A stretch of 64,000 nucleotides of DNA, from assembly GCF_002733955.1 (NCBI RefSeq), contig NZ_NVXQ01000007.1:124492-188491 (forward strand), in the 5' to 3' direction. How positions within the stretch are numbered: position 1 is the first letter of the stretch; each line of letters starts with the position of its first letter. Positions 1-64,000 of the stretch are shown in pieces. This DNA is from Hoeflea sp. Lineage in GTDB: Bacteria > Pseudomonadota > Alphaproteobacteria > Rhizobiales > Rhizobiaceae. The notes under the pieces are model-generated. The model searched no databases, had not been told where the DNA came from, and saw only the letters and a program-made list of their open reading frames with translations. The translations under genes were made by a program, and so were the position numbers.

Positions 1-390
1 GAGGGACCGCACACGATGGCGGAAGCCTGGGGCCTGTTCTGCCATGACCTGGCGCAATGGCCGCTTCTGGGATGCGGGGCGCTGATGATCGACAACCGCG
101 AGACCGGAGACTGCGTCGGTCAGGTCGGGATCAATCATGGGCCGCTGTTTCCCGAGCACGAGCTCGGCTGGCTGATCTATCCGAAATATCAAGGCAAGGG
201 CTATGCCTACGAGGCGGCGAAGGCCTTGCGTTCCTGGGGCTTTGGCGAGCGCAGTCTTGCAACCATTGTCAGCCATATCGATCCCGGCAATTACCCCTCG
301 CGCAAGCTGGCCGAGCGGCTGGGCGCCGAACTCGAACTGGACCCGGACCGGCCGGGGCCAGAAGTGCTGGTGTATCGTCACAAGAAGTGA
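1..390 (+). CDS. GNAT N-acetyltransferase, 5' end outside window
   Basis: The frame is open from base 1, and family members usually have a GPxT..EAW stretch that here lies before the first ATG at 16, so the true start is upstream of the window. The protein is a RimJ/RimL-like GNAT acetyltransferase, which moves an acetyl group from acetyl-CoA to an amine. Visible parts are the strand VGQVGINHGP, the acetyl-CoA loop YQGKGYAYEAAKAL with the Q/R-x-x-G-x-G/A pattern, and a C-terminal NYPSRKLAERLGA helix where the N-x-x-S-x-x-x-x-E/L motif is typical. The substrate cannot be told from sequence. It converges on the minus-strand gene ending at 467, with a shared hairpin between them. Confidence 0.85.
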   Translation, partial: EGPHTMAEAWGLFCHDLAQWPLLGCGALMIDNRETGDCVGQVGINHGPLFPEHELGWLIYPKYQGKGYAYEAAKALRSWGFGERSLATIVSHIDPGNYPSRKLAERLGAELELDPDRPGPEVLVYRHKK

Positions 391-400
391 CGGAGCCATG

Positions 401-436
401 AAAAAACCCCCGCGGGCCTGAGCTGCGGGGGCTTTA
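401..436 (-). terminator. Rho-independent terminator for the polyamine unit
   Basis: CCCCCGC (407-413) pairs with GCGGGGG (425-431) around an 11-nt loop. Read on the minus strand the stem is followed by six T (401-406), the classical intrinsic terminator layout. It sits 31 nt after the stop of the carboxynorspermidine synthase gene. On the plus strand the downstream T-run is only CTTT, so it probably stops the GNAT transcript less well. Confidence 0.85.
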
Positions 437-466
437 GGTTCATGGTCTTTTCAAAGGCTGCCGGGC

Positions 467-1708
467 TTAGGAGAAGTCCAGCGCCCGGTCGCCGTTCTCG
501 TCCTTGATGCGTGTCGGCAGGCCGTTGTGGTTCAAGATGTTGAGGAACGGCTTCGGGTCGAGCTCCTCGACATTGGCCATCTTTTTCACATCCCATTCAC
601 CGGTGGCGACCAGCATGGCGGCTGCGACGGGCGGCACGCCTGCGGTGTAGGAAATGCCCTGGCTGCCCACTTCATTGTAGGCGTCCTTGTGGTCGGCGAC
701 GTTGTAGATGAAGACCTCGCGGTCCTCGCCGTCCTTCTGACCCTTGACGAAATCGCCGATGCAGGTCTTGCCGGTGTATTCGGGCGCCAGCGAGGCGGGG
801 TCGGGCAGGCAGGCCTTGACCACTTTCAGCGGCACGACTTCATCGCCATTGGCCAGCGTCACCGGCTGTTCCGAGAGCAGGCCGATGTTCTTCAGCACGG
901 TGAAGACGTTGATGTAGTGATCGCCAAAACCCATCCAGAAGCGCACATCGGCGCCGTCCATGTTCTTGGCCAGCGAGTGGACTTCGTCATGGCCGCAAAG
1001 ATAGGCCTTCGACGGGCCAACAACCGGCAGGTCGTAGGTCTTGCCGATCTCGAACATCTGGTTGGTCTGCCAGTCGCCATTCTGCCAGGAATAGACCACG
1101 CCGGTGAACTCGCGGAAATTGATTTCCGGGTCGAAATTGGTGGCGAAATACTTGCCGTGGCTGCCGGCATTGATGTCGACGATATCGACATCGGTGACCT
1201 TGTCGAAGTAGTCGTTCTTGGCAAGTGCTGCATAGGCGTTGACGACGCCCGGATCGAAACCGGCGCCGAGGATGACGGTGACGCCCTTTTCGGCGGCTTC
1301 GTCGGCGCGCTTCCACTCGTAGTTTCCGTACCAGGGCGGGGTCTCGCAGATCTTGCCCGGCTCTTCATGGATGGCGGTGTCGATATAGGCGGCACCGGTG
1401 TCGAGGCAGGCGCGCATCACCGACATGTTCAAAAACGCGGTGCCGACATTGATGACGATCTCGGAGTTGGTCGACTGGATCAGCGCCTTGGTGGCTTCGA
1501 CATCCATTGCGTCGAGCGCATGGCCGGCGAGCACGCCGTCGACCTTCATGGCGTTCTTTTCGCCGATCGAGGCGATGATGGCGTCGCATTTTTCCTTGGT
1601 GCGCGAAGCGATGTTGATGTCGCCGAGCACATCATTGTTCTGGGCGCATTTGTGGGCGACGACCTGGGCGACGCCGCCGGCGCCGATGATGAGGACATTC
1701 TTTTTCAT
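467..1708 (-). CDS. Carboxynorspermidine synthase (saccharopine dehydrogenase family)
   Basis: A 413-residue protein that reductively condenses aspartate semialdehyde with putrescine or diaminopropane to a carboxylated polyamine, the first committed step of the alternative (carboxy)spermidine route used instead of SAM-dependent spermidine synthase. The N-terminus shows a Rossmann NAD(P) fold (VLIIGAGGVAQVVAH, glycines at 9, 11 and 12). Family stretches such as HEEPGKICETPPWYGNYEW and GFDPGVVNAYAAL follow. It lies downstream of nspC with 38 nt between them, same strand, so one transcript is likely. Length and motifs fit the carboxynorspermidine synthase branch better than lysine-degrading saccharopine dehydrogenases; the adjacent decarboxylase supports this. 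The exact diamine substrate is inferred. Confidence 0.9.
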   Translation of the reverse strand: MKKNVLIIGAGGVAQVVAHKCAQNNDVLGDINIASRTKEKCDAIIASIGEKNAMKVDGVLAGHALDAMDVEATKALIQSTNSEIVINVGTAFLNMSVMRACLDTGAAYIDTAIHEEPGKICETPPWYGNYEWKRADEAAEKGVTVILGAGFDPGVVNAYAALAKNDYFDKVTDVDIVDINAGSHGKYFATNFDPEINFREFTGVVYSWQNGDWQTNQMFEIGKTYDLPVVGPSKAYLCGHDEVHSLAKNMDGADVRFWMGFGDHYINVFTVLKNIGLLSEQPVTLANGDEVVPLKVVKACLPDPASLAPEYTGKTCIGDFVKGQKDGEDREVFIYNVADHKDAYNEVGSQGISYTAGVPPVAAAMLVATGEWDVKKMANVEELDPKPFLNILNHNGLPTRIKDENGDRALDFS

Positions 1709-1746
1709 GATGGGGACAAACTCCTTACGTCCAATCGTCAGATGCC

Positions 1747-2919
1747 TTACGAGAGGCTGTGTTCGAAATCCGCGTAATCAAACTCACGGACCGTTCTGAT
1801 GCTGCCATCCAGCTCGCGGATGGCGATTGACGGCATTCGCACGCCGTTAAACCAGTTCTTCTTGACCATAGTATAACCGGCGGCGTCCTGGACCGAAATC
1901 CGGTCGCCGATCTTCAATTCCGCGGGGAAATCGAATTCGCCAAAGATATCGCCGGCCAGGCACGACTTGCCGCAGATCATGTAGCGGTGATCGCCCTGAT
2001 TGGGTTCAATCTTGGCGTTTTCGCGGTAGATCAAGAGATCGAGCATGTGGGCCTCGATCGAGGAATCGACGATGGCCAGGTTCTTGCCGTTGAACAGCGT
2101 GTCGAGCACGGTGGTTTCCAGCGTCGTCGACTTGGTGATCGAGGCTTCGCCGGGCTCGAGATAGACCTGCACATCAAACTCGCCTGCAAAGCGCTTGAGC
2201 CGCTCGGCGAACTGTTCCAGCGGATAGTCTTCGCCGGTGAAATGGATGCCGCCGCCGAGGCTGACCCATTCGGCCTTCTTCAAGAGCGGGCCGAATTTCT
2301 GCTCGATGTCGCCGAGCATGCGGTCAAACAGCGCGAAATCGCTGTTTTCGCAATTGTTGTGGATCATGAAGCCGGAGATCATCTCCATCACCGGTTCGAC
2401 CTTGTTCAGGTCCCATTCGCCGAGCCGCGAGAATGGCCGTGCTGGGTCTGCCAGATCGAAGGTGGAGGACGAGACGCCGGGATTGAGCCGCAAACCGCGG
2501 ATGATGCCTTCGGACTGGCTGGAAAAGCGAGTCAGCTGACTTATGGAATTGAAGATGATCTTGTCGGCATGGGAGACCACCTCGTCGATCTCGTGATCGG
2601 CATAGGCCACCGAATAGGCGTGGGTCTCCTTGCCGAACCGCTCGCGGCCAAGCCGCACCTCGTTGAGCGACGAGGAGGTGGTGCCGTCCATGTACTCGGC
2701 CATGAAATCGAACACGCCCCAGGTGGCAAAGCATTTCAGCGCCAAGAGCGCCTTGGCGCCGGAGAGTTCGCGCAGGCGGGCGATCTTCTCCATGTTGATC
2801 TGGAGCTTCGACTTGTCGATCAGATAATAGGGGGTCTGGATCAATGTCTCATCCAATTCGGTGGCTTGCGCGTTTCGGGGGAAGAGGGCGCCGGCAAGGG
2901 CAACGGGGTTGGGGAACAC
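1747..2919 (-). CDS. nspC: Carboxynorspermidine decarboxylase
   Basis: A PLP enzyme of the alanine-racemase/ornithine-decarboxylase-like fold (fold type III) that decarboxylates carboxy(nor)spermidine to (nor)spermidine. The PLP lysine is K62 in the ALKCFATW motif; HFTGEDYP, YLEPGEA and CGKSCLAGD are the other recognisable active-site segments. The start is uncertain: the frame opens with a GTG at 2919, but family proteins begin close to TPYYLIDKSKL, and there are in-frame TTG codons at 2856 and 2844 just before it. The first 20-25 residues may therefore not be translated. It is the first gene of the two-gene polyamine unit, so its promoter should lie above 2919. Confidence 0.92.
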   Translation of the reverse strand: MFPNPVALAGALFPRNAQATELDETLIQTPYYLIDKSKLQINMEKIARLRELSGAKALLALKCFATWGVFDFMAEYMDGTTSSSLNEVRLGRERFGKETHAYSVAYADHEIDEVVSHADKIIFNSISQLTRFSSQSEGIIRGLRLNPGVSSSTFDLADPARPFSRLGEWDLNKVEPVMEMISGFMIHNNCENSDFALFDRMLGDIEQKFGPLLKKAEWVSLGGGIHFTGEDYPLEQFAERLKRFAGEFDVQVYLEPGEASITKSTTLETTVLDTLFNGKNLAIVDSSIEAHMLDLLIYRENAKIEPNQGDHRYMICGKSCLAGDIFGEFDFPAELKIGDRISVQDAAGYTMVKKNWFNGVRMPSIAIRELDGSIRTVREFDYADFEHSLS

Positions 2920-3046
2920 GGTTCATCGCTGTCCCGGCGGCCGGGTGTGAGGGGGAATTAGGAAAATCCACTGTCATAGGCAAGGGCTGAGGCGGGATTC
3001 GGGTGAAAAAGGGATGCTTTGAGGATGTAGAGGTATGGTCGAAGAA

Positions 3047-3201
3047 CCCCTCCCCAACCCCTCCCCACAAGGGGGAGGGGCTTAACCCGGCAGCGCCCAT
3101 TGTACCAAATTCCAGCGTTCCAATCTTGGTCGCTGTGTTGACTTGGGCAGGATGTCTGGCCTTGGAGCCCCTCCCCCTTGTGGGGAGGGGTTGGGGAGGG
3201 G
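3047..3201. repeat. 155-bp element with perfect 36-bp inverted ends
   Basis: Bases 3047-3082 (C-rich, reading CCCCTCCCCAACCCCTCCCC then ACAAGGGGGAGGGGCT) are the exact reverse complement of 3166-3201, with 83 nt between. Each arm can itself fold through its CCCCTCCCC/GGGGAGGGG halves around ACAA. No open frame inside looks coding. It resembles the palindromic intergenic elements of Rhizobiales and may act as a mobile miniature element or as a transcript-end structure ahead of nspC. Confidence 0.8.
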
Positions 3202-3892
3202 ACTTTTCCTTGATCTATTCTCACACCAAATCCCCCGCGCGCGAAAATCCGCCGACGGGTTTGATCAGTGTCCGGAGGGCCGCACGCGGGCTTTGCCTCT
3301 GGAATAAGTAAAAAACGGTGGCGCAGCGCGCGCACGGCCCGAGTATCGCCGGATGATGTCCGCATCCGACAGGCGGCGCCTCGCACTCCCGGGAGTGGCT
3401 TATCCACCAGGTTCCCGCCCGGATTGCTCCGGCCGCGATCTGGACTGACCGGGGGAGTGGTTCTCGGGGTCCGGCACGGACCCTGACGCGCAGCACTCGG
3501 CCCGTCATGTCCGCCACAGGCCCGGACCGGAGCTTCCGTTTTCTGCCGCCATAGTGGCGTTTGCGAAAACGGGTGCCGGCCCGGTGGCTGGCTTTGCACG
3601 GCCAATCTGGCCGCCCGCCAGCGGAGCCCCGATGGCCTCCGCCTCCTTGCGCGACCCGGCGCACGTTACGCCAGATCCCGAAAGGCCTTCCTCCCGCCTG
3701 GTCCAACACGTTCGAGGATCCATCCGGCAGCGGGAGCGGGCGAAGTATGGCATGGGGGCGGGATGTGGGGATGAAAAGGGGGCGGGTTTTGGGTAAGGGG
3801 TTGGGATTGTTGGGGGTGGGGTGCGGGTTTGTGCCCGGAATTGCACAGTGTGCGGAGACCGATCTCCCCCGCAATGGGGGGATAATGGGGGG
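3202..3892. other. Gene-free, hairpin-rich stretch before the insertion sequence
   Basis: No frame here has a recognisable domain, a convincing ribosome site or homologous look; frames stay open on both strands only because the region is GC-rich. Several short perfect stems are visible: CACTCCCGGGAGTG (3384-3397), GGGTCCG-gca-CGGACCC near 3458-3480, and CCGTTTTC...GAAAACGG around 3536-3574 enclosing CGCCA-tag-TGGCG. The last ~100 nt (3760-3890) are runs of G. It could be an undescribed structured RNA or the remains of a decayed gene; I cannot decide. Confidence 0.4.
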
Positions 3893-5203
3893 TGTCCAAA
3901 CCGGATAGGTTGCTAACAAAACAGACCGAATAGGGTGTTTACATTCCGACATTGGCAGGAGGATCTGCGATGTCCTGGAATGCAAGCAATGTTATGGATC
4001 AGCGTGTGTTGTTTATCAGCGCCTTTTTGGTTGGCGAGATGTCGATGACGGAGCTTTGCGCGCTCTATTCGATCAGCCGGGTGACCGGTTACAAATGGCT
4101 GCGGCGTTATCAGGCTGAAGGGGCGGCGGGACTTGCCGACCGCTCGAGCGCGCCGCATCTTCATGGGCGCCAGACGCCGGAGGCGATTGCCGAGGCGGTG
4201 GTTGCGTTGCGGCGGCTGCGGCCCAATTGGGGGCCGAAGAAGCTGGTGGCCTATCTTTCTGCAAAGCAGCCGGACACGCCATGGCCGGCGCCGTCGACGG
4301 CAGGCGAGATGCTCAAGCGAGCCGGTCTCGTGGGACCACGGCGCAAGCGGCGGCGGGCACCGGTGACGGGGCTGCCGCTGACGCACCCGCTCTATCCCAA
4401 TCATGTCTGGTCAGCCGACCACAAGGGGTGGGTCACCACAGCTTACGGGGCAAGGCTTGAGCCGCTAACGGTGACAGATGGCTTCAGCCGCTATCTGGTG
4501 GCGTTGTCGGCGACGCAGGCGACGCGGGCAAACGAGGCTCATCCCTTGTTTCGTCAGGCTTTCGAAGAACATGGCCTGCCGGAGGTGATCCGGACCGACA
4601 ATGGCAGCCCGTTCGCTTCGGCCTCCGTCACCGGCCTGACCAGCCTGTCTGCCCACTGGACCAGGCTCGGCATCCGCCACGAGCGCATCATGCCGGGCAA
4701 GCCGCAACAGAACGGCCGGCATGAACGTTTCCACCTGACCCTGAAGGAGGCCATGACGCCGCCCGAGAAAAGCCAGGCCGAGCAGCAGCAGCGCTTCGAT
4801 CTTTACCGGCAGGACTACAATGAGGAGCGTCCGCACGAGGCGCTGGGTCAGACACCGCCGTGCCAATTCTATCGCCAGAGCCGGAGATCAATGCCGGAAA
4901 GGATCCCCGAACCGGACTATCCGGTCGGGCAAAAATCCGCCGGGTGCGGTCCAATGGCGAGATCAAGTGGAAAGGCGGTTTGGTCTACATCTCCAGCGCC
5001 ATCATCGGCGACCTGGTTGGCCTCGTTGAAATCGACAATGACACATTTGAGGTCCACTTCTACGCCAGACCCATCGGCCAGCTCGACCCGTCTACGAACA
5101 AACTCAAACCCATCCCCAAACACCAACCGCAGAAAGGGCAATTCCAGCAAAAACTGTAAACCACCTATCCGGTCCGTTTTGTAAATGACCTATCGGTTGG
5201 ACA
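3893..5203 (+). mobile_element. Complete IS481-family insertion sequence
   Basis: Both ends carry matching imperfect inverted repeats of about 50 nt beginning TGTCCAA. The left end (3893-3942) has TGTCCAAACCGGATAGGT followed by ACAAAACAGACCGAATAGG; the right end read in reverse (5203 down to about 5154) has TGTCCAACCGATAGGT followed by ACAAAACGGACCGGATAGG. Each end also contains two copies of a GGATAGGT/TTTACA-like inner unit, plausible transposase binding sites. The only gene inside is the transposase. Beyond a shared GGG at the edges I see no clear target-site duplication. Confidence 0.88.
3970..5159 (+). CDS. IS481-type DDE transposase, split over two frames
   Basis: An N-terminal helix-turn-helix (MTELCALYSISRVTGYKWLR) is followed by an rve/integrase catalytic core with the three acidic residues in SADHKGW, RTDNGSPF and NGRHERFH. 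The ATG at 3970 is chosen because AGGAGGA ends 6-7 nt before it; a TTG at 3952 is also in frame. The first frame loses family similarity after DYPVGQK near 4932. The usual C-terminal part (KIRRVRSNGEIKWKGGLVY onward, to 5159) continues in the -1 frame, entered at a run of five A (4931-4935). Either this is programmed -1 frameshifting, as in several IS families, or an indel has broken the gene. In the unshifted frame a shorter-function tail would run to 5184. Confidence 0.85.
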
Positions 5204-5223
5204 GGGCGTAGTGCCTCGAATTC

Positions 5224-5358
5224 CGTCATGCCGGACTTGATCCGGCATCCAGCAGGCGAGCGTCTGCGAGCCGGAAGACTCTTTCTAGCAGTAGTAGAAA
5301 GAGTTTCTCACCGCGCGGACGCGCGGTGGCTGGATCCCGGATCAAGTCCGGGATGACG
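5224..5358. repeat. 135-bp palindromic repeat, copy 1
   Basis: The outer arms CGTCATGCCGGACTTGATCC... and ...GGATCAAGTCCGGGATGACG are inverted over about 30 nt with two or three mismatches. Inside are ACTCTTTC/GAAAGAGT and a terminal hairpin CACCGCGC-ggac-GCGCGGTG (5309-5328). A second copy of identical length lies at 5789-5923 in the same orientation, on the other side of the GIY-YIG gene. The sequence type is common in alphaproteobacterial intergenic DNA. Confidence 0.9.
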
Positions 5359-5387
5359 ACGGGGAGGGGGCGGCGCCATATCATCAC

Positions 5388-5681
5388 TCACAGACCGTGA
5401 AGAAAGTGGGCGATGTCATCCCAGTCCGGGTTCATTGTTTCGATCAGGTCGATCTTCCATTGCCGGGGCCAGGTCTTGATGGCTTTTTCGCGCGCGATGG
5501 CGTCAGTGACGAGGTCATGCTCCTCGAACCAGACCAGTGTTTTGACCCCGTATTTCGAGGTGAAGCCCGGTGTCAGGTTGTTCTGGTGCTCATACAGGCG
5601 ACCCGGCAAGTCGCTGGTCACGCCGGTGTAGAGCGTGCCATTGCGCCTTGAGGCAAGGATATAGACATAGCCTTTTCGCAT
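5388..5681 (-). CDS. Small GIY-YIG nuclease-domain protein
   Basis: A 97-residue, single-domain GIY-YIG protein of the UPF0213/YhbQ type. The GYVYILASRRNGTLYTGVT segment holds the GIY and YIG-equivalent motifs, RLYEHQNN the catalytic-helix region with R, and EKAIKTWPRQWKIDLIE the conserved end. The ATG at 5681 places the GIY strand at residue 4, as usual; an ATG at 5702 would add seven residues. Neither has a clear ribosome site. It is bracketed by two direct 135-bp palindromic repeats. Biochemical role in this family is unclear; single-strand or structured-DNA cleavage is a family expectation, not shown here. Confidence 0.85.
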   Translation of the reverse strand: MRKGYVYILASRRNGTLYTGVTSDLPGRLYEHQNNLTPGFTSKYGVKTLVWFEEHDLVTDAIAREKAIKTWPRQWKIDLIETMNPDWDDIAHFLHGL

Positions 5682-5788
5682 GCAGCGATGATTGCATGGC
5701 ATGCGCCTGCTCGCAAAATCCTGGGTGTTGCAATTGGCCTATCCGCTTCGTTCGGTGATGCCAGACTTCTGGCGCTCGATCTCTCCTC

Positions 5789-5923
5789 CGTCATGCCGGA
5801 CTTGATCCGGCATCCAGCAGGCGAGCGTCTGCGAGCCGGAAGACTCTTTTTTGCTTGTTTTGAAGGAGTCTCTCACCGGGCGGACGCCCGGTGGCTGGAT
5901 CTCGGATCAAGTCCGGGATGACG
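5789..5923. repeat. 135-bp palindromic repeat, copy 2
   Basis: Same length and orientation as copy 1. The arms are nearly identical, the central loop has diverged (CTTTTTTGCTTGTTTTGAAG), and the terminal hairpin is CACCGGGC-ggac-GCCCGGTG (5874-5893). Relative to copy 1 one base pair in that stem is flipped from C-G to G-C, with both sides changed together. Confidence 0.9.
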
Positions 5924-5981
5924 GGTGGGGGATTTGCGGGCCATAAAATAACTGCGGGAATGTGGGGACTGTTGTATTCTC

Positions 5982-6010
5982 TTGCCATCTCACCCCACCG
6001 CCGCTATCTT
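5982..6010 (+). promoter_or_regulatory. Probable promoter of the leuA leader
   Basis: TTGCCA (5982-5987), a 17-nt spacer and TATCTT (6005-6010) fit a sigma-70 promoter. Start of transcription would fall at about 6016-6018, which is exactly the ATG of the leader peptide (6017), so the leader may be translated from a leaderless mRNA. Confidence 0.55.
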
Positions 6011-6016
6011 TTCCCC

Positions 6017-6139
6017 ATGAACCCGACCACGCGCCCAGATCCAGCGTCACCTGCCCGCTTCACTGCGGCGGCGATCTCGCGTGCGCGTTCCGGTTCCCTC
6101 CTACTCCTCGCGCTTAGCGGCGATCGCCGGGCTCGTTGA
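6017..6139 (+). CDS. leuA leader peptide with leucine codon run
   Basis: A 40-codon frame whose codons 27-33 read Ser-Leu-Leu-Leu-Leu-Ala-Leu (TCC CTC CTA CTC CTC GCG CTT), followed by SGDRRAR and TGA at 6137-6139. A tight cluster of leucine codons just ahead of a leucine-biosynthesis gene is the signature of ribosome-mediated attenuation: when charged Leu-tRNA is scarce the ribosome stalls here and changes folding of the RNA downstream. No Shine-Dalgarno precedes the ATG, consistent with leaderless translation as known for the trp leader of Sinorhizobium. Confidence 0.8.
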   Translation: MNPTTRPDPASPARFTAAAISRARSGSLLLLALSGDRRAR

Positions 6140-6200
6140 GGAGCGTCCGGCGGTCGAGACCGCTGTTGACGCGACTAGCTCCTCTCTCGCGACTTTACAT
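6098..6200 (+). promoter_or_regulatory. Leucine attenuator of leuA
   Basis: Three mutually exclusive pairings are visible. Segment 1, CTCCTC in the leucine codons (6104-6109), can pair with segment 2, GAGGAG (6138-6143). Segment 2, GAGGAGC (6138-6144), can pair with segment 3, GCTCCTC (6178-6184), enclosing a GCGGT/ACCGC hairpin. A 5-bp CGCGA/TCGCG hairpin (6170-6174 with 6187-6191), followed by ACTTTACATTTTT, crosses the 2:3 pairing and would be the terminator. Stalling at the leucine codons would free segment 2 and favour read-through into leuA. The pairing scheme is my reading, not a computed fold. Confidence 0.65.
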
Positions 6201-6289
6201 TTTTCCCTGAATACAACATGACGGCTTGAGGCCGGTTGATGTCGCCAGACGCGGCTCCCGGGATTTGGGCCAGGAAACGAGAGACACTC

Positions 6290-7999
6290 ATGACCGCACA
6301 GACTTCATCCGGACCGAAGGGCATGCCGATTGCTGCCCAGAAATACCATGCCTACCCGTTGATCGATCTTGCCGACCGGACCTGGCCGTCCAAACGCATC
6401 GAGAAAGCGCCGATCTGGTGCTCGGTGGATTTGCGCGACGGCAACCAGTCGCTGATCAACCCGATGGGGCATGACCGCAAGGCGCGGATGTTCCAGCTGC
6501 TGCTCGATATGGGCTTCAAGGAAATCGAGATCGGGTTTCCGTCGGCCTCGCAGACCGATTTCGATTTTGCCCGCTGGTGCGTGGAACAGGGGGGGGTTCC
6601 GCAAGATGTGTCGCTGCAGGTGCTGGTGCAGTGCCGGCCGGAGCTGATCACCCGCACCTTCGAGGCGCTGGAAGGCGCCCACCGGCCGATCGTGCATTTT
6701 TACAATTCGACGTCGGAACTGCAGCGCCGGGTGGTGTTTGACAAGGACGTTGCCGGGATCAAGCAGATTGCCGTCGATGCGGCGAAGATGGTCAAGGAGA
6801 TGGCGGAGAAGGCCGGCGGCGGGTTCCGCTTCGAGTATTCGCCGGAAAGCTTTACCGGCACCGAGCTGGAAGTGGCGCTGGAAATCTCCAATGCGGTGAT
6901 CGATATCATCCAGCCGACGCCCGACAACAAGCTGATCCTCAACCTGCCGTCGACGGTGGAAATGGCGACACCGAACATCTACGCCGACCAGATCGAGTGG
7001 ATGTGCCGCAACATCGACAACCGCGAAAACGTGCTGGTGTCGCTGCATCCGCACAATGACCGCGGCACCGGCATTGCCGCCACCGAGCTGGGGCTGATGG
7101 CGGGCGCCGACCGGGTCGAGGGCACGCTGTTCGGCAATGGCGAGCGCACCGGCAATGTCGACGTGGTTGCGCTGGCGCTCAACATGTTCACCCAAGGGGT
7201 GGACCCGGAGCTCGACTGCTCGGATATCGAGCGGATCAAGGCGGTGTATGAATATTCCAACGAGATGAAGATCCCGGAGCGGCATCCTTACGTCGGGGAG
7301 CTGGTCTACACGGCGTTTTCCGGCTCGCACCAGGATGCGATCAACAAGGGCATGAAGGCGATCCGCCAGGCCAACAAGCCGGAGTGGGAAGTGCCCTATC
7401 TGCCGATCGATCCGAACGATGTCGGCCGCTCCTACGAGGCGATCATCCGGATCAACTCGCAATCGGGCAAGGGCGGCATCGCCTATATCCTGAAGGAGGA
7501 TTACGGGCTCGACCTGCCGCGGGCGCTGCAGGTGGAATTCCGCGAGGAAATCCAGCGCATCACCGACGAGGAGGGCGTGGAGCTGCCGCCGAAGCGGATC
7601 TACGAGAGCTTCATGGAGCTTTACGTCAACCAGCCCGGCGCGCGGCTGGGGTTTGTCGATCATCATACCCATACCGACCCTGCCAACAAGGGCATCCGGA
7701 TCGTCTCGGCGGAGATTACCGACAATGGCGAGACCAGGCGCATCGAGGGCCGCGGCACCGGACCGATCGACGGCTTCGTCAACGCGCTTTGCACCTATCT
7801 CGGCATCGAGTTGACGGTGGCGAACTACTCCGAGCATTCGATGCAGCACGGCTCGAATGCGGCGGCGATCTGCTACATGCAGATGGAAACGCCGATCGGC
7901 AAGATCCATGGCGCGGGGGTCAACACCAACATCGTGGCGGCCTCGCTCGAAGCGGTGATGTCGGCGGCCAACCGGGTGCTGGCCGCGCAAAAGAGCTGA
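6290..7999 (+). CDS. leuA: 2-isopropylmalate synthase (long form)
   Basis: Catalyses condensation of acetyl-CoA with 2-oxoisovalerate, the first committed step of leucine synthesis, in the cytosol. With the ATG at 6290 the protein has 569 residues, the length of the long, yeast-like LeuA form rather than the ~520-residue enterobacterial form. DLRDGNQ (47-53) gives a metal ligand and active-site arginine, HPHNDRGTG the metal-binding His pair, and the C-terminal third (from about residue 440) is the LeuA dimerisation/leucine-feedback domain. An earlier ATG at 6236 is in frame but has no better ribosome site and precedes the conserved part by many residues. Expression is predicted to be set by the attenuator upstream and ends at the hairpin at 8014. 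Confidence 0.95.
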   Translation: MTAQTSSGPKGMPIAAQKYHAYPLIDLADRTWPSKRIEKAPIWCSVDLRDGNQSLINPMGHDRKARMFQLLLDMGFKEIEIGFPSASQTDFDFARWCVEQGGVPQDVSLQVLVQCRPELITRTFEALEGAHRPIVHFYNSTSELQRRVVFDKDVAGIKQIAVDAAKMVKEMAEKAGGGFRFEYSPESFTGTELEVALEISNAVIDIIQPTPDNKLILNLPSTVEMATPNIYADQIEWMCRNIDNRENVLVSLHPHNDRGTGIAATELGLMAGADRVEGTLFGNGERTGNVDVVALALNMFTQGVDPELDCSDIERIKAVYEYSNEMKIPERHPYVGELVYTAFSGSHQDAINKGMKAIRQANKPEWEVPYLPIDPNDVGRSYEAIIRINSQSGKGGIAYILKEDYGLDLPRALQVEFREEIQRITDEEGVELPPKRIYESFMELYVNQPGARLGFVDHHTHTDPANKGIRIVSAEITDNGETRRIEGRGTGPIDGFVNALCTYLGIELTVANYSEHSMQHGSNAAAICYMQMETPIGKIHGAGVNTNIVAASLEAVMSAANRVLAAQKS

Positions 8000-8013
8000 C
8001 AGCCAATGAACTG

Positions 8014-8044
8014 ACCGCCGCGCCCTGAAAAGCGCGGCGGTTTT
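8014..8044 (+). terminator. Terminator of leuA
   Basis: ACCGCCGCGC (8014-8023), an 8-nt loop, GCGCGGCGGT (8032-8041) and TTT: a strong GC stem with a T-run, 14 nt after the leuA stop. Confidence 0.9.
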
Positions 8045-8070
8045 GCATTGCATAGAAGAAAGAGAGCGCC

Positions 8071-8847
8071 ATGAGCGGACTTCACATCGAATTTTCAGGC
8101 CCTGAAGACGGCATTCCGCTGGTGCTGCTGCACGGCTTTGGTGGTGACGGGTCGGCCTGGAATCCGGTGAAGGCGGGATTGCCGGAATCGATCCGGGTGA
8201 TGGCTGTCGATCTGCCCGGCCATGGCGGCTCGCTTGATGCCGATGGCCGTGGTGGCGCGGGGCGGATGGCCAAGGCCATTCTGGCCGGGCTGGATGCGGC
8301 TGGTGTCGAGCGTTTTCATCTGGCGGGCCATTCGATGGGCGGCGCGGTGTCGGCGCTGATCGCCATGCGCGCGCCCGAGCGGGTGAAGACGCTGACGCTG
8401 GTGGCGCCCGGCGGCATGGCCAGCGACATCAATGCCGGTCTGCTGGCGCGCTATGCCAAGGCCACGAACGAAGCCGAGATCCGCGGCTGCCTTGACGAGA
8501 TGTCGGCGCCGGGGTTTGTCACCTCGCAAGCCGTGATCGATCATTTTGTCGCCGCGCGGGCCAGGCCGGGTCAGCTCGAGGCACTGGACGAGACCTATCA
8601 GGCAATGTTCCCGAATGGCGCGGACGAAGGGCAGGGCGTGTTGCCGGCTGAGCCGCTGGCAGGTCTTGCCATGCCGGTCTTCGTGATCTGGGGCACGGCA
8701 GACACGGTGCTGCCATGCCCGAAGCCCTCCGCGCTGCCGGCGTCGTTTGCGTTCAACGTGCTGCCGGAGCTTGGCCACATGCTGCCCGAAGAATCACCCG
8801 ATGCGATCATCCGGGTGCTGGGGCAGGCGCTGACCAGCGACGTCTGA
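8071..8847 (+). CDS. Alpha/beta-fold hydrolase
   Basis: A 258-residue alpha/beta hydrolase. The oxyanion region HGFGGDGSAW (21-30), nucleophile elbow GHSMGG with S88, acid D211 (WGTADTVLP) and catalytic H236 (ELGHMLPE) form a complete triad in the right order. Closest in style to the esterase-like/acetoin-dehydrogenase E2-like hydrolases, but there is no lipoyl domain and no neighbouring dehydrogenase, so the substrate is unknown. It starts 27 nt after the leuA terminator and appears to be a separate unit, probably with its own promoter in the short gap. Confidence 0.85.
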   Translation: MSGLHIEFSGPEDGIPLVLLHGFGGDGSAWNPVKAGLPESIRVMAVDLPGHGGSLDADGRGGAGRMAKAILAGLDAAGVERFHLAGHSMGGAVSALIAMRAPERVKTLTLVAPGGMASDINAGLLARYAKATNEAEIRGCLDEMSAPGFVTSQAVIDHFVAARARPGQLEALDETYQAMFPNGADEGQGVLPAEPLAGLAMPVFVIWGTADTVLPCPKPSALPASFAFNVLPELGHMLPEESPDAIIRVLGQALTSDV

Positions 8848-9016
8848 AATCAGCCAGATCTGCCTCTGTTGCGGCCCGGAAGCGGCGAAATCCGGCGCCT
8901 GCGGCCCTTTACCACGTCTGCAATCGGCAGCTGCCGCATTGTCGCCATCAAGACCGGTCTGTGGTAACAAGTTGTTAACCAACTTCTCCCGGCCCCGTTG
9001 CGGATGGACCCACGCC

Positions 9017-9736
9017 ATGACCGACCGACCCAAGATACCCGCCAATGACCGCCGCCTGGCGGACATTGTGCGTGAAGTGAAAATCGCCACCGCCGACCGC
9101 ACCGACGTGGTGGTCGACATGCGCGACGCCGACCGCGCCCGGCTGGAGCTGCTGGCCGAGGACATCAAGCCGGTGCTGGGTGATATCGACCCGGCCGATG
9201 ACCGCTTCGATTTTGGCCTGTCTGCCGGCTTGCAGCCGCGGCTGTGGATCGATGCGGTGGCGCATGTGCATATGGGCCATGATCGGCGGGTGTTCCGCTT
9301 TGTCCGCGACACGCGGCTTGGCCGGGTGATCCTGTCGGATACCAGCGACATGGCGGCGACGGCGGATGCAGTCAGCCGTTACATTGCAGAGCGGGTGATC
9401 GAGCGGGAGCGTATCCTGGCTGGTGACTTCGAGGCGATGAAGGACGGCATGGCCGGCAAGGCGGGCGCGGAAGCGGACGATGAGGCTCCATCCATGCCGC
9501 GTGCGGCAAGCCCGAGTGTGGCGCCGGCGGAGACCACTGCAGCTGCGCGGACCGTCGAGCCTTCGCCGCAGGCCTCTGCCGTTTCGACCACAGCCCCTTC
9601 GCCGCAGCCCTTGCCTGAACGGACGGGCGGCGCCGGGCTGGTGCTGGGCGCGTCGTGGTTCATTCTCGGCTGTGTCGCAGGTGCAGCCGCCCTTGTGCTG
9701 GCCTTCTGGGACCGGCTGTCGGCGATGATCGGCTGA
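9017..9736 (+). CDS. Conserved hypothetical, C-terminal membrane anchor
   Basis: Not recognised as a named family. The ATG at 9017 is preferred because conserved-looking sequence (MTDRPKIPANDRRLADIVRE) starts there, though a frame is open from 8939. Residues 1-140 form a soluble, charged domain (DVVVDMRDADRARLELLAED, PRLWIDAVAHVHMGHD); residues about 145-200 are Ala/Pro/Thr-rich and probably disordered; residues about 207-235 (GLVLGASWFILGCVAGAAAL) are one transmembrane helix. The protein is thus likely anchored to the inner membrane with most of it in the cytosol. No operon partner is obvious: it is 169 nt after the hydrolase and faces the repeat and minus-strand gene downstream. Confidence 0.7.
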   Translation: MTDRPKIPANDRRLADIVREVKIATADRTDVVVDMRDADRARLELLAEDIKPVLGDIDPADDRFDFGLSAGLQPRLWIDAVAHVHMGHDRRVFRFVRDTRLGRVILSDTSDMAATADAVSRYIAERVIERERILAGDFEAMKDGMAGKAGAEADDEAPSMPRAASPSVAPAETTAAARTVEPSPQASAVSTTAPSPQPLPERTGGAGLVLGASWFILGCVAGAAALVLAFWDRLSAMIG

Positions 9737-9747
9737 GGCCGGTTGGC

Positions 9748-9846
9748 AACTGCATGTCGCGCTCAACTGGGTTCAATTGAGCGCCAAGGGACATGCATCA
9801 TGTCTTATCGCTAAAGCGTTTTTTGCGCATTCAATTCGGTGCGCTG
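9748..9846 (-). repeat. GATGCATGT palindromic repeat, copy 1
   Basis: Read on the minus strand it gives GCGCAAAAAACGCTTTAGCG, then ATGATGCATGTC, an inverted GGCGCTCAA/TTGAGCGC pair and GACATGCAG. The same order of blocks recurs at 19030-19100 and 25924-26034. It follows the plus-strand membrane protein gene by 12 nt and lies at the 3' side of the metallophosphoesterase gene. Confidence 0.7.
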
Positions 9847-9855
9847 CAGGGCTGA

Positions 9856-10767
9856 TCAGCCAAGCGTTTCTTCCAGAGCAATCACACCGGCGGGGTTTTC
9901 GATCATGCCGGGGCCTTCGGGCCCCAGTTGCATGCGCAGATGGGTGGTTTTCCAGTTGCCCGGTTCGCCGTCGATCTCGAACAGGTTGAAGCCGGCGAGC
10001 GGCTTGCGGCCGCCGGGGCCCTGGCTTGCAGAGGCTATGCCGACCACCGGGACGGGCCCGTCCGCGCCCTTGATATGGTGCAGCGTGTCGAGATGGGTGT
10101 GGCCATGCAGCACCAGTTCGGCGCCGTGCTGTCTGAGCATCTTTGCGAAGCGGCCGATGCCGCGCATGCGCTTGTGCCAGGGGGCGGCGCCGCGCACCGG
10201 CGGGTGATGGATCATCACAACCCGGTACAAACCATCCTGCTTTGCCTGCTCGAGCAATTGCCCGGCGGCACGGGCCTGCTTGTGGCCGAATTCGCCCGTG
10301 GCCATGAACGGCAAGGTGGCATTGGCGGTGGAGCAGCCGATCAGCGCCACCGGCCCGCGGCGGCGGTAGCTCGGAAACAGCGAGTTGTCTGTCGCGGGTG
10401 CATCGGACTCAAGCCAGGGCCGCCAGGTAGCAGTGGACCTGGCAAATGCGCCGGGCACATAGGCATCGTGATTGCCGGGAACGACGGTCGCGTTGAACGG
10501 GTCGAAATGGGTTTCCAGCCACAGCCGCGCCGCCTCGATTTCGGTCCGTGTCGCCAGATTGACCAGATCGCCGGTGATCGCCACGTGATCGGGTGAGGCC
10601 AGCCGCATGCCGGCAATGACATTCTCCAGCGTGTTGCCGAAAAGATGCTTGCGGCGGTTGCGATGCCAGTTCACATAGCCGGTAATCCGCTTGGACGCGA
10701 GCTGAGCGACGGACAGGCGCGGCATGGGGCCAAGATGGATATCGGAAATATGAGCAAGCCGGAACAT
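9856..10767 (-). CDS. Calcineurin-like metallophosphoesterase
   Basis: A 303-residue cytosolic phosphoesterase with the full set of metal ligands: HISDIHLG (D9, H11), ITGDLVNLATR (D), PGNHDAYV (N, H), MIHHPPV (H) and LHGHTHLD (two H). Likely cleaves a phosphodiester or nucleotide; no closer assignment is possible. The start is the ATG at 10767, right before AHISDIHLG; a longer open frame upstream is non-conserved. Its 5' end overlaps by 18 nt the possible start of a divergent NUDIX gene, an unusually tight arrangement. Confidence 0.88.
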   Translation of the reverse strand: MFRLAHISDIHLGPMPRLSVAQLASKRITGYVNWHRNRRKHLFGNTLENVIAGMRLASPDHVAITGDLVNLATRTEIEAARLWLETHFDPFNATVVPGNHDAYVPGAFARSTATWRPWLESDAPATDNSLFPSYRRRGPVALIGCSTANATLPFMATGEFGHKQARAAGQLLEQAKQDGLYRVVMIHHPPVRGAAPWHKRMRGIGRFAKMLRQHGAELVLHGHTHLDTLHHIKGADGPVPVVGIASASQGPGGRKPLAGFNLFEIDGEPGNWKTTHLRMQLGPEGPGMIENPAGVIALEETLG

Positions 10768-11301
10768 GATGTGAGCAATAACGATCCTGCCAGAGCCCCG
10801 CAAGCCGTGGCCGGCGAAGTTCACACGCCTCCGGAAATGCGCAACTGGAGGGCGCGGCTGGTCACCCGCGTGATCCATGCCTGGTTCGCCATCGCCCGCG
10901 GCATGACGCTGGGGGTGCGTGCCGCGGCGTTTGATGCGGAAGGCCGGGTGTTCCTGGTGCGCCATTCCTACGTGCCCGGCTGGCACATGCCCGGCGGCGG
11001 CGTCGAGCGCGGCGAAACGCTGATGGATGCGCTGGTCAAGGAGTTGCGGGAAGAGGGCAATCTCGAGATCGCCGGCCAGCCGGAGCTGTTCACGATCTAT
11101 TTCAATTCGCGCACCAGCCGCCGGGATCATGTCGCCTTCTACCGCTGCACCGTCTCGCAGACCGCGCCGAAACAACCCGACCGCGAGATCGTCGAAAGCG
11201 GGTTCTTCGCGCTTGATGCGCTGCCGGACGGGGTGACGGCTGCAACGCGGCGGCGGCTTGCTGAGCTCGCGGGAGAGGTTGCGGTCAGCGACGTGTGGTG
11301 A
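10750..11301 (+). CDS. NUDIX hydrolase
   Basis: Contains the NUDIX box PGGGVERGETLMDALVKELR ending REEGNL, which binds Mg and cleaves nucleoside-diphosphate-linked compounds. The sequence MTLGVRAAAFDAEGRVFLVR before it is a standard NUDIX opening. Two starts are possible: ATG at 10750 (183 residues, overlapping the divergent gene) or ATG at 10837 (MRNWRARLVTRV, 154 residues), which matches family proteins better and would leave 69 nt for promoters. Neither has a strong ribosome site. Substrate unknown. Confidence 0.82.
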   Translation: MSKPEHDVSNNDPARAPQAVAGEVHTPPEMRNWRARLVTRVIHAWFAIARGMTLGVRAAAFDAEGRVFLVRHSYVPGWHMPGGGVERGETLMDALVKELREEGNLEIAGQPELFTIYFNSRTSRRDHVAFYRCTVSQTAPKQPDREIVESGFFALDALPDGVTAATRRRLAELAGEVAVSDVW

Positions 11302-11520
11302 GGTGGGGTGGGGGCGCAGTCGGGCTGTTTAACAGCTGCCTGTCACCGACGACCCAACCGGTCAGACTGCTGACAGGATCTGACACAGGTGTGCTTGCGC
11401 GCTCTTGAACGCGGGGCGTTTGTGCTTACCTGATGGCGACTGCGACTTTCGTCTATTGGTCCGGCAGGCCGCATATTTTACGGGCGCCGGTTTGCTTCCT
11501 TCGTTTTTGAGAAGATTATC

Positions 11521-12447
11521 ATGGCAGCCATTCTTTCGGTTCAGAACCTTTCCAAGCAATATGATGGCGGCTTTCAGGCGCTGAAGAATGTCAATCTCGA
11601 GATCGAGGAGGGCGAGATCCTGGCGCTGCTCGGGCCGAACGGGGCCGGCAAGACGACGCTGATCTCGATCATCTGCGGGCTGGTCAATGCCACGTCCGGA
11701 ACGGCCCGGGTGGGTGGGCATGATGTAGTCAGTGATTTCCGCCAGGCCCGTTCGCTGATCGGTCTGGTGCCGCAGGAAATTGCACTCGAACCGTTCCAGA
11801 CGGTGATCGATGCGCTGCGTTTTACCCGTGGCCTGTTCGGCAAGCGCAATGACCCGGCTCTGATCAAGAGCATTCTGGAAAAACTCTCGCTGTGGGACAA
11901 GAAAGACGCCAAGACGATGGAACTGTCCGGCGGCATGAAGCGGCGGGTTCTGATTGCCAAGGCGCTGTGCCACGAGCCGCGGGTGCTGTTTCTCGACGAG
12001 CCGACGGCCGGCGTCGATGTGGAATTGCGCAAGGAGATGTGGGAGGTGGTGCGCCAGCTCAAGGCCGATGGCGTCACCATCATCCTGACCACGCACTATA
12101 TCGAGGAAGCCGAAGCGATTGCCGACCGGGTCGGGGTGATCCGCGGCGGCGAGCTGTTGCTGGTGGAGGAGAAGGAAACGCTGATGCAGCGGATGGGCAA
12201 GCGGCAGATGCGGGTCGAACTGATGCAGCCGCTGGAGACCGTCCCGGAATCACTCAGCCGCTACGATCTCGAGTATGATGCCGAGACCCAGACGCTGGTC
12301 TATTCCTACGAGGCCAATGGCGAGCGCACCGGCATCGCATCGCTGTTTGCCGATTTGAGCGCGGCGGGGCTCGTCATGCGTGATGTCGAAACAAGGCAAA
12401 GTACGCTCGAAGATGTCTTTGTCGGGCTGGTCGAGGACAAGTCATGA
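11521..12447 (+). CDS. ABC-2 type exporter, ATP-binding subunit
   Basis: A 308-residue ATPase with Walker [10 protein letters not shown] (about 38-46), signature LSGGMKRR, Walker [13 protein letters not shown] and switch TTHYIEEAE. The sequence is of the CcmA/NodI/YadG type that works with an ABC-2 permease, which follows directly: ATG of the permease overlaps this stop by four bases (ATGA), so the two are translationally coupled. Exported substrate unknown. The 219-nt gap before it should carry the promoter. Confidence 0.92.
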
Positions 12448-13205
12448 ATTTTCAGGCCGTCAGATCCATCTATTCGTTCGAAATGGCGCGGTTTTTCCGC
12501 ACCCTGTCGCAGAGCCTGATTTCGCCGGTGCTGTCGACATCGCTGTATTTCATCGTTTTCGGGGCGGCGATCGGCTCACGCATCGATGAGATCGATGGTG
12601 TCAGCTACGGCGCCTTCATCGTGCCCGGGCTGATCATGCTGTCGGTGCTGACGCAGAGCATTTCCAACGCCTCGTTCGGGATCTATTTCCCGAAATTTCT
12701 TGGCTCGATCTACGAGCTGCACACAGCGCCCGTGTCCTTCGTCGAAATCGTTCTGGGCTATGTCGGGGCCGCGGCAACCAAATCGGCGTTGATCGGTCTG
12801 GTGATCCTGGGCACGGCTGAATTCTTTGTCGATTTCGAAGTCCTGCACTGGGGCGCAATGCTGGCGTTCCTGGCGCTGACCTGCATCTCGTTCAGCCTGT
12901 TCGGGTTCATCATCGGGATATGGTCGAAGAATTTCGAACAGTTGCAGATGGTGCCGCTCTTGGTGATCACGCCGCTGGTGTTCCTGGGCGGCAGCTTCTA
13001 TTCGATCTCCATGCTGCCACCGTTCTGGCAGACTGTGACGCTGTTCAATCCGGTGGTCTACCTGATTTCCGGCTTCCGCTGGGCCTTCTATGGAACTGCC
13101 GACATCAATATCGGGATCAGCCTGATGATGATCGCCTTGTTCATGTTCGTCTGCCTCGGGATCATCGGGTGGACCTTCAAGACCGGCTACAAGATCAAGA
13201 CCTGA
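12444..13205 (+). CDS. ABC-2 type exporter, permease subunit
   Basis: A 253-residue inner-membrane protein of the ABC2_membrane family (YadH-like) with about six hydrophobic helices, including [34 protein letters not shown] and the C-terminal [18 protein letters not shown]. The conserved [16 protein letters not shown] loop before the last helices is typical of this family. Forms the transport channel with the preceding ATPase. Probably two plus two subunits. Confidence 0.9.
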
Positions 13206-13232
13206 TCCTGTAGCGGTCCTGAAATCCAGGCA

Positions 13233-13622
13233 TCAAATGTCGCGAACCGCCTTTTCAAGCATCGCGCGCACTTCGCCGGCGACATCGGTCAGCTGCTTGT
13301 TTTCGACAGCCTGCATGGAGGCGACCGGGTCGACCGCGCTGACGGTCACCTCGCCATTGCCGGTGTCCCTTATGATGACGTTGCAGGGGAGCATGGCGCC
13401 GATACGCGGCTCGATGGCGATCGCCTGATGCGCCATCGAGGGATTGCAGGCGCCGAGAATGCGGTAGGGCGGCATGTCGGCGTCGAGCTTTTTCTTCATC
13501 GTGGCGGCGACGTCGATTTCGGTGAGCACACCAAAGCCGTGATCGCCAAGCGCCTTGCGGGTGCGCTGGTCGATGTCCTCGAACGAAGCGGCATCAAATG
13601 TTCTGTCGATTGTGTAGGCCAT
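13233..13622 (-). CDS. DUF302-domain protein
   Basis: A 129-residue protein that is almost entirely a DUF302 domain (MAYTIDRTFDAASFEDIDQR..., ACNPSMAHQAIAIEPRIGAM, LPCNVIIRD). Conserved Cys in ILGACNP and LPCNV are typical. Members often sit with redox or metal stress genes; the function is not known. A good ribosome site (TTGGAGG, about 7 nt upstream) supports the ATG at 13622. The upstream gap has an AT-rich repeat pair that may be an operator. Confidence 0.85.
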   Translation of the reverse strand: MAYTIDRTFDAASFEDIDQRTRKALGDHGFGVLTEIDVAATMKKKLDADMPPYRILGACNPSMAHQAIAIEPRIGAMLPCNVIIRDTGNGEVTVSAVDPVASMQAVENKQLTDVAGEVRAMLEKAVRDI

Positions 13623-13651
13623 GGTGGTCCTCCAAGGTTCGCCGTCGGGTT

Positions 13652-13691
13652 CACTTATATATGTCGTGTTTTATATATGACATTTCAAGTG
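13652..13691. promoter_or_regulatory. Possible operator upstream of the DUF302 gene
   Basis: TTATATATG occurs twice (13655-13663 and 13671-13679, 16 nt apart), and the block is bounded by CACTT...AAGTG with ATGTC...GACAT inside. In a GC-rich genome such an AT-rich, partly palindromic patch 30-70 nt before a start codon suggests a regulator binding site. The regulator is unknown. Confidence 0.4.
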
Positions 13692-13721
13692 ACGCCCGGA
13701 CGGAGAAACCCGTGGAGCTGT

Positions 13722-14711
13722 TCAGGCGGCCTTCGGCAGCGCTTCGCGCCCGTGCGGCTCGAGCAGATCGAGCGCCGGGCCAACCGGCACGATACCGGTC
13801 GGGTTGATGGTGTCGTGACTGCCGTAATAATGGTTCTTGATGTGATCCATGTTCACGGTCTCGGCAATGCCAAGCATCTGGTAGAGCTCGCGAAGGTATC
13901 CTGCCAGGGCCGGATAATCGGCGATGCGGCGGATGTTGCACTTGAAGTGGCCGACATAGACCGGATCAAAGCGCACAAGTGTGGTGAACAGGCGCCAATC
14001 GGCTTCGGTCAGCTCGTCACCGGTCAGATAGCGGTTTTCCTGAAGCCGCTCGTCGAGCATGTCGAGCGTATCGAAAAGCTCGGTGACATGTTCTTCATAG
14101 GCTTCTTGCGTGGTGGCGAAGCCTGCCTTGTACACGCCGTTGTTGACCTTGTGGTAGACGATCTCGTTGATCTCATCGATTTCGGCCTGCAGCTCCGCCG
14201 GGTAGTAATCGGGCGCCGGCTTGGCAATCGCATCGAAAGCCGAGTTCAACATACGGATGATCTCGGCGGACTCGTTGGAGACGATGGTGTTCGTCTTCTT
14301 GTCCCACAGCACCGGCACGGTGACGCGGCCGGTGTAGTCCGATTTAGCTGCGACATAGACCTGCCAGAGGAAATCCTTGCCGCCCAGATGGTCGGCGGTG
14401 CCGCCGTCGCGGTCATGGAACTCCCAGCCGTTCTTGCCCATGTAAGGGTCGACGATCGACACCGAGATGGCGTCTTCCAGTCCCTTGAGCTTGCGGAAGA
14501 TCAGGGTCCGGTGCGCCCAAGGACAGGCGAGCGAGACATAGAGATGGTATCGCCCGGCCTCGGCGGCAAAGCCGCCTTCGCCGGATGGTCCCGGTTCGCC
14601 ATCGGCGGTCACCCAGTTGCGGAAGGAAGATTCCTTGCGCTTGAAATGGCCACCCGTGGATTTCGTGTCGTACCAGACGTCGTTCCAGACGCCCTCAACC
14701 AGCATTCCCAT
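13722..14711 (-). CDS. Glutathionyl-hydroquinone reductase-like GST
   Basis: A 329-residue glutathione transferase of the Xi class (YqjG/EcM4), which removes glutathione from glutathionyl-hydroquinones. The catalytic cysteine is C63 in SLACPWAHRTL; the GST N-domain runs to about residue 150 (VPVLWDKKTNTIVSNES with the cis-Pro loop) and the helical C-domain holds NRYLTGDELTEADWRLF. The ATG at 14711 is chosen for the AAGGAG 8 nt upstream; a GTG at 14729 would add six residues. It precedes the DUF302 gene on the same strand with 99 nt between. Confidence 0.92.
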   Translation of the reverse strand: MGMLVEGVWNDVWYDTKSTGGHFKRKESSFRNWVTADGEPGPSGEGGFAAEAGRYHLYVSLACPWAHRTLIFRKLKGLEDAISVSIVDPYMGKNGWEFHDRDGGTADHLGGKDFLWQVYVAAKSDYTGRVTVPVLWDKKTNTIVSNESAEIIRMLNSAFDAIAKPAPDYYPAELQAEIDEINEIVYHKVNNGVYKAGFATTQEAYEEHVTELFDTLDMLDERLQENRYLTGDELTEADWRLFTTLVRFDPVYVGHFKCNIRRIADYPALAGYLRELYQMLGIAETVNMDHIKNHYYGSHDTINPTGIVPVGPALDLLEPHGREALPKAA

Positions 14712-14942
14712 GATCAATCTCCTTTCCACAACACATAAGCCCCGGATGGAAAAAAGCGAAGGCTATGGGGGTGAACGGTGCGTTTTGCATTGGACGACAA
14801 GGCTTTGCTTTGCTATGGGCGAAGGGCAACGAAGGAAAAACCGGATGCCAGTCAAGGCTTTGCGACGACGCTGACAAGATCATTCCCCGCGGGTTCTGCG
14901 GGTGTTTCGTCACGTCTGCCGCTTGTTTCCGGAATTCCCATC

Positions 14943-15449
14943 ATGCCCTTTCAGGATATTGTCTTTCTCACCGAAGACGCGTCTCACGACGCGGCCATCG
15001 ACCTCATCAATGAAGAAGCCTTCGGCCCGGGCCGTTTCGTGCGGGCCGCCGAGCGGGTGCGCGAACAGGGTCCGCATGACCGGCTGCTGTCGTTTGTCGG
15101 CAGCGACCGCGGGGAAATCATCGCCTCGGTGCGGATGACGCCGATCCTCGCCGGCACGGTTGCCGGCCATCTGCTCGGACCGCTGGCCGTGCGGCCGTCG
15201 CACAAGAATCTCGGCATCGGCCGGGAACTGGTGCGGATCGTGCTGGCGGCGGCGGAGAAAAGCGGCAGCCACGCGGTTCTTCTGGTCGGGGATCCGCCCT
15301 ATTACGCGCCGCTTGGATTTCAGCCGACGCGGCCCGGTGCGCTGAGCATGCCGGGGCCGTTCGACAAGCGCAGACTGCTTGCGGCCTGCTATGGCGAGAC
15401 CGACGCGATGGCGCTTGAAGGCGAAATCCGGCACCGCGACCGGACATAG
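14943..15449 (+). CDS. GNAT N-acetyltransferase (YhbS-like)
   Basis: A 168-residue acetyltransferase. LLGPLAVRPSHKNLGIGREL contains the acetyl-CoA binding loop (R/Q-x-x-G-x-G/A), and VLLVGDPPYYAPLGFQP is the C-terminal strand and helix seen in the YhbS group. The ATG at 14943 gives a protein that starts right at the fold. Substrate not predictable. It is followed at 108 nt by the osmolyte operon but shows no functional link to it. Confidence 0.85.
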   Translation: MPFQDIVFLTEDASHDAAIDLINEEAFGPGRFVRAAERVREQGPHDRLLSFVGSDRGEIIASVRMTPILAGTVAGHLLGPLAVRPSHKNLGIGRELVRIVLAAAEKSGSHAVLLVGDPPYYAPLGFQPTRPGALSMPGPFDKRRLLAACYGETDAMALEGEIRHRDRT

Positions 15450-15557
15450 GTTTCGGCGCGTTTTCGCCTGCAAAATCTCCCGGTTTTGGACGGAATGGGG
15501 TGCATTGCAGCAGTCTCGCGGTTGCGCTGCAGCACAATGGGCCCTAAATAGAGCGAT

Positions 15558-16685
15558 ATGACTCATCTAGGCGAACAAGCCGACGACCTGTCTTCTCCTG
15601 CACGTGCTTACGCGAAAATCTGCGTTATCGGTGCCGGGGCCTGGGGGACCGCACTGGCCTCCGTGGCGCGCCGCGCCGGCCGTGAAACGGCCCTCTGGGG
15701 AAGAGATCAGGCTACAGTCGAGGCAATCAACAGCCGCAATGAAAATCCGCGATACCTTCCCGGTATCACCTTGCCGGATGGCATTGCTGCGACCACCAAC
15801 ATGGCGGAAGCGCTTAAAGGGGCGGAGGCGGTGCTGCTGGTCACGCCGTCGCGGACCTTGCGCGATATCTGCACGCAGATGCGCCCCCACCTGGCTGAAG
15901 GCGTGCCGATCGCGCTCTGCGCCAAGGGGATCGAGGCGGGCTCCGGCTACCTGCTGAGCGAAGTGGCATCCGAGATGCTGCCCGGTCACCAGATCGGCGC
16001 GCTGTCCGGGCCGACTTTCGCGACCGAAACCGCGCTCGGGCACCTGACCGCGGCCACCATCGCCTTCCAGTTTTCCTATGCCGACCGGCTCGACACGGCA
16101 TCGAGCCCGGCGGCGCGGCTGGCGCTGTCGATGGGATCGGAGTTCTTCCGGCCTTACATTTCCGACGATCTCGTCGGGGTCGAGGTCAGCGGCGCGGTCA
16201 AGAACGTGATTGCCATCGCCTGCGGCATGATGACGGGCGCGGGCTATGCGGAAAATACCCGTGCGGCGCTGATCGTGCGTGGTATGGACGAGATGAAGAC
16301 GCTGGCCGACGTGTTTGGCGGACGCCGGGAAACCGTGACCGGGCTTGCCGGCGCGGGCGACCTGACGCTGACCTGCTCGTCGCAGACATCTCGCAACATG
16401 TCGCTCGGGGTTCAGCTCGGCAAGGGCATTGCACGGGACCAGTGTTTTGACGGCAAGGCCGTTGTGGTCGAGGGCGAGGTCAACTCGGTCTCGGTCATGG
16501 ACCTGGCGCGGCGGATGAATATTCGCATGCCGATTTGCGAAAGCGTGTACCGGATCCTGCACCAGGGGGCGGATGTTCGGGAAACCTTCGCCGAGCTCTG
16601 GTCGCGTCCGATCGAGGGCGAACGCCGCGGTTTGTCTATCAGCATCGACCATCCCATTGCCATGGCAGCGGAGGCAGCCGAATGA
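15558..16685 (+). CDS. gpsA: NAD(P)-dependent glycerol-3-phosphate dehydrogenase
   Basis: A 375-residue GpsA homologue that reduces dihydroxyacetone phosphate to sn-glycerol-3-phosphate. Visible: dinucleotide loop CVIGAGAWGTALA (glycines 25, 27, 30), NPRYLPG, CAKGIEAGSG, LSGPTFATE and the catalytic lysine region SGAVKNVIAIACGM. It is about 40 residues longer than typical GpsA, with a non-conserved N-terminal ~18 residues. It overlaps the phosphatase start by ATGA and is the first gene of a unit ending in ggpS. In that setting its job is probably to feed glycerol-3-phosphate to glucosylglycerol synthesis. The genome may hold another, housekeeping gpsA. Confidence 0.92.
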   Translation: MTHLGEQADDLSSPARAYAKICVIGAGAWGTALASVARRAGRETALWGRDQATVEAINSRNENPRYLPGITLPDGIAATTNMAEALKGAEAVLLVTPSRTLRDICTQMRPHLAEGVPIALCAKGIEAGSGYLLSEVASEMLPGHQIGALSGPTFATETALGHLTAATIAFQFSYADRLDTASSPAARLALSMGSEFFRPYISDDLVGVEVSGAVKNVIAIACGMMTGAGYAENTRAALIVRGMDEMKTLADVFGGRRETVTGLAGAGDLTLTCSSQTSRNMSLGVQLGKGIARDQCFDGKAVVVEGEVNSVSVMDLARRMNIRMPICESVYRILHQGADVRETFAELWSRPIEGERRGLSISIDHPIAMAAEAAE

Positions 16686-17461
16686 ACCCGACACGTATCA
16701 ACAGCCCACTCAATACACGGCAATTCGTGCTCGCCACCGATCTCGACGGCACCTTCCTCGGCGGCAGCGAGGAAGACCGGCAGCGGCTTTATGGCTGGAT
16801 CGAAGACAACCGCGAAACCGTGGGCCTGATCTTCGTGACCGGGCGCGATCCCGAATTCATTGGCGCGCTTTGCCGCGAGCGCGGCGTGCCCTGGCCCGAT
16901 TATGCGGTCGGCGATGTCGGCACCACCATTGCCACGGTGTCGTCCGAGACCGGCGTTGCGCCGATCGTGCATCTGGAAGAAGAAATCGCGGCACGCTGGG
17001 GCAGTGCGGGCGACACGGTGCGGGCGCGGCTTGAAGGTCATCCGGGGCTCACGCTGCAGCCGACCGAATTCCGCTACCGGGTCAGCTATGATCTCGATGC
17101 CGAGGCTTTCGATCAATCGGCCTGCAGCATGGTTGAGGAGATGGGGCACCAGTGGCTTATCTCCGACAACCGCTACTTTGATGTGCTGCCCAATGGCGTA
17201 AGCAAGGGGCCGTCGCTGCGCCGGCTGGTGGAGCATCTCGCGGTCGAGCCGGCCCGCGTGCTGTGCGCCGGTGACACGCTCAACGATCTTTCCATGCTCG
17301 AATGCGGGTTGCCCGCAGTCGCGGTTGGAAACTCGGAACCTTCCCTGGTCGAGCGCGTTGCTCATCTGGAGCACCTTCATATGGCGCAAGCGCATGGCGC
17401 GGCGGGCATATTGGAGGCTATTCGTGCTTTCGACATGCACGAGCTACCGAAAGGATACTGA
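16682..17461 (+). CDS. HAD-family phosphatase, probable glucosylglycerol-3-phosphatase
   Basis: A 259-residue HAD hydrolase of the Cof/sucrose-phosphatase type. Motif I is ATDLDGTF (nucleophile D20, acid D22), motif II is IFVTGRD, motif III is SKGPSLRRL with the lysine, motif IV is CAGDTLNDLSML. Lying between gpsA and ggpS, coupled to gpsA by an ATGA overlap and 4 nt before ggpS, it most simply dephosphorylates glucosylglycerol-phosphate made by GgpS. It is not of the classical GgpP length, so the assignment rests on context. A mannosylglycerate- or sucrose-type phosphatase is the main alternative. Confidence 0.8.
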   Translation: MNPTRINSPLNTRQFVLATDLDGTFLGGSEEDRQRLYGWIEDNRETVGLIFVTGRDPEFIGALCRERGVPWPDYAVGDVGTTIATVSSETGVAPIVHLEEEIAARWGSAGDTVRARLEGHPGLTLQPTEFRYRVSYDLDAEAFDQSACSMVEEMGHQWLISDNRYFDVLPNGVSKGPSLRRLVEHLAVEPARVLCAGDTLNDLSMLECGLPAVAVGNSEPSLVERVAHLEHLHMAQAHGAAGILEAIRAFDMHELPKGY

Positions 17462-17465
17462 TTTT

Positions 17466-18959
17466 ATGGCCAGCGATCTTGTCATCGTTTATCACCGCCA
17501 ACCCTACGAGGAAGTCGAAGAAAACGGAAAGATCGTTTTCAAGGAAAACAAGAGCCCGAACGGGATCGTGCCGACGCTGAAAGGCTTTTTCGGCCGGGTC
17601 GACAAGGGCGCCTGGATTGCCTGGAAACTTGCTGACGATGCCGCCAACCCGGATTTCGAGCGGGTCATCGAGATCGAGGACAGCTACGGCAAATACTCGG
17701 TCACGCGGCTGCCGCTGACCCCTGATCAGGTGTCGAGCTTCTATCACATCACGTCGAAGGAAGCGTTCTGGCCGATCCTGCATTCGTTCAAGGAACGCTA
17801 CAATTACGACCCGGTCGACTGGCCGACATTCCGCGAAGTGAACTGGGCCTTTGCCGAGGCCGCCGCCGCCGAGGCCGCGCCCGGTGCCGTGGTCTGGGTG
17901 CATGACTACAATCTGTGGCTGGTGCCCGGCTACCTGCGCAAGCTGCGCCCCGACGTGAAGATCTCGTTCTTCCATCATACGCCGTTCCCCGCCGCCGACA
18001 TGTTCAACGTGCTGCCCTGGCGGCGCGAGATCGTCGACAGCCTGCTGGCCTGCGATGTCGTCGGCTTCCACATTCCCCGTTACGCCGTGAACTTCGTGCA
18101 TGTGGCACAAAGTCTTCTGGAAGTCGGCAATGTGGTGCGCAAGGATGTCAATCCGGACTTCATCTGGGAAGGCACGGCACTGTCGGACCGGCGGGTGCCG
18201 GAATCGGTTCAGTACCAGGGCCGCATGATCCGGATCTCGAGCGCGCCGGTGGGCATCGACTGGGACTATATCCAGGAACGCGCCGAGGCCGAGGAAACCC
18301 GCGAAGCCGCGGTCGCGATCCGTTCAGAACTGGGCGACTGCAAGCTGATCCTGTCGGTCGGGCGTACCGATTACACCAAGGGTGGCGTGCAACAGCTCGA
18401 AAGCTATGAAAGGCTGCTGCATGCGCATCCCGAGATGCACGGCAATGTGCGGCTGATGCATGTCTCGGTCGGCGCCAATCGCAGCATGGCAGCCTATGAA
18501 GAAATCCAGGGCGAAATCGAACAGGTGGCGGGACGGATCAACGGCACGTTCGGATCCTTCGAATGGCAGCCGGTGGCGCTGATTTCCACCGCGATCCCGT
18601 TCAAGGACCTGATCGCCTATTACCAGCTTGCAGACGTGTGCTGGATCACGCCGCTGGCTGACGGCATGAACCTTGTGTGCAAGGAATATGCCGCGGCGCG
18701 TACCGATGGCGACGGCGTGCTGGTGTTGTCGGAATTCGCCGGGGCTGCGGTGGAACTGTCATCGGCCGTCATCACCAACCCGTTCTCGCACCGGTCCATG
18801 GACATGGGCATCGAGCAGGCGCTGGCCATGCCCGAGGATGAGCGCCGCCAGCGGATGGCGATGATGCGCAAGACAGTCGAGAAATACGGCATCAAGGCCT
18901 GGGCCGAAGACCAGATGAGCTATTTCGGCGACGGGGATACGCTGTCCCAGGCCAGCTGA
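17466..18959 (+). CDS. ggpS: Glucosylglycerol-phosphate synthase
   Basis: A 497-residue GT20-family glycosyltransferase that joins ADP-glucose (or another NDP-glucose) to glycerol-3-phosphate. Conserved blocks: VVWVHDYNLWLVPGYLR, SFFHHTPFPAADMFNVLPWR, DVVGFHIPRYAVNF, ILSVGRTDYTKGG and DGMNLVCKEYAA. The HTPFPAADMFNVLPWR block and DYTKGG are closer to GgpS than to trehalose-6-phosphate synthase (HIPFPAPEIF.. and DYSKGI). ATG at 17466 follows AAAGGA by 11 nt. Final gene of the osmolyte operon, ended by the hairpin at 18989. Product serves as a compatible solute against salt stress in marine bacteria and cyanobacteria. Confidence 0.88.
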   Translation: MASDLVIVYHRQPYEEVEENGKIVFKENKSPNGIVPTLKGFFGRVDKGAWIAWKLADDAANPDFERVIEIEDSYGKYSVTRLPLTPDQVSSFYHITSKEAFWPILHSFKERYNYDPVDWPTFREVNWAFAEAAAAEAAPGAVVWVHDYNLWLVPGYLRKLRPDVKISFFHHTPFPAADMFNVLPWRREIVDSLLACDVVGFHIPRYAVNFVHVAQSLLEVGNVVRKDVNPDFIWEGTALSDRRVPESVQYQGRMIRISSAPVGIDWDYIQERAEAEETREAAVAIRSELGDCKLILSVGRTDYTKGGVQQLESYERLLHAHPEMHGNVRLMHVSVGANRSMAAYEEIQGEIEQVAGRINGTFGSFEWQPVALISTAIPFKDLIAYYQLADVCWITPLADGMNLVCKEYAAARTDGDGVLVLSEFAGAAVELSSAVITNPFSHRSMDMGIEQALAMPEDERRQRMAMMRKTVEKYGIKAWAEDQMSYFGDGDTLSQAS

Positions 18960-18988
18960 AAGCTACATATCAGAGCAACACGAGAAGT

Positions 18989-19018
18989 ACGGCGGTCACC
19001 ACGGGTGGCCGCCGTTTT
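18989..19018 (+). terminator. Terminator of the osmolyte operon
   Basis: ACGGCGGTCACC, a 4-nt loop, GTGGCCGCCGT then TTTT (19013-19018 region). The stem has one mismatch. It begins 29 nt after the ggpS stop. Confidence 0.85.
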
Positions 19019-19029
19019 CGTTGCGGGTT

Positions 19030-19100
19030 GCTGTAGCACTTTGAAATGATGCATCTACGTTGGCGTTCAAATGAATTCATTTGAACGCCACATGCATTAG
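19030..19100 (+). repeat. GATGCATGT palindromic repeat, copy 2
   Basis: GCTGTAGCACTTTGAAATGA, TGCATCTACGT, then a perfect 30-nt palindrome at 19061-19090 (TGGCGTTCAAATGAA and its reverse complement) and CATGCATTAG. It lies in the gap between two converging genes, right after the ggpS terminator and touching the stop of the minus-strand gene at 19097. Confidence 0.8.
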
Positions 19101-21160
19101 CGCCCTTCGCGGAACCAGGTGGCGCCGAGCGCCAGGATCATCAGGGCAAGACCGAGGAAGCCGCCGAACAGCGGGATCGAGCGCACGCCCTTGAGCACGC
19201 TTTCATTGCTGGCGCGCAAGCCCATGCGTTCGCCGGCGTCAATGCGGGCGGAACGGGTCGGCAGGATCTGCGGCAGATCGCTTGCCGTTGCATTTACGCG
19301 TGTTGTCAGACCGCCGCTTTCCTCGGAGAGGGGCTGCATCAGGCCGGTGGTTGACACGGTGGCGCGGAATTCGGGCGCATTGACCGCGCCGACATGGGCC
19401 AGAGCGCGCAGATCGCCGGACGTGACCTCGACGAGGCCCGGCTGATCCAGTACCAGTTCGGAACGGAACAGACCTTCATCGGCCGGGGCGAGAATGATCT
19501 CGCGGGTTTCGCCCGAAGGCAATGTCACGCTGGCCGGGTCCGTCGTGTCGGCCATGGTCTGGCGCTCGACCACAAGGGTGCGGCCGTTGGCGGTGGCGCG
19601 CAGGGCTTCTTCTTCCAGCGACGGTTCCTTCATCAGCCAATGGGCAATGCGGCGGTAAAGCGCGACATGCGGGCCGCCGCCTTCAAAACCACGGGCCCAG
19701 AGCCAGCCGTGGTCGGACAGCAGCATCGCCACGCGGCCTTCGCCGTAGCGGTTGAGCACCAGCAGCGGCTCGTTGTCGGCGCCGTTCATCACCACGTCGC
19801 CGATGGTGTCGCCGACGCCGACGGTGCGGAACCAGCGGCCCCAGCCGGGCGGCTCATTGGCGCCGCCGGGCAGGGACCGGGTCACCGGGTGGCGTTTGCC
19901 ATTGTCAGACAGGCGCGGATAGTAGCCGGCATCGGTCACCGAACCCGTCGGCACCGCGGGCAGGGCCGGCGCCAGCGGGGTGTCGGCGATGGTTTCGATG
20001 CCGGAAAACTCAGGTCCGGCGGCAACCAGCATGGCGCCGCCATCTTCGACATAGCGGGCGATGTAATCGTAATAGAGCACCGGCAGCACGCCGCGGTTCT
20101 GGTAGCGGTCAAAGATGATCAGGTCGAATTCGTCGACCTTCTCGACAAACAGCTCCCGGGTCGGAAAGGCGATCAGCGACAGTTCCGAGATCGGCGTGCC
20201 GTCCTGCTTTTCCGGCGGACGCAGAATGGTGAAATGCACCAGGTCGACGGAGGCATCGGATTTCAGCAGGTTGCGCCAGGCGCGTTCACCCGAATGCGGG
20301 GCGCCGGAGACAAGAAGCACGCGCAGGTTTTCGCGGATGCCTTCAATCAGGGTGACGGTGTGGTTGTTGGCGGTGGTGACTTCGCCGTCGAGTTCGTCGA
20401 CGGCAAATTCGACGATGTTCTCGCCACCGCGCGGCAGGTTGAGATAGAACGAGTTTTCCTCGCCGGCGGGCACGGTTTCGGTGGCAATTTCCTCGCCATT
20501 GACGCGAACCGTCACATTGACCGGGTTTCCCGCGGAAGCCGCTCCGTCCTCGCTGACGCGGTAGACGATCTCCTGGTCTTCACCGACAATGCCGAAACGC
20601 GGGCTGCGGACCACATCGACGCGCCGGTCGATCTCGTCCTCGTCGCCGACAATGAGCCCGTGCAGGGGCGCGTCCAGGCCCAATGCCGAGAGCGAGCCGG
20701 GCAGGTCATGGATCTGGCCGTCTGTGATCATCACAGCACCTGCAAGCCGTGAGCTGGGGACATCGCGGATGCCGGAAGACAGCGCCTCGAACAGGCGGGT
20801 GGAGGGCGACTGCGCATCCGGATCGGTGACGGCCTCGATGATACGGGTCTCAAAGGCGGGATAGCGGGCGATGCGCTCGGTCAGCGCCTTCAAGGCGGCA
20901 TCGGTTCGCGCGGTGCGGTCCGCACTCGCCTGGCTGGGGCTGCGATCGACAACGATGGCGACGACGCTGGTGACCGGTTCCCGGTCCTCGAAATTGGCGA
21001 CGGGATTGGCCAGCGCCAGCACCAGAGCCGACAGCGCCAGCGCGCGAAGGGCAGCACCTCGCATGCGCTTGGCAATGGCCCAGCCGACCAGCAGCAGGGC
21101 GACAAGGGCGATCGCCAGGAGCACCGGCAGCGGCAGGAAAGGATCAAAGGCCAGGCTCAT
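19097..21160 (-). CDS. Membrane protein of the MoxR/DUF58 cluster
   Basis: A 687-residue inner-membrane protein. Two N-terminal helices (PLPVLLAIALVALLLVGWAI, LRALALSALVLALANPV) are followed by a von Willebrand-like region (VVAIVVDRSPSQAS, AGAVMITDGQIHDLPG), a large periplasmic part with a DUF1355/glutamine-amidotransferase-like segment (FDLIIFDRYQNRGVLPVLYY, RVAMLLSDHGWLW), and a final helix (FGGFLGLALMILALGATW). MIDAS-like DxSxS is DRSPS here, partly kept. Last gene of the four-gene unit; start 1 nt after the preceding stop. Function of these clusters is thought to be chaperone-like or envelope maintenance. Confidence 0.8.
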   Translation of the reverse strand: MSLAFDPFLPLPVLLAIALVALLLVGWAIAKRMRGAALRALALSALVLALANPVANFEDREPVTSVVAIVVDRSPSQASADRTARTDAALKALTERIARYPAFETRIIEAVTDPDAQSPSTRLFEALSSGIRDVPSSRLAGAVMITDGQIHDLPGSLSALGLDAPLHGLIVGDEDEIDRRVDVVRSPRFGIVGEDQEIVYRVSEDGAASAGNPVNVTVRVNGEEIATETVPAGEENSFYLNLPRGGENIVEFAVDELDGEVTTANNHTVTLIEGIRENLRVLLVSGAPHSGERAWRNLLKSDASVDLVHFTILRPPEKQDGTPISELSLIAFPTRELFVEKVDEFDLIIFDRYQNRGVLPVLYYDYIARYVEDGGAMLVAAGPEFSGIETIADTPLAPALPAVPTGSVTDAGYYPRLSDNGKRHPVTRSLPGGANEPPGWGRWFRTVGVGDTIGDVVMNGADNEPLLVLNRYGEGRVAMLLSDHGWLWARGFEGGGPHVALYRRIAHWLMKEPSLEEEALRATANGRTLVVERQTMADTTDPASVTLPSGETREIILAPADEGLFRSELVLDQPGLVEVTSGDLRALAHVGAVNAPEFRATVSTTGLMQPLSEESGGLTTRVNATASDLPQILPTRSARIDAGERMGLRASNESVLKGVRSIPLFGGFLGLALMILALGATWFREGR

Positions 21161-21161
21161 C

Positions 21162-23972
21162 TCATTGCCCCAATCGTTCGAGAAGCGCGGGGATGTGGAC
21201 CTGGTCGGCCTTGTAGTTGCCGGTCAGCATGTACATGACGATGTTGACGCCGGCGCGGAACGCATATTCGCGCTGCCAGGGATCGGCGGGCACCGTGGAG
21301 AACATCGGAAAGCCCTGCTCGTCCATGGCCCAGGCCGCTGCCATGTCGTTGCCGGTGATCAGGATCGAGGAGACCCCGTCGCCGGCACGGGCCGGGCGTT
21401 CGGCCGGGTTGTCCGACTGGGGGATCGCTTCCACCCAAAGCGGGCCGTCGGAATAGCGGCCCGGGAAGGTGTCGAGCAGGAAGAAGGATTTGGTCAGCAC
21501 GTGATCCGCGGGAACCGGCTCGAGCGGCGGGATATCGAGACTGGCAAGAATCTGCTGCAGCCGCACGGTCAGCGCGCTGGAACCGCCGCCGAGATCGACA
21601 ATCCGGTCCCTTGTGTCAAACAGGACCGTGCCGCCGCTTTTCATGTAGGCATCGATCCGGCTGATGGCGCCGGGTGATGGAATGTCGGCATCCTCGCTCA
21701 TCGGCCAGTAGATCATCGGATAGAGCGCCAGCGGTGCGGTCTCGATGTCGAGACCGATTGCCGTGCCGGGCTCCAGCGCTGTCCTGCTGAACAGGTAGCG
21801 GGAGAGGCTGTCGAGCCCGAGCCTGGAGATGTTGTCGGTCTCGTCGTCCCCGGTGATGACATAGGCCAGGCGGGTGCGGTCCATGCTTTCGAGCAGTTCG
21901 GCATCGCCGGGCTGGCTGTCTTGTGCGCGGGGCGTGCCCGGGGCTGCGAACATCGACAGCGTCAAGGTCGTGGCGAAGACCAGGGCCGCGGCTGCGGAGG
22001 CCGGTTTCATGCCGCGGCGACGGAAGGCGCCGTTGAGAATGAGCACGATCAGCGTGTCGGCAAGCAGCGCGATCAGGGCTGCGCCGAACAGCCAGGGCCG
22101 GAAATCGACGGCGCTGTCGGCCGAGAGCGTGGAGCGGGTGACGGGCGCTTCGAACTCCGGGATGGTGATGGGGGCGAGCGTATCGCCGGGACGGAAAAGG
22201 TTGAGGGCGACGAAGCCGTCCTCGCTGCCATAAAGCCCCGGAGGATTGTCGCGGCCGGCTTGTATCGCGGTGCCGGCGGCCAGATCGAGCGGCTTGGCGT
22301 CTCCGCTGGCGGGCACCAGGGCCGCATTGGCATCGAGCAGACGCCAGGGAGGCAGGATGCCGGAACCGGCCTCGCCGCCGCCCGAGACCGCGCGCGAAAG
22401 TTGCACCACCCGGCGCAGCATGTCGACGAAATGGCCGGAGATCGGCAGGTTCGACCAGCTTGCTTCGGCCGTGACGTGGAACAGCACGACCCGGCCGGCA
22501 CCCCGGTCGGCGGCGGTGACCAGCGGCGTGCCGTCCGCGAGGCTGGCCCAAGTGCGCGCTGCAAGACCGGAAGACGGCTCGGCCAGAACCTGGCGCCGCA
22601 CGGTGATGTCCCGTGGCGTCGGCAAACCTGCGAATGGACCGGTGGCGGGGTAGTCCGCCAGCGGTTGCGGCTCGATCCAGGACAGCGCGCCGCCGAGTTC
22701 ACGCTCGCCCTTGCGCAACAGCACCGGCAACAGCCGGTCATCGGCGGGAGCGGCAGCCAGGCGCGGACCGGCAAAGCGGATCAGGGTGCCGCCACGCTCT
22801 ACCCATTCATTCAGGCCTGTGCTGACATCCTCGGGCAGGGTGCCGATGTCCGACAGCACCACCACCGCGGGCGATTGTTCGAGCAGCCTGGGGACAGAGG
22901 CGGACAATTGCTCTGTGTCGGCCTGGATCAGGTCAGCATAGGGCGAGAGCGCGCGGTTGATGTAATAAAGCGGCGAGAGCAGCGGCTGGGCAATGTCGGC
23001 GGCTTCGCCCGAGACCAGCGCCACCCGGCGGCGGCGGAAACTGTCATCGAGCAGGCGCGCCGTCCCGGCGGTATCGACGCCGCGGACATCAAGCCGGGAG
23101 ATGTCGTTGCGGATTTCAAAAGGCGCCAGGATGGTGCCGGTGGCCTCGGCTTCGCCGGCTTCGAAGCGGATTTCACCTGCGGCGATGTTGCGGCCCTTGT
23201 TGTCACTTGCGGTGAGGTCGAAGCGCTCGGCGCCGGCGGAAGTCAGGCGGCTCATGGTGACGGTGAGCGCTTCGGCGCCGTTATCGGCATTGGTCAGGGC
23301 CAGCGCCTCGGCATCTTCGGCACCGATGATGCGGATGGGGCCGGGCTCGAGCGCCGACAGGCGGCTGAAGGCCTCGGCGGCGTCGGCGGTGTCGATGCCA
23401 TCGGTGATATAGGCGATGGTTCCGGGCCGGGTCTGGCCCAGCGCTGCGATCAGCGCCGTCACCGAGGCGCTGCGTTCCGGACGCAGCGGTTGCGGCTTGG
23501 CGGCGCGCAGCTGCTCGCGGGCGCGCTCGAAGCTGGTCGGCGTGGCGTCATGGCGGCGGTTGGCGGTAAACACGATCGACACCGGGATATCGAGATCCTC
23601 TGCCTCGCCGATCAGGGCTTCGGCGGCTTCGGTGCGGGTCTGCCAGTCCGGCGACGTGGCCCAGCCATTGTCGATGATCAGCGCCAGCGGCCCGTTCGAC
23701 GACAATGCCCGGTCACGCGGATTGAGCACCGGCTCGGCAAGGGCAAGGATCACCAGCGCTGCGATGAGCAGGCGCAGGGCGGTGAGCCACCAGGGGCTGC
23801 GCGAAGGGGTTTCCTCTGCCTTGAGAACACGGGCGAGAATGGCCAGCGGGGCAAAGGGTTCGGCTTGCGGGCGCGGCGGAGTCAGCCGCAGCAGCCACCA
23901 GATCACCGGCAGGGCCAGCAGTCCGAACAGGATTGCCGGGGCGCCGAATGCGAAAGGCAGGCCAGCGATCAT
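21162..23972 (-). CDS. BatA/DUF4159-domain membrane protein
   Basis: A 936-residue protein. The first ~90 residues match the BatA N-terminal region (FGAPAILFGLLALPVIWWLL, PPRPQAEPFAPLAIL, two transmembrane helices); a von Willebrand-like domain follows (GPLALIIDNGWATSPDW). Two further helices lie around residues 640-700 (FGAALIALLADTLIVLILNG, SAAAALVFATTLTLSMFAAP). The C-terminal ~210 residues are DUF4159 (RLAYVITGDDETDNISRLGL, LYPMIYWPMSEDADIPS, GGTVLFDTRD). Its start overlaps the DUF58 gene stop by ATGA. It probably works with MoxR and DUF58 proteins at the inner membrane. Confidence 0.85.
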   Translation of the reverse strand: MIAGLPFAFGAPAILFGLLALPVIWWLLRLTPPRPQAEPFAPLAILARVLKAEETPSRSPWWLTALRLLIAALVILALAEPVLNPRDRALSSNGPLALIIDNGWATSPDWQTRTEAAEALIGEAEDLDIPVSIVFTANRRHDATPTSFERAREQLRAAKPQPLRPERSASVTALIAALGQTRPGTIAYITDGIDTADAAEAFSRLSALEPGPIRIIGAEDAEALALTNADNGAEALTVTMSRLTSAGAERFDLTASDNKGRNIAAGEIRFEAGEAEATGTILAPFEIRNDISRLDVRGVDTAGTARLLDDSFRRRRVALVSGEAADIAQPLLSPLYYINRALSPYADLIQADTEQLSASVPRLLEQSPAVVVLSDIGTLPEDVSTGLNEWVERGGTLIRFAGPRLAAAPADDRLLPVLLRKGERELGGALSWIEPQPLADYPATGPFAGLPTPRDITVRRQVLAEPSSGLAARTWASLADGTPLVTAADRGAGRVVLFHVTAEASWSNLPISGHFVDMLRRVVQLSRAVSGGGEAGSGILPPWRLLDANAALVPASGDAKPLDLAAGTAIQAGRDNPPGLYGSEDGFVALNLFRPGDTLAPITIPEFEAPVTRSTLSADSAVDFRPWLFGAALIALLADTLIVLILNGAFRRRGMKPASAAAALVFATTLTLSMFAAPGTPRAQDSQPGDAELLESMDRTRLAYVITGDDETDNISRLGLDSLSRYLFSRTALEPGTAIGLDIETAPLALYPMIYWPMSEDADIPSPGAISRIDAYMKSGGTVLFDTRDRIVDLGGGSSALTVRLQQILASLDIPPLEPVPADHVLTKSFFLLDTFPGRYSDGPLWVEAIPQSDNPAERPARAGDGVSSILITGNDMAAAWAMDEQGFPMFSTVPADPWQREYAFRAGVNIVMYMLTGNYKADQVHIPALLERLGQ

Positions 23973-24886
23973 GGTTGCGCTACCTTTCCGGCTGCCGGGA
24001 TGCCTGACAGGTGGCCATGGGCTGCGGCAAGGGCTTCCGACGCCAGCCGGTCGGTGCGGTGGGACAGAAAGCTCCAGCCCATGCGGCGTACGCCCTGAGA
24101 CAGCGCGTCACGGCGGGCCAGCCAAGCCTGGCGGTAATCTGCGGCCACGGTTTCAGCGCGTCCTGCCACCAGTTTCTGACCGCTCTCCGGGTCACGGAAT
24201 TCGGTGCGTCCCGAATATGGGAAATTTTCCTCGGATGGATCGGAGACCTCGATGATGTGGCCGTGGATCCCGCGCCGTGCGGCCGGGCCGATGCAGTTCT
24301 CGAGGGTTTCATCGGCGTCAAGAAAATCGCCGATCAGCACGACATCACTCATCCGGCCGATGCGTCCGAGATCGGGCAGGGTGGACTGCGCCGGTGCATG
24401 GGCCAGCGCCAGCGCCAGCCGTTCGGCGGCGTTTCGCGACGAGACCGGTTCCATGACGCCGGGACAGCCGACGCGTTCGCCGGAGCGGGCAAGGATCTCG
24501 GCCAGCGCCAGCATCAGCACCAGGCCGCGGCTTTCCTTGCTGACCAGCGCGATATCGGACTTGTAGAGCATGGATGGTGACTGATCGGCCCAGAGCCAGA
24601 TCGTATGGGCGGCTTCCCACTCCCGGTCGCGGACATAGAGCTGGTCATCGCGGGCCGAGCGGCGCCAGTCGATGCGGGACAGCGATTCCCCGTCGACATA
24701 GGGCCGGAACTGCCAGAAGGTCTCGCCGATGCCGCGCTTGCGGCGACCGTGCCAGCCGGCGATCACGGTGTTGGCAACGCGGCGGGCCTCGGCCAGGCAA
24801 TCGGGCAGCAGGGCCGCGCGCTGGCGGGCGCGGGCAAGCGCGTCAAGCCGTTCCGTGGGCTGGGTCAGCTGGCCGATCGGCGCCAT
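23969..24886 (-). CDS. DUF58-domain protein
   Basis: A 305-residue protein typical of the DUF58 partner of MoxR ATPases: WHGRRKRGIGETFWQFRPY, GESLSRIDWRRSARDDQLYV and the von Willebrand-like ADQSPSMLYKSD. Loss of transmembrane helices compared with longer DUF58 proteins suggests a soluble form. Starts 4 nt after the MoxR gene ends and overlaps the next gene by four bases, so the three are coupled. Confidence 0.9.
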   Translation of the reverse strand: MAPIGQLTQPTERLDALARARQRAALLPDCLAEARRVANTVIAGWHGRRKRGIGETFWQFRPYVDGESLSRIDWRRSARDDQLYVRDREWEAAHTIWLWADQSPSMLYKSDIALVSKESRGLVLMLALAEILARSGERVGCPGVMEPVSSRNAAERLALALAHAPAQSTLPDLGRIGRMSDVVLIGDFLDADETLENCIGPAARRGIHGHIIEVSDPSEENFPYSGRTEFRDPESGQKLVAGRAETVAADYRQAWLARRDALSQGVRRMGWSFLSHRTDRLASEALAAAHGHLSGIPAAGKVAQP

Positions 24887-24890
24887 CGGC

Positions 24891-25904
24891 TCACCCGGCT
24901 TTCGGGGTGACGAGGTCGGCGATCACATCGCGGATGCCGATGCCCTCGGCGCGGGCCGAGAAAGTCAGCGCCATGCGGTGCTGCAGGATCGGTTCGGCCA
25001 GGGCGCGGACATCATCGATGGAGGGGGCGAGCCTGCCGTCGTAAAGTGCGCGGGCGCGGGCGCAGAGCATCATGGCCTGGCCGGCGCGGGGGCCGGGACC
25101 CCAGGAGACGGTCTGGTCGACCCGGGCATTGCCGTGGCCGGGACGGGCGGCGCGGACGAGCTCAAGAATGGCGTCGACCACCGATTCCGGCACCGGCATC
25201 TGCCGGATCAGCGCCTGGATGGCGATCAGCCGTTCCATGGTGATGGCCGGCCGGGCGACAGCTTCCTGTCCGCCGGTGGTTTCGAGGAGGATGCGCCGTT
25301 CGGCGGCCATTTCGGGATAGGGCACGTCGACCTGCATCAGGAAACGGTCGAGCTGGGCTTCCGGCAGCGGGTAGGTGCCTTCCTGCTCGAGCGGGTTCTG
25401 CGTCGCCAGAACATGGAAGGGCCGTGGCAGATCATGCGGCGCGCCGGCAACGGTGACATGGTATTCCTGCATCGCCTGCAGCAGTGCCGACTGGGTGCGC
25501 GGCGAAGCGCGGTTGATTTCGTCAGCCATCAGCAATTGCGTGAACACCGGGCCGGGGACAAAGCGGAACGAGCGGCGTCCGCCCTCGTCCTGGTCCATGA
25601 CTTCGGAGCCGAGAATGTCGGACGGCATCAGGTCGGGGGTAAACTGGATGCGGTTGGCCGTAAGCCCCAGAACCGAGCCGAGCGTGGTGACAAGCTTGGT
25701 CTTGGCGAGGCCCGGAACGCCGACCAGCAGCGCGTGACCGCCGGAGAGAACCGCCAGCAGGGTCTGCTCGACAACGCTTTCCTGACCGAAAATAACATCC
25801 GAGACCGCTGTCTTGATGGCGGAGATATCGGTCAGTGCCTGTTCGGCCGCAGCGATCACTGCCTTTTCGTCAATCGGCTTGGCGCCAGTGTCGATGCGTC
25901 CCAT
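24891..25904 (-). CDS. MoxR-family AAA+ ATPase
   Basis: A 337-residue AAA_3 ATPase: Walker A is LLVGVPGLAKTKL, with the usual GVPGxAKT; Walker B is QLLMADEINRASP; sensor 1 is LATQNPLEQEGTYPLPEAQL. First gene of the unit MoxR - DUF58 - BatA/DUF4159 - membrane protein. Start is taken at ATG 25904 (MGRIDTGAKP); the open frame reaches 25982 but would run into a repeat element. MoxR proteins act as chaperones that mature von Willebrand-domain partners or metal enzymes; the target here is unknown. Confidence 0.92.
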   Translation of the reverse strand: MGRIDTGAKPIDEKAVIAAAEQALTDISAIKTAVSDVIFGQESVVEQTLLAVLSGGHALLVGVPGLAKTKLVTTLGSVLGLTANRIQFTPDLMPSDILGSEVMDQDEGGRRSFRFVPGPVFTQLLMADEINRASPRTQSALLQAMQEYHVTVAGAPHDLPRPFHVLATQNPLEQEGTYPLPEAQLDRFLMQVDVPYPEMAAERRILLETTGGQEAVARPAITMERLIAIQALIRQMPVPESVVDAILELVRAARPGHGNARVDQTVSWGPGPRAGQAMMLCARARALYDGRLAPSIDDVRALAEPILQHRMALTFSARAEGIGIRDVIADLVTPKAG

Positions 25905-25923
25905 GGGTTTCTCCGCGCGTTCT

Positions 25924-26034
25924 GGTTCTACAGCGCCGCGCATCCAATCGGAGGCGCAAAGGTCGCTGCAACACTTTAACATGATGCATGTGCGCTATCG
26001 TTCAATGGATCCGTTTGGACGCGACATGCATTAG
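25924..26034 (+). repeat. GATGCATGT palindromic repeat, copy 3 (longest)
   Basis: The fullest of the three copies: GGTTCTACAGCGCCGCGC, GGCGCAAAGGTCGCTG, ACACTTTAACATGATGCATG, GTTCAATGGATCCGTTTGGAC and GACATGCATTAG. It seems to be two joined hairpins and lies between the divergent MoxR and DUF1285 genes, so here it cannot be a simple transcript-end signal for both neighbours. Similar sequences are widespread in Rhizobium-type genomes as I recall them. Confidence 0.75.
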
Positions 26035-26123
26035 GCTCGCAAACAGCTTATTCTACGCTGAAAGGCTGACAAGAGCCGTAGAGATGACTATCTGGTTACC
26101 TCTAACCATAGCTGGACAGGACA

Positions 26124-26744
26124 ATGGCAAAAACAAGGACCGACATGAAATCAGATCCGGCAGATCTTGCCGCGATGATTTCGCGCGCCCAGGCCGACCG
26201 AAATGCCGGCAAGGACGGATTGCCGCCGGTTGAGCGCTGGAATCCGGACTATTGTGGCGATATCGACATGGAAATCCGGGCAGATGGCACCTGGTTCTAC
26301 ATGGGCACGCCGATCGGACGCCCGGCACTGGTGCGGCTTTTTTCCACCGTTTTGCGCCGGGACGAGGATGAAAAGACCTACCTCGTCACGCCTGTGGAAA
26401 AGATCGGAATTCGTGTCGTCGACGCACCGTTCCTGGCGGTTGAGATGAGTGTGAGCGAGGAAGACGGCGAACAGGTGCTGACTTTCCGCACCAATGTCGG
26501 CGACGTGGTGCGCGCGGGACCGGACAATCCGCTGCGATTCGCCGTCACCGGCGAGACCGATCAGCTCAAGCCCTACATCCTGGTGCGCGGCCGGCTGGAA
26601 GCGCTGGTCAACCGGGCGGTGACCTACGACCTTCTGGCGTTGGGCAAGGAAGTCGAAATCGACGGCGAGGCGATCTATGCGGTCCGCTCTGCCGGATCGG
26701 TGTTTCCGATCATGCCGATGGCCCGGCTGGAGGCGGAGGCTTGA
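26124..26744 (+). CDS. DUF1285-domain protein
   Basis: A 206-residue cytosolic protein made of a DUF1285 domain: PPVERWNPDYCGDIDMEIRA, GTWFYMGTPIGRPALVRLFS, VLRRDEDEKTYLVTPVEK and VGDVVRAGPDNPLRF. Structure of such proteins is a beta-rich fold of unknown function. The first of three coupled genes: the NUDIX gene starts with TTG overlapping this stop (TTGA). Confidence 0.88.
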   Translation: MAKTRTDMKSDPADLAAMISRAQADRNAGKDGLPPVERWNPDYCGDIDMEIRADGTWFYMGTPIGRPALVRLFSTVLRRDEDEKTYLVTPVEKIGIRVVDAPFLAVEMSVSEEDGEQVLTFRTNVGDVVRAGPDNPLRFAVTGETDQLKPYILVRGRLEALVNRAVTYDLLALGKEVEIDGEAIYAVRSAGSVFPIMPMARLEAEA

Positions 26745-27400
26745 CGGATACGGTCTCGGCAATGCCGCCGGTGTTTGATGCCAGCGATTTCCGGGCGCGG
26801 GCGCAACAGCATAATCCCGAGCATGCCTTTGGCGCAGAGCCGGCGCATCTGGGCCACGGCGATCACGTGCTCAATCCGGACCTGGTGTCCGGGCTGGTTG
26901 ACGTGAAGCTGCGCGAGGCGGCGGTGCTGGTGCCGGTGACCGATACCGGGCCGGAGGCGCAGGTGATCCTGACGCGCCGGGCCACCGCCATGCGCAAGCA
27001 TTCGGGCCAGGTGGCGTTTCCGGGCGGGGCTGTCGACCCGGAAGACGACAGCGTGGAAACCGCGGCGATGCGCGAGGCCGAGGAAGAGATCGGGCTCGAC
27101 CGCCGCTTTGTCGAGCCGGTCGGCCGGCTTCCGGTTTACATGACCACCACCGGGTTCCGCATCACGCCGGTGCTGGCGGTGGTGCATCCGGGCTTCACGC
27201 TGACCGCCAATCCCGACGAGGTGGATGCGGTGTTCGAGACCCCGCTCTCCTTTCTGATGACCCAGGCCAACCACAGGCGTGAAAGCCGGGTCTGGGAAGG
27301 CATCGAGCGGCATTACTACGTCATGCCCTATGGCGAGCATTACATCTGGGGTGTGACCGCCGGCATTATCCGCACCATGTATGAAAGGCTCTATGCATGA
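26741..27400 (+). CDS. NUDIX hydrolase, CoA-pyrophosphatase type
   Basis: A 219-residue NUDIX enzyme. The box FPGGAVDPEDDSVETAAMRE followed by AEEEIGL is complete, and the preceding VILTRRATAMRKHSGQVAFP carries the UPF0035/CoA-binding LLTxRxxxLRxHxGQVxFPGG signature, so cleavage of CoA to 4'-phosphopantetheine is the best guess. Starts at TTG 26741, inside the preceding stop (TTGA), with GGAGGCGGAGG just upstream. It overlaps cca by ATGA. Confidence 0.9.
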   Translation: MTDTVSAMPPVFDASDFRARAQQHNPEHAFGAEPAHLGHGDHVLNPDLVSGLVDVKLREAAVLVPVTDTGPEAQVILTRRATAMRKHSGQVAFPGGAVDPEDDSVETAAMREAEEEIGLDRRFVEPVGRLPVYMTTTGFRITPVLAVVHPGFTLTANPDEVDAVFETPLSFLMTQANHRRESRVWEGIERHYYVMPYGEHYIWGVTAGIIRTMYERLYA

Positions 27401-28647
27401 GCACTGAAGCGAACGTGGCCGATGAGGGCTGGTTCAAGGACGCAGCGCTTGGCCGGATCTTTGCGCTGCTCAATGATGAGGGCGAAGAGGTCCGGGTGGT
27501 CGGCGGTGCGGTGCGCAATTCGCTGATGGGCGAGGCGGTGACCGATACCGATCTGGCCACCACATGGGCGCCGGAACAGGTGGTGGCGCGGGCGGAAGCC
27601 GCCGGCATTCGCGCGGTGCCGACCGGGATTGATCACGGCACGGTGACACTGGTGATCGACGGGCGCGGCTTCGAGATCACCACGCTCAGGCATGACGCGG
27701 AGACCGACGGCCGGCGGGCCAAGGTGAATTTCGGCCAGGACTGGCAGGTCGATGCCGAACGGCGGGATTTCACCATCAATGCGCTTTATGCCAACAGCGA
27801 CGGGATGGTGATCGACCTTGTCGGCGGGCTTGAGGACATTGCCACGCGCACGGTGCGGTTCATCGGCGATGCCGATGCCCGCATTGCCGAGGACTATCTG
27901 CGGGTCTTACGCTATTTTCGTTTCTTTGCCCATTACGGCGCCGGGCGGCCGGATGCGAGCGCGCTGAAGGCCTGCGCCCGGGCGCGCGGAAGCCTTGGAA
28001 AACTGTCTTCGGAACGGGTCTGGAAAGAGCTCAAGACCCTGCTCAAGGCGCGCGATCCCGGACGGGCCTTGCTGTGGATGCGGCAATCGGGCGTGCTGGC
28101 GGCGGTGCTGCCCGAGAGCGAAAAATGGGGCATCGATTCCATCGGCCCGCTGATTGCCACCGAGACGGCGCTCGACTGGGAGCCGGATCCGATGCTGCGG
28201 CTGATGGCCATGGTACCGCCGGATACGGCGCGCATGCGCGAGCTTGCGCAGCGGCTGAAGATGTCGCGGGCCGAGACCGACCGTCTGGTCAAGTGGACGG
28301 AGGCACCGGTGGTCAAGCCGACGCTGGCAATCACGGCGCTGGACCGGCTGCTTTACACTTACGGCGTGGAGCCGCTGACCGATCGCATCCGGCTGTCGCT
28401 GGTCTCGGCACGCAGCCGCACGGAAAGCGATCCCGCGGCGCTGACCGATACCGCCGGCCACAGCCGCCATCTGGCCCGTGCCCTCGCGTGGGAACGGCCG
28501 GTGTTTCCTGTTGCCGGGGCGGACCTGATCGCCAGGGGAATCAAGCCCGGCCCGGAGATGGGCGCACAACTTGCCGCGCTCGAAGAGCGCTGGGTCGAGA
28601 GCAATTTCAAGCTCGACAAGGCCGCATTGCTCGACGATGCGGACTGA
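27397..28647 (+). CDS. cca: CCA-adding tRNA nucleotidyltransferase
   Basis: A 416-residue class II polymerase-beta-like nucleotidyltransferase that builds or repairs the CCA 3' end of tRNAs. Motifs: VRVVGGAVRNSLMG, DTDLATTWAP with the metal-binding D-x-D, RRDFTINALYANSDG, and the EDYLRVLRYFRF tRNA-binding helix. The C-terminal half is helical and less conserved, as usual. Third gene of the DUF1285-NUDIX-cca unit, a typical Rhizobiales arrangement. Confidence 0.93.
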   Translation: MSTEANVADEGWFKDAALGRIFALLNDEGEEVRVVGGAVRNSLMGEAVTDTDLATTWAPEQVVARAEAAGIRAVPTGIDHGTVTLVIDGRGFEITTLRHDAETDGRRAKVNFGQDWQVDAERRDFTINALYANSDGMVIDLVGGLEDIATRTVRFIGDADARIAEDYLRVLRYFRFFAHYGAGRPDASALKACARARGSLGKLSSERVWKELKTLLKARDPGRALLWMRQSGVLAAVLPESEKWGIDSIGPLIATETALDWEPDPMLRLMAMVPPDTARMRELAQRLKMSRAETDRLVKWTEAPVVKPTLAITALDRLLYTYGVEPLTDRIRLSLVSARSRTESDPAALTDTAGHSRHLARALAWERPVFPVAGADLIARGIKPGPEMGAQLAALEERWVESNFKLDKAALLDDAD

Positions 28648-28671
28648 CCGTCAACGGCGACGTGATGCGCG

Positions 28672-28857
28672 TCAGGCGGCGTCGGTTTCCTCGAGCGTGC
28701 GTTCCTTGATCTGCTCAACAATCGACGGGCGAATGATGGTTTCGCCGTGGGTCTGGCGCAGGTGATCGATGGCCCGCGATACGATTTCCGCCTCGCTGTC
28801 GGCACGCGTGTGCCATTCGCAACCGGGGACGAGGGATCCGCAATGGAAGGTCTTCAT
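28672..28857 (-). CDS. DUF1059-domain protein
   Basis: A 61-residue protein, MKTFHCGSLVPGCEWHTRAD..., matching DUF1059: two cysteines (C6, C13) with H16 and a later HLRQTHGE pair suggest a small metal-binding fold. The ATG at 28857 has AGGAG 8-9 nt upstream; an upstream open stretch to 28938 looks untranslated. It converges with cca, 24 nt apart. Role unknown. Confidence 0.85.
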   Translation of the reverse strand: MKTFHCGSLVPGCEWHTRADSEAEIVSRAIDHLRQTHGETIIRPSIVEQIKERTLEETDAA

Positions 28858-29053
28858 GGCTGTCTCCTCTTTTCGATGCTTCAAACCATAAATCCGCAAA
28901 GCCTGTCCTCTTGGCCTTGCAGAGATGAAGCATAGCACGGATTGCCGCCATTTGCAGCTTCAGTGGCGACTGCCATGGCTCGCGAAAGGCTGGCAACTGC
29001 CAAAGGTCCGGCATAGGGTCGGGTCATTCGAATCTCAATGAAATGGATTTCCC

Positions 29054-29866
29054 TTGCAGTACCAAGACAGACTGGACTTTGCCGTCGAACTCGCCCGGCG
29101 CGCCGGCGCTTTTGCCAAAACGCATTTTGAAGCCATCGACACGCTCGTCATCGAGAGCAAGGGGCACCAGGATCTGGTCTCGAATGCCGACAAGGACACC
29201 GAGACACTCATCCGCGATGCCCTTGAAGAGCATTGGCCCGATGACGGCATTGTCGGCGAGGAACATGGCCGCAAGACCGGCACCAGCGGCTTTGACTGGG
29301 TCATCGATCCGATCGATGGTACCGCCAATTTCGTCCGCGGATTGCCGCAATGGTGCGTGGCAATCGCCTGCGCCAGGGATGGCGAGGCCGTGGTCGGGGT
29401 GATTTTCGAGCCGTCTTCGGGCGAGATGTTCACGGCGACAAAAGGCGGCGGCGCCTTCGTCAACGGCAAGCCGATGCGGGTGGCGCAGACCGGCGACATG
29501 GGGCAGGGCTCGGTCGGGATCGGGTTTTCCGGGCGCTTGCCGGGAATGAAGGCCGTGACCGCGCTGACCATGGTTGTCGAACGCGGCGGCGTGTTCTTCC
29601 GCAATGCGTCGGGCGCGCTGATGCTGGCCTATGTCGCAGCGGGCCGGTTGATCGGCTATCTCGAGGAGTTCATGAATTCCTGGGATTGCGTGGCCGGGAT
29701 GCTGATGATCGAGGAAGCCGGCGGCATCATCGTCAAGCCCGATCCGAAGACCAGCCTCGATCATGGCACGGTGGTGATTTGTGGCGGCCCAAACATCTTC
29801 GCCGAGATCAACGAAATCGCCGAAGCGAGTTTCCAGCCGCTCGAGGGGGCTGCTTCGTCCGGGTGA
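29054..29866 (+). CDS. Inositol monophosphatase-family protein
   Basis: A 270-residue Mg-dependent phosphatase of the IMPase/HisN/SuhB family. The motifs EEHGR, DWVIDPIDGTANFVRGLP and the late SWDCVAGMLMIEEAGG give the full set of metal ligands. The start is a TTG at 29054 since the frame is closed by a TGA at 29039 and no ATG lies near. Possible substrates are inositol phosphate, histidinol phosphate or 3'-phosphoadenosine 5'-phosphate; sequence alone does not tell. Stands alone with 89 nt before the next gene. Confidence 0.88.
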   Translation: MQYQDRLDFAVELARRAGAFAKTHFEAIDTLVIESKGHQDLVSNADKDTETLIRDALEEHWPDDGIVGEEHGRKTGTSGFDWVIDPIDGTANFVRGLPQWCVAIACARDGEAVVGVIFEPSSGEMFTATKGGGAFVNGKPMRVAQTGDMGQGSVGIGFSGRLPGMKAVTALTMVVERGGVFFRNASGALMLAYVAAGRLIGYLEEFMNSWDCVAGMLMIEEAGGIIVKPDPKTSLDHGTVVICGGPNIFAEINEIAEASFQPLEGAASSG

Positions 29867-29955
29867 AGGCCGGAGCAGTCCGTCATTCGAATTCGTTAAC
29901 CTTGTTTTGCTATCCCTGATCATCACGATGTTGCCTCAGGGAGCGGGATTTCGGG

Positions 29956-30402
29956 ATGATCGGGGGAATGGACTCGTTTGACGCTGTTCTCGATCGCGTG
30001 AGCACCGAGCGGGAAGAGGCCCACTCGCACGGATCCGGACGCTGGACGGCCATGCGCGGCTGGAATTCCAGTTTTGTTGCAGCTGCCTTCAGGTCACATC
30101 CCTGGCCGAGCAGGGCAAAGCTTGAAACAGTCGCTCCGGCGGTCGCTGCCGACGTGCCGACGCCGGCGGCAAGGCCGGAACCGGCCATCGACACGTCACC
30201 TTTCACACGGGTTAGCCCCGAAGACGTTGCCGAGGACATCAACCTCCTTGCCACCGATACGCCGGCCGAGTTGAAATCGAAACGGCGGAGATTCGCGCGG
30301 ATCAATCACCCCGACCGGGTGCCGATGGAATGGCGCCAGGCAGCAACGACCCGGATGAAGATCGCCAATCACATGGTCGACGAGGCCCTGCGCAGGCTCT
30401 GA
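29956..30402 (+). CDS. J-domain protein with C-terminal J motif
   Basis: A 148-residue protein whose last ~60 residues form a DnaJ-like domain: DVAEDINLLATDTPAELKS, RRRFARINHPDRVP with the HPD triad, and RMKIANHMVDEALRRL. The N-terminal half is low-complexity (Ala/Pro-rich, about 70-90) with RGWNSSFVAAAF. The J domain at the C-terminus, and the absence of Cys or Gly/Phe regions, put it in the type III group that targets Hsp70 to special clients. No membrane segment. Partner unknown. Confidence 0.78.
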   Translation: MIGGMDSFDAVLDRVSTEREEAHSHGSGRWTAMRGWNSSFVAAAFRSHPWPSRAKLETVAPAVAADVPTPAARPEPAIDTSPFTRVSPEDVAEDINLLATDTPAELKSKRRRFARINHPDRVPMEWRQAATTRMKIANHMVDEALRRL

Positions 30403-30471
30403 GTGTCTGGCATATGATGCAGACGCCGCCGATCCGAAATCTTCGCGTTCAGATCCGGTTGCTGTTCTCGC

Positions 30472-31383
30472 TCAGGGATACATCACCACGGGCGGCAGCG
30501 AGGACAGGATCGAGGTAACGTTGCCGCCGGTCTTCAGCCCGAAGATGGTGCCGCGGTCATAGAGCAGGTTGAACTCGACATAACGGCCGCGGCGGATCAG
30601 CTGCTCGGTGCGCTCCTGGTTGGTCCAGGGCGTGTTGAAATTGGCGCGCACGATCTTCGGGTAGACCACATTGAAGGCGCGGCCGACATCCTGGGTGAAG
30701 GCGAAGTCGGCCTCCCATCCACCATTCCCGGCATCGCTGTGCTGCCAGTCATAGAAGATGCCGCCGGTGCCGCGGGCCTCGTTGCGGTGCGGCAGGTAAA
30801 AATACTCGTCGCACCAGGCCTTGAACTTCGGATAGTCGGCGACTGCGTGGCGGGTGCAGGCAATCTCCATCGCGCGGTGGAACAGCATGGTGTCGGCATC
30901 GGTCTGGCTGCGTCGGTTGTCGAGCACTGGGGTAAGGTCGGCGCCGCCGCCAAACCAGTGGCTGGTGGTCACCACCATGCGGGTGTTCATGTGCACGGTC
31001 GGCACATGCGGATTGGTGGGGTGGGCGATCAGCGAGATGCCGGAAGCCCAGAAGCGCGGGTCTTCTTCTGCACCTGGAATCTGGGCACGGAATTCGGGTG
31101 AGAATTCGCCATGAACGGTGGAGGTGTGGACGCCGACCTTTTCGAACAGCCGGCCCTTCATGATCGACATGGTGCCGCCGCCGCCAGCACCTTCGTCACG
31201 CAGCCACGGGGTGCGCTCGAAACGTCCCGGTTCTCCGGTTGCCTGCGGATGGTCGACTTCATCCTCGAGCGCTTCGAAGCTCAGGCAGATCTGGTCGCGC
31301 AGCTTTTCAAACCAGGCGCGTGCATTGGTCTTCTTGTCCTCGATGTCGTCGGGCAGGCCGACCGGCAAGGTTGGGCGTTTCAT
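30472..31383 (-). CDS. hemF: Oxygen-dependent coproporphyrinogen III oxidase
   Basis: Aerobic haem synthesis: oxidative decarboxylation of coproporphyrinogen III to protoporphyrinogen IX. The 303-residue length fits HemF. Visible: [60 protein letters not shown] and [20 protein letters not shown]. The start is taken as ATG 31383 ([11 protein letters not shown]), preceded by GAGG; an in-frame ATG at 31395 would add four residues. Divergent from the small conserved gene at 31539. Confidence 0.96.
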
Positions 31384-31538
31384 GGGGAGCCTCATAATGG
31401 ATTTGGGGCAGTCATAGCAGCAGCGGCGGCGTGATGTAACCACAGCATTGCAGCCCGATTGCCGCAGTTTGAACAAGACTCGCCCACACTTTGGAATTGG
31501 GTTAAAGTTGAGGAAGCCATGAAGGCCGAGGACAGACC

Positions 31539-31808
31539 ATGAGACGGTACCAGCAACGCCCGCCGCTTGAAGGGCTGCGCCGCGAGATTGCCCGTGCGCG
31601 GCAGGAAAAATCCGAAGGCAAGTCAACCAGCGGCTTTGTGCGCGAGACCTACCGGCTGAGCCGCGGCCAAGCGCGCGACAAGGCGCGGGAATGGTTTTCG
31701 ACCTGGCCCAAGGCCGCCTACTGGACGGAAGTCGAGAGCTGGCGGCCCCTGCCGGGCGAGGGCGACGAGATCGAATTCACCATGCGAAGACTGCCGACGG
31801 CGGACTGA
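31539..31808 (+). CDS. Small conserved hypothetical protein
   Basis: An 89-residue basic, soluble protein ([20 protein letters not shown]..., [30 protein letters not shown]). No domain recognised. Its position next to hemF, codon use like its neighbours and a clear ATG argue that it is real; I believe similar short proteins occur in other Rhizobiales. Converges with soxR at 16 nt. Confidence 0.65.
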
Positions 31809-31823
31809 TCTGCCGGTTTCGTT

Positions 31824-32297
31824 TCAGGTCGACGTCTCCCCGATTGATGTCTGCACGACCAGACGCGGGCCGGTTCCGGTCTGACTTGCCTTGTCCCCCG
31901 GATTGTAGAGCTTGCAGGTCTCGAGCGACAGGCAACCGCAGCCGATGCAGCCGTCGAGCCGGTCACGCAACCGTTCCAGCATGCCGATACGTTCATCGAG
32001 ATGGGCGCGGAAGCCACGGCTGATCTTTTCCCAGTCGCGCTTGTTGGGCGTGCGCTCAAGCGGCAGCTGTTTGAGCTGGGCGCGGATCTCTTCGAGTGAA
32101 AATCCCAGCTGCTGGGCAATCAGGATGAAGGACAGCCGCCGGATATCCGAGCGCAGGAACATCCGCTTGCCGCCGGGCGTGCGTCGCGCAGCGACCAATC
32201 CCTCATCGTCGTAATAGCGGATCGCCGACACCGCCAGCCCGGTGCGGCTCGCCACTTCGCCTATGGTGAGAAGACCCTGCCTGTCGGATGCCGGCAT
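31824..32297 (-). CDS. soxR: Redox-sensitive transcriptional activator SoxR
   Basis: A 157-residue MerR-family regulator. N-terminal winged helix-turn-helix LLTIGEVASRTGLAVSAIRYY is followed by the dimerisation helix and the [2Fe-2S] cluster ligands in CIGCGCLSLETC, the diagnostic C-x2-C-x-C-x5-C pattern. Oxidation of the cluster by redox-cycling drugs or superoxide turns it into an activator. Start at ATG 32297. Divergent from a VOC-family gene with a sox box in between, so regulation of that gene is strongly implied. No soxS is seen, as usual outside enterics. Confidence 0.95.
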   Translation of the reverse strand: MPASDRQGLLTIGEVASRTGLAVSAIRYYDDEGLVAARRTPGGKRMFLRSDIRRLSFILIAQQLGFSLEEIRAQLKQLPLERTPNKRDWEKISRGFRAHLDERIGMLERLRDRLDGCIGCGCLSLETCKLYNPGDKASQTGTGPRLVVQTSIGETST

Positions 32298-32311
32298 GAT
32301 GAAAAAACCTC

Positions 32312-32342
32312 TTGACCTCAAGTTCACTTGAGAAAGTAGCAT
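32312..32342 (+). promoter_or_regulatory. SoxR box in a 19-bp-spacer promoter
   Basis: TTGACC (-35, 32312-32317) and TAGCAT (-10, 32337-32342) are separated by 19 bp, the overlong spacer typical of MerR-family activated promoters. The spacer holds CCTCAAGTTCACTTGAG (32316-32332), a near-perfect match to the SoxR operator. Points toward the VOC gene at 32386. Confidence 0.85.
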
Positions 32343-32385
32343 GGTTTTCATCACAGGCAAGATATAGAGAAAACAGGAGTATCCG

Positions 32386-32769
32386 ATGGCCCAGTCCAAC
32401 CTCGAACATGTCAATTTCACTGTGGCTGATGCGCCCGCGACAGCCAGGTGGCTGTGCGATGTCTTCGGCTGGAAGATCCGCTGGCAGGGGCCGGCGCAGA
32501 ATGGCGGCCACTCGATCCATGTCGGCACCGACGATGCCTATCTGGCGATCTTCACACCGAGGGCATCGCGCGAACGCGGGGGCACCGAGAAAGACCGGGT
32601 CGGCAATCTCAACCATGTCGGGATCACGGTTTCCGATCTCGATGCGGTAGAAACGAAGATCAAGGCGCTGGGCTACAAGCCTTACAATCACGACGACTAC
32701 GAACCCGGCCGCCGGTTCTATTTCGATGACGACAACGGGATCGAGTTCGAGGTGGTGAGCTATGACTGA
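32386..32769 (+). CDS. VOC/glyoxalase-family protein under SoxR control
   Basis: A 127-residue vicinal-oxygen-chelate fold protein with two beta-alpha-beta-beta-beta halves (LEHVNFTVADAPATARWL and LNHVGITVSDLDAVETKIKA). It has candidate metal or substrate residues H8, H94-region and E124-region (GIEFEVVSYD). Expressed, by inference, when SoxR is oxidised; likely a detoxifying or binding protein for redox-active compounds. The exact reaction is unknown. Confidence 0.85.
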   Translation: MAQSNLEHVNFTVADAPATARWLCDVFGWKIRWQGPAQNGGHSIHVGTDDAYLAIFTPRASRERGGTEKDRVGNLNHVGITVSDLDAVETKIKALGYKPYNHDDYEPGRRFYFDDDNGIEFEVVSYD

Positions 32770-32781
32770 TCTGGCGTGGAG

Positions 32782-33249
32782 CTACAGCCCGAACCGGCGG
32801 TTGATCTCGCCGGCGATGATGGCGACGCTCATGGCGAGGTTGAGGCTTCTGCGGCCTTCGACCATGGGAATGGTCAGCCGGGCATCGGCAGCTTCGTGGA
32901 CCCTCTCCGGAACGCCGGCGCTTTCGCGGCCGAACAGCACCACGTCCTGGTCGGTGATGGTCTGGTCGTTACCATCGGTATAGGGCGTCGCGGATTGGGT
33001 CGTCATCAGCACCAAGCGCCGGTTTTCGGCCTGACGCCAGATCTCGAACTCTTCCCAGCCGTCGTGGCGGGTGAGGTTGGCCATCTCGATATAGTCCATC
33101 CCGGCACGCTTGAGCGACCGGTCGGTCATGTCGAAACCGGCCGGCCCGATGATGTGGATGCCGAGGCCGAGGCAGGCGCCCAGCCGCAGGATCGAGCCTG
33201 TGTTGCCGGGAATGTCGGGTTGGTAGAGTGCGATGAGAGGTTTGGTCAT
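32782..33249 (-). CDS. trmL: tRNA (cytidine/uridine-34-2'-O)-methyltransferase
   Basis: A 155-residue SPOUT methyltransferase: LYQPDIPGNTGSILRLGACL, GLGIHIIGPAGF, FGRESAGVPERVHEAADARL and SLNLAMSVAIIAGE form the trefoil-knot SAM site. It methylates the wobble base of tRNA-Leu isoacceptors. In Rhizobiales trmL often sits beside petABC; here two ABC exporter genes and a 338-nt gap separate them. Converges with the VOC gene, 12 nt apart. Confidence 0.93.
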   Translation of the reverse strand: MTKPLIALYQPDIPGNTGSILRLGACLGLGIHIIGPAGFDMTDRSLKRAGMDYIEMANLTRHDGWEEFEIWRQAENRRLVLMTTQSATPYTDGNDQTITDQDVVLFGRESAGVPERVHEAADARLTIPMVEGRRSLNLAMSVAIIAGEINRRFGL

Positions 33250-33587
33250 GGGACGCGTTTCTGTGGTGATTTTATCACAATATCAAGCGAGGACGTGCGC
33301 ATGGAAACCAAAACGACGGCCGAAATCTGGCGGATCAGCCGAATCTGGGCTAAAAGGCCTCATCTTAAACGCGAACCTGAGGAGGGCTGTCATGCATAAC
33401 ATCTATATCAGCTTTCTTCCGGCGGCCATGGGTCGCTGATCGAACAGGTTTCTCGCGGTTTCAGTTTTCATTGTTAACTTTTCGCCCACTGGGCCGGCTG
33501 TTTTAGCCGTCGCGTGACTCCGCCCCGATTGTGCTTTTGCCGGTGCTTTGCACGCTTGCGGCATGAATATTTGTCAAGGAGACCTCC
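33250..33587. other. 338-nt gap with two tiny overlapping frames
   Basis: Contains GTGATTTTATCAC (about 33272-33284), a short perfect inverted repeat that could bind a regulator. A 32-codon frame (ATG 33301, stop 33397-33399) overlaps by 8 nt a 15-codon frame (ATG 33392, stop to 33439, MHNIYISFLPAAMGR) that has a strong GAGGAGGG ribosome site. Neither resembles a known protein. The rest should hold the promoter of the ABC exporter genes. Confidence 0.35.
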
Positions 33588-35438
33588 ATGTTTGGATGGT
33601 TTGAACGTCGGTTAAATCCGTATCCCGAAGCAACCCCCACCGCGCCGCCCGAAGGGCTGGTGGCGTTTTGCTGGCACTATTCGCGCGATGCGGCGCCGTG
33701 GCTGATCGCCATGAGCCTGCTGACGGCTCTGATTTCCATCGGCGAAGTGATGCTGTTCGGCTTCCTGGGCTCGATTGTCGACTGGCTGGCGACGTCGGAC
33801 CCGCAAGGCTTTCTTGAGCGCGAGTGGGGCCGGCTGGTGCTGATGGGCGCCGTCGTGCTCATCGGTTTGCCGCTGACAGTGCTGCTGGATTCGCTGATCA
33901 TTCACCAGACGCTGCTGGGCAATTACCCGATGATCGCGCGCTGGCAGATGCACCGCTACCTGCTGCGCCAGAGCCTGAGCTTCTTTTCCGACGAATTTGC
34001 CGGACGTGTCGCCACCAAGGTGATGCAGACATCGCTGTCGATCCGGGAATCGGTGATGAAGCTGCTCGACGTGTTCGTCTATGTCTCGGTCTATTTCGTC
34101 GCCATGATCGGCATGGTGGCCAGCGCCGAATGGCGGCTGGTGCTGCCGCTGATGGTCTGGCTGGTGGTCTATATCGGGCTGATCATGCATTTCGTGCCCA
34201 AGCTGAAGCGGATTTCCACCGACCAGGCGGATGCCCGCTCGGCGATGACGGGCCGCGTGGTGGACAGCTACACCAACATCTCGACGGTCAAGCTGTTCTC
34301 GCATGCGGGCCGGGAGGAGAGCTATGCCCAGGAAAGCATGGACATGTTTCTCGAGACCGTGCACCGGCAGATGCGCCAGGTGACGCTGTTCCAGTCGCTG
34401 ATCTATTTCAACAATTCGGTTCTGGTGTTCGCGGTCTCGGCGATGTCGATCAGCTTCTGGCTGACAGGTACTGTCTCGGTTGGCTCGATCGCCATCGTCA
34501 TCGGGCTGTCACTGAGGATCAACGGCATGTCGCAGTGGATCATGTGGGAGGTGTCGGCCTTCTTCGAGAATATCGGCGTGGTTCAGGACGGCATGGGCAT
34601 GATGATCAAGCCGCATGAGGTGGTCGACAGTCCCGACGCGGGCGCGATTGTCGCCAAGAAGGGCGGGATCGCGTTCGAGAATGTCCGCTTTCACTATGGC
34701 AAGCAGAGCGGTGTGATCGAGGATCTGTCGCTTTCCATCAGACCGGGCGAGAAGATCGGCCTTGTCGGGCGCTCAGGCGCGGGCAAGACGACGCTCGTTA
34801 ATCTGCTCTTGAGATTTTACAATCTTGAGTCCGGGCGGGTGCTGATCGATGGTCAGGATATCTCGCAGGTGAGCCAGGACAGTCTCCGGGCTCAAATCGG
34901 CATGGTCAGCCAAGACACTTCACTGCTGCACCGCTCGGTGCGCGACAACATTGCCTATGGCAGGCCGGATGCGAGCGAGGAGGAAATCCTCGAAGCGGTG
35001 CGAAAGGCCAATGCGCACGAGTTCATCGAGGGGCTTGAGGATCTGTCCGGCCGTACCGGGCTGGAGGCGCATGTCGGCGAACGCGGGGTCAAGCTTTCGG
35101 GCGGCCAGCGCCAGCGGATCGCGATTGCCCGGGTGTTCCTGAAAGACGCGCCGATCCTGGTGCTCGATGAAGCCACCTCGGCGCTCGATTCCGACGTTGA
35201 GGCGGCGATCCAGGAAAACCTGTTTGCGCTGATGGAGGACAAGACGGTGATCGCGATTGCGCATCGCTTGTCGACCATTGCGGAAATGGACCGGCTGGTG
35301 GTGCTCGACCAGGGCGAGATCGTCGAGACAGGGACCCATGACGAGCTGATCAAGGCAGGCGGCATCTATGCCGATCTGTGGTCGCGCCAGTCGGGCGGGT
35401 TCATCGACGTGGATGCAGACGCGACGGCGGCGGAGTAA
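33588..35438 (+). CDS. ABC exporter, fused membrane and ATPase domains (1)
   Basis: A 616-residue half-transporter of the MsbA/LmrA type. About six transmembrane helices fill residues 25-320; the ATPase has Walker A GLVGRSGAGKTTLV, Q-loop GMVSQDTSLLHRSV, signature KLSGGQRQR, Walker B ILVLDEATSALD and H-loop IAIAHRLST. It should work as a homodimer or with the next gene product, which is a close paralogue 48 nt downstream. A strong AAGGAGA precedes the ATG at 33588. Substrate unknown; lipids, drugs or peptides are family possibilities. Confidence 0.92.
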   Translation: MFGWFERRLNPYPEATPTAPPEGLVAFCWHYSRDAAPWLIAMSLLTALISIGEVMLFGFLGSIVDWLATSDPQGFLEREWGRLVLMGAVVLIGLPLTVLLDSLIIHQTLLGNYPMIARWQMHRYLLRQSLSFFSDEFAGRVATKVMQTSLSIRESVMKLLDVFVYVSVYFVAMIGMVASAEWRLVLPLMVWLVVYIGLIMHFVPKLKRISTDQADARSAMTGRVVDSYTNISTVKLFSHAGREESYAQESMDMFLETVHRQMRQVTLFQSLIYFNNSVLVFAVSAMSISFWLTGTVSVGSIAIVIGLSLRINGMSQWIMWEVSAFFENIGVVQDGMGMMIKPHEVVDSPDAGAIVAKKGGIAFENVRFHYGKQSGVIEDLSLSIRPGEKIGLVGRSGAGKTTLVNLLLRFYNLESGRVLIDGQDISQVSQDSLRAQIGMVSQDTSLLHRSVRDNIAYGRPDASEEEILEAVRKANAHEFIEGLEDLSGRTGLEAHVGERGVKLSGGQRQRIAIARVFLKDAPILVLDEATSALDSDVEAAIQENLFALMEDKTVIAIAHRLSTIAEMDRLVVLDQGEIVETGTHDELIKAGGIYADLWSRQSGGFIDVDADATAAE

Positions 35439-35486
35439 AGCGATGTTGATATTGCCAAACCCGCCGTCCGCTCTATTGTCTCGTCC

Positions 35487-37355
35487 ATGATTTTCAGACC
35501 CCTGCTCGACCTTTTCGAAGGCTGGATTGATCCATTTGCCCGGCGTTCGAATTACCGGCCGCCAGATTCGACACGCAAGTTCCTCTGGCACTATGTCGGG
35601 CAGGCCAGAGGTGCTTTTGCGGCGATGCTGGCGCTGGGCGGGCTGGTGGCGCTGCTCGAGGCGGCGCTGTTCTATTTCGTCGGGCAGCTGGTTGATGTGC
35701 TCGATTCCTCCGAACCGGCAGCCGGGTGGGACGGGCTGATTTCAGCGCATGGCCCGGCGCTGGCGTTCATGCTGTTTGTCGTGGTGCTGGCACGTTTTGC
35801 CGTCGTGACGATCGCCGCGCTGGTGGAAGAGCAGACCGTGGTGCCGGGGTTTTACAATCTGGTGCGCTGGCAGGCCTATTCGCATGTGGCGCGGCAGAAT
35901 CTGAGCTTTTTCCAGAATGATTTTGCCGGGCGCATCGTCAACAAGGTCTGGTCGGCTGGGCAGGCGACCGGCGATTTCATGGTCTCGCTGCTGCAGGTGG
36001 TGTGGTTCATCATGATCTACACGGTGACCACCATGGCGCTGGTGGCACAGCTTGACTGGCGGTTGTCGGCGCTGGTGCTGCTCTGGGTCGTGGTGTTTGG
36101 TTTCCTGGCCCGGTTCTTCGTGCCGCGCATCCGTCGTCATGCCCGGGCAAGTGCTGAAGCCTCGGCGATGCTCAATGGCCGCATTACCGACAGCTATTCC
36201 AACATCCAGACGCTCAAGCTCTATGCGCGCGACGATGACAATGACCGCTATATCCGCGAGGGGTTTGATCAGTTCATCGCGACCATCATGCCGTTTACCC
36301 GGCACCTGACCGGGGTTCGCGCCTCGCTGGCAGCCCTTTCCGGCGTGATGATCACGGTTATTGCGGCCTTCTCGATCGATCTGTGGCTTGCCGGCGCCAT
36401 CTCGGTGGGCTCGGTGGCGTTTACGCTGTCGCTGGTGCTCAGGCTCAACATGCTGCTGGGCCGGATGATGACCCAGCTCAACGGGCTGATGCGCAATCTG
36501 GGGAACTTGCAGAATTCGGCGGAAATGGTGGCGCGGCCGATCGGTCTGGCGGATGCCGAGAACGCCAGGGAGCTGGTTGTCGACAAGGCGGGCATTCGTT
36601 TTGAGGGCGCCAGCTTCGGCTACAACAGCGACCAGCCGGTGATCGACTCCTTGACGCTCGACATCAAGCCTGGAGAAAAACTCGGCCTGGTCGGCCGTTC
36701 CGGCGCCGGAAAATCGACATTCGTCAATCTGCTGCTGAGGTTTTACGATCTGGAATCGGGCCGGATCGAGATTGACGGGCAGGATATCGCCGCGGTGAAG
36801 CAGGAATCGCTGCGCCATGCGATCGGCATGGTCACGCAGGACACCTCGCTGCTTCATCGCTCGATTCGCGAAAACATCGTCTTTGGCCGTCCCGACGCGG
36901 ATGACGCGGAAATCCTGGAAGCGGCACGGCGGGCCGAGGCGCTCGACTTCATCAATGGGCTTTCCGACCAGCGCGGCCGCAAGGGGCTCGATGCGCATGT
37001 CGGCGATCGCGGGGTCAAGCTTTCAGGCGGCCAAAGGCAGAGAATCGCAATCGCGCGGGTGATGCTGAAGAATGCGCCCATCCTGGTGCTGGACGAGGCG
37101 ACATCGGCGCTGGATTCGGAAGTCGAGGCCGCGATCCAGGAAAATCTTGATGAATTGATGGACGGCAAGACCGTCATTGCCATTGCGCACCGGCTTTCGA
37201 CCATTGCCCGGATGGACCGCCTGGTGGTGATGGACAATGGCCGTATCATCGAAACCGGAACCCATTCCGAATTGATCAAAAGCGGCGGGCTTTATGCCGA
37301 TTTGTGGGCGCGGCAGTCAGGCGGATTCATCGGTGTCGAGGAAGCGGCGGAATAG
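35487..37355 (+). CDS. ABC exporter, fused membrane and ATPase domains (2)
   Basis: A 622-residue paralogue of the preceding protein with the same layout: six helices in the first 330 residues and Walker A GLVGRSGAGKSTFV, GMVTQDTSLLHRSI, LSGGQRQRIAIARV, ILVLDEATSALD. The ends also match (LWARQSGGFIGV versus LWSRQSGGFIDV), pointing to a tandem duplication. Together the two may form a heterodimeric exporter. Start ATG 35487 (MIFRPLLDLFEGW). Confidence 0.92.
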   Translation: MIFRPLLDLFEGWIDPFARRSNYRPPDSTRKFLWHYVGQARGAFAAMLALGGLVALLEAALFYFVGQLVDVLDSSEPAAGWDGLISAHGPALAFMLFVVVLARFAVVTIAALVEEQTVVPGFYNLVRWQAYSHVARQNLSFFQNDFAGRIVNKVWSAGQATGDFMVSLLQVVWFIMIYTVTTMALVAQLDWRLSALVLLWVVVFGFLARFFVPRIRRHARASAEASAMLNGRITDSYSNIQTLKLYARDDDNDRYIREGFDQFIATIMPFTRHLTGVRASLAALSGVMITVIAAFSIDLWLAGAISVGSVAFTLSLVLRLNMLLGRMMTQLNGLMRNLGNLQNSAEMVARPIGLADAENARELVVDKAGIRFEGASFGYNSDQPVIDSLTLDIKPGEKLGLVGRSGAGKSTFVNLLLRFYDLESGRIEIDGQDIAAVKQESLRHAIGMVTQDTSLLHRSIRENIVFGRPDADDAEILEAARRAEALDFINGLSDQRGRKGLDAHVGDRGVKLSGGQRQRIAIARVMLKNAPILVLDEATSALDSEVEAAIQENLDELMDGKTVIAIAHRLSTIARMDRLVVMDNGRIIETGTHSELIKSGGLYADLWARQSGGFIGVEEAAE

Positions 37356-37458
37356 TCCTCCGAATTTTCCGCGACATAGTGCCCTTCTATCCTTGTCCGG
37401 TCTGGACTTCTTAACCTATCCCGCATAGAAACCGCGCGATTGACAGAATTCCGCCGCA

Positions 37459-37488
37459 TTGTCGGCAATGGCCGAATCTGCCTATAGC
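37459..37488 (+). promoter_or_regulatory. Possible petABC promoter
   Basis: TTGTCG (37459-37464), 18-nt spacer, TATAGC (37483-37488), 74 nt ahead of the petA GTG. A reasonable sigma-70 match only; another TTGACA lies at 37440 without a partner. Confidence 0.35.
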
Positions 37489-37561
37489 GGACAGGCCTGA
37501 TCTGCGCGAAGCAGTGGGACGGGATTGTTGTCCAGACGCAGCTTGAAGAGGACGTTGAGCC

Positions 37562-38140
37562 GTGAGTGAGCCAATGACACAAAGCGAAGGCACGGGCGAA
37601 CCGACCCGTCGCGATTTTCTTTACATCGCCACCGGGATGGCGGGCGTGGTCGGCGCGGGCAGTTTCGCCTGGCCGTTCATCGACCAGATGAACCCAGACG
37701 CCTCGACGCTGGCGCTGGCCTCGATCGAGGTCAATGTCGAAAGCCTTGAGCCAGGCATGTCACTGACGGTGAAATGGCGCGGCAAGCCCGTGTTCATCCG
37801 CAACCGCACCGACGAAGAAGTCGCCGAAGCGAAAGCTGTCGCGCTGGACGAGCTCAAGGATCCGGTCGCGCGCAACGCAAACATCGCCGCTGGCTCAGAG
37901 GCAACCGACCTTGACCGCTCCGCCGGTGAAGGCAAGGAAAACTGGATCGTCATGATTGGCTCCTGCACCCATCTGGGTTGCGTGCCGCTTGGCCAGGCCG
38001 GTGAATTCGGTGGCTGGTTCTGCCCATGCCACGGTTCGCACTACGACACGGCTGGCCGTATTCGCAAAGGTCCGGCACCTGAGAACCTTCCGGTTCCGCC
38101 GTTCTCTTTCGTGTCTGACAGCGTCATCAAAATCGGCTGA
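37562..38140 (+). CDS. petA: Ubiquinol-cytochrome c reductase Rieske iron-sulfur subunit
   Basis: A 192-residue subunit of the cytochrome bc1 complex; its 2Fe-2S centre takes an electron from ubiquinol. Cluster ligands are in CTHLGC and CPCHGSHYD. An N-terminal twin-arginine motif (TRRDFLYIATG) and hydrophobic stretch act as Tat signal and membrane anchor. The start is GTG 37562 (MSEPMTQSE); an internal ATG at 37574 would also be possible. First gene of petABC. Confidence 0.96.
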   Translation: MSEPMTQSEGTGEPTRRDFLYIATGMAGVVGAGSFAWPFIDQMNPDASTLALASIEVNVESLEPGMSLTVKWRGKPVFIRNRTDEEVAEAKAVALDELKDPVARNANIAAGSEATDLDRSAGEGKENWIVMIGSCTHLGCVPLGQAGEFGGWFCPCHGSHYDTAGRIRKGPAPENLPVPPFSFVSDSVIKIG

Positions 38141-38154
38141 GGGGGCTTTAGACC

Positions 38155-39456
38155 ATGAGCAGTGATCACTCGACTTACCAGCCAACTTCCGGCATCGGAA
38201 AATGGATCGATTCCCGCCTGCCGCTGCCGCGGCTGGTGCATGACAGTTTCGTCTCCTACCCGGTGCCGCGGAACCTGAACTACGCCTACACCTTCGGCGG
38301 CATCCTGATGGTGATGCTGGTGGTGCAGCTGCTGACCGGCATCGTGCTGGCCATGCATTACGCCGCAGATACCGCGATCGCCTTCCAGTCGGTCGAGAAG
38401 ATCATGCGCGACGTGAATTCCGGCTGGCTGCTGCGCTACATGCATGCCAACGGCGCCTCGTTCTTCTTCGTGGCCGTCTACATCCACATTGCCCGCGGCA
38501 TGTATTACGGCTCTTACAAGGCTCCACGCGAAGTGCTGTGGATCCTCGGCGTCGTCATCCTGCTTCTGATGATGGCAACCGCGTTCATGGGCTACGTGCT
38601 GCCATGGGGCCAGATGTCGTTCTGGGGGGCTACGGTGATCACCGGCTTCTTCACGGCGTTCCCGGGCATCGGCGAGCCGATACAGCAGTTGCTGCTTGGC
38701 GGCTTCGCGGTGGACAACCCGACGCTCAACCGCTTCTTCTCGCTGCACTACCTGCTGCCGTTCATGATCACCGGCGTCGTGATCCTGCACGTCTGGGCGC
38801 TGCACGTGACCGGTCAGACCAACCCGACCGGGGTTGAGGTGAAGACCAAGACCGACACCGTGCCGTTCACGCCTTATGCGACCGTCAAGGACGCGCTGGC
38901 GATGTGCATCTTCCTGATGGTGTTTGCCTACTTCATCTTCTTCATGCCGAACTTCCTCGGCCATGCAGACAACTACATCCCGGCTGATCCGCTGAAGACC
39001 CCGGCGCATATCGTCCCGGAATGGTACTTCCTGCCATTCTACGCCATCCTGCGCGCCATCACCTTCAACATCGGACCGATCGACTCCAAGCTTGGCGGCG
39101 TGCTGGCCATGTTCGGCTCCATCGCGGTGCTGTTCGTGCTGCCGTGGCTCGACACCTCGAAGGTTCGTTCCGCGGTCTACCGGCCCTGGTACAAGCTGTT
39201 CTTCTGGATCTTCGTGGCCAATGCGATCTTCCTCGGCTGGCTTGGCGCCAAGCCTGCGGAAGGCGCCTACACCACCATGGCCCAGATCGCGACTCTGTAT
39301 TACTTCGGCTTCTTCCTGGTCATCCTGCCGGTGCTGGGGCTGATTGAAACGCCCAAGCGTCTGCCGAACTCCATCACCGAAGCCGTGCTCGCCAAAAAGG
39401 GCGGCAATGGCGGGGCTGCGACATCCGCGGCTGCGTCACCAGAAACCCGCGGCTGA
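38155..39456 (+). CDS. petB: Cytochrome b of the bc1 complex
   Basis: A 433-residue integral membrane protein with eight or nine helices, carrying both b haems and the quinol sites. Haem ligands fall in [35 protein letters not shown] and [20 protein letters not shown]; the Qo-site PEWY motif is in [17 protein letters not shown]-terminal extension ([18 protein letters not shown]) is short and polar. 14 nt after petA. Confidence 0.97.
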
Positions 39457-39482
39457 GCGGCGCGACGGAAAGGATCTTAAAT

Positions 39483-40334
39483 ATGAAAAAGCTTCTTGCT
39501 AGCATCGTTCCGCTCGCCTTGACCGCCATGATCGGCGTTGCCCCGGCTTTCGCCGCGGAAGAGGAAGGCGGCACCCCGCATTACCCGATCAAGCCTCTCA
39601 AGGAGGTTGACTGGTCTTTTGCAGGTCCGTTCGGAACCTATGACAAGGGTCAGCTGCAGCGCGGCCTCAAGATCTATGTGGAAGCCTGTTCGGCCTGTCA
39701 CTCGATGAACCTGGTTGCGTTCCGCACGCTTGAAGACCTCGGATATTCCGAGGATCAGCTCAAGACGCTGGCCGCGAACTACGAAGTCGAAGACGGTCCC
39801 AACGGCGAAGGCGAAATGTTCACCAGGACTGCCGTCCTGTCAGACTACTTCCCCTCACCGTTCCCGAACCAGGAAGCGGCGGCTTACGCCAACAATGGTG
39901 CGGCACCGCCGGACTTCTCGCTGCTGGCCAAGGCGCGTTATGTCGAGCGCGGTTTCCCGCAGTTCATCTTCGACATCTTCACTGGCTACAACGAGAGCGG
40001 CCCGAATTACATCTATTCGCTGCTGACCGGTTACCAGGAGCCGCCTGCGGGTGTCGAGATTCCGGAAGGGACCTACTACAACCCGTATTTCATCGCCGGC
40101 CCGGCCCTGGCAATGGCGCCGCCGCTGTCTGACGAACTCATCACCTATGACGATGAGGCACCCGAGACAGTCGAGCAGTATGCCAAGGACGTTGCTGCGT
40201 TCATGATGTGGGCGGCTGAACCGCACATGGAAGAACGCAAGCACACCGGCTTCATGGTCATCATCTTCCTGGCGATCTTCGCGTCGCTGATGTTCCTGAC
40301 CAAGAAGTCCGTGTTCGCCAGCAAGGAACACTGA
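39483..40334 (+). CDS. petC: Cytochrome c1 of the bc1 complex
   Basis: A 283-residue c-type cytochrome. Signal peptide MKKLLASIVPLALTAMIGVA..AFA; haem c attachment EACSACHSMN; a second axial methionine region in the C-terminal half (GPALAMAPPLSDELI); C-terminal membrane anchor TGFMVIIFLAIFASLMFLTK. Haem faces the periplasm and passes electrons to cytochrome c. Last gene of the operon, ended by a hairpin at 40363. Confidence 0.96.
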   Translation: MKKLLASIVPLALTAMIGVAPAFAAEEEGGTPHYPIKPLKEVDWSFAGPFGTYDKGQLQRGLKIYVEACSACHSMNLVAFRTLEDLGYSEDQLKTLAANYEVEDGPNGEGEMFTRTAVLSDYFPSPFPNQEAAAYANNGAAPPDFSLLAKARYVERGFPQFIFDIFTGYNESGPNYIYSLLTGYQEPPAGVEIPEGTYYNPYFIAGPALAMAPPLSDELITYDDEAPETVEQYAKDVAAFMMWAAEPHMEERKHTGFMVIIFLAIFASLMFLTKKSVFASKEH

Positions 40335-40362
40335 TAGCCAGCTTTCAGGACCGAGTTCGATT

Positions 40363-40385
40363 ACGCCGCCTGCGGGCGGCGTTTT
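40363..40385 (+). terminator. Terminator of petABC
   Basis: ACGCCGCC-tgcg-GGCGGCGT followed by TTT, 28 nt after the petC stop. Confidence 0.9.
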
Positions 40386-40496
40386 CATGTCCGGGCGGTG
40401 GATTTTGATCCGGCCCGGCAGTTCGTGACCTCAACCAATGCGACTTGCGCAGGACCTGAAGCCGGCGCAGATTGAGACATCCAGCCGGGAGACATC

Positions 40497-41039
40497 ATGT
40501 CTGATCTTGAAAACGAACTTCGCGAATCGATCCGCACCATCAAGGATTACCCCAAGCCGGGCATCCTGTTTCGCGACATCACCACGCTGCTGGGCCAGCC
40601 GCGGGCGTTTCGGCGTGCGGTCGACGAACTGGTTCATCCCTATGCCGGGCTGCAGGTCTCGAAGATCGCCGGTATCGAAGCGCGCGGCTTTATCCTCGGC
40701 GGCGCGATGGCGCACCAGCTGTCGGCCGGTTTCGTTCCAATCCGCAAGAAGGGCAAGCTGCCGCACGAGACCGTGCGGGTGGCCTACAGCCTGGAATACG
40801 GGGTCGACGAGATGGAAATGCACCGCGACGCGGTGGTGGAAGGCGAAAGCGTGATCCTGGTCGATGACCTGATCGCCACCGGCGGCACGGCGGAAGGTGC
40901 GGTCAAGCTGTTGCGGCAGATGGGTGCCAACATTGTCGCGGCCTGTTTCGTGATCGATCTGCCGGATCTGGGCGGGCGCAAGAAGCTCGAAGATCTCGGG
41001 GTGCAGGTGCGTACCCTGGTGTCCTACGAAGGCCACTGA
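40497..41039 (+). CDS. apt: Adenine phosphoribosyltransferase
   Basis: A 180-residue purine-salvage enzyme making AMP from adenine and PRPP. Conserved [37 protein letters not shown] and the PRPP loop [20 protein letters not shown]. Follows petABC by 162 nt with its own likely promoter. Ends before a bidirectional hairpin. Confidence 0.96.
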
Positions 41040-41052
41040 TCAGAAGTGTTCG

Positions 41053-41089
41053 AAGAAAGGGCTGCCCGTTGCCGGTGCAGCCCTTCTTT
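41053..41089. terminator. Bidirectional terminator between apt and maoC
   Basis: GAAGAAAGGGCTGC, 11-nt loop, GCAGCCCTTCTTTG. A- and T-rich tails on both sides let it stop apt (plus) and the maoC gene (minus). Confidence 0.8.
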
Positions 41090-41093
41090 GTGT

Positions 41094-41585
41094 TCAAGGT
41101 GCGGTCTGGTGATTTTCGGGGAACTTGATCAGAGCGGCGGAATCGAAATTCATCACCAGTTCGCCGTCCTTGTTGCGTGCTTCGCAGGTCAATTCGAGGA
41201 TCGACCAGCCGGGGCGTGAATTGAGCGCCCGGGTTCCGCGCACAATGCGGGCATAGGCGAGTTCGTCACCGGCATAGACCGGCTTGAACCAGCGCAAGTT
41301 GCGGAAACCGGGGGAGGGGCCGAACTCGGGCACCGGGCGGCCTTCTTCGATCGCCTTGCGGGTTTCGATCTTGCTGGCTGCGATGTTGAGCTTCATCCAG
41401 ACGGATGCAGTGTGCCAGCCGGAAGCACACAGACCGCCAAAAACGCTCTTCTTTGCGGCTTCCGGGTCGACGTGAAAGCGCTGCGGGTCAAACTGGCGGG
41501 CAAACTCGATGATCGATTCCGCGGTGAAAACATAGGTGCCCAGCTCGCGGCGGGCGCCGGGTTCATATGAGGGGTCAAAGCTCAT
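41094..41585 (-). CDS. MaoC-like hydratase-fold protein (1)
   Basis: A 163-residue hot-dog-fold protein of the MaoC dehydratase group, with FAREFDP-like FARQFDPQRFHVDPEAA, FGGLCASGWHTASV and GDELAYARIV. The D..H pair of the hydratase motif is present (FDPQRFHVD), which supports action on enoyl-CoA-type thioesters. Substrate unknown. Its stop region lies at the shared hairpin; its start overlaps the stop of the second maoC by ATGA, so the two are coupled. Confidence 0.88.
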   Translation of the reverse strand: MSFDPSYEPGARRELGTYVFTAESIIEFARQFDPQRFHVDPEAAKKSVFGGLCASGWHTASVWMKLNIAASKIETRKAIEEGRPVPEFGPSPGFRNLRWFKPVYAGDELAYARIVRGTRALNSRPGWSILELTCEARNKDGELVMNFDSAALIKFPENHQTAP

Positions 41586-42055
41586 GTGTCCGCGCTCCCC
41601 GGGTTTCGGAGGCGGATCATCACCGGGTTCTCCGATTCCAGCACCGTCTCGCCGGACTGGTTTCGCAATTCGTGGCGCAAATGCAGGATGCCGATGCCGG
41701 AGCGGGACTGGGATTCCCGACCGTCGAGGACACGGGTTTCACCGGACAGGACATCGCCAGCGAGCACGGGTTTCTTCCACTTGACGAAGTCGACGCCCGG
41801 CGCACCTTCGGCAGCGGCGCGCAGCAGATAGGAATCGGCCATCATCCGCATCATCATGGAACAGCTGTGCCATCCCGATGCGGCGAGACCGCCCAGGATC
41901 GACTCCTTGCCGGCCTCGGCATCAAGGTGCATCGGCTGGGCGTCGTACTCCATGGCAAAGGCTATGATTTCATCGGCGGTGACATGTTTCGGACCGAGCG
42001 GGAACACGGTTCCGGGCGGCATGTCTTCAAAATGGAGAAGATTATCGTCTGGCAT
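41582..42055 (-). CDS. MaoC-like hydratase-fold protein (2)
   Basis: A 157-residue paralogue: AFAMEYDAQPMHLDAEAGKE, LGGLAASGWHSCSMMMRMMA, GDVLSGETRVLDGRESQSRS. Y-D-x-x-P-x-H matches the hydratase motif. The ATG at 42055 starts near the fold; a TTG at 42076 would add seven residues and places the gene 3 nt from other signals. Pairing of two MaoC proteins suggests a heteromeric hydratase. Confidence 0.87.
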   Translation of the reverse strand: MPDDNLLHFEDMPPGTVFPLGPKHVTADEIIAFAMEYDAQPMHLDAEAGKESILGGLAASGWHSCSMMMRMMADSYLLRAAAEGAPGVDFVKWKKPVLAGDVLSGETRVLDGRESQSRSGIGILHLRHELRNQSGETVLESENPVMIRLRNPGSADT

Positions 42056-42284
42056 GGAAATGGATCGCTTCCTCAATGTCGAATGGCAAGAACCTAGTCG
42101 ATTTCATTTAGGTGTGAAAGGTTTGCTGCGGCCGACAGCACAAATTGCGCTGCGTCACCAAAACCCACCGGCTGCAGGCCGCGAGCCTGCGCTGCTTGAT
42201 CCTTGTCAAAGCAGTTCGGCATTTATCTGTTAATCACTATGTATTCGGGCATTGTGTCCGGTCATCGCAACAGGAGTTATGAAC

Positions 42285-42491
42285 ATGCTCAAGAACAATG
42301 TTGGCGGTCTCGACCGCGCGGCTCGGGTGATTGCCGGTTTGGTGCTGCTGGGGCTGTTTTTCGCCTATCCGGAAGCGTCATGGCGCTATCTTGCGCTGAT
42401 CGGCGTTATCCCGCTGTTCACCGGCCTGTTCGGCACCTGTCCGCTCTACTCGCTGTTCGGCCTGTCGACCTGCCCGGTCAAGAAGGCCTGA
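42285..42491 (+). CDS. DUF2892 inner-membrane protein (YgaP-like)
   Basis: A 68-residue protein, MLKNNVGGLDRAARVIAGLV..., with two short transmembrane helices (VIAGLVLLGLFFAYP, WRYLALIGVIPLFTGLFGT) and the family's CPLYSLFGLSTC cysteines. No rhodanese domain is attached. The ATG at 42285 is chosen over 42279 because AGGAG is then 8 nt away. Role unknown, often linked to sulfur or thiol chemistry. Confidence 0.85.
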   Translation: MLKNNVGGLDRAARVIAGLVLLGLFFAYPEASWRYLALIGVIPLFTGLFGTCPLYSLFGLSTCPVKKA

Positions 42492-42531
42492 CGCTCCTGT
42501 ATTGAAGACTATGGCGCAAAGGGCGTTCGGG

Positions 42532-43179
42532 TCATGAGACCGCTCCGGTGGGCAACAGCGTTGCAAAGTGTTCGCTGTGCCCGCCGAGCAGTACGAACCA
42601 GACATAGGGTACGGCGTAGGCGAGAACGGCAAACAGAAGCAGCGCGCGGACCGGCCGGGCCGTAAAGCGGCGCCAGAGGATGACGATCAGGACCAACCCA
42701 AGCGCCAGTTCCAGCAGCGAGAAGATATTGCCGTAATGCCGTGGGTCCCAATAGGAGACCGGTGAGACGAAGCGCCACTCGGTCAGCGGCACGAAATGGG
42801 CATGCCCGTCATCGACGTGAAGCGGTAGATCGCCGAGCAGGTGCGTGATCGCAGCCAGCGCGAACAGCAGCAGCACCGATGAGACCGTATCGAGGCCGGG
42901 GTGAGCTTTCGGCAAGGCGATGCCGACCAGCAGGATCGCACCAAACAGCGGCAGCGAGTTCATCCAGTCTATGGCGGTCAGCCAGGGCGGATTGAAATAC
43001 CAGGTCGACCAGACTTCCGATTCCGGTGCGCCGACCAGCTTGGACCATGCGAACATCACGAAGATGACGGCATCGGGCAGCAGCGCGCCGGTGATCACGG
43101 CGGTGTTGCGCAGCCGGTTTTGCCGCCCCGGCCGGGCAAACAGGGCCGAAGCCAGCAAGAGGTGGGTCTGTGTGTTCAT
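42532..43179 (-). CDS. Inner-membrane protein, YdjM/metal-dependent hydrolase-like
   Basis: A 215-residue membrane protein with about five helices. It starts with MNTQTHLLLASALFARPG, the H-x-L-L-x-A pattern of the LexA-induced YdjM group, and has acidic and His residues near helices (LPDAVIF, THLLGDLPLHVDDGHAHF). These suggest a metal site. The exact reaction is unknown. Divergent from nothing; 117 nt before ychF's stop on the same strand. Confidence 0.75.
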   Translation of the reverse strand: MNTQTHLLLASALFARPGRQNRLRNTAVITGALLPDAVIFVMFAWSKLVGAPESEVWSTWYFNPPWLTAIDWMNSLPLFGAILLVGIALPKAHPGLDTVSSVLLLFALAAITHLLGDLPLHVDDGHAHFVPLTEWRFVSPVSYWDPRHYGNIFSLLELALGLVLIVILWRRFTARPVRALLLFAVLAYAVPYVWFVLLGGHSEHFATLLPTGAVS

Positions 43180-43299
43180 TGCCGCAAACCTGCACCCTGG
43201 AGCGCGCCCGCGCAAGCCGGATCAAATTTCTTCGAGCGAGTTAAATTCTAGGAACCGGGCAGCCATGGGTTTTGCCTGACTGCCAAGTCGTCCCGGACC

Positions 43300-44403
43300 T
43301 CAGGTGTTGAAGCGGAAATGGATCACGTCGCCGTCCTGGACGACGTATTCCTTGCCTTCGTCGCGCGCCTTGCCGGCTTCCTTGGCCGGGACTTCGCCGC
43401 CGAGCGTGATGTAGTCATCATAGGCAATGGTGAAGGCGCGGATGAAGCCGCGTTCGAAATCGGTATGGATGACGCCTGCGGCGCCGGGTGCCTTGGTGCC
43501 GCGCTCGATCGTCCAGGCGCGGGTTTCCTTCGGGCCGACGGTGAAATAGGTGATCAGATCGAGCAGGCTGTAGCCGGCGCGGATGAGCCGGTCGAGGCCG
43601 GCTTCTTCGAGGCCGAGCGCGCCGAGAAACTCTTCCGCTTCCTCGTCGGGCAGCTGTGCCACTTCGGATTCGATGGCTGCGGAAATGACGATGCTTTCCG
43701 CGCCCTGTTCGGCTGCCATCTTGGCAACAGCCTCGGTGTGGGGGTTGCCGTCCACGGCATCGTCTTCCGAGACGTTGCAGACATAAAGCACCGGGTGCGA
43801 GGTCAGCAGGTTGAGGCCCCTGAGAATGGCCAGATCCTCATCGGAAAGATCCTTGAGCATGGTGCGGACAGGCTTGCCGTCCTGCAGCAGTTTGAGCGAG
43901 GCTTCCATCATCGGCAGAACCGTCATCGATTCCTTGTCCTTGGAAGCCGCGCGCTTGCGGGTCTGCTCGGTGCGGCGCTCGAGGCTTTCGAGATCCGAGA
44001 TCATCAGCTCGGTTTCGATGGTGTCGGCGTCACCGACAGGGTCGATCCGGCCCTCGACATGGGTGATGTCGTCATCTTCAAAGCAGCGCAGCACGTGAAC
44101 GATGGCGTCAACTTCGCGGATGTTGGCGAGGAACTTGTTGCCGAGACCTTCGCCCTTGGATGCGCCGCGGACCAGGCCGGCAATGTCAACAAAGGAAATG
44201 CGGGTGGGGATGATTTCCTTCGAGCCGGCCACCGCGGCAAGCTTCTTCAGCCGGGGATCGGGAACGGCCACTTCACCGGTGTTGGGCTCAATGGTGCAGA
44301 ACGGGTAGTTCGCTGCCTGCGCGGCGGCGGTGCGTGTCAGTGCATTGAACAGGGTGGACTTGCCGACATTGGGCAGCCCGACGATACCGCATTTGAAACC
44401 CAT
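43300..44403 (-). CDS. ychF: Redox-regulated ATPase/GTPase YchF
   Basis: A 367-residue Obg-family P-loop protein of universal distribution. G1 is [15 protein letters not shown]3 [20 protein letters not shown], and the NxxE motif in place of NKxD marks an ATP-preferring OLA1/YchF protein; TGS-like C-terminal domain ends [14 protein letters not shown]. Binds ribosomes. Start at ATG 44403 (MGFKCGIVG). Part of the pth-...-ychF-maoC series of Rhizobiales. Confidence 0.96.
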
Positions 44404-44555
44404 GGATTTGCTCGTCTCGTGTCTGAAAGGGGAGTTGCCGCTGGCTATGCGGGAAAGGGCCGTCAGGGTCAAGCCCCGCGGCCTCGTGAGCGGTCAACCG
44501 GGCTGTAAGGTTTATGTGCGACAAGGGGGGTAAGATCGTAGCGGGAGTGCCCGAA

Positions 44556-44930
44556 ATGGAAACCGAGCTTGCCACCTGGCATTTCGTCGCCGCCGGCATC
44601 ATCTTCGCGCTGCTGGGGGCGCTGGCGCATGTCTGCCGGGCGGTGTTCAACGTGTTTCCCGACAAGCTTTCGGACACGCCCGCGGTCAATATCCTGGTTT
44701 CCAGCGATTACGGCTGGGCCGACTATTTCTGGGGAGCCGATTTCGACGATGCCGGGTACTACCGACTCGACAGTCTCAAGAACCTGCGGCTGTCGGTCAT
44801 GTCCACGGTGTTGGGCGGGCTCGCGGCGATGCTCTTTGTCGACGGTGCCGGGCTGGGCATCGCGCAGCTGATCGAAGCAGGCGCTGGGGCGTTTGCCGAT
44901 CTGTTCTGGCAGCGCATCGCCGAGCTTTGA
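44556..44930 (+). CDS. Small membrane protein, unknown
   Basis: A 124-residue protein with an N-terminal helix (FVAAGIIFALLGALAHVCRA), a polar middle (SSDYGWADYFWGADFDDAGY) and a second helix (LRLSVMSTVLGGLAAMLFVD). No family recognised. GGGAG 10 nt before the ATG at 44556 supports the start. Convergent with the YHS-domain gene, 6 nt apart. Confidence 0.6.
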   Translation: METELATWHFVAAGIIFALLGALAHVCRAVFNVFPDKLSDTPAVNILVSSDYGWADYFWGADFDDAGYYRLDSLKNLRLSVMSTVLGGLAAMLFVDGAGLGIAQLIEAGAGAFADLFWQRIAEL

Positions 44931-44936
44931 GACGAC

Positions 44937-45392
44937 CTACTGTGTCGACCAGTAGGCGTCGGCCTTGGTTATGTAGTTGCCCCGCTCCTGGTTCCAGCGC
45001 TCGCGCACATCGGCATTGTAATTGAGGTAAAGCTTGCCGTCGGCGATGGTGAACTGATCCGGTTCGACCGAAGCATTGTAGCCTTGCGACGCGCCATAGG
45101 CGCAGTAGCCGCCATATTGCGGCACGTATTGACCAGGATTGGCCTCGAAGGCCGTCTTGTGTTCGTCAGAGGCGAACTGATAGGTGGCGCCGTCATGGGA
45201 GGCAGTGATATCAGGATTGCCGGGGACAGCCTTGTTTTCGGTAAAATAGGCGACCGGATCGTAGCCCTGAATGGCGATGCCGTGGAAGCTCAGGTTCTGG
45301 TCGGCGGCCAGCGTCTGGCCGGACAAGGCCAAACTCGCGAAGACGGCGGCAAGAGCAGCGATTGCATTTCGGAACAGGATGGCAATGGGCAT
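44937..45392 (-). CDS. Secreted YHS-domain protein
   Basis: A 151-residue protein with a signal peptide (IAALAAVFASLALSGQTLAA) and a YHS domain: HGIAIQGYDPVAYFTENKAV, ITASHDGATYQFASDEHKTA and YGGYCAYGASQGY. YHS domains often bind metals; the second Cys of the tighter motif is missing here. Exported to the periplasm. Downstream of the GNAT gene by 117 nt on the same strand. Confidence 0.88.
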   Translation of the reverse strand: MPIAILFRNAIAALAAVFASLALSGQTLAADQNLSFHGIAIQGYDPVAYFTENKAVPGNPDITASHDGATYQFASDEHKTAFEANPGQYVPQYGGYCAYGASQGYNASVEPDQFTIADGKLYLNYNADVRERWNQERGNYITKADAYWSTQ

Positions 45393-45509
45393 GATCTGGC
45401 CTCTCTGGTCTCAAGAAGATCTACGACATCATGCGGTGATGCTAGCCGACAACGCCGTTCACCGGCCAATGACGATGGCGTGAGCGGAGGAGCTGGCTCT
45501 GACGGGCTC

Positions 45510-45971
45510 TCACACCCCCGATGGGCGTCGGATCTGGAATCCGGTCTTGTTCTGGACAAAGCCGCAATTGCGATAGAAATCGAGCGTTTCCGGATCGGTC
45601 GAGCCGCTGAGCAGCATCACTTTGTAGCAATCAGCCTTCCAGGCAATCTCGAAACCGTGCTGGATCAGCGCACCGGCATAGCCGCGCTTGCGGTGAGCCT
45701 TTGCGGTGACGACATTTTCCATCAGGCCATAGGGCGCGCCGCCGCGGGTTAGGTTGGGAATGACGATGAGCGTGATGGTGGCCACGGCAAGCTGATCCAC
45801 CGTCGCGATCAGAAGCTTCATTCCCGGATGCGCAAGGATTTGATCCATGTGCGGGCTTGCGCTCCCAAGCGTGAGCACGGGGTCGTCGGGTTGCAGTTCG
45901 CGATAGAGGTCGAGCAGTTGCGGCAGGTCGCTCTTGCCGGCAGCGCGGATGGTCAAGCTGCCGGTGTCCAC
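45510..45971 (-). CDS. GNAT N-acetyltransferase
   Basis: A 153-residue acetyltransferase: MENVVTAKAHRKRGYAGALI is the acetyl-CoA loop (R-x-x-G-x-A), CYKVMLLSGSTDPETLDFYR the last strand and helix. Starts 5 nt after pth ends on the same strand, so it is probably the third gene of the rplY-pth transcript. Substrate unknown. Confidence 0.85.
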   Translation of the reverse strand: MDTGSLTIRAAGKSDLPQLLDLYRELQPDDPVLTLGSASPHMDQILAHPGMKLLIATVDQLAVATITLIVIPNLTRGGAPYGLMENVVTAKAHRKRGYAGALIQHGFEIAWKADCYKVMLLSGSTDPETLDFYRNCGFVQNKTGFQIRRPSGV

Positions 45972-45976
45972 GGGGC

Positions 45977-46720
45977 CTAGTCCTTGTTGCCGAACAGCTT
46001 CTTCAGCATCTCGGCCATCGGGCCTGAGGCCGGGACGCTCGGCTTGCCCTGACGCGCCTGATGGATGTGCGAGTTGCCGGATGGCTTTTTGGCCGTGGCC
46101 GGTTTGGCGGGGGCCTTAGCTGGCTCACGGGCGGGCTTGGCAGGTGCATTGGCCTGTCCGGTGGCGAGCGCGATCTTGTTGAGAAAGCCTGCGTCGTCGC
46201 CCTTGGCGATCAGCTCGGCATTGTCGGCGATGGCGTCGAGCAAGGGCTGCAGCCAGTCCTGATCAGCCTTGGAGAAATCGCCCAGCACATGCGGGTTGAC
46301 GCGATCCTTGTGGCCGGGATGGCCGATGCCGACGCGAAGGCGCTTGTAATCCTTGCCACAATGGGCGTCGATGGATTTGAGGCCGTTGTGACCGCCATTG
46401 CCGCCACCGGTCTTGAGCTTGAGCTTGCCCGGCGCAATGTCCAGCTCGTCATGGATGACGATGATATCGGCAGGCTTGAGCTTGTAGAACCGCATGGCTT
46501 CGCCGACGCTGTCGCCTGACAGGTTCATGAAGGTCATGGGCTTGATGATGAGTGTCTTTTCGCCGGCCAGCGTGCCTTCGGCGATCTCGGCCCGGAATTT
46601 CTTCGAAAACCCGGAAAACGAATGGCGGCGGGCAATTGCGTCCGCCGCCATAAATCCGACATTGTGCCGGTTCCTGGCGTATTGAGATCCGGGGTTTCCA
46701 AGGCCTACAATCAGCAACAT
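45977..46720 (-). CDS. pth: Peptidyl-tRNA hydrolase
   Basis: Recycles peptidyl-tRNA that falls off ribosomes. [20 protein letters not shown] carries the catalytic Asn and His; [35 protein letters not shown] and [13 protein letters not shown] follow. The C-terminal ~55 residues are an Ala/Pro/Lys-rich extension ([19 protein letters not shown]), common in Rhizobiales Pth, ending [12 protein letters not shown]. Follows rplY by 33 nt. Confidence 0.96.
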
Positions 46721-46753
46721 GGATCCTGTTCCTCAATAACGAGCCAGGACAGC

Positions 46754-47398
46754 TTATTCTTCGCTGTCGCCTTCGGCTGCTTCGTCTGCAGCTTCGTCGT
46801 CGCCAGCGGCATTGTCGTCGCTCTTCAGGCCAGCAGGCGATGCGATGGTGGCGATGGTGAAGTCGCGATCGGTGATCGTCGGCTCAACGCCCTCAGGCAG
46901 CGAGACGTGCGAGATGTGAATGCCGGCGCCGAGTTCCAGACCGGTAAGATCGATGGTGATCGCATCCGGAATGGCGTTGGCCGGGCAGTTGCACTCGACG
47001 GTGTGACGCACGACGTTGAGAACGCCGCCGCGCTTGAGGCCGGGAGACTTCTCTTCGTTCTCGAAGTGAACCGGGATTTCAACGGTCACCTGGGTGTTCT
47101 TCGACACGCGCAGGAAGTCGACGTGCATCAGGAAGTCACGGACGGGATCAAGCTGATAGTCCTTCGGCAGCACGGAGTGCTTCTTGCCGTCGACTTCGAT
47201 CGTCACGAGGGTGGTCATGAAACCGCCGTCGTGGATCTTCTTGGTCACATCCTTGCGCGAGAGCGCGATGGAAACGGGGGCTTTGTTGTCACCGTAGATG
47301 ACAGCAGGAATCAAACCGTTGCGGCGAAGTTCACGGGCGGACCCCTTACCAACCTGTGCGCGCGCCTCGGCCTTCAGCTCATATGCAGCATTGCTCAT
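46754..47398 (-). CDS. rplY: Ribosomal protein L25/general stress protein Ctc
   Basis: A 214-residue long-form L25 (CTC). The N-domain that binds 5S rRNA is [20 protein letters not shown] with [12 protein letters not shown], and the C-domain continues to [17 protein letters not shown]; the tail is acidic ([16 protein letters not shown]). ATG 47398 has an AAGG ribosome site buried in a small AACCT-cga-AAGGTT hairpin. Head of rplY-pth, preceded by a leader with an intrinsic terminator, so output may be feedback-regulated. Confidence 0.95.
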
Positions 47399-47459
47399 GG
47401 CATAACCTTTCGAGGTTCTAAATGGGGCTGCTTTCCGGTCACCGGTTTGTGCCGGTCCC

Positions 47460-47501
47460 AAAAAACATCAAGCGCCGTCCCAATCAAGAATGACGGCGCT
47501 T
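47460..47501 (-). terminator. Terminator in the rplY leader
   Basis: AAGCGCCGTC (47470-47479) pairs with GACGGCGCTT (47492-47501). On the minus strand the stem is followed by GATG and six T. It lies between a promoter and the rplY start, with no gene ending there, so it is probably a regulated leader terminator. Confidence 0.8.
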
Positions 47502-47541
47502 CATCCGTGTTGCCTCCAAGGGTGTCTGCACGGACGTGGCC

Positions 47542-47570
47542 GCTATAGCCGAGCAACCGCATGATTGCAA
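47542..47570 (-). promoter_or_regulatory. Probable rplY-pth promoter
   Basis: Minus-strand TTGCAA (47570-47565), 17-nt spacer, TATAGC (47547-47542). Transcription would begin near 47535, giving a leader of about 137 nt that contains the terminator hairpin. Confidence 0.55.
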
Positions 47571-47571
47571 G

Positions 47572-47700
47572 GCTTGGCGGGGTGGAAGCTCATCCCTGGC
47601 TTGCCGAAGCAGCAAACCTGCCGTAGCATCGCCCCACGGGGTTACGGGTGGACTCCCCGTTGCAGGCGAGAGCCCAAGTTCCGCCCTTCGTATTTATGCG
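47572..47700 (+). ncRNA. Candidate chrB-type structured regulatory RNA
   Basis: About 130 nt directly before the chromate-resistance gene look like a folded RNA: ACGGGG (47636-47641) and CCCCGT (47655-47660) close a hairpin, and CTTGG (near 47574) with CCAAG (near 47674), plus CGGGG/CCGCC type pairings, alternate in the order A-B-A'-B' expected of a pseudoknot. A chrB RNA motif upstream of such genes in alphaproteobacteria has been described from comparative genomics; the position fits, though I have not aligned it. Its ligand would be expected to relate to chromate or oxyanion stress. Confidence 0.55.
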
Positions 47701-47712
47701 AAGGGGATAGTC

Positions 47713-48543
47713 ATGTCCAAATCCATCTCAGCCCAAGACCTGTCCAACCTGTCCGGCACCAGCAACTGGCCGACCGTCGTTGCCGCGACCCGCTGCTTCA
47801 AGTTCGAGCAAGAGGGGCGGGCGATTGCCGGTTCCATCTGGCGCGACCACATGCAGACCGAAAGCTGGGGGCCGGAACTCGCGCGGCTCGGCAAGCCGGT
47901 CATTGTCTACTGCCTGCACGGGCACAATGTCAGCCAGCTCGCAGCGGCGCGGTTGCGGGCGACGGGAATCGACGCCAGACACCTCGAAGGCGGGATTGAT
48001 GCCTATGAAGAGGCGGGCGGACTGGTGCTCAAACAGCGGGGGCCGGATGTGCCGCTGCTGTTACCGGAACCGACCCGGTGGATCACCCGGGAAAACCCCA
48101 TCCTCGGCAGCATGGCGTTCGCCTGGATGGTGCGCCGCTTCATCGATCCGATGGCGGAGCTTCATTTCGTCGAGGCAGAGTGGGTTGTCGATATCGCCGA
48201 GGAAATAAGCGCGATTCCGTTCGATGTTGATGGCGTGACCTATTCGCAGCGCGGTGAAGACGGGGACTTGTGCAGTGTCGATAGGCTGCTCGATCTGTTC
48301 GGCATCGAGGATCCGGCGCTGCGGCACCTGGCCCGGATCGTCCGCGGGGCGGACAAGGGCGATCTGGCGCTGGTGCCGCAATCAGCTGGACTGCTGGCGG
48401 TTTCGCTGGGATTGTCATCATCGGAAAATGATGATCTGGCACTGCTGGAAAAGAGCATGGTGATTTACGACGCGCTCTATGCGTGGTGCCGTCATGCTAG
48501 CGGTGAAATTCATACTTCGGCCTCGGGGAAAGCTGCATCATGA
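47713..48543 (+). CDS. chrB: Rhodanese-ChrB fusion, chromate resistance
   Basis: A 276-residue protein. Residues about 10-110 form a rhodanese domain (active-site Cys67 in VIVYCLHGHNVS); residues about 130-270 form the ChrB C-terminal domain (TRENPILGSMAFAWMVRRFI, FDVDGVTYSQRGEDGD). ChrB_C domains regulate or assist chromate efflux. ATG 47713 follows AAGGGG. The stop overlaps the ATG of chrA by four bases, so both proteins are made together. Named by domain; the N-terminal regulatory ChrB half found elsewhere is replaced by the rhodanese domain. Confidence 0.85.
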   Translation: MSKSISAQDLSNLSGTSNWPTVVAATRCFKFEQEGRAIAGSIWRDHMQTESWGPELARLGKPVIVYCLHGHNVSQLAAARLRATGIDARHLEGGIDAYEEAGGLVLKQRGPDVPLLLPEPTRWITRENPILGSMAFAWMVRRFIDPMAELHFVEAEWVVDIAEEISAIPFDVDGVTYSQRGEDGDLCSVDRLLDLFGIEDPALRHLARIVRGADKGDLALVPQSAGLLAVSLGLSSSENDDLALLEKSMVIYDALYAWCRHASGEIHTSASGKAAS

Positions 48544-49856
48544 GTTTTGTATCTTCTCCTTCATGGTCCGAGATGGTCCGCGTCTTCGGCCGCATCGGGC
48601 TGTTGTCCTTCGGTGGCCCTGCAGGCCAGATCGCCTTGATGCATCGCGAACTGGTAGAGGAAAGGCCCTGGCTCGATGAGCCGCGCTTTCTGCATGCACT
48701 GAATTTCTGCATGCTGCTGCCCGGACCCGAAGCCATGCAGCTGGCGATCTATGCCGGCTGGTTGCTGCGCGGTGTCGGCGGCGGGTTGCTGGCGGGATTG
48801 CTGTTCATCCTGCCCGGCTTTGCGATCATCATGGGTCTGTCCGCGGCCTATTTCCATTATGGTGACCTGCCTGTGGTGGCGGGCGTCCTGTTCGGGCTGA
48901 AAGCGGCGGTGCTGGCGATCGTGCTCGAGGCGATGATCAAGGTCTCCAAGCGGGCGCTGAAATCGCGCTTTGCCTGGGTGCTGGCGGTTGCGGCCTTTGT
49001 CGGCATTGCGTTTTTGAAGCTGCCGTTTCCGCTGATCGTTCTGGGCGCAGGGCTGGCTGGCATTCTTGCTTCGATGCTTGCAACGTCGCGGCAGTCAGCA
49101 GGCGCGGAGCCCACCGGGGATGCATCTACCCCCGCCCTGCCAGGGCTTGCCGGGCCGACATTTCGCACGGTGCTGGTATGGGGGGCTGTCTGGTTGCTGC
49201 CGCTGGCAACACTATTATTGCTGCCGGGTGTTCCCGATGCCTTTGCGGCCATGGCGCTGTTCTTCTCGAAGGCGGCCATCGTCACCTTTGGCGGCGCCTA
49301 TGCGGTGCTTGCCTATGTCGGGCAGCAGGCGGTCGAGGTGCATGGCTGGCTGGTGCCGGGCGACATGCTGGCAGGCCTCGGGCTGGCCGAGACCACGCCG
49401 GGACCGCTGATCCTGGTGTTGGTGTTCGTCGGTTTTCTCGGCGGCGCGCGCGAGGCGGGGCTGGACCCGTTCAGTGGCGGGTTTCTGGGCGGCACGCTGG
49501 CGCTGTTCTTCACCTTCGCGCCATGCTTCTTGTGGATCTTTGCCGGTGCGCCGCATATCGAGCGGCTGCGCTCGGTGAGATGGCTGTCGGCGGGATTGTC
49601 GGCGATCACCGCGGCCGTGGTGGGCGTGATCACGAATCTTGCAGTCTGGTTTGCGCTCAATGTGCTGTTTGCCCGCGTCGGCGAGGCGGAATTCGGGCCG
49701 TTCACCCTGCCGGTGCCGGAGCTTGCGACGCTCAATCCGGGCGCGCTTGCCATCGCAGTAGGAGCCGGGCTGGCCTTGCTGCGCTTTCACGTCAATCTGT
49801 TTGCGGTGCTCGGGGCTGCCACGCTGGCCGGGATTGCAGTGACAATGCTGGCTTGA
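48540..49856 (+). CDS. chrA: Chromate transporter
   Basis: A 438-residue CHR-family efflux protein with two homologous membrane halves. The first begins FGRIGLLSFGGPAGQIALMH with the PGPEAMQLAIYAGW motif, the second FFSKAAIVTFGGAYAVLAYV with the TPGPLILVLVFVGF motif. Exports chromate (and perhaps sulfate-like oxyanions) from the cytosol. Coupled to chrB by ATGA. Confidence 0.94.
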   Translation: MSFVSSPSWSEMVRVFGRIGLLSFGGPAGQIALMHRELVEERPWLDEPRFLHALNFCMLLPGPEAMQLAIYAGWLLRGVGGGLLAGLLFILPGFAIIMGLSAAYFHYGDLPVVAGVLFGLKAAVLAIVLEAMIKVSKRALKSRFAWVLAVAAFVGIAFLKLPFPLIVLGAGLAGILASMLATSRQSAGAEPTGDASTPALPGLAGPTFRTVLVWGAVWLLPLATLLLLPGVPDAFAAMALFFSKAAIVTFGGAYAVLAYVGQQAVEVHGWLVPGDMLAGLGLAETTPGPLILVLVFVGFLGGAREAGLDPFSGGFLGGTLALFFTFAPCFLWIFAGAPHIERLRSVRWLSAGLSAITAAVVGVITNLAVWFALNVLFARVGEAEFGPFTLPVPELATLNPGALAIAVGAGLALLRFHVNLFAVLGAATLAGIAVTMLA

Positions 49857-49922
49857 GCCGGTGGCTCAATCGGGTACGAGCGTGATCTGGAACCCGGCCG
49901 TAGGTCGGGCTCCAAAAGGGCG

Positions 49923-50855
<933 letters not shown>

Positions 50856-51040
50856 TTGGGACCGCCTGTTTTTTCGGCCGCGTCACAGCTGCGCAGGATC
50901 ACGCAGGAGGACGGGGCGCCAACCCGTTGGCCCGCTTTTTAGCGGGGGTTTTGATGATTGCAAGCACCCATCGGCTGTGGGCGTAATTTTTCTGTTAAAC
51001 TTCTGTGCAAGTGACGCGCCCAGGCACCTGTCTGGAGGCG

Positions 51041-51649
51041 TCAGAGACCACGCCAGGCGACATAGTCGGACAGGGTGCGGGTTGCTATTCGTTGCATCAC
51101 ATCGGCAGGGACGGAAGCCCATGGGTTTCCCGGGGCGCCGGCGAAGGTTTCCTGGCCCTGAACCCGGGTCAGCCGTGTGCCCGCCGGGTCGAGAATGTCC
51201 CAGACATAGTAGACGGTGGTCTGGCCATCGAAATTGTCGGCGGAGAAATAGCCCTTGAGCACGTGGTCGCCACCGGGATCGGAGGCGCTGAGGATTGCCA
51301 GACCGCGATTGCGTGCTTCCACGGCCAGTTGCCGCGAGAGCGGTGTCACGGCATTAACCGGCGCGCCGATGACCGGCATGAAGCGGATCTGGCCGCGCAC
51401 CTGTCCTGCCGGCAAGGCTGCCTGTGCCTGGGCAGGACTTGGTTGCTGTGGAGTTGCCTGGGGGGCGCCAGCCGGACTGGCACTCGGCGGGAATGGATCA
51501 GTTGCGCCAAGCGGCACAGAACCTGCATTGCCGGCCGGCGCCGATTGGTCGCCGGGTATCGGTTGAAGTGTCTGCTCGGTGCTGGTGCAGCCGGCAAGCG
51601 CCATGGCCAGCGCGCCCAGCAATCCAATCATCTTGATGCGTTGCATCAT
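51041..51649 (-). CDS. Lipoprotein, conserved in Rhizobiales
   Basis: A 202-residue protein with a lipoprotein signal peptide (MMQRIKMIGLLGALAMALAG then Cys, lipobox LAGC), a Pro/Ala/Gln-rich linker (ATPQQPSPAQAQAALPAGQ) and a C-terminal domain (GQIRFMPVIGAPVNAVTPLS, FDGQTTVYYVWDILDPAGTR). Start is ATG 51649; the upstream open frame looks untranslated. Probably sits in the outer or inner membrane. Lgt, encoded about 3.3 kb away, would modify it. Function unknown. Confidence 0.8.
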   Translation of the reverse strand: MMQRIKMIGLLGALAMALAGCTSTEQTLQPIPGDQSAPAGNAGSVPLGATDPFPPSASPAGAPQATPQQPSPAQAQAALPAGQVRGQIRFMPVIGAPVNAVTPLSRQLAVEARNRGLAILSASDPGGDHVLKGYFSADNFDGQTTVYYVWDILDPAGTRLTRVQGQETFAGAPGNPWASVPADVMQRIATRTLSDYVAWRGL

Positions 51650-51768
51650 GTTTCCCGCCTGTTTCCCCCCTTTGTTATGAAATCTCCAGGGCAGACATGT
51701 CAATCGCCGAAGGGACATGGCGGTTTGACGGCGGGCAGACGAGCGGGGCAAAACCAAGACTTGCGTTC

Positions 51769-52923
51769 CTACGGCGCGATGATCAGGTCAAGCGGTTTCG
51801 CAGACAGGGATTCAGGCGCATCAGCGGTTGTCAGGTATGTCTGCCCCAGTGTCATGGCGGTTCCGGTTTCGGAATCCATGATGATCATGTGCACGAACAG
51901 CGTCATGTCAGGCGCAATCTCGAGCGGGTTTCCGGCGTGGAACATCTGGTGCTCCATCCAGCTGGGGGTAAAGCGCGCGCCGACCGCATAGCCGCAGGCA
52001 TTGAGCCGGTGCCGGGTCAGGCCGCGTTCGTCCATCACATCGGCATGGGCGTCGAAGACCTCGCCAAAACTGGTGCCTGGTCTGAGGATGGCCGTGATCG
52101 CATCGAGTGACTCCCTGCAGGCCTCATAGAGCTCGACATGACGGTCTGTCGGTTCTCCAATGATGACCGTGCGCATCATCGGTGCGTGATAATGAGCAAA
52201 CACGCCCGCCCATTCCAGCGTCAGCTGATCGGTTGCCGTCAGTTGCCGGCGTCCGGCCTTGTAGCGGCAAAGGAGGGCGTCTTCTCCGGAGCCAATGATG
52301 AATTCGTTGGCCGGATAGTCACCGCCACCGGAAAACACCGCGCCCTGCATGGCGGCAAGGATGTCGGCTTCATCGGCGCCGGGCTTGATCAGCGGCAGGG
52401 CAGCATCAAGGGCGGCATCGGAGAGCTTGGCCGCGCGCCTGGCAAAGGCGATTTCGGCCGGGCTCTTGATCAGCCTGAGCCGGCTGACGACATGAGATGC
52501 ATCGACCAGTTCGGCAAAGCTTTGCAGCTGGTTGTCGAGCTTGCGGCAGTTTGCGCCGGTCAGGCCATGGGTGTCGTATTCGACACCAATGCGCTCGCCG
52601 AGCAGATCGAGATCGGAGAGCAGGTTCTTCAGATCCAGCGCCGGATCGGCGTTGGTGCGGTCGGTCCAGACGACAATGCGCTCGATGTTGGAGGTCTGGC
52701 GGGCCTGACGCAGGTCGGCGGAACGGGTCAGAAGCGTCATGGAGCCATCGGCCTTGACCACCAGGCATTGGAAGAAGCAGAAGCCGAACGTGTCGTAGCC
52801 GGTCAGCCAGTACATGCTTTCCTGGGCAAACAGCAGCATGGCGTCGAGCTTCTCCTCGCGCATGCTGGTCGTCAGTTTCTCCAGGCGGGCGGCGTATTCC
52901 TCGCGTTCAAAATGCAGGGCCAT
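51769..52923 (-). CDS. M24-family Xaa-Pro aminopeptidase-like protein
   Basis: A 384-residue creatinase/prolidase-fold protein. N-terminal domain: ARLEKLTTSMREEKLDAMLL, MYWLTGYDTFGFCFFQC. C-terminal pita-bread fold: NEFIIGSGEDALLCRYKAGR and GYAVGARFTPSWMEHQMFHA. The metal-binding D/D/H/E/E set is not complete in the usual positions (DQLTLEWAGVFAHYHAPMMR has only one clear acid), so it may be a creatinase-like or ectoine-hydrolase-like enzyme instead of a metal peptidase. Start ATG 52923; overlaps the YfiH gene stop by 17 nt. Confidence 0.83.
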   Translation of the reverse strand: MALHFEREEYAARLEKLTTSMREEKLDAMLLFAQESMYWLTGYDTFGFCFFQCLVVKADGSMTLLTRSADLRQARQTSNIERIVVWTDRTNADPALDLKNLLSDLDLLGERIGVEYDTHGLTGANCRKLDNQLQSFAELVDASHVVSRLRLIKSPAEIAFARRAAKLSDAALDAALPLIKPGADEADILAAMQGAVFSGGGDYPANEFIIGSGEDALLCRYKAGRRQLTATDQLTLEWAGVFAHYHAPMMRTVIIGEPTDRHVELYEACRESLDAITAILRPGTSFGEVFDAHADVMDERGLTRHRLNACGYAVGARFTPSWMEHQMFHAGNPLEIAPDMTLFVHMIIMDSETGTAMTLGQTYLTTADAPESLSAKPLDLIIAP

Positions 52924-53725
52924 GGGCGTCCTCCTTGATGGCGATGGCGGAGATTTGTCGTCCGTAATCGGGTTCCTTGCGATGGGTCGAGCGCCGGTAG
53001 GAATACCATGCCTCTTCATCAGCATAGGTGCAGTCAGAGAGCATCTCGGCCCTTACACCGGCGTTGCGCAGCCGGTCGACCGTGAATTGCCTGAGGTCAA
53101 ACAGGGCGTGGCCAGGCTTGGGGGAGGGCACGAAATAGCCCTGGTGGGCGGGGTCGGCCTCAACGAACCGGTCGACGAATTCGGGCCCGACCTCGTAATT
53201 GGGCTGGCTGATCGAGGGGCCGAGCACGGCCACGGTGTCTTGGGGGCGTGCACCCAGGCCCTGCATGGCCTCAAGCGTGCTTTCCAGCACGCCGTCAAAG
53301 GCGCCGCGCCAGCCGGCATGGGCGGCGCCGATCACACCGGCTTGCGGGTCAGCAAACAGGATCGGTCCGCAGTCGGCGGTCAGCACGCCTAGCACCAGGC
53401 CCGGGGTGTTGGTGACCAGCGCATCCGCCTGGGGGCGTTCGTCGCGGTTTTCGGCAGTGGCGATCTGGACGCGGGGCGAGTGCACCTGGTGAACGGTGAC
53501 CAGCCGGTCGGGGGCGAGGCCGAACCAGCGGCTGACCCGGGCCCGGTTCTCGATGACATCGGCGCGATCGTCGCTCGATCCCAACCCGACATTCAGGCCG
53601 CGGTAAAGTCCCCTGGAGACGCCGCCGGTCCTGTTGAAGAAGCCGTGGGCGATCTGCTGCTGTGAGGAAATTTCGTCCAGAAGTGCGCTCCGCACCGGTT
53701 GGGGTGCGCTGCGGTCAACCGTCAT
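52907..53725 (-). CDS. pgeF: YfiH/laccase-domain purine nucleoside phosphorylase
   Basis: A 272-residue polyphenol-oxidase-like (DUF152) protein. Zn ligands are in TVHQVHSP (H), LTADCGPILF (C) and IGAAHAGWRGAFDGVLE (H). Family members are now known to be purine nucleoside phosphorylases/adenosine deaminases or to edit peptidoglycan precursors; which of these applies is not clear. Overlaps the start of the M24 gene by 17 nt. Confidence 0.88.
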   Translation of the reverse strand: MTVDRSAPQPVRSALLDEISSQQQIAHGFFNRTGGVSRGLYRGLNVGLGSSDDRADVIENRARVSRWFGLAPDRLVTVHQVHSPRVQIATAENRDERPQADALVTNTPGLVLGVLTADCGPILFADPQAGVIGAAHAGWRGAFDGVLESTLEAMQGLGARPQDTVAVLGPSISQPNYEVGPEFVDRFVEADPAHQGYFVPSPKPGHALFDLRQFTVDRLRNAGVRAEMLSDCTYADEEAWYSYRRSTHRKEPDYGRQISAIAIKEDAHGPAF

Positions 53726-53829
53726 GATTTGGTCCTCCCGTGGGGCCCAGAGGGCGAGCCGAATCCGCAGACTAGTCCTGACTGCTTGTAGATGGTGGCC
53801 ATCTGGGGACGGTCTGTCAATTCGTCAAC

Positions 53830-54930
53830 TCACCGGGGCTGAGGATCGAAAGGTGCGATCCTGGCTGGCTTGCCGCTGACGGCAAGCACCTTGAACAGGG
53901 CTCCCATGCGGCCCTGGCCTTCGCCCGCGAGCCGGTTGACCGCGTCGCTGATGGTGGCCTGAGTCAATCTGTCACGGCCCGTTCCGAGCGCCCCGGCCCG
54001 TTCCAATATACCAAGGCCGACCAGAAAATCGCCTTGCGTCAGCGGGCGGTGAACGTGCGCGCCGGCAGCTTTGGCAGTCTCCGCAAGTACCTGAAAATCA
54101 ACATGGCTGGTCAGGTCGGCTTCGCCCGGGCGCAGCAAGGGCGGGTCGAACTCGTGCTGGTAGACAGCCTGCAGCGTGTCGCCGAAGCCGGTCACCAGGT
54201 GACCGTAATCGATGGTCAGGGCAGTGCCGCCATCGTGCACGATCTTTGTCGCTACCGCCTGCATGACCGCAGCCCTTGCCGGCGAGATCTCGAATATCTC
54301 CCCCTCGGGGACCTGCGCCTCCTCGATGGGCAAAGCGGAGCTTTCAAGTGTGCCCGGGCCAAGCCCGAACGCAAGCGCGCCGGCCTCGTCGAGGCCGATC
54401 ATGCGCTCGCGAAACCCGTCTGAGGTCTTGACGAATTGCTGGATCGGGATCGCGTCAAACAGTTCGTTGGCGACCATCAGGGTGAAGCCTGCCGGGATCT
54501 CTTCGAATGCGTCGTGCCAGGTGATGCGCTGCTTGAGCCGGACCAGCGTCTGGCGCTGCACGCTGCGCAGCCGTTCGCTGGTTTCAACCATGTGGATGGT
54601 CGCGTCTGCATAAAGCTCGGGAGCAAGTTTGGCGATGACGCGAAGGGCATCTGACATCAGTGTGCCGCGGCCGGGGCCGATCTCGACAATACGGACATTG
54701 TCGGGTGAGCCCTGGGCCTGCCAGGCCTGAACCAGGAAGATGCCGATCATTTCGCCGAACAGTTGAGAGATTTCCGGCGCGGTGATGAAGTCGCCGGCCT
54801 GGCCGAAGGGCTCGCGGTTCTGGTAATAGCCGTGATCGGGATCGGCGAGGCAGAGCGCGAAGTAGTCCGAGACCCGCAGCGGGCCGGCCTGCTGTATGAG
54901 ATTGACGATTTTTTGAGCGAGCGGCGTCAT
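53830..54930 (-). CDS. SAM-dependent methyltransferase, NDUFAF7/MidA family
   Basis: A 366-residue COG1565 methyltransferase. SAM-binding motif I is VRIVEIGPGRGTLMSDAL; PPGQAGDFITAPEISQLFGE precedes it (here PFGQAGDFITAPEISQLFGE); FTLMVANELFDAIPIQQFVK is the conserved NELxDALP block. In eukaryotes the homologue dimethylates an arginine of complex I subunit NDUFS2. Start ATG 54930 (MTPLAQKIVN), 23 nt after lgt on the same strand. Confidence 0.92.
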   Translation of the reverse strand: MTPLAQKIVNLIQQAGPLRVSDYFALCLADPDHGYYQNREPFGQAGDFITAPEISQLFGEMIGIFLVQAWQAQGSPDNVRIVEIGPGRGTLMSDALRVIAKLAPELYADATIHMVETSERLRSVQRQTLVRLKQRITWHDAFEEIPAGFTLMVANELFDAIPIQQFVKTSDGFRERMIGLDEAGALAFGLGPGTLESSALPIEEAQVPEGEIFEISPARAAVMQAVATKIVHDGGTALTIDYGHLVTGFGDTLQAVYQHEFDPPLLRPGEADLTSHVDFQVLAETAKAAGAHVHRPLTQGDFLVGLGILERAGALGTGRDRLTQATISDAVNRLAGEGQGRMGALFKVLAVSGKPARIAPFDPQPR

Positions 54931-54953
54931 CGCAGGGACCTTTCCGGGCTTTC

Positions 54954-55787
54954 TCAATCGCGCGGCCTGGCGGTTGAGAGGACCCACAGGCCCACGGCCA
55001 GCATGGGCAGCGACAGCACCATTCCCATGGTCAGCCATCCACCGGCGAGATAGCCGATATGGGCGTCGGGCTCCCTGAAGAATTCGACAAAAATGCGCGA
55101 CAGGGCATAGCCGGCGACAAAGCTGCCTGCGATCATGCCGCGCCGCTTGAGGGCCTGGCGCCGGTAGATGAGCCAGGCCAGAACCGCAAGCAACAGCAGG
55201 CCTTCGAGGGCGGCTTCATAAAGCTGGGTCGGATGCCGCGGGAACGGGCCGCCAGTGGGGAACACGAAAGCCCATGGCACATCGGTCAGCTTGCCCCAGA
55301 GCTCGGCGTTGATGAAGTTCGCCAGCCGCCCGAAGAACAGGCCCACGGGCACGACCGCGCAGACGACGTCAAACAGGTTGAAGACAGGAATGTTGCGGCT
55401 GCGAGCAAACAGGATCATGGCGACCAGTGTTCCCAGCAGGCCGCCGTGGAACGACATGCCGCCGTTCCAGATCTCGAGCGCGCGCAGCGGATTGGCCGCA
55501 ACGGCCGCAAAATCATAAAACAGGATGTAGCCGATGCGGCCGCCTGCGACGATGCCGACAGTCGCCCAGAGCAGGAAATCATCTATGTCGAGGGCGGTCA
55601 TGCGCGGACCGGCTGCGGGCCACAGGTTCTTGTTCTCGACGAGCTTGCGGGCATAGCGCCACCCCAGCATGATGCCGATGACATAGGCCAGACCATACCA
55701 GCGTACCTGCACCGGGCCGATGGCAAAGATCACCGGATCGATGTCCGGGAAGGTCATCAGCGACAACAGTGTGGCGGTATGCTCCAA
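54954..55787 (-). CDS. lgt: Prolipoprotein diacylglyceryl transferase
   Basis: A 277-residue inner-membrane enzyme that transfers diacylglycerol from phosphatidylglycerol to the cysteine of prolipoproteins. Seven helices; signature GRLANFINAELWG, HGGLLGTLVAMILFAR and HPTQLYEAALEGLLLL are complete, as is the early YGLAYVIGIMLGWRYA. Start is TTG 55787 with AAGGAA upstream; ATG 55757 is a shorter option. Confidence 0.95.
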   Translation of the reverse strand: MEHTATLLSLMTFPDIDPVIFAIGPVQVRWYGLAYVIGIMLGWRYARKLVENKNLWPAAGPRMTALDIDDFLLWATVGIVAGGRIGYILFYDFAAVAANPLRALEIWNGGMSFHGGLLGTLVAMILFARSRNIPVFNLFDVVCAVVPVGLFFGRLANFINAELWGKLTDVPWAFVFPTGGPFPRHPTQLYEAALEGLLLLAVLAWLIYRRQALKRRGMIAGSFVAGYALSRIFVEFFREPDAHIGYLAGGWLTMGMVLSLPMLAVGLWVLSTARPRD

Positions 55788-56017
55788 CGCAATTTCCTTC
55801 CTGAAGCCGGTCTCTCAAATGCAACCGGTCAATGTAAATATGGTCAAAAGACGGCTTCTCCAGCTGTGATATGGCAAGTTGTGTTGCTGTTGCATGCCAT
55901 GCGGGCTTTGCGCAAGCCTTGCGCGCCATGCTTTGGCTTGCAACTCACCGCTGGAATGCTTACCTCAAGAGTGTTGAATGCCCGCGGGCAAAAGACCCAG
56001 ATTGACCCGAAACAGGG

Positions 56018-56305
56018 ATGAGACCGATGAACAGCGGATCGAACAGACTTCTTGATGAACTTGCCAAGGTGATGACTGACGCTGCAGGTGCGGCCCAGGG
56101 TGTCCGGCGCGAGATGGAAACTGCGATGCGCAGTCAGCTCGAGCGGCTTCTCAATTCGATGGACCTGGTCAAACGCGAGGAATTCGAAGCCGTTCGCGAC
56201 ATGGCGATCAAGGCGCGCGAAGAGAATGATGCGCTGGCCAAAAGGCTCGATGATCTCGAGCAGAAGCTCTCCGCAGACTCTGCCTCGGACGCTGCCGACG
56301 CCTGA
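56018..56305 (+). CDS. ubiK: Ubiquinone biosynthesis accessory factor UbiK
   Basis: A 95-residue BMFP/DUF526 protein forming an amphipathic helix and coiled coil: RLLDELAKVMTDAAGAAQGV, REMETAMRSQLERLLNSMDL, RMEEFEAV-like VKREEFEAVRDMAIKAREEN. It assists the aerobic ubiquinone complex. Start could be ATG 56018 or 56027. It heads nothing visible; downstream is a 378-nt region with unusual signals. Confidence 0.88.
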   Translation: MRPMNSGSNRLLDELAKVMTDAAGAAQGVRREMETAMRSQLERLLNSMDLVKREEFEAVRDMAIKAREENDALAKRLDDLEQKLSADSASDAADA

Positions 56306-56357
56306 AGTCAGGCCATTGCCTGCAAGGCCCGGCACGCGAAGATGTGACGGGCTGTTT

Positions 56358-56389
56358 TTATCCACTTTTTTTTACACAGGTTATCCACC
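56358..56389 (+). promoter_or_regulatory. Cluster of three DnaA-box-like 9-mers
   Basis: TTATCCACT (56358-56366), TTTTACACA (56370-56378, a full match to TTWTNCACA) and TTATCCACC (56381-56389) in one 32-nt block, same orientation. Just past it GANTC sites crowd (see 56420-56690). Could titrate DnaA, control a cell-cycle gene or be part of a replication control site. Confidence 0.55.
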
Positions 56390-56397
56390 GGGCGACG

Positions 56398-56416
56398 AGG
56401 CTTAAAAAGCCTTTTG
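56398..56416 (+). terminator. Short terminator after ubiK
   Basis: AGGCTT-aaa-AAGCCT followed by TTTTG; a 6-bp stem with a 3-nt loop. Weak but correctly placed (93 nt after ubiK's stop). Confidence 0.45.
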
Positions 56417-56419
56417 TCA

Positions 56420-56690
56420 GAATCAGTTATGAGTCACGGCGGAATCTGTTTGGCAAGTTGGTCCACAGGCCCCGGCTGACAAAATGCAACCGGGGGACTG
56501 GCGCTCGGACTCTGCATTTATACACTGATTCTAAATGATGATTCGGAACGGGCAGCAAAAAGCCCCGGCAGGAGTCGCTAATGCGGACGCCCCGGGGCGT
56601 GGATGAATCATGCGTGAATGAGGTGTCGTCTGGAGCCATTTGCAACGGCTTTTCCGGGCGCTTGAAAGAAGACTAGGTGGGGCATGAATC
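56420..56690. promoter_or_regulatory. GANTC-dense region (CcrM methylation sites)
   Basis: Nine GANTC sites begin at 56420, 56431, 56442, 56508, 56527, 56540, 56572, 56605 and 56686. About one would be expected in this length at this GC content. In alphaproteobacteria GANTC is methylated by CcrM once per cell cycle and dense sites mark cell-cycle-regulated promoters. Confidence 0.6.
56557..56687 (-). ncRNA. Candidate small RNA on the minus strand
   Basis: A minus-strand terminator is clear: GCCCCGG (56598-56592) pairs with CCGGGGC (56568-56562), 23-nt loop, then TTTTT (56561-56557). A promoter of TTGGAG (56721-56716), 16-nt spacer and TATTAC (56699-56694) would start near 56687, giving about 130 nt. 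No minus-strand gene ends here, so a small RNA is the simplest reason for the terminator. The promoter is weak and inside the next gene. Confidence 0.35.
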
Positions 56691-57184
56691 TCAGTAATAT
56701 CGAATTCGAACGGCACTCCAATCCGGTAGACATGATCGAGTTCGTAGCGGCGTCCAACGACTGGACGTTCGAGCGGTCCGGCGAGCACGAAATCGCGATG
56801 ACGGTCGAGGGGCACTGGACGGATTACCACGTCTCGTTTTCCTGGATGGAAGATTGCGAGGCGCTGCACATTGCCAGCGCGTTCGATATCAAGGTTCCCG
56901 ATGTGCGCGTGACCGAAGTCATGAAGCTGCTGTCACATGTCAACGGGCAGGTGCTGATGGGCCATTTCGACCTGTGGCAACAGGAACACGTGATCATCTT
57001 CCGGCAGTCGCTGTTGCTGGCCGGCGGGGCGGAACCCACCAACCGCCAGGTCGAGGTGCTGTTGTCGAATGCGCTTGATTCCTGCGAAGCCTATTTCCAG
57101 GCCTTCCAGTTCGTCGTCTGGTCCGGGATGGAAGCCAAGTCGGCCATCGCCGCGGTGATGTTCGAGACCCGTGGCGAGGCGTAA
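56684..57184 (+). CDS. YbjN-domain protein
   Basis: A 166-residue cytosolic protein: VDMIEFVAASNDWTFERSGE, EIAMTVEGHWTDYHVSFSWM, WMEDCEALHIASAFDIKVPD and NGQVLMGHFDLWQQEHVIIF fit the YbjN fold, related to type III secretion chaperone-like folds. Start ATG 56684, 1 nt before proC's start region at the other end (stop 57182-57184, proC ATG 57186). Coupled with proC. Confidence 0.88.
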   Translation: MNLSNIEFERHSNPVDMIEFVAASNDWTFERSGEHEIAMTVEGHWTDYHVSFSWMEDCEALHIASAFDIKVPDVRVTEVMKLLSHVNGQVLMGHFDLWQQEHVIIFRQSLLLAGGAEPTNRQVEVLLSNALDSCEAYFQAFQFVVWSGMEAKSAIAAVMFETRGEA

Positions 57185-57185
57185 G

Positions 57186-57998
57186 ATGGTTTCTCCCGAC
57201 AGCCCTCTGGTTCTTGTCGGTGCCGGCAACATGGGCGGCGCCATGCTCAATGGCTGGCTTGATGCGGGAACCGATCCCGCGGCCATTCTGGTGATCGACC
57301 CGAAGCCTTCGGATGCCATGGCGTCACGACTGGCTGCTTCCGGGGTCCGGTGCGAAAGCGCAGCGCCTGAGGGGATGACGGCGGGGATCCTGATGCTGGC
57401 GGTCAAGCCGCAGATCATGGATGCTGTTGTTGCCGGGGTTAAAGGCCTTGTCGGGCCTGAGACTGTCAGTCTCTCGGTGGCCGCGGGCAAGACGCTGGCC
57501 TATTTCGAACAGCGCCTGGGCGGAGCGGTTGTCCGCACGATCCCCAACACGCCGGCCATGGTCGGACGCGGCATCACCGGCGCGGTTGCCAATGCTGCCG
57601 TCAGCGCTGAAGCCAGGGATGAAATCGAAAAGCTGCTGTCGGTCTGCGGTCCCGTCGAATGGGTCGAGGATGAAGCGCTGATCGATGCCATCACCGCGGT
57701 CTCGGGCAGCGGCCCTGCCTATGTTTTCTACCTCGTCGAGTGCATGGCTGAGGCGGGGCGCAAATGCGGCCTGCCGGCGGACCTCGCCATGCGTCTTGCA
57801 CGCGCGACCGTCACGGGGGCCGGCGAATTGATGCACCGGTCCCCGGACGCCGCTGCCACATTGCGGCAGAACGTGACCTCGCCCAATGGCACCACCGCAG
57901 CGGCGCTGTCGGTGCTGATGGCCGAGGACGCATTGCAGCCGCTGTTTGACAGTGCGTTGCGTGCAGCCGCGGATCGCTCCCGCGAACTCGCCGGCTGA
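57186..57998 (+). CDS. proC: Pyrroline-5-carboxylate reductase
   Basis: Last step of proline synthesis, NAD(P)H-dependent. 270 residues: LVLVGAGNMGGAMLNGWLDA, MLAVKPQIMDAVVAGVKGLV, RTIPNTPAMVGRGITGAVAN, VSGSGPAYVFYLVECMAEAG and the C-terminal ARATVTGAGELMHRSPDAAA with LRQNVTSPNGTT. Follows YbjN by 1 nt and precedes csaA by 25 nt; likely one transcript. Confidence 0.95.
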   Translation: MVSPDSPLVLVGAGNMGGAMLNGWLDAGTDPAAILVIDPKPSDAMASRLAASGVRCESAAPEGMTAGILMLAVKPQIMDAVVAGVKGLVGPETVSLSVAAGKTLAYFEQRLGGAVVRTIPNTPAMVGRGITGAVANAAVSAEARDEIEKLLSVCGPVEWVEDEALIDAITAVSGSGPAYVFYLVECMAEAGRKCGLPADLAMRLARATVTGAGELMHRSPDAAATLRQNVTSPNGTTAAALSVLMAEDALQPLFDSALRAAADRSRELAG

Positions 57999-58023
57999 GC
58001 TGTTACAAGATCCGGAGTGTGAC

Positions 58024-58365
58024 ATGAGCCAGACCATCAGCTGGGATGATTTCGAAAAAGTCGATATTCGTACCGGCACCATCATCGCGACCGAGCCCTT
58101 TCCCGAGGCGCGCAAACCGGCTTTCAAGATGCGGATCGATTTTGGTCCGGAGATCGGCGAAAAGAAGTCTTCCGCGCAGATTACCGGGCACTACACACTC
58201 GAAGAACTTGTCGGACGCCAGGTCATGGCTGTGGTGAATTTTCCGCCCCGGCAGATCGGCCCATTCATGTCCGAGGTGCTGACGCTCGGGTTCATGGACG
58301 ACCAGGGCGCGGTGGTGCTGGCCTCGGTTGACAAGGCTGTGCCCAACGGCGCGCGGCTGATGTAG
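58024..58365 (+). CDS. csaA: tRNA-binding (CsaA/YgjH-type) protein
   Basis: A 113-residue OB-fold protein: DFEKVDIRTGTIIATEPFPE, ARKPAFKMRIDFGPEIGEKK, SAQITGHYTLEELVGRQVMA and FMSEVLTLGF are the CsaA blocks. Acts as a dimeric tRNA-binding or export-chaperone-like protein. Start ATG 58024 is preceded by CCGGAG. Confidence 0.9.
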   Translation: MSQTISWDDFEKVDIRTGTIIATEPFPEARKPAFKMRIDFGPEIGEKKSSAQITGHYTLEELVGRQVMAVVNFPPRQIGPFMSEVLTLGFMDDQGAVVLASVDKAVPNGARLM

Positions 58366-58394
58366 CGCGACCTTCCGGAAAGCCAATCAAAAGT

Positions 58395-59777
58395 CTAGGC
58401 AGGCAACCGCACCACAGCGCGCAGGCCGCCCATGGCGCTGTCTGACAGTGTGACATCGCCGCCATGGCTGCGGGCAATGTCACGGACGATGGCCAGACCC
58501 AGCCCGGTTCCCGTTTCATCCTGATTGCGTGCCGCATCGAGCCGATAGAACGGCCGGAACACATCCTCACGCGCGTCGGCAGGGATGCCCGGGCCGTCAT
58601 CGTCAATTGCGATTGTGAGCCACCTGCCGCGATTGCTGGCCACGATGGCGACCTCATCGGCATGCCGGCAGGCGTTGGACACGAGGTTGGTCAGCAGCCG
58701 GGTAAACGCGTTGGGCCGGACATTGATCTCGTCATCGCCTTCCACCGAAACGGTCACCGTTGCACCACGAAGCCGGCCGTCGGCGGCGATCTTTTCGACG
58801 ACACTGTTGAGGCTGACCACACCGACATCCTCCTCGGCCTCGCCGCGGGCGAAGGAGAGATAGCTGTCGAGCATCGACTGCATGTCGTCGATGTCCTTGT
58901 TGAGATCATCCATTTCCGGACCATCGCCAACCAGGGCCAGTTGCAGCCTGAAACGGGTGAGAATGGTGCGCAGATCATGGCTGACGCCCGAAAGCATGGC
59001 CGTGCGCTGTTCAAGCTGGCGCTCGATGCGTTCGCGCATCTTGATGAAGGCGACGCCGGCGCGGCGAACCTCGTCGGCGCCCCGCGGCCGGAAATCATCG
59101 GGCATGCGCTGGCCCTTGCCGAAACTTTCGGCGGCCTGGGTCAGCTTGAGGATCGGCCGGATCTGGCCGCGCAGGAACAGGATCGCGATCACCAGCAGCA
59201 CCAGCGAGGTGCCGACCATCCAGAGCAGGAAAATGTGGGTGTTGGAGGCATAGGCCTGGCTGCGCTTGGCAAAGACCCGCAGGATCTTGTCTTCAAGCTT
59301 TATGCGGATCTCGACGATATTGGAGTTTCCCACCGTGTCGATCCAGAACGGCAGGCGGATCTGGCGGGTGATCTCTTCAGACAGGATCTGGTCCAGGATG
59401 GAAAAGAACGGTTTCGGCCTCGGCGCGGGCAGGTCTCCGGGCGGTTCGATGGCGATATTGAGCTCAAGCCGTTCGCGGGCAATCCGGATGATGTCGTCAT
59501 AGGCCGCATCCTGCGGGAAGGTTTCAAGCACATCGATGATGGCGGCGATGTCGCGGGTAACGGCCATGGAGAGTCGCTGGGTGACGGTTTGCCAGTGCCG
59601 CTCCATGAAGACGAAGGCGATCACCGATTGCAGCAAGACCATCGGGATGATGATGATCAGAAGCGCGCGGGCGTAGAGCCGGGTCGGGATGCGCCTGGTG
59701 AACCAGCGCGTAAAGCGGCGCAACCCGTTCGGCGGATAGCGCTCATATTCCCGGCGGATGGATTCCATGCTGGTCAT
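58395..59777 (-). CDS. EnvZ-like sensor histidine kinase
   Basis: A 460-residue inner-membrane kinase. Two transmembrane helices (ALLIIIIPMVLLQSVIAFVF; IFLLWMVGTSLVLLVIAILF), a HAMP linker, the H-box SGVSHDLRTILTRF (phospho-acceptor His), N-box LVSNACRHAD, G1 DDDGPGIP and G2 GLGLAIV. It converges with csaA. Its natural partner is the petR-type regulator at 62166, but a chemoreceptor gene lies between the two. Start ATG 59777; ATG 59768 also fits. Signal unknown. Confidence 0.92.
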   Translation of the reverse strand: MTSMESIRREYERYPPNGLRRFTRWFTRRIPTRLYARALLIIIIPMVLLQSVIAFVFMERHWQTVTQRLSMAVTRDIAAIIDVLETFPQDAAYDDIIRIARERLELNIAIEPPGDLPAPRPKPFFSILDQILSEEITRQIRLPFWIDTVGNSNIVEIRIKLEDKILRVFAKRSQAYASNTHIFLLWMVGTSLVLLVIAILFLRGQIRPILKLTQAAESFGKGQRMPDDFRPRGADEVRRAGVAFIKMRERIERQLEQRTAMLSGVSHDLRTILTRFRLQLALVGDGPEMDDLNKDIDDMQSMLDSYLSFARGEAEEDVGVVSLNSVVEKIAADGRLRGATVTVSVEGDDEINVRPNAFTRLLTNLVSNACRHADEVAIVASNRGRWLTIAIDDDGPGIPADAREDVFRPFYRLDAARNQDETGTGLGLAIVRDIARSHGGDVTLSDSAMGGLRAVVRLPA

Positions 59778-60008
59778 GCGTGTAGCCCGGTTTGCTCCCC
59801 TGAAGCGCCCTGCGTGCAACTGGATGCACGAAGGTCGTTCCAAAACTTAAAACCCATGCATGCGCGACATGCATGGGCGGCGCCTGTCGCAGCGCGCCTT
59901 GCGCCTTTATAGCCAGTCCGACGGGCAAAGAGCTACAGCAGAGAGAGAAATTGACACTGCTGACGGAGCTCGGCTGCGGGGAAGGGGCTCTGATGCGGAC
60001 TGTCGCGC
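59778..60008. other. Gap upstream of the kinase gene with a small hairpin
   Basis: CCCATGCATG-cgcga-CATGCATGGG (59853-59877) is a perfect 10-bp stem with no T-run, so not a terminator. It shares the CATGCAT core with the GATGCATGT repeats. It may bind a regulator of the kinase gene. The rest shows no gene. Confidence 0.4.
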
Positions 60009-60042
60009 AAAAAAAAAGCCCCGCAACACAGGTTGCGGGGCT
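60009..60042 (-). terminator. Terminator of the chemoreceptor gene
   Basis: On the minus strand AGCCCCGCAAC, 4-nt loop, GTTGCGGGGCT, then nine T. A perfect 11-bp stem, 47 nt past the stop. Confidence 0.95.
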
Positions 60043-60088
60043 GATTTGATGATGCGGCGAGACGTGACGCCGCTGGGCTGGCCTGAGA

Positions 60089-61954
60089 TCAGGCGGCGCG
60101 GGCTCTTCCGCCTGCCTGGTGTGCCGCGGAATGTCCTGTGCCGATGTCGAACTGGTCGACCATGCTGGTCAGGTTGCGGGCGCTGCCTGCGAGCTTGTGC
60201 ATGACCGCAGTGGCCTCTTCGACCATTGCCGCGTTCTGCTGAGTGACCTGGTCCATCTGGTTGACGGCGCCGTTGATCTCGCTGAGACCGGTGGTCTGTT
60301 CGCGGGCTGCAGTGGCAATGGAAGCGATGTGCTCGTTGATCGCGGCGACCTGCTCGGAAATCGAACCGAGAGCTTCACCGGTTTCATTGACCAGATGCAC
60401 GCCGCTTGCGACTTCTTCACCGGACTTGGTGATCAGGCCCTTGATGTCCTTGGCTGCACTCGCAGAGCGCTGTGCCAGTTCGCGGACTTCCTGGGCGACA
60501 ACCGCAAAGCCTTTGCCTGCTTCGCCGGCACGGGCTGCCTCGACGCCTGCATTGAGAGCCAGCAGGTTGGTCTGGAAGGCGATCTCGTCGATCACGCTGA
60601 TGATCTTGGAGATTTCGCCCGATGCCGATTCAATGCGCGACATGGCGTCGACAGCGTTGGAGACGACACCGCGTGAATTGACCGTGCTGCTCTGTGCCTT
60701 CTCGGCCATGTCACGGGCTTCTTCAGCCCGGGTGGCAGCGCTGCGAACGGTTGCGGTGATTTCATCGAGTGCAGCCGAGGTTTCCTCGAGCGAGGCTGCC
60801 TGCTGCTCGGTGCGGCGGGACAGATCGTCGGTTGCGGACTGCATTTCGGATGCGCCGGCATTGATCTCGTGGGTTTCGCCACGAAGCTCAGCCATGGTCT
60901 GGCTCAAGCGTTCGGCTGCGTGGTTGAAGTCCGTGCGCAGCTTTTCAAACTTGCCGGAGAACGGATGCTCAAGCCGGACGCCGAGTTTTCCGTCGCTGAG
61001 TGCGCTCAATCCCGTGCCCAGCTCGGCGATTGTCTTTTCAACCTCCTGATCGTGGGCGGATTTTTCGCTTTCGCGACGCTGACGCTCTGCATCGGTTTCA
61101 TGACGCTGCCGCTGCGAGGTCTCTTCCAGAGTCCGCTTTTCGATTGCGCCATCGCGCAGGATCGTCAGGGCGCGGGCCAGGGAGCCGATTTCGTTGCGCT
61201 GATCTTCACCCGGAACCTCGATGTCGAGATTGCCTTCGGAAAGCGATGTCGCCACCGAGGTCAGACGCGGAATGCCGGCCAGGACCTTCTTGTTGACCCA
61301 TGCGGCGATTGCCGTACCGGCCAGCAGAACAAGGATGGCGACGATGCCGATGGTCCAGTTGAGCTCGCTTGCCATGGCATCGATCTCGGCTGAACGAACA
61401 CCGGCGTAAAGGATGCCGATGGTGTCTCCGGTGGGCGAGTAGATCGGTTCATAGATGGTATAGTAGGGTGTTCCCAGGATCACCGCCTCGCCGCGGAACG
61501 TATCGCCCCTGGTCAGGATCGGGTAAACCGCACCCTTCTGGCCCAGAGGGGTTCCGACTGCGCGCTTGCCGTCTGGCTTGATGATGTTGGTGGTCTTGCG
61601 CCAGAAATCCTTGGTCTCGTCATCCCAGGCGAAGATCGTCGCCGTCTGACCGGTCATGCGGCCGATGGTGTCGATCATTTCATGGCTGGCAAACTCTGTC
61701 GGGATGGTTTCCATCTCGATGCGCTTGACGTTGCCGTCCTCTGCCCAGGTCACTGATGTGCCGGGCACATCGCGTGATACGATGGTTGCGGCGGTACGCA
61801 GGCTGGTGTTCTGGCTATCAACCGCCTGCTCTTGAATGCGCGAGCTGATATTGGCGGAAACTGCAAGTTCCAAAGCCGCAAGAGCGATCAGAAGAATTGT
61901 GGTGGTCACAACCGTGACGGTTTTAACAACCCCGAAGCGTGAGAATAGTGACAT
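60089..61954 (-). CDS. Methyl-accepting chemotaxis protein
   Basis: A 621-residue receptor. TM1 is [20 protein letters not shown]; residues about 35-205 form a periplasmic single-Cache domain ([40 protein letters not shown]-like [20 protein letters not shown]); TM2 is [20 protein letters not shown]; a HAMP and long helical region with heptads follow, then the signalling tip [20 protein letters not shown]. It ends in a short tail without the NWETF CheR site. Gene lies between petR and the kinase gene, with its own terminator, so it may be an insertion into an ancestral two-component locus. Confidence 0.93.
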
Positions 61955-62165
61955 AGCTTTACCCCATGATTTTGAACTAAATTAGCCTCAAATAGTTAAG
62001 GAATTTCGACCTAAACCCGTAGTTTCTCAGGGGGGCATACTGCAGGGGTAAGCTTGCGGGCTGGCAGGGATACAGACCACTGCGTTCCGCCGTTCGGATG
62101 AGCGGCAGGTTGGAATTTGCTTTCGAGAGGGGTGTCTGGTTGTGTGCCAGTAACGGGAGCCGATG

Positions 62166-62870
62166 CTAGACCTTGGTTTCGACGCTCAGCCTGTACCCAA
62201 TGCCGCGCACCGTCTGCAGCCAGACCGGATTGGCCGGATCATCCTCGATCTTGCGGCGGAGGCGATTGATCTGAACGTCGATGGTGCGTTCGCCGACTTC
62301 AATATCTGCTCCAACTAGTTCATGGCGTGGAACCGTGTCCCCGGCGTTCTCGGCAAACGTAACCATGATCTCGCGCTCACGATCGGTCAGCCGTACCGGT
62401 TCGCCGGATTTTTTCAGTTCGCGACGGGAAATGACGAAGGTGAAGGGGCCGAACACGACCTGTTCGATCTTCGGGGGGGAGGGCTGGCCGCCGCGCTTGA
62501 GGATGTTGTTGATCCTGAGCACCAGTTCTCGCGGGTTGAAGGGTTTTGCGAGATAGTCATCAGCACCGGCTTCAAGTCCGTCGATGCGGGCTTCGCCTTC
62601 GGCCAGCGCCGTGAGCATCAGGATCGGCACGTTCTTGAGCTCGCGCAGGGAACGGGTCAGCGACAAGCCGCTCTCGCCGGGCATCATCACATCGACGATG
62701 AGAAGATCAAAATCCATGCCTTCGAGTTTTCGGCGCGCTTCGTCGGCGTCAGCGGCGGTGGTGACGCGAAATCCCTGTTCGGACAGATAGCGCGACAGCA
62801 GATCGCGGATGCGGGTGTCGTCATCGACCACGAGAAGATGGGCCGCATCATCCGGCAAGGGGTTTGTCAT
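62166..62870 (-). CDS. petR: OmpR-family response regulator, PetR-like
   Basis: A 234-residue regulator. Receiver: LLVVDDDTRIRDLL (acidic pair), IVDVMMPGESGL (phosphorylated Asp), MLTALAEGE and LAKPFNPREL (Lys). DNA-binding winged helix: LTDREREIMVTFAENAGDTV, RTIDVQINRLRRKIEDDPAN. Overlaps the marR-type gene by ATGA. In Rhodobacter the matching pair petP/petR is needed for cytochrome bc1 expression, which is also encoded in this window; the link is inferred by homology. Confidence 0.88.
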   Translation of the reverse strand: MTNPLPDDAAHLLVVDDDTRIRDLLSRYLSEQGFRVTTAADADEARRKLEGMDFDLLIVDVMMPGESGLSLTRSLRELKNVPILMLTALAEGEARIDGLEAGADDYLAKPFNPRELVLRINNILKRGGQPSPPKIEQVVFGPFTFVISRRELKKSGEPVRLTDREREIMVTFAENAGDTVPRHELVGADIEVGERTIDVQINRLRRKIEDDPANPVWLQTVRGIGYRLSVETKV

Positions 62871-63400
62871 CTGCGTTGTCCCTCTTTCATATCATCCTGA
62901 TCTGCCGCCCCGCTGCGATTGGCAGAATTGATCATGCCGGAAAGGAACGTCTTGACCGCCGCACGTCCGCTTTCGTCCAGACCTTTCATTGCATCTGCGA
63001 TACGGCAAGACTGTGGCCTTGCCAATGCCAATGCCAGCTCGCGTCCCCGCGCTGTAGGGAACAGCTTGCGCTGCCTGCGGTCTTCGGGACCCGCGACCTG
63101 GGCAATATAGCCTGAATCGATCAGTTGCTTGAGCACCCTTGCAAGCGACTGCTTGGTGATCTTGAGCGTATCGAGCAAGGCTGCCACGGTCAGGCCCGGC
63201 TCGCGGTTGACGAAGTGGACGACACGGTGATGCGCCCGTCCGAAGCCGGAGGTGTCGAGGATCGCGTCGGGATCGGAGATAAAATCGCGATAGGCGAAAA
63301 ACAGCAGTTCTATGATTTCGAAATCAATGCCGTCGATTTCCCCCATAGGTGTTTCAAGAATTTCGGCGTTTTCGGGGTTGATTGCGCCCGTATGGCTCAT
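62867..63400 (-). CDS. petP: MarR-family transcriptional regulator, PetP-like
   Basis: A 177-residue MarR regulator with a helix-turn-helix (TVAALLDTLKITKQSLARVL) and the wing with DRRQRKLF. Its coupling to petR by a four-base overlap is the arrangement known for petP/petR. Divergent from ilvE, so the 205-nt gap may carry sites it controls. N-terminal part NAEILETPMGEIDGIDFEII is typical of this subgroup. Confidence 0.88.
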   Translation of the reverse strand: MSHTGAINPENAEILETPMGEIDGIDFEIIELLFFAYRDFISDPDAILDTSGFGRAHHRVVHFVNREPGLTVAALLDTLKITKQSLARVLKQLIDSGYIAQVAGPEDRRQRKLFPTARGRELALALARPQSCRIADAMKGLDESGRAAVKTFLSGMINSANRSGAADQDDMKEGQRR

Positions 63401-63605
63401 GGCGACTTTTCCTTTCGAATATGTCAGCTATGTTGACATAAATTGGCGCAATTGCTAGCGTCGATTTGCGCGCGGGGCATCGCCTTGCCCGCCGGCTTGC
63501 CAATGCCCGTTTGCCTCACGCCTTGATGCGGCGCTTGCGCCACGGTCACCGACACCGGCTTGAAACAACCATTATCACGGCGGCATACCGCCTGGAGGAA
63601 ACGTG

Positions 63606-64000
63606 ATGGCGTCCGTACCTTTTGACCAACTCGAAGGTGAAATCTGGTTCAACGGTGAATTCGTGCCGTGGAAGGACGCGAAGGTTCACGTCCTGACCCA
63701 TGGTTTGCATTATGCCAGTGCCGTGTTCGAGGGCGAACGTGCCTATGGCGGCGAAATCTTCAAGCTGACCGAACACACCGAGCGCCTGCACACATCAGCG
63801 GATATTCTCGGCTTCAAGATCCCTTACAGCGTCGCGGAGATCGATCAGGCCTGCGTTGATCTTCTTGCCCGGCAAGGGTTTGAAGACGCCTATGTCCGCC
63901 CGATCGCCTGGCGCGGATCGGAAATGATGGGCGTGTCGGCCCAGACCAACAAGATCAATCTCGCGATCGCCATCTGGCAATGGCCGAGCTACTTCAAGCC
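63606..64000 (+). CDS. ilvE: Branched-chain amino acid aminotransferase, 3' end outside window
   Basis: Open to the end of the window (131 of an expected ~290 residues). MASVPFDQLEGEIWFNGEFV, HGLHYASAVFEGERAYGGEI and RLHTSADILGF are the N-terminal signature of class IV BCAT. Converts branched-chain 2-oxo acids to Leu, Ile and Val with glutamate. The PLP lysine lies beyond the window. Start ATG 63606 follows GGAGG at 63594-63598, a good ribosome site. Confidence 0.93.
   Translation, partial: MASVPFDQLEGEIWFNGEFVPWKDAKVHVLTHGLHYASAVFEGERAYGGEIFKLTEHTERLHTSADILGFKIPYSVAEIDQACVDLLARQGFEDAYVRPIAWRGSEMMGVSAQTNKINLAIAIWQWPSYFK

Follow-up and report, generated by a model that had tools for sequence, protein, structure and literature searches.

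Between a ubiK-like gene and ybjN, the window (the whole stretch of 64,000 nt of Hoeflea sp. DNA that was analysed) contains an intergenic region of 378 nt in which sequences resembling DnaA boxes lie next to a dense series of GANTC sites. The question raised by this locus is what such a combination does there. A preliminary description had offered a regulatory locus under cell-cycle control, a DnaA-titrating site or a replication-linked element. Judging from sequence comparison, we consider it on balance likely that the stretch is a cell-cycle-gated sigma-70 promoter or regulatory region of the ybjN-proC operon. The genes concerned are the following.

56018 to 56305, plus strand: ubiK-like (BMFP) gene, PF04380 with E 1.1e-27, 5' neighbour of the core in 39 of 40 fetched loci
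56684 to 57184, plus strand: ybjN, PF10722 with E 3.8e-29, located 3' of the core in 40 of 40 fetched loci
57186 to 57998, plus strand: proC, TIGR00112 with E 1.4e-71, with its ATG 1 nt past the ybjN stop

The gene next after ybjN is proC, and the two probably constitute one operon. The match of the ubiK-like gene to the NCBIfam UbiK model lies under the cut-off of that model. Upstream of ybjN, we distinguished the following elements.

56358 to 56366, plus strand: DnaA-box-like TTATCCACT, 1 mismatch to TTWTNCACA
56370 to 56378, plus strand: DnaA-box-like TTTTACACA, 0 mismatches to TTWTNCACA
56381 to 56389, plus strand: DnaA-box-like TTATCCACC, 1 mismatch to TTWTNCACA
56404 to 56411: AAAAAGCC block, adjacent to the -120 GANTC and mostly conserved within the family
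56420 to 56446: triple-GANTC array (56420, 56431, 56442) with 11-bp pitch and NNTTA after the first site
56459 to 56467, plus strand: weak DnaA-like box TGGTCCACA, 2 mismatches
56494 to 56502, plus strand: conserved GGGACTGGC block at -35 distance, with CTGGC 18 nt 5' of the proposed -10 and a presumed promoter role
56508 to 56512: GANTC between the proposed -35 and -10, at the same offset in 40 of 79 regions
56518 to 56526: DnaA-like box TTATACACT, overlapping the proposed -10 hexamer TACACT
56519 to 56545, plus strand: 27-nt near-invariant core TATACACTGATTYTAAATGATGATTCG
56521 to 56526, plus strand: proposed -10 hexamer TACACT
56527 to 56531: GANTC right behind the proposed -10 (GANTC in 7 of 79 regions, GATTT in the other 72)
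56540 to 56544: invariant GATTC(G), at roughly +8 relative to the presumed start, in 78 of 79 regions of the family
56572 to 56576: GANTC in the leader, in 7 of 79 regions
56605 to 56609: GANTC in the leader, in 7 of 79 regions

The three co-directional boxes, all on the plus strand within 32 nt, were found at 56358, 56370 and 56381, where the preliminary description had placed them, and the middle one fits TTWTNCACA fully, as it had said. Its count of nine GANTC sites in 271 nt was likewise confirmed: they start at 56420, 56431, 56442, 56508, 56527, 56540, 56572, 56605 and 56686. Eight of them are intergenic, and the ninth (56686) falls inside the first codons of ybjN.

The window as a whole is poor in GANTC, with 92 sites observed as opposed to 310 from shuffles, and the cluster is all the more unusual for it. 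At the density of our sample of the own genome (609 sites in 427,382 nt, or 8.8% of 4.86 Mb), about 0.4 sites would be expected per 271 nt. The nine sites are the maximum of this sample, followed by 4 in the best non-overlapping stretch of the same length. These 427,382 nt contain 236 DnaA-like boxes with no more than one mismatch, and at least three of them came within 69 nt of each other solely at this place, where the automatic count also takes in an overlapping 9-mer at 56368. The preliminary description would have been weakened if such clusters were common; in the 9% of the genome sampled, this was not found for GANTC or for tight box clusters.

Conservation was assessed in Rhizobiaceae with 80 ybjN relatives, 78 of which had a ubiK match upstream and, together with the window, gave 79 regions; L034 and L066 were left out, as they had no ubiK match. 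The core TATACACTGATTYTAAATGATGATTC occurred in all 79 regions, exactly in 54 and with 1-4 changes in the others. The mean pairwise identity was 0.942 for the 27-nt core versus 0.530 at the fourfold sites of ybjN, and the former was higher in 3081 of 3081 pairs, although these pairs are non-independent. The core started 161-182 nt 5' of the ybjN ATG in 79 of 79 regions. We also fetched 40 loci, namely the window's own, 30 from the 97 matching family genomes and all 10 matches of the order. In all 40, ybjN stood 44-155 nt after the core, whereas ubiK preceded the core in 39 at a distance varying from 179 to 621 nt. The fixed place of the core before ybjN and its variable distance from ubiK were counted for the promoter reading. 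The stretch is very probably the promoter of ybjN, and as an element it is old and bound to this gene.

The own genome has one copy of the core and no match to the reversed pattern. Allowing 2 mismatches, 97 of 297 family genomes had one copy apiece and none matched the reversed control; allowing 3 mismatches, 10 of 397 genomes of the order had the core. These two counts indicate that the near-invariance is confined to part of the family, past which just the -10/GATTCG skeleton persists. The S. meliloti locus came from a plasmid collection (5 records), and S. meliloti Ak57 has the same element. L202 (CP090106.1), an S. meliloti record of 3.72 Mb whose title reads plasmid pSymB, includes lgt, ubiK, ybjN and proC and for this reason looks like a mislabelled chromosome.

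The GANTC sites follow the same pattern of conservation before ybjN. Their density was 8.88/kb in the 79 regions as opposed to 0.95/kb elsewhere in the loci. In 78 loci, it reached 12.3/kb over the 300 nt preceding ybjN compared with 2.84/kb over the 230 nt preceding ubiK, and TCCACA/TGTGGA was present in 62 of 78 and 3 of 78 of these same regions, respectively. A loss of both motifs in close relatives, which the preliminary description had named as evidence against itself, did not occur. Counted from the invariant GATTC (0), GANTC stood at 0 in 78 of the 79 regions, at -119 to -121 in 79 and at -32 in 40; the offsets -108 to -110 and -98 were occupied in 33 and 15 regions, respectively. The window's own sites occupy all those offsets plus -13, +32 and +65.

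Read as a promoter, the core would have TACACT (56521-56526) as its -10 and CTGGC (56498-56502) as a weak -35, with a spacer of 18 nt. Transcription would start near 56533, which would place GANTC sites around -25, -6 and +8. The first two letters of the core were altered in 20 of 79 regions, so that the -10 can be TACACT but not TATACA. A consensus sigma-70 scan called no promoter at the site, and the -35 is a poor match. TGATTCG at 56539-56545 matches the extended motif YGAKTCG, attributed to Haakonsen 2015 in the available part of a later report (PMC7987155). Outside Rhizobiaceae, the base preceding GATTCG is often neither C nor T. Another -10/GATTCG pair at offset 19 was not found in the 427-kb sample of the own genome, and no regulon emerged from it.

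The presumed leader of about 150 nt, together with the fact that rhizobia do have cell-cycle sRNAs, EcpR1 and GspR in the parts of the reports available, could also point to a gene for a small regulatory RNA or to a structured leader. We regard this as very unlikely, because Rfam gave no match up to E 1, folding revealed no excess (z -0.07 for the leader, z -1.04 for the minus strand), 21 leader sequences contained 0 conserved base pairs and a terminator scan was negative. The locus is not that of EcpR1, described as lying between divK-pleD and rpmG, nor that of GspR, described between SMc03844 and SMc03845; the latter two we take to be neighbours of acnA, not of ybjN. Inspection by eye suggested a terminator-like hairpin on the minus strand at about 56555-56590, but it was absent from the calls of the scan and other genera do not share it. 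A hairpin at 56399-56416 was rejected since its 5' arm is not conserved in L007 or Rhizobium. The core as a small-peptide gene was also discarded: despite one open frame, its conservation does not look codon-like (by eye).

At the level of the order, we used 30 genomes from 30 genera and 27 families, all 30 with ybjN. GATTCG preceded ybjN in 21 of them and was missing in 9 (shuffles: mean 4.15, maximum 10), and it was found upstream of ubiK in 0 of 22 control regions. The GANTC density was 9.62/kb before ybjN versus 1.05/kb before ubiK. In the 19 of the 21 GATTCG loci that had at least 60 nt upstream, TAnnnT lay exactly 19 nt before GATTCG in 11, as opposed to at most 2 for any other offset in the range 8-44. 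These 11 loci had the consensus TATAYTG, and 5 of the 11 had GANTC at -31/-32. TCCACA/TGTGGA occurred within 350 nt of ybjN in 19 of 30 genomes (shuffles: mean 3.2, maximum 8), and within 260 nt in 16 of 30 before ybjN versus 2 of 22 before ubiK. In other alphaproteobacterial orders, represented by the 20 best-scoring genomes rather than a random draw, GATTCG was present in 4, at no fixed position, and absent in 16. The 21 of 30 within the order against 4 of 20 outside it suggest that the GANTC promoter is characteristic of the order. In L185, L193 and L197, which belong to other orders, repeated ATATATGG-like motifs were noticed by eye before ybjN near the -10 place. GcrA (PF07750) was found in 31 of 31 genomes, as was the RAMA domain (PF18755), the C-terminal domain of CcrM.

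Of the possibilities in the preliminary description, the regulatory locus under cell-cycle control gained support from the kept motifs, the position-locked GANTC sites and the 31 of 31 genomes with GcrA and RAMA, whereas the DnaA-titrating or replication-linked element did not: what is invariant is found upstream of ybjN and resembles a promoter. We favour the ybjN promoter and regard its control by CcrM and GcrA as likely. In the proposed mechanism, CcrM would methylate these GANTC sites late in the cycle and passage of the replication fork would render them hemimethylated. Sigma-70-bound GcrA would read the methylated GATTCG around the -10 and the start and thereby help promoter opening, while DnaA on the upstream boxes would be a further input, linked to replication. 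YbjN (and ProC) would consequently be made in a pulse timed by fork passage at 28-40% of the chromosome from oriC. For DnaA as a real input, we see about equal chances either way; the box at 56518 that overlaps the proposed -10 is a point against a promoter with DnaA input.

Published work, as far as the accessible portions of the reports go, speaks on both sides. GcrA is reported to open methylated promoters (PMC7403470), GcrA from S. meliloti and B. abortus to bind with like specificity (PMC3667746), and GcrA peaks in B. abortus to be enriched 4.4- and 4.7-fold in GANTC (PMC6813329). In Caulobacter, GANTC between -10 and -35 accompanies timed activation (PMC4287350). The gcrA promoter of A. 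tumefaciens, with 6 GANTC in 250 bp, responds to CcrM, and methylation lowers its activity (PMC11514494). Two reports count against the model: promoter GANTC were not enriched in cell-cycle genes of E. meliloti, where single sites are 'not diagnostic' (PMC8725594), and Brevundimonas showed 'small but notable disagreements' with the GcrA model from Caulobacter (PMC7987155). Because Caulobacter GcrA promoters are activated and the gcrA promoter of A. tumefaciens is repressed, the sequence cannot tell the sign of the methylation effect at the ybjN promoter.

The array at -120/-109/-98 raises the possibility that the stretch is the ybjN promoter but its GANTC sites act through another protein, either MucR or a reader of hemimethylated GANTC sitting on the 11-bp array. 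Spacings of 11 bp occurred in 33 regions and of 22 bp in 18, while every other spacing from 6 to 30 occurred in at most 8. The array would thus lie on one helical face. Its first site, with GANTCNNTTA, is present in 79 of 79 regions, and MucR shields GANTC in S. meliloti according to the available part of a report (PMC5172544). We nevertheless find this alternative improbable, given that the complete triple was present in only 14 of 79 regions and that the GC content across the region is 44-62%, with no strongly AT-rich block. Full CtrA sites (TTAA-N7-TTAA) were found in only 2 of the 79 regions.

The DnaA-like boxes bear on a further alternative, in which the locus regulates DnaA in a datA- or DARS-like manner or by titration: the boxes would inactivate, reactivate or titrate DnaA, GANTC would be a replication mark, and the position at ybjN would be incidental or shared. 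We extended the scan of the own genome to 443 kb by adding the hemE/oriC, gcrA and ccrM loci and used windows of 385 nt. The site ranked first for GANTC with 9, ahead of 6 each at hemE/oriC, at another place near hemE and at gcrA. Four non-overlapping boxes per 385 nt were found in four places: this site, hemE/oriC, L126 (2362-2673) and L134 (24-338). The site therefore equals the own hemE-linked region in boxes while being the most GANTC-rich place seen, in single-copy and strongly conserved intergenic DNA. TCCACA/TGTGGA, moreover, was found somewhere in 79 of 79 family regions, and 9 of the 20 genomes from other orders had it too; the DnaA-like box may be older than the GANTC promoter. However, L126 and L134 have their four boxes without any GANTC, and conservation peaks in the core, a short way upstream of ybjN, rather than in the boxes. 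The three-box cluster is a Hoeflea form; in other genera, TCCACA boxes differ in number, sense and place. TCCACA at about -60 of the core gave 49 matches across the 79 regions. A DnaA-regulating locus thus appears unlikely. Box number alone is ordinary, and it is the combination of GANTC with boxes and its tightness that are unusual in the 9% of the genome sampled.

Some places in the own genome deserve mention on their own. Directly 5' of hemE, L204 (3094-3482) carries four DnaA-like boxes and seven GANTC and is the expected oriC of the genome. Six GANTC in 385 nt, with no DnaA box in the best window, lie 3' of hemE (L204, 6476-6860) in or near long open frames. In L199, 5' of the own gcrA, GAATC, GATTC, GACTC and GAGTC occur within about 41 nt, with a further GATTC before gcrA.

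The mix of boxes and GANTC resembles oriC, and one could think of a second replication origin or of chance clustering. In alphaproteobacteria, hemE is a known neighbour of oriC. In six complete relatives, however, the site lay about 1.2, 1.2, 1.4, 1.4, 1.7 and 1.7 Mb from hemE, or 28-40% of the chromosome; the earlier decision against calling it oriC thus held in 6 of 6, and conservation argues against chance clustering. Both readings are extremely improbable. We also entertained a bifunctional replication-checkpoint site, a datA/DARS- or crtS-like site of Alphaproteobacteria, in which oriC-like boxes and helically phased GANTC would sense fork passage by hemimethylation about one third of the way round the chromosome, alter the availability of DnaA and fire ybjN, with YbjN as a cell-cycle effector; this we hold to be speculative and rather implausible.

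On the cell-cycle promoter reading, YbjN becomes the product of interest. The closest named matches of ybjN are from Hoeflea halophila and H. alexandrii (98-99% identity), and the protein belongs to the YbjN/AmyR family (PF10722). A search of solved structures with its sequence gave no match. With the predicted model, which is of moderate quality (pLDDT 72), the fold search returned E. coli YbjN (6vu7) as the top PDB match, together with AmyR (5fr7) and type III secretion chaperones, so the predicted fold of YbjN is type III chaperone-like.

A literature search on YbjN in Alphaproteobacteria and the cell cycle, on GANTC with YbjN or with DnaA-box clusters, and on CcrM or GcrA with UbiK, YbjN or ProC gave no paper on the element among the matches listed; ybjN may well figure in a supplementary regulon table. 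The kind of promoter is already known; what would be new in this cell-cycle promoter is how dense, how firmly locked in position and how widely conserved its GANTC sites are. CcrM/GcrA regulons are reported as rewired between species, according to a title (PMC7987155), and the direct CcrM regulon of A. tumefaciens was compared, in the available part of the report, for orthologues in the Caulobacter or Brevundimonas regulons (PMC11514494). A promoter that has kept its GANTC layout over a large part of an order would represent a rare fixed point in this network. It points to the chaperone-like YbjN as a probable cell-cycle output and would offer a short, testable promoter for the reading of hemimethylated GANTC.

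Among known systems, the site resembles the GcrA/CcrM-dependent Caulobacter promoters of mipZ, podJ and ctrA P1 in having GANTC at or near a sigma-70 promoter and the extended YGAKTCG; for mipZ, two juxtaposed GAnTC are described in the part of the report available (PMC3667746). It differs from them by its up to nine GANTC, the invariant GATTCG 3' of the presumed start, conservation through much of the order, another target gene and a dependence that is predicted only. The gcrA promoter of A. tumefaciens (PMC11514494, available in part) shares the strong over-representation of GANTC, and the own gcrA upstream region is also clustered; unlike the ybjN site, the own gcrA window is without a counted DnaA box, and the A. 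tumefaciens promoter serves another gene, which is repressed. The combination of DnaA boxes with GANTC is found in the hemE-linked alphaproteobacterial oriC as well, but our site is far from hemE, stays with ybjN and has a promoter-like core. In datA and DARS, sites for IHF (and Fis) accompany DnaA boxes and lead to hydrolysis or regeneration of ATP-DnaA. The locus is like E. coli datA, DARS1 and DARS2 (DARS: PMC6090056, available in part) in being an intergenic group of DnaA boxes outside the origin, and unlike them in its promoter-like core at ybjN and in a box layout that is not conserved between genera.
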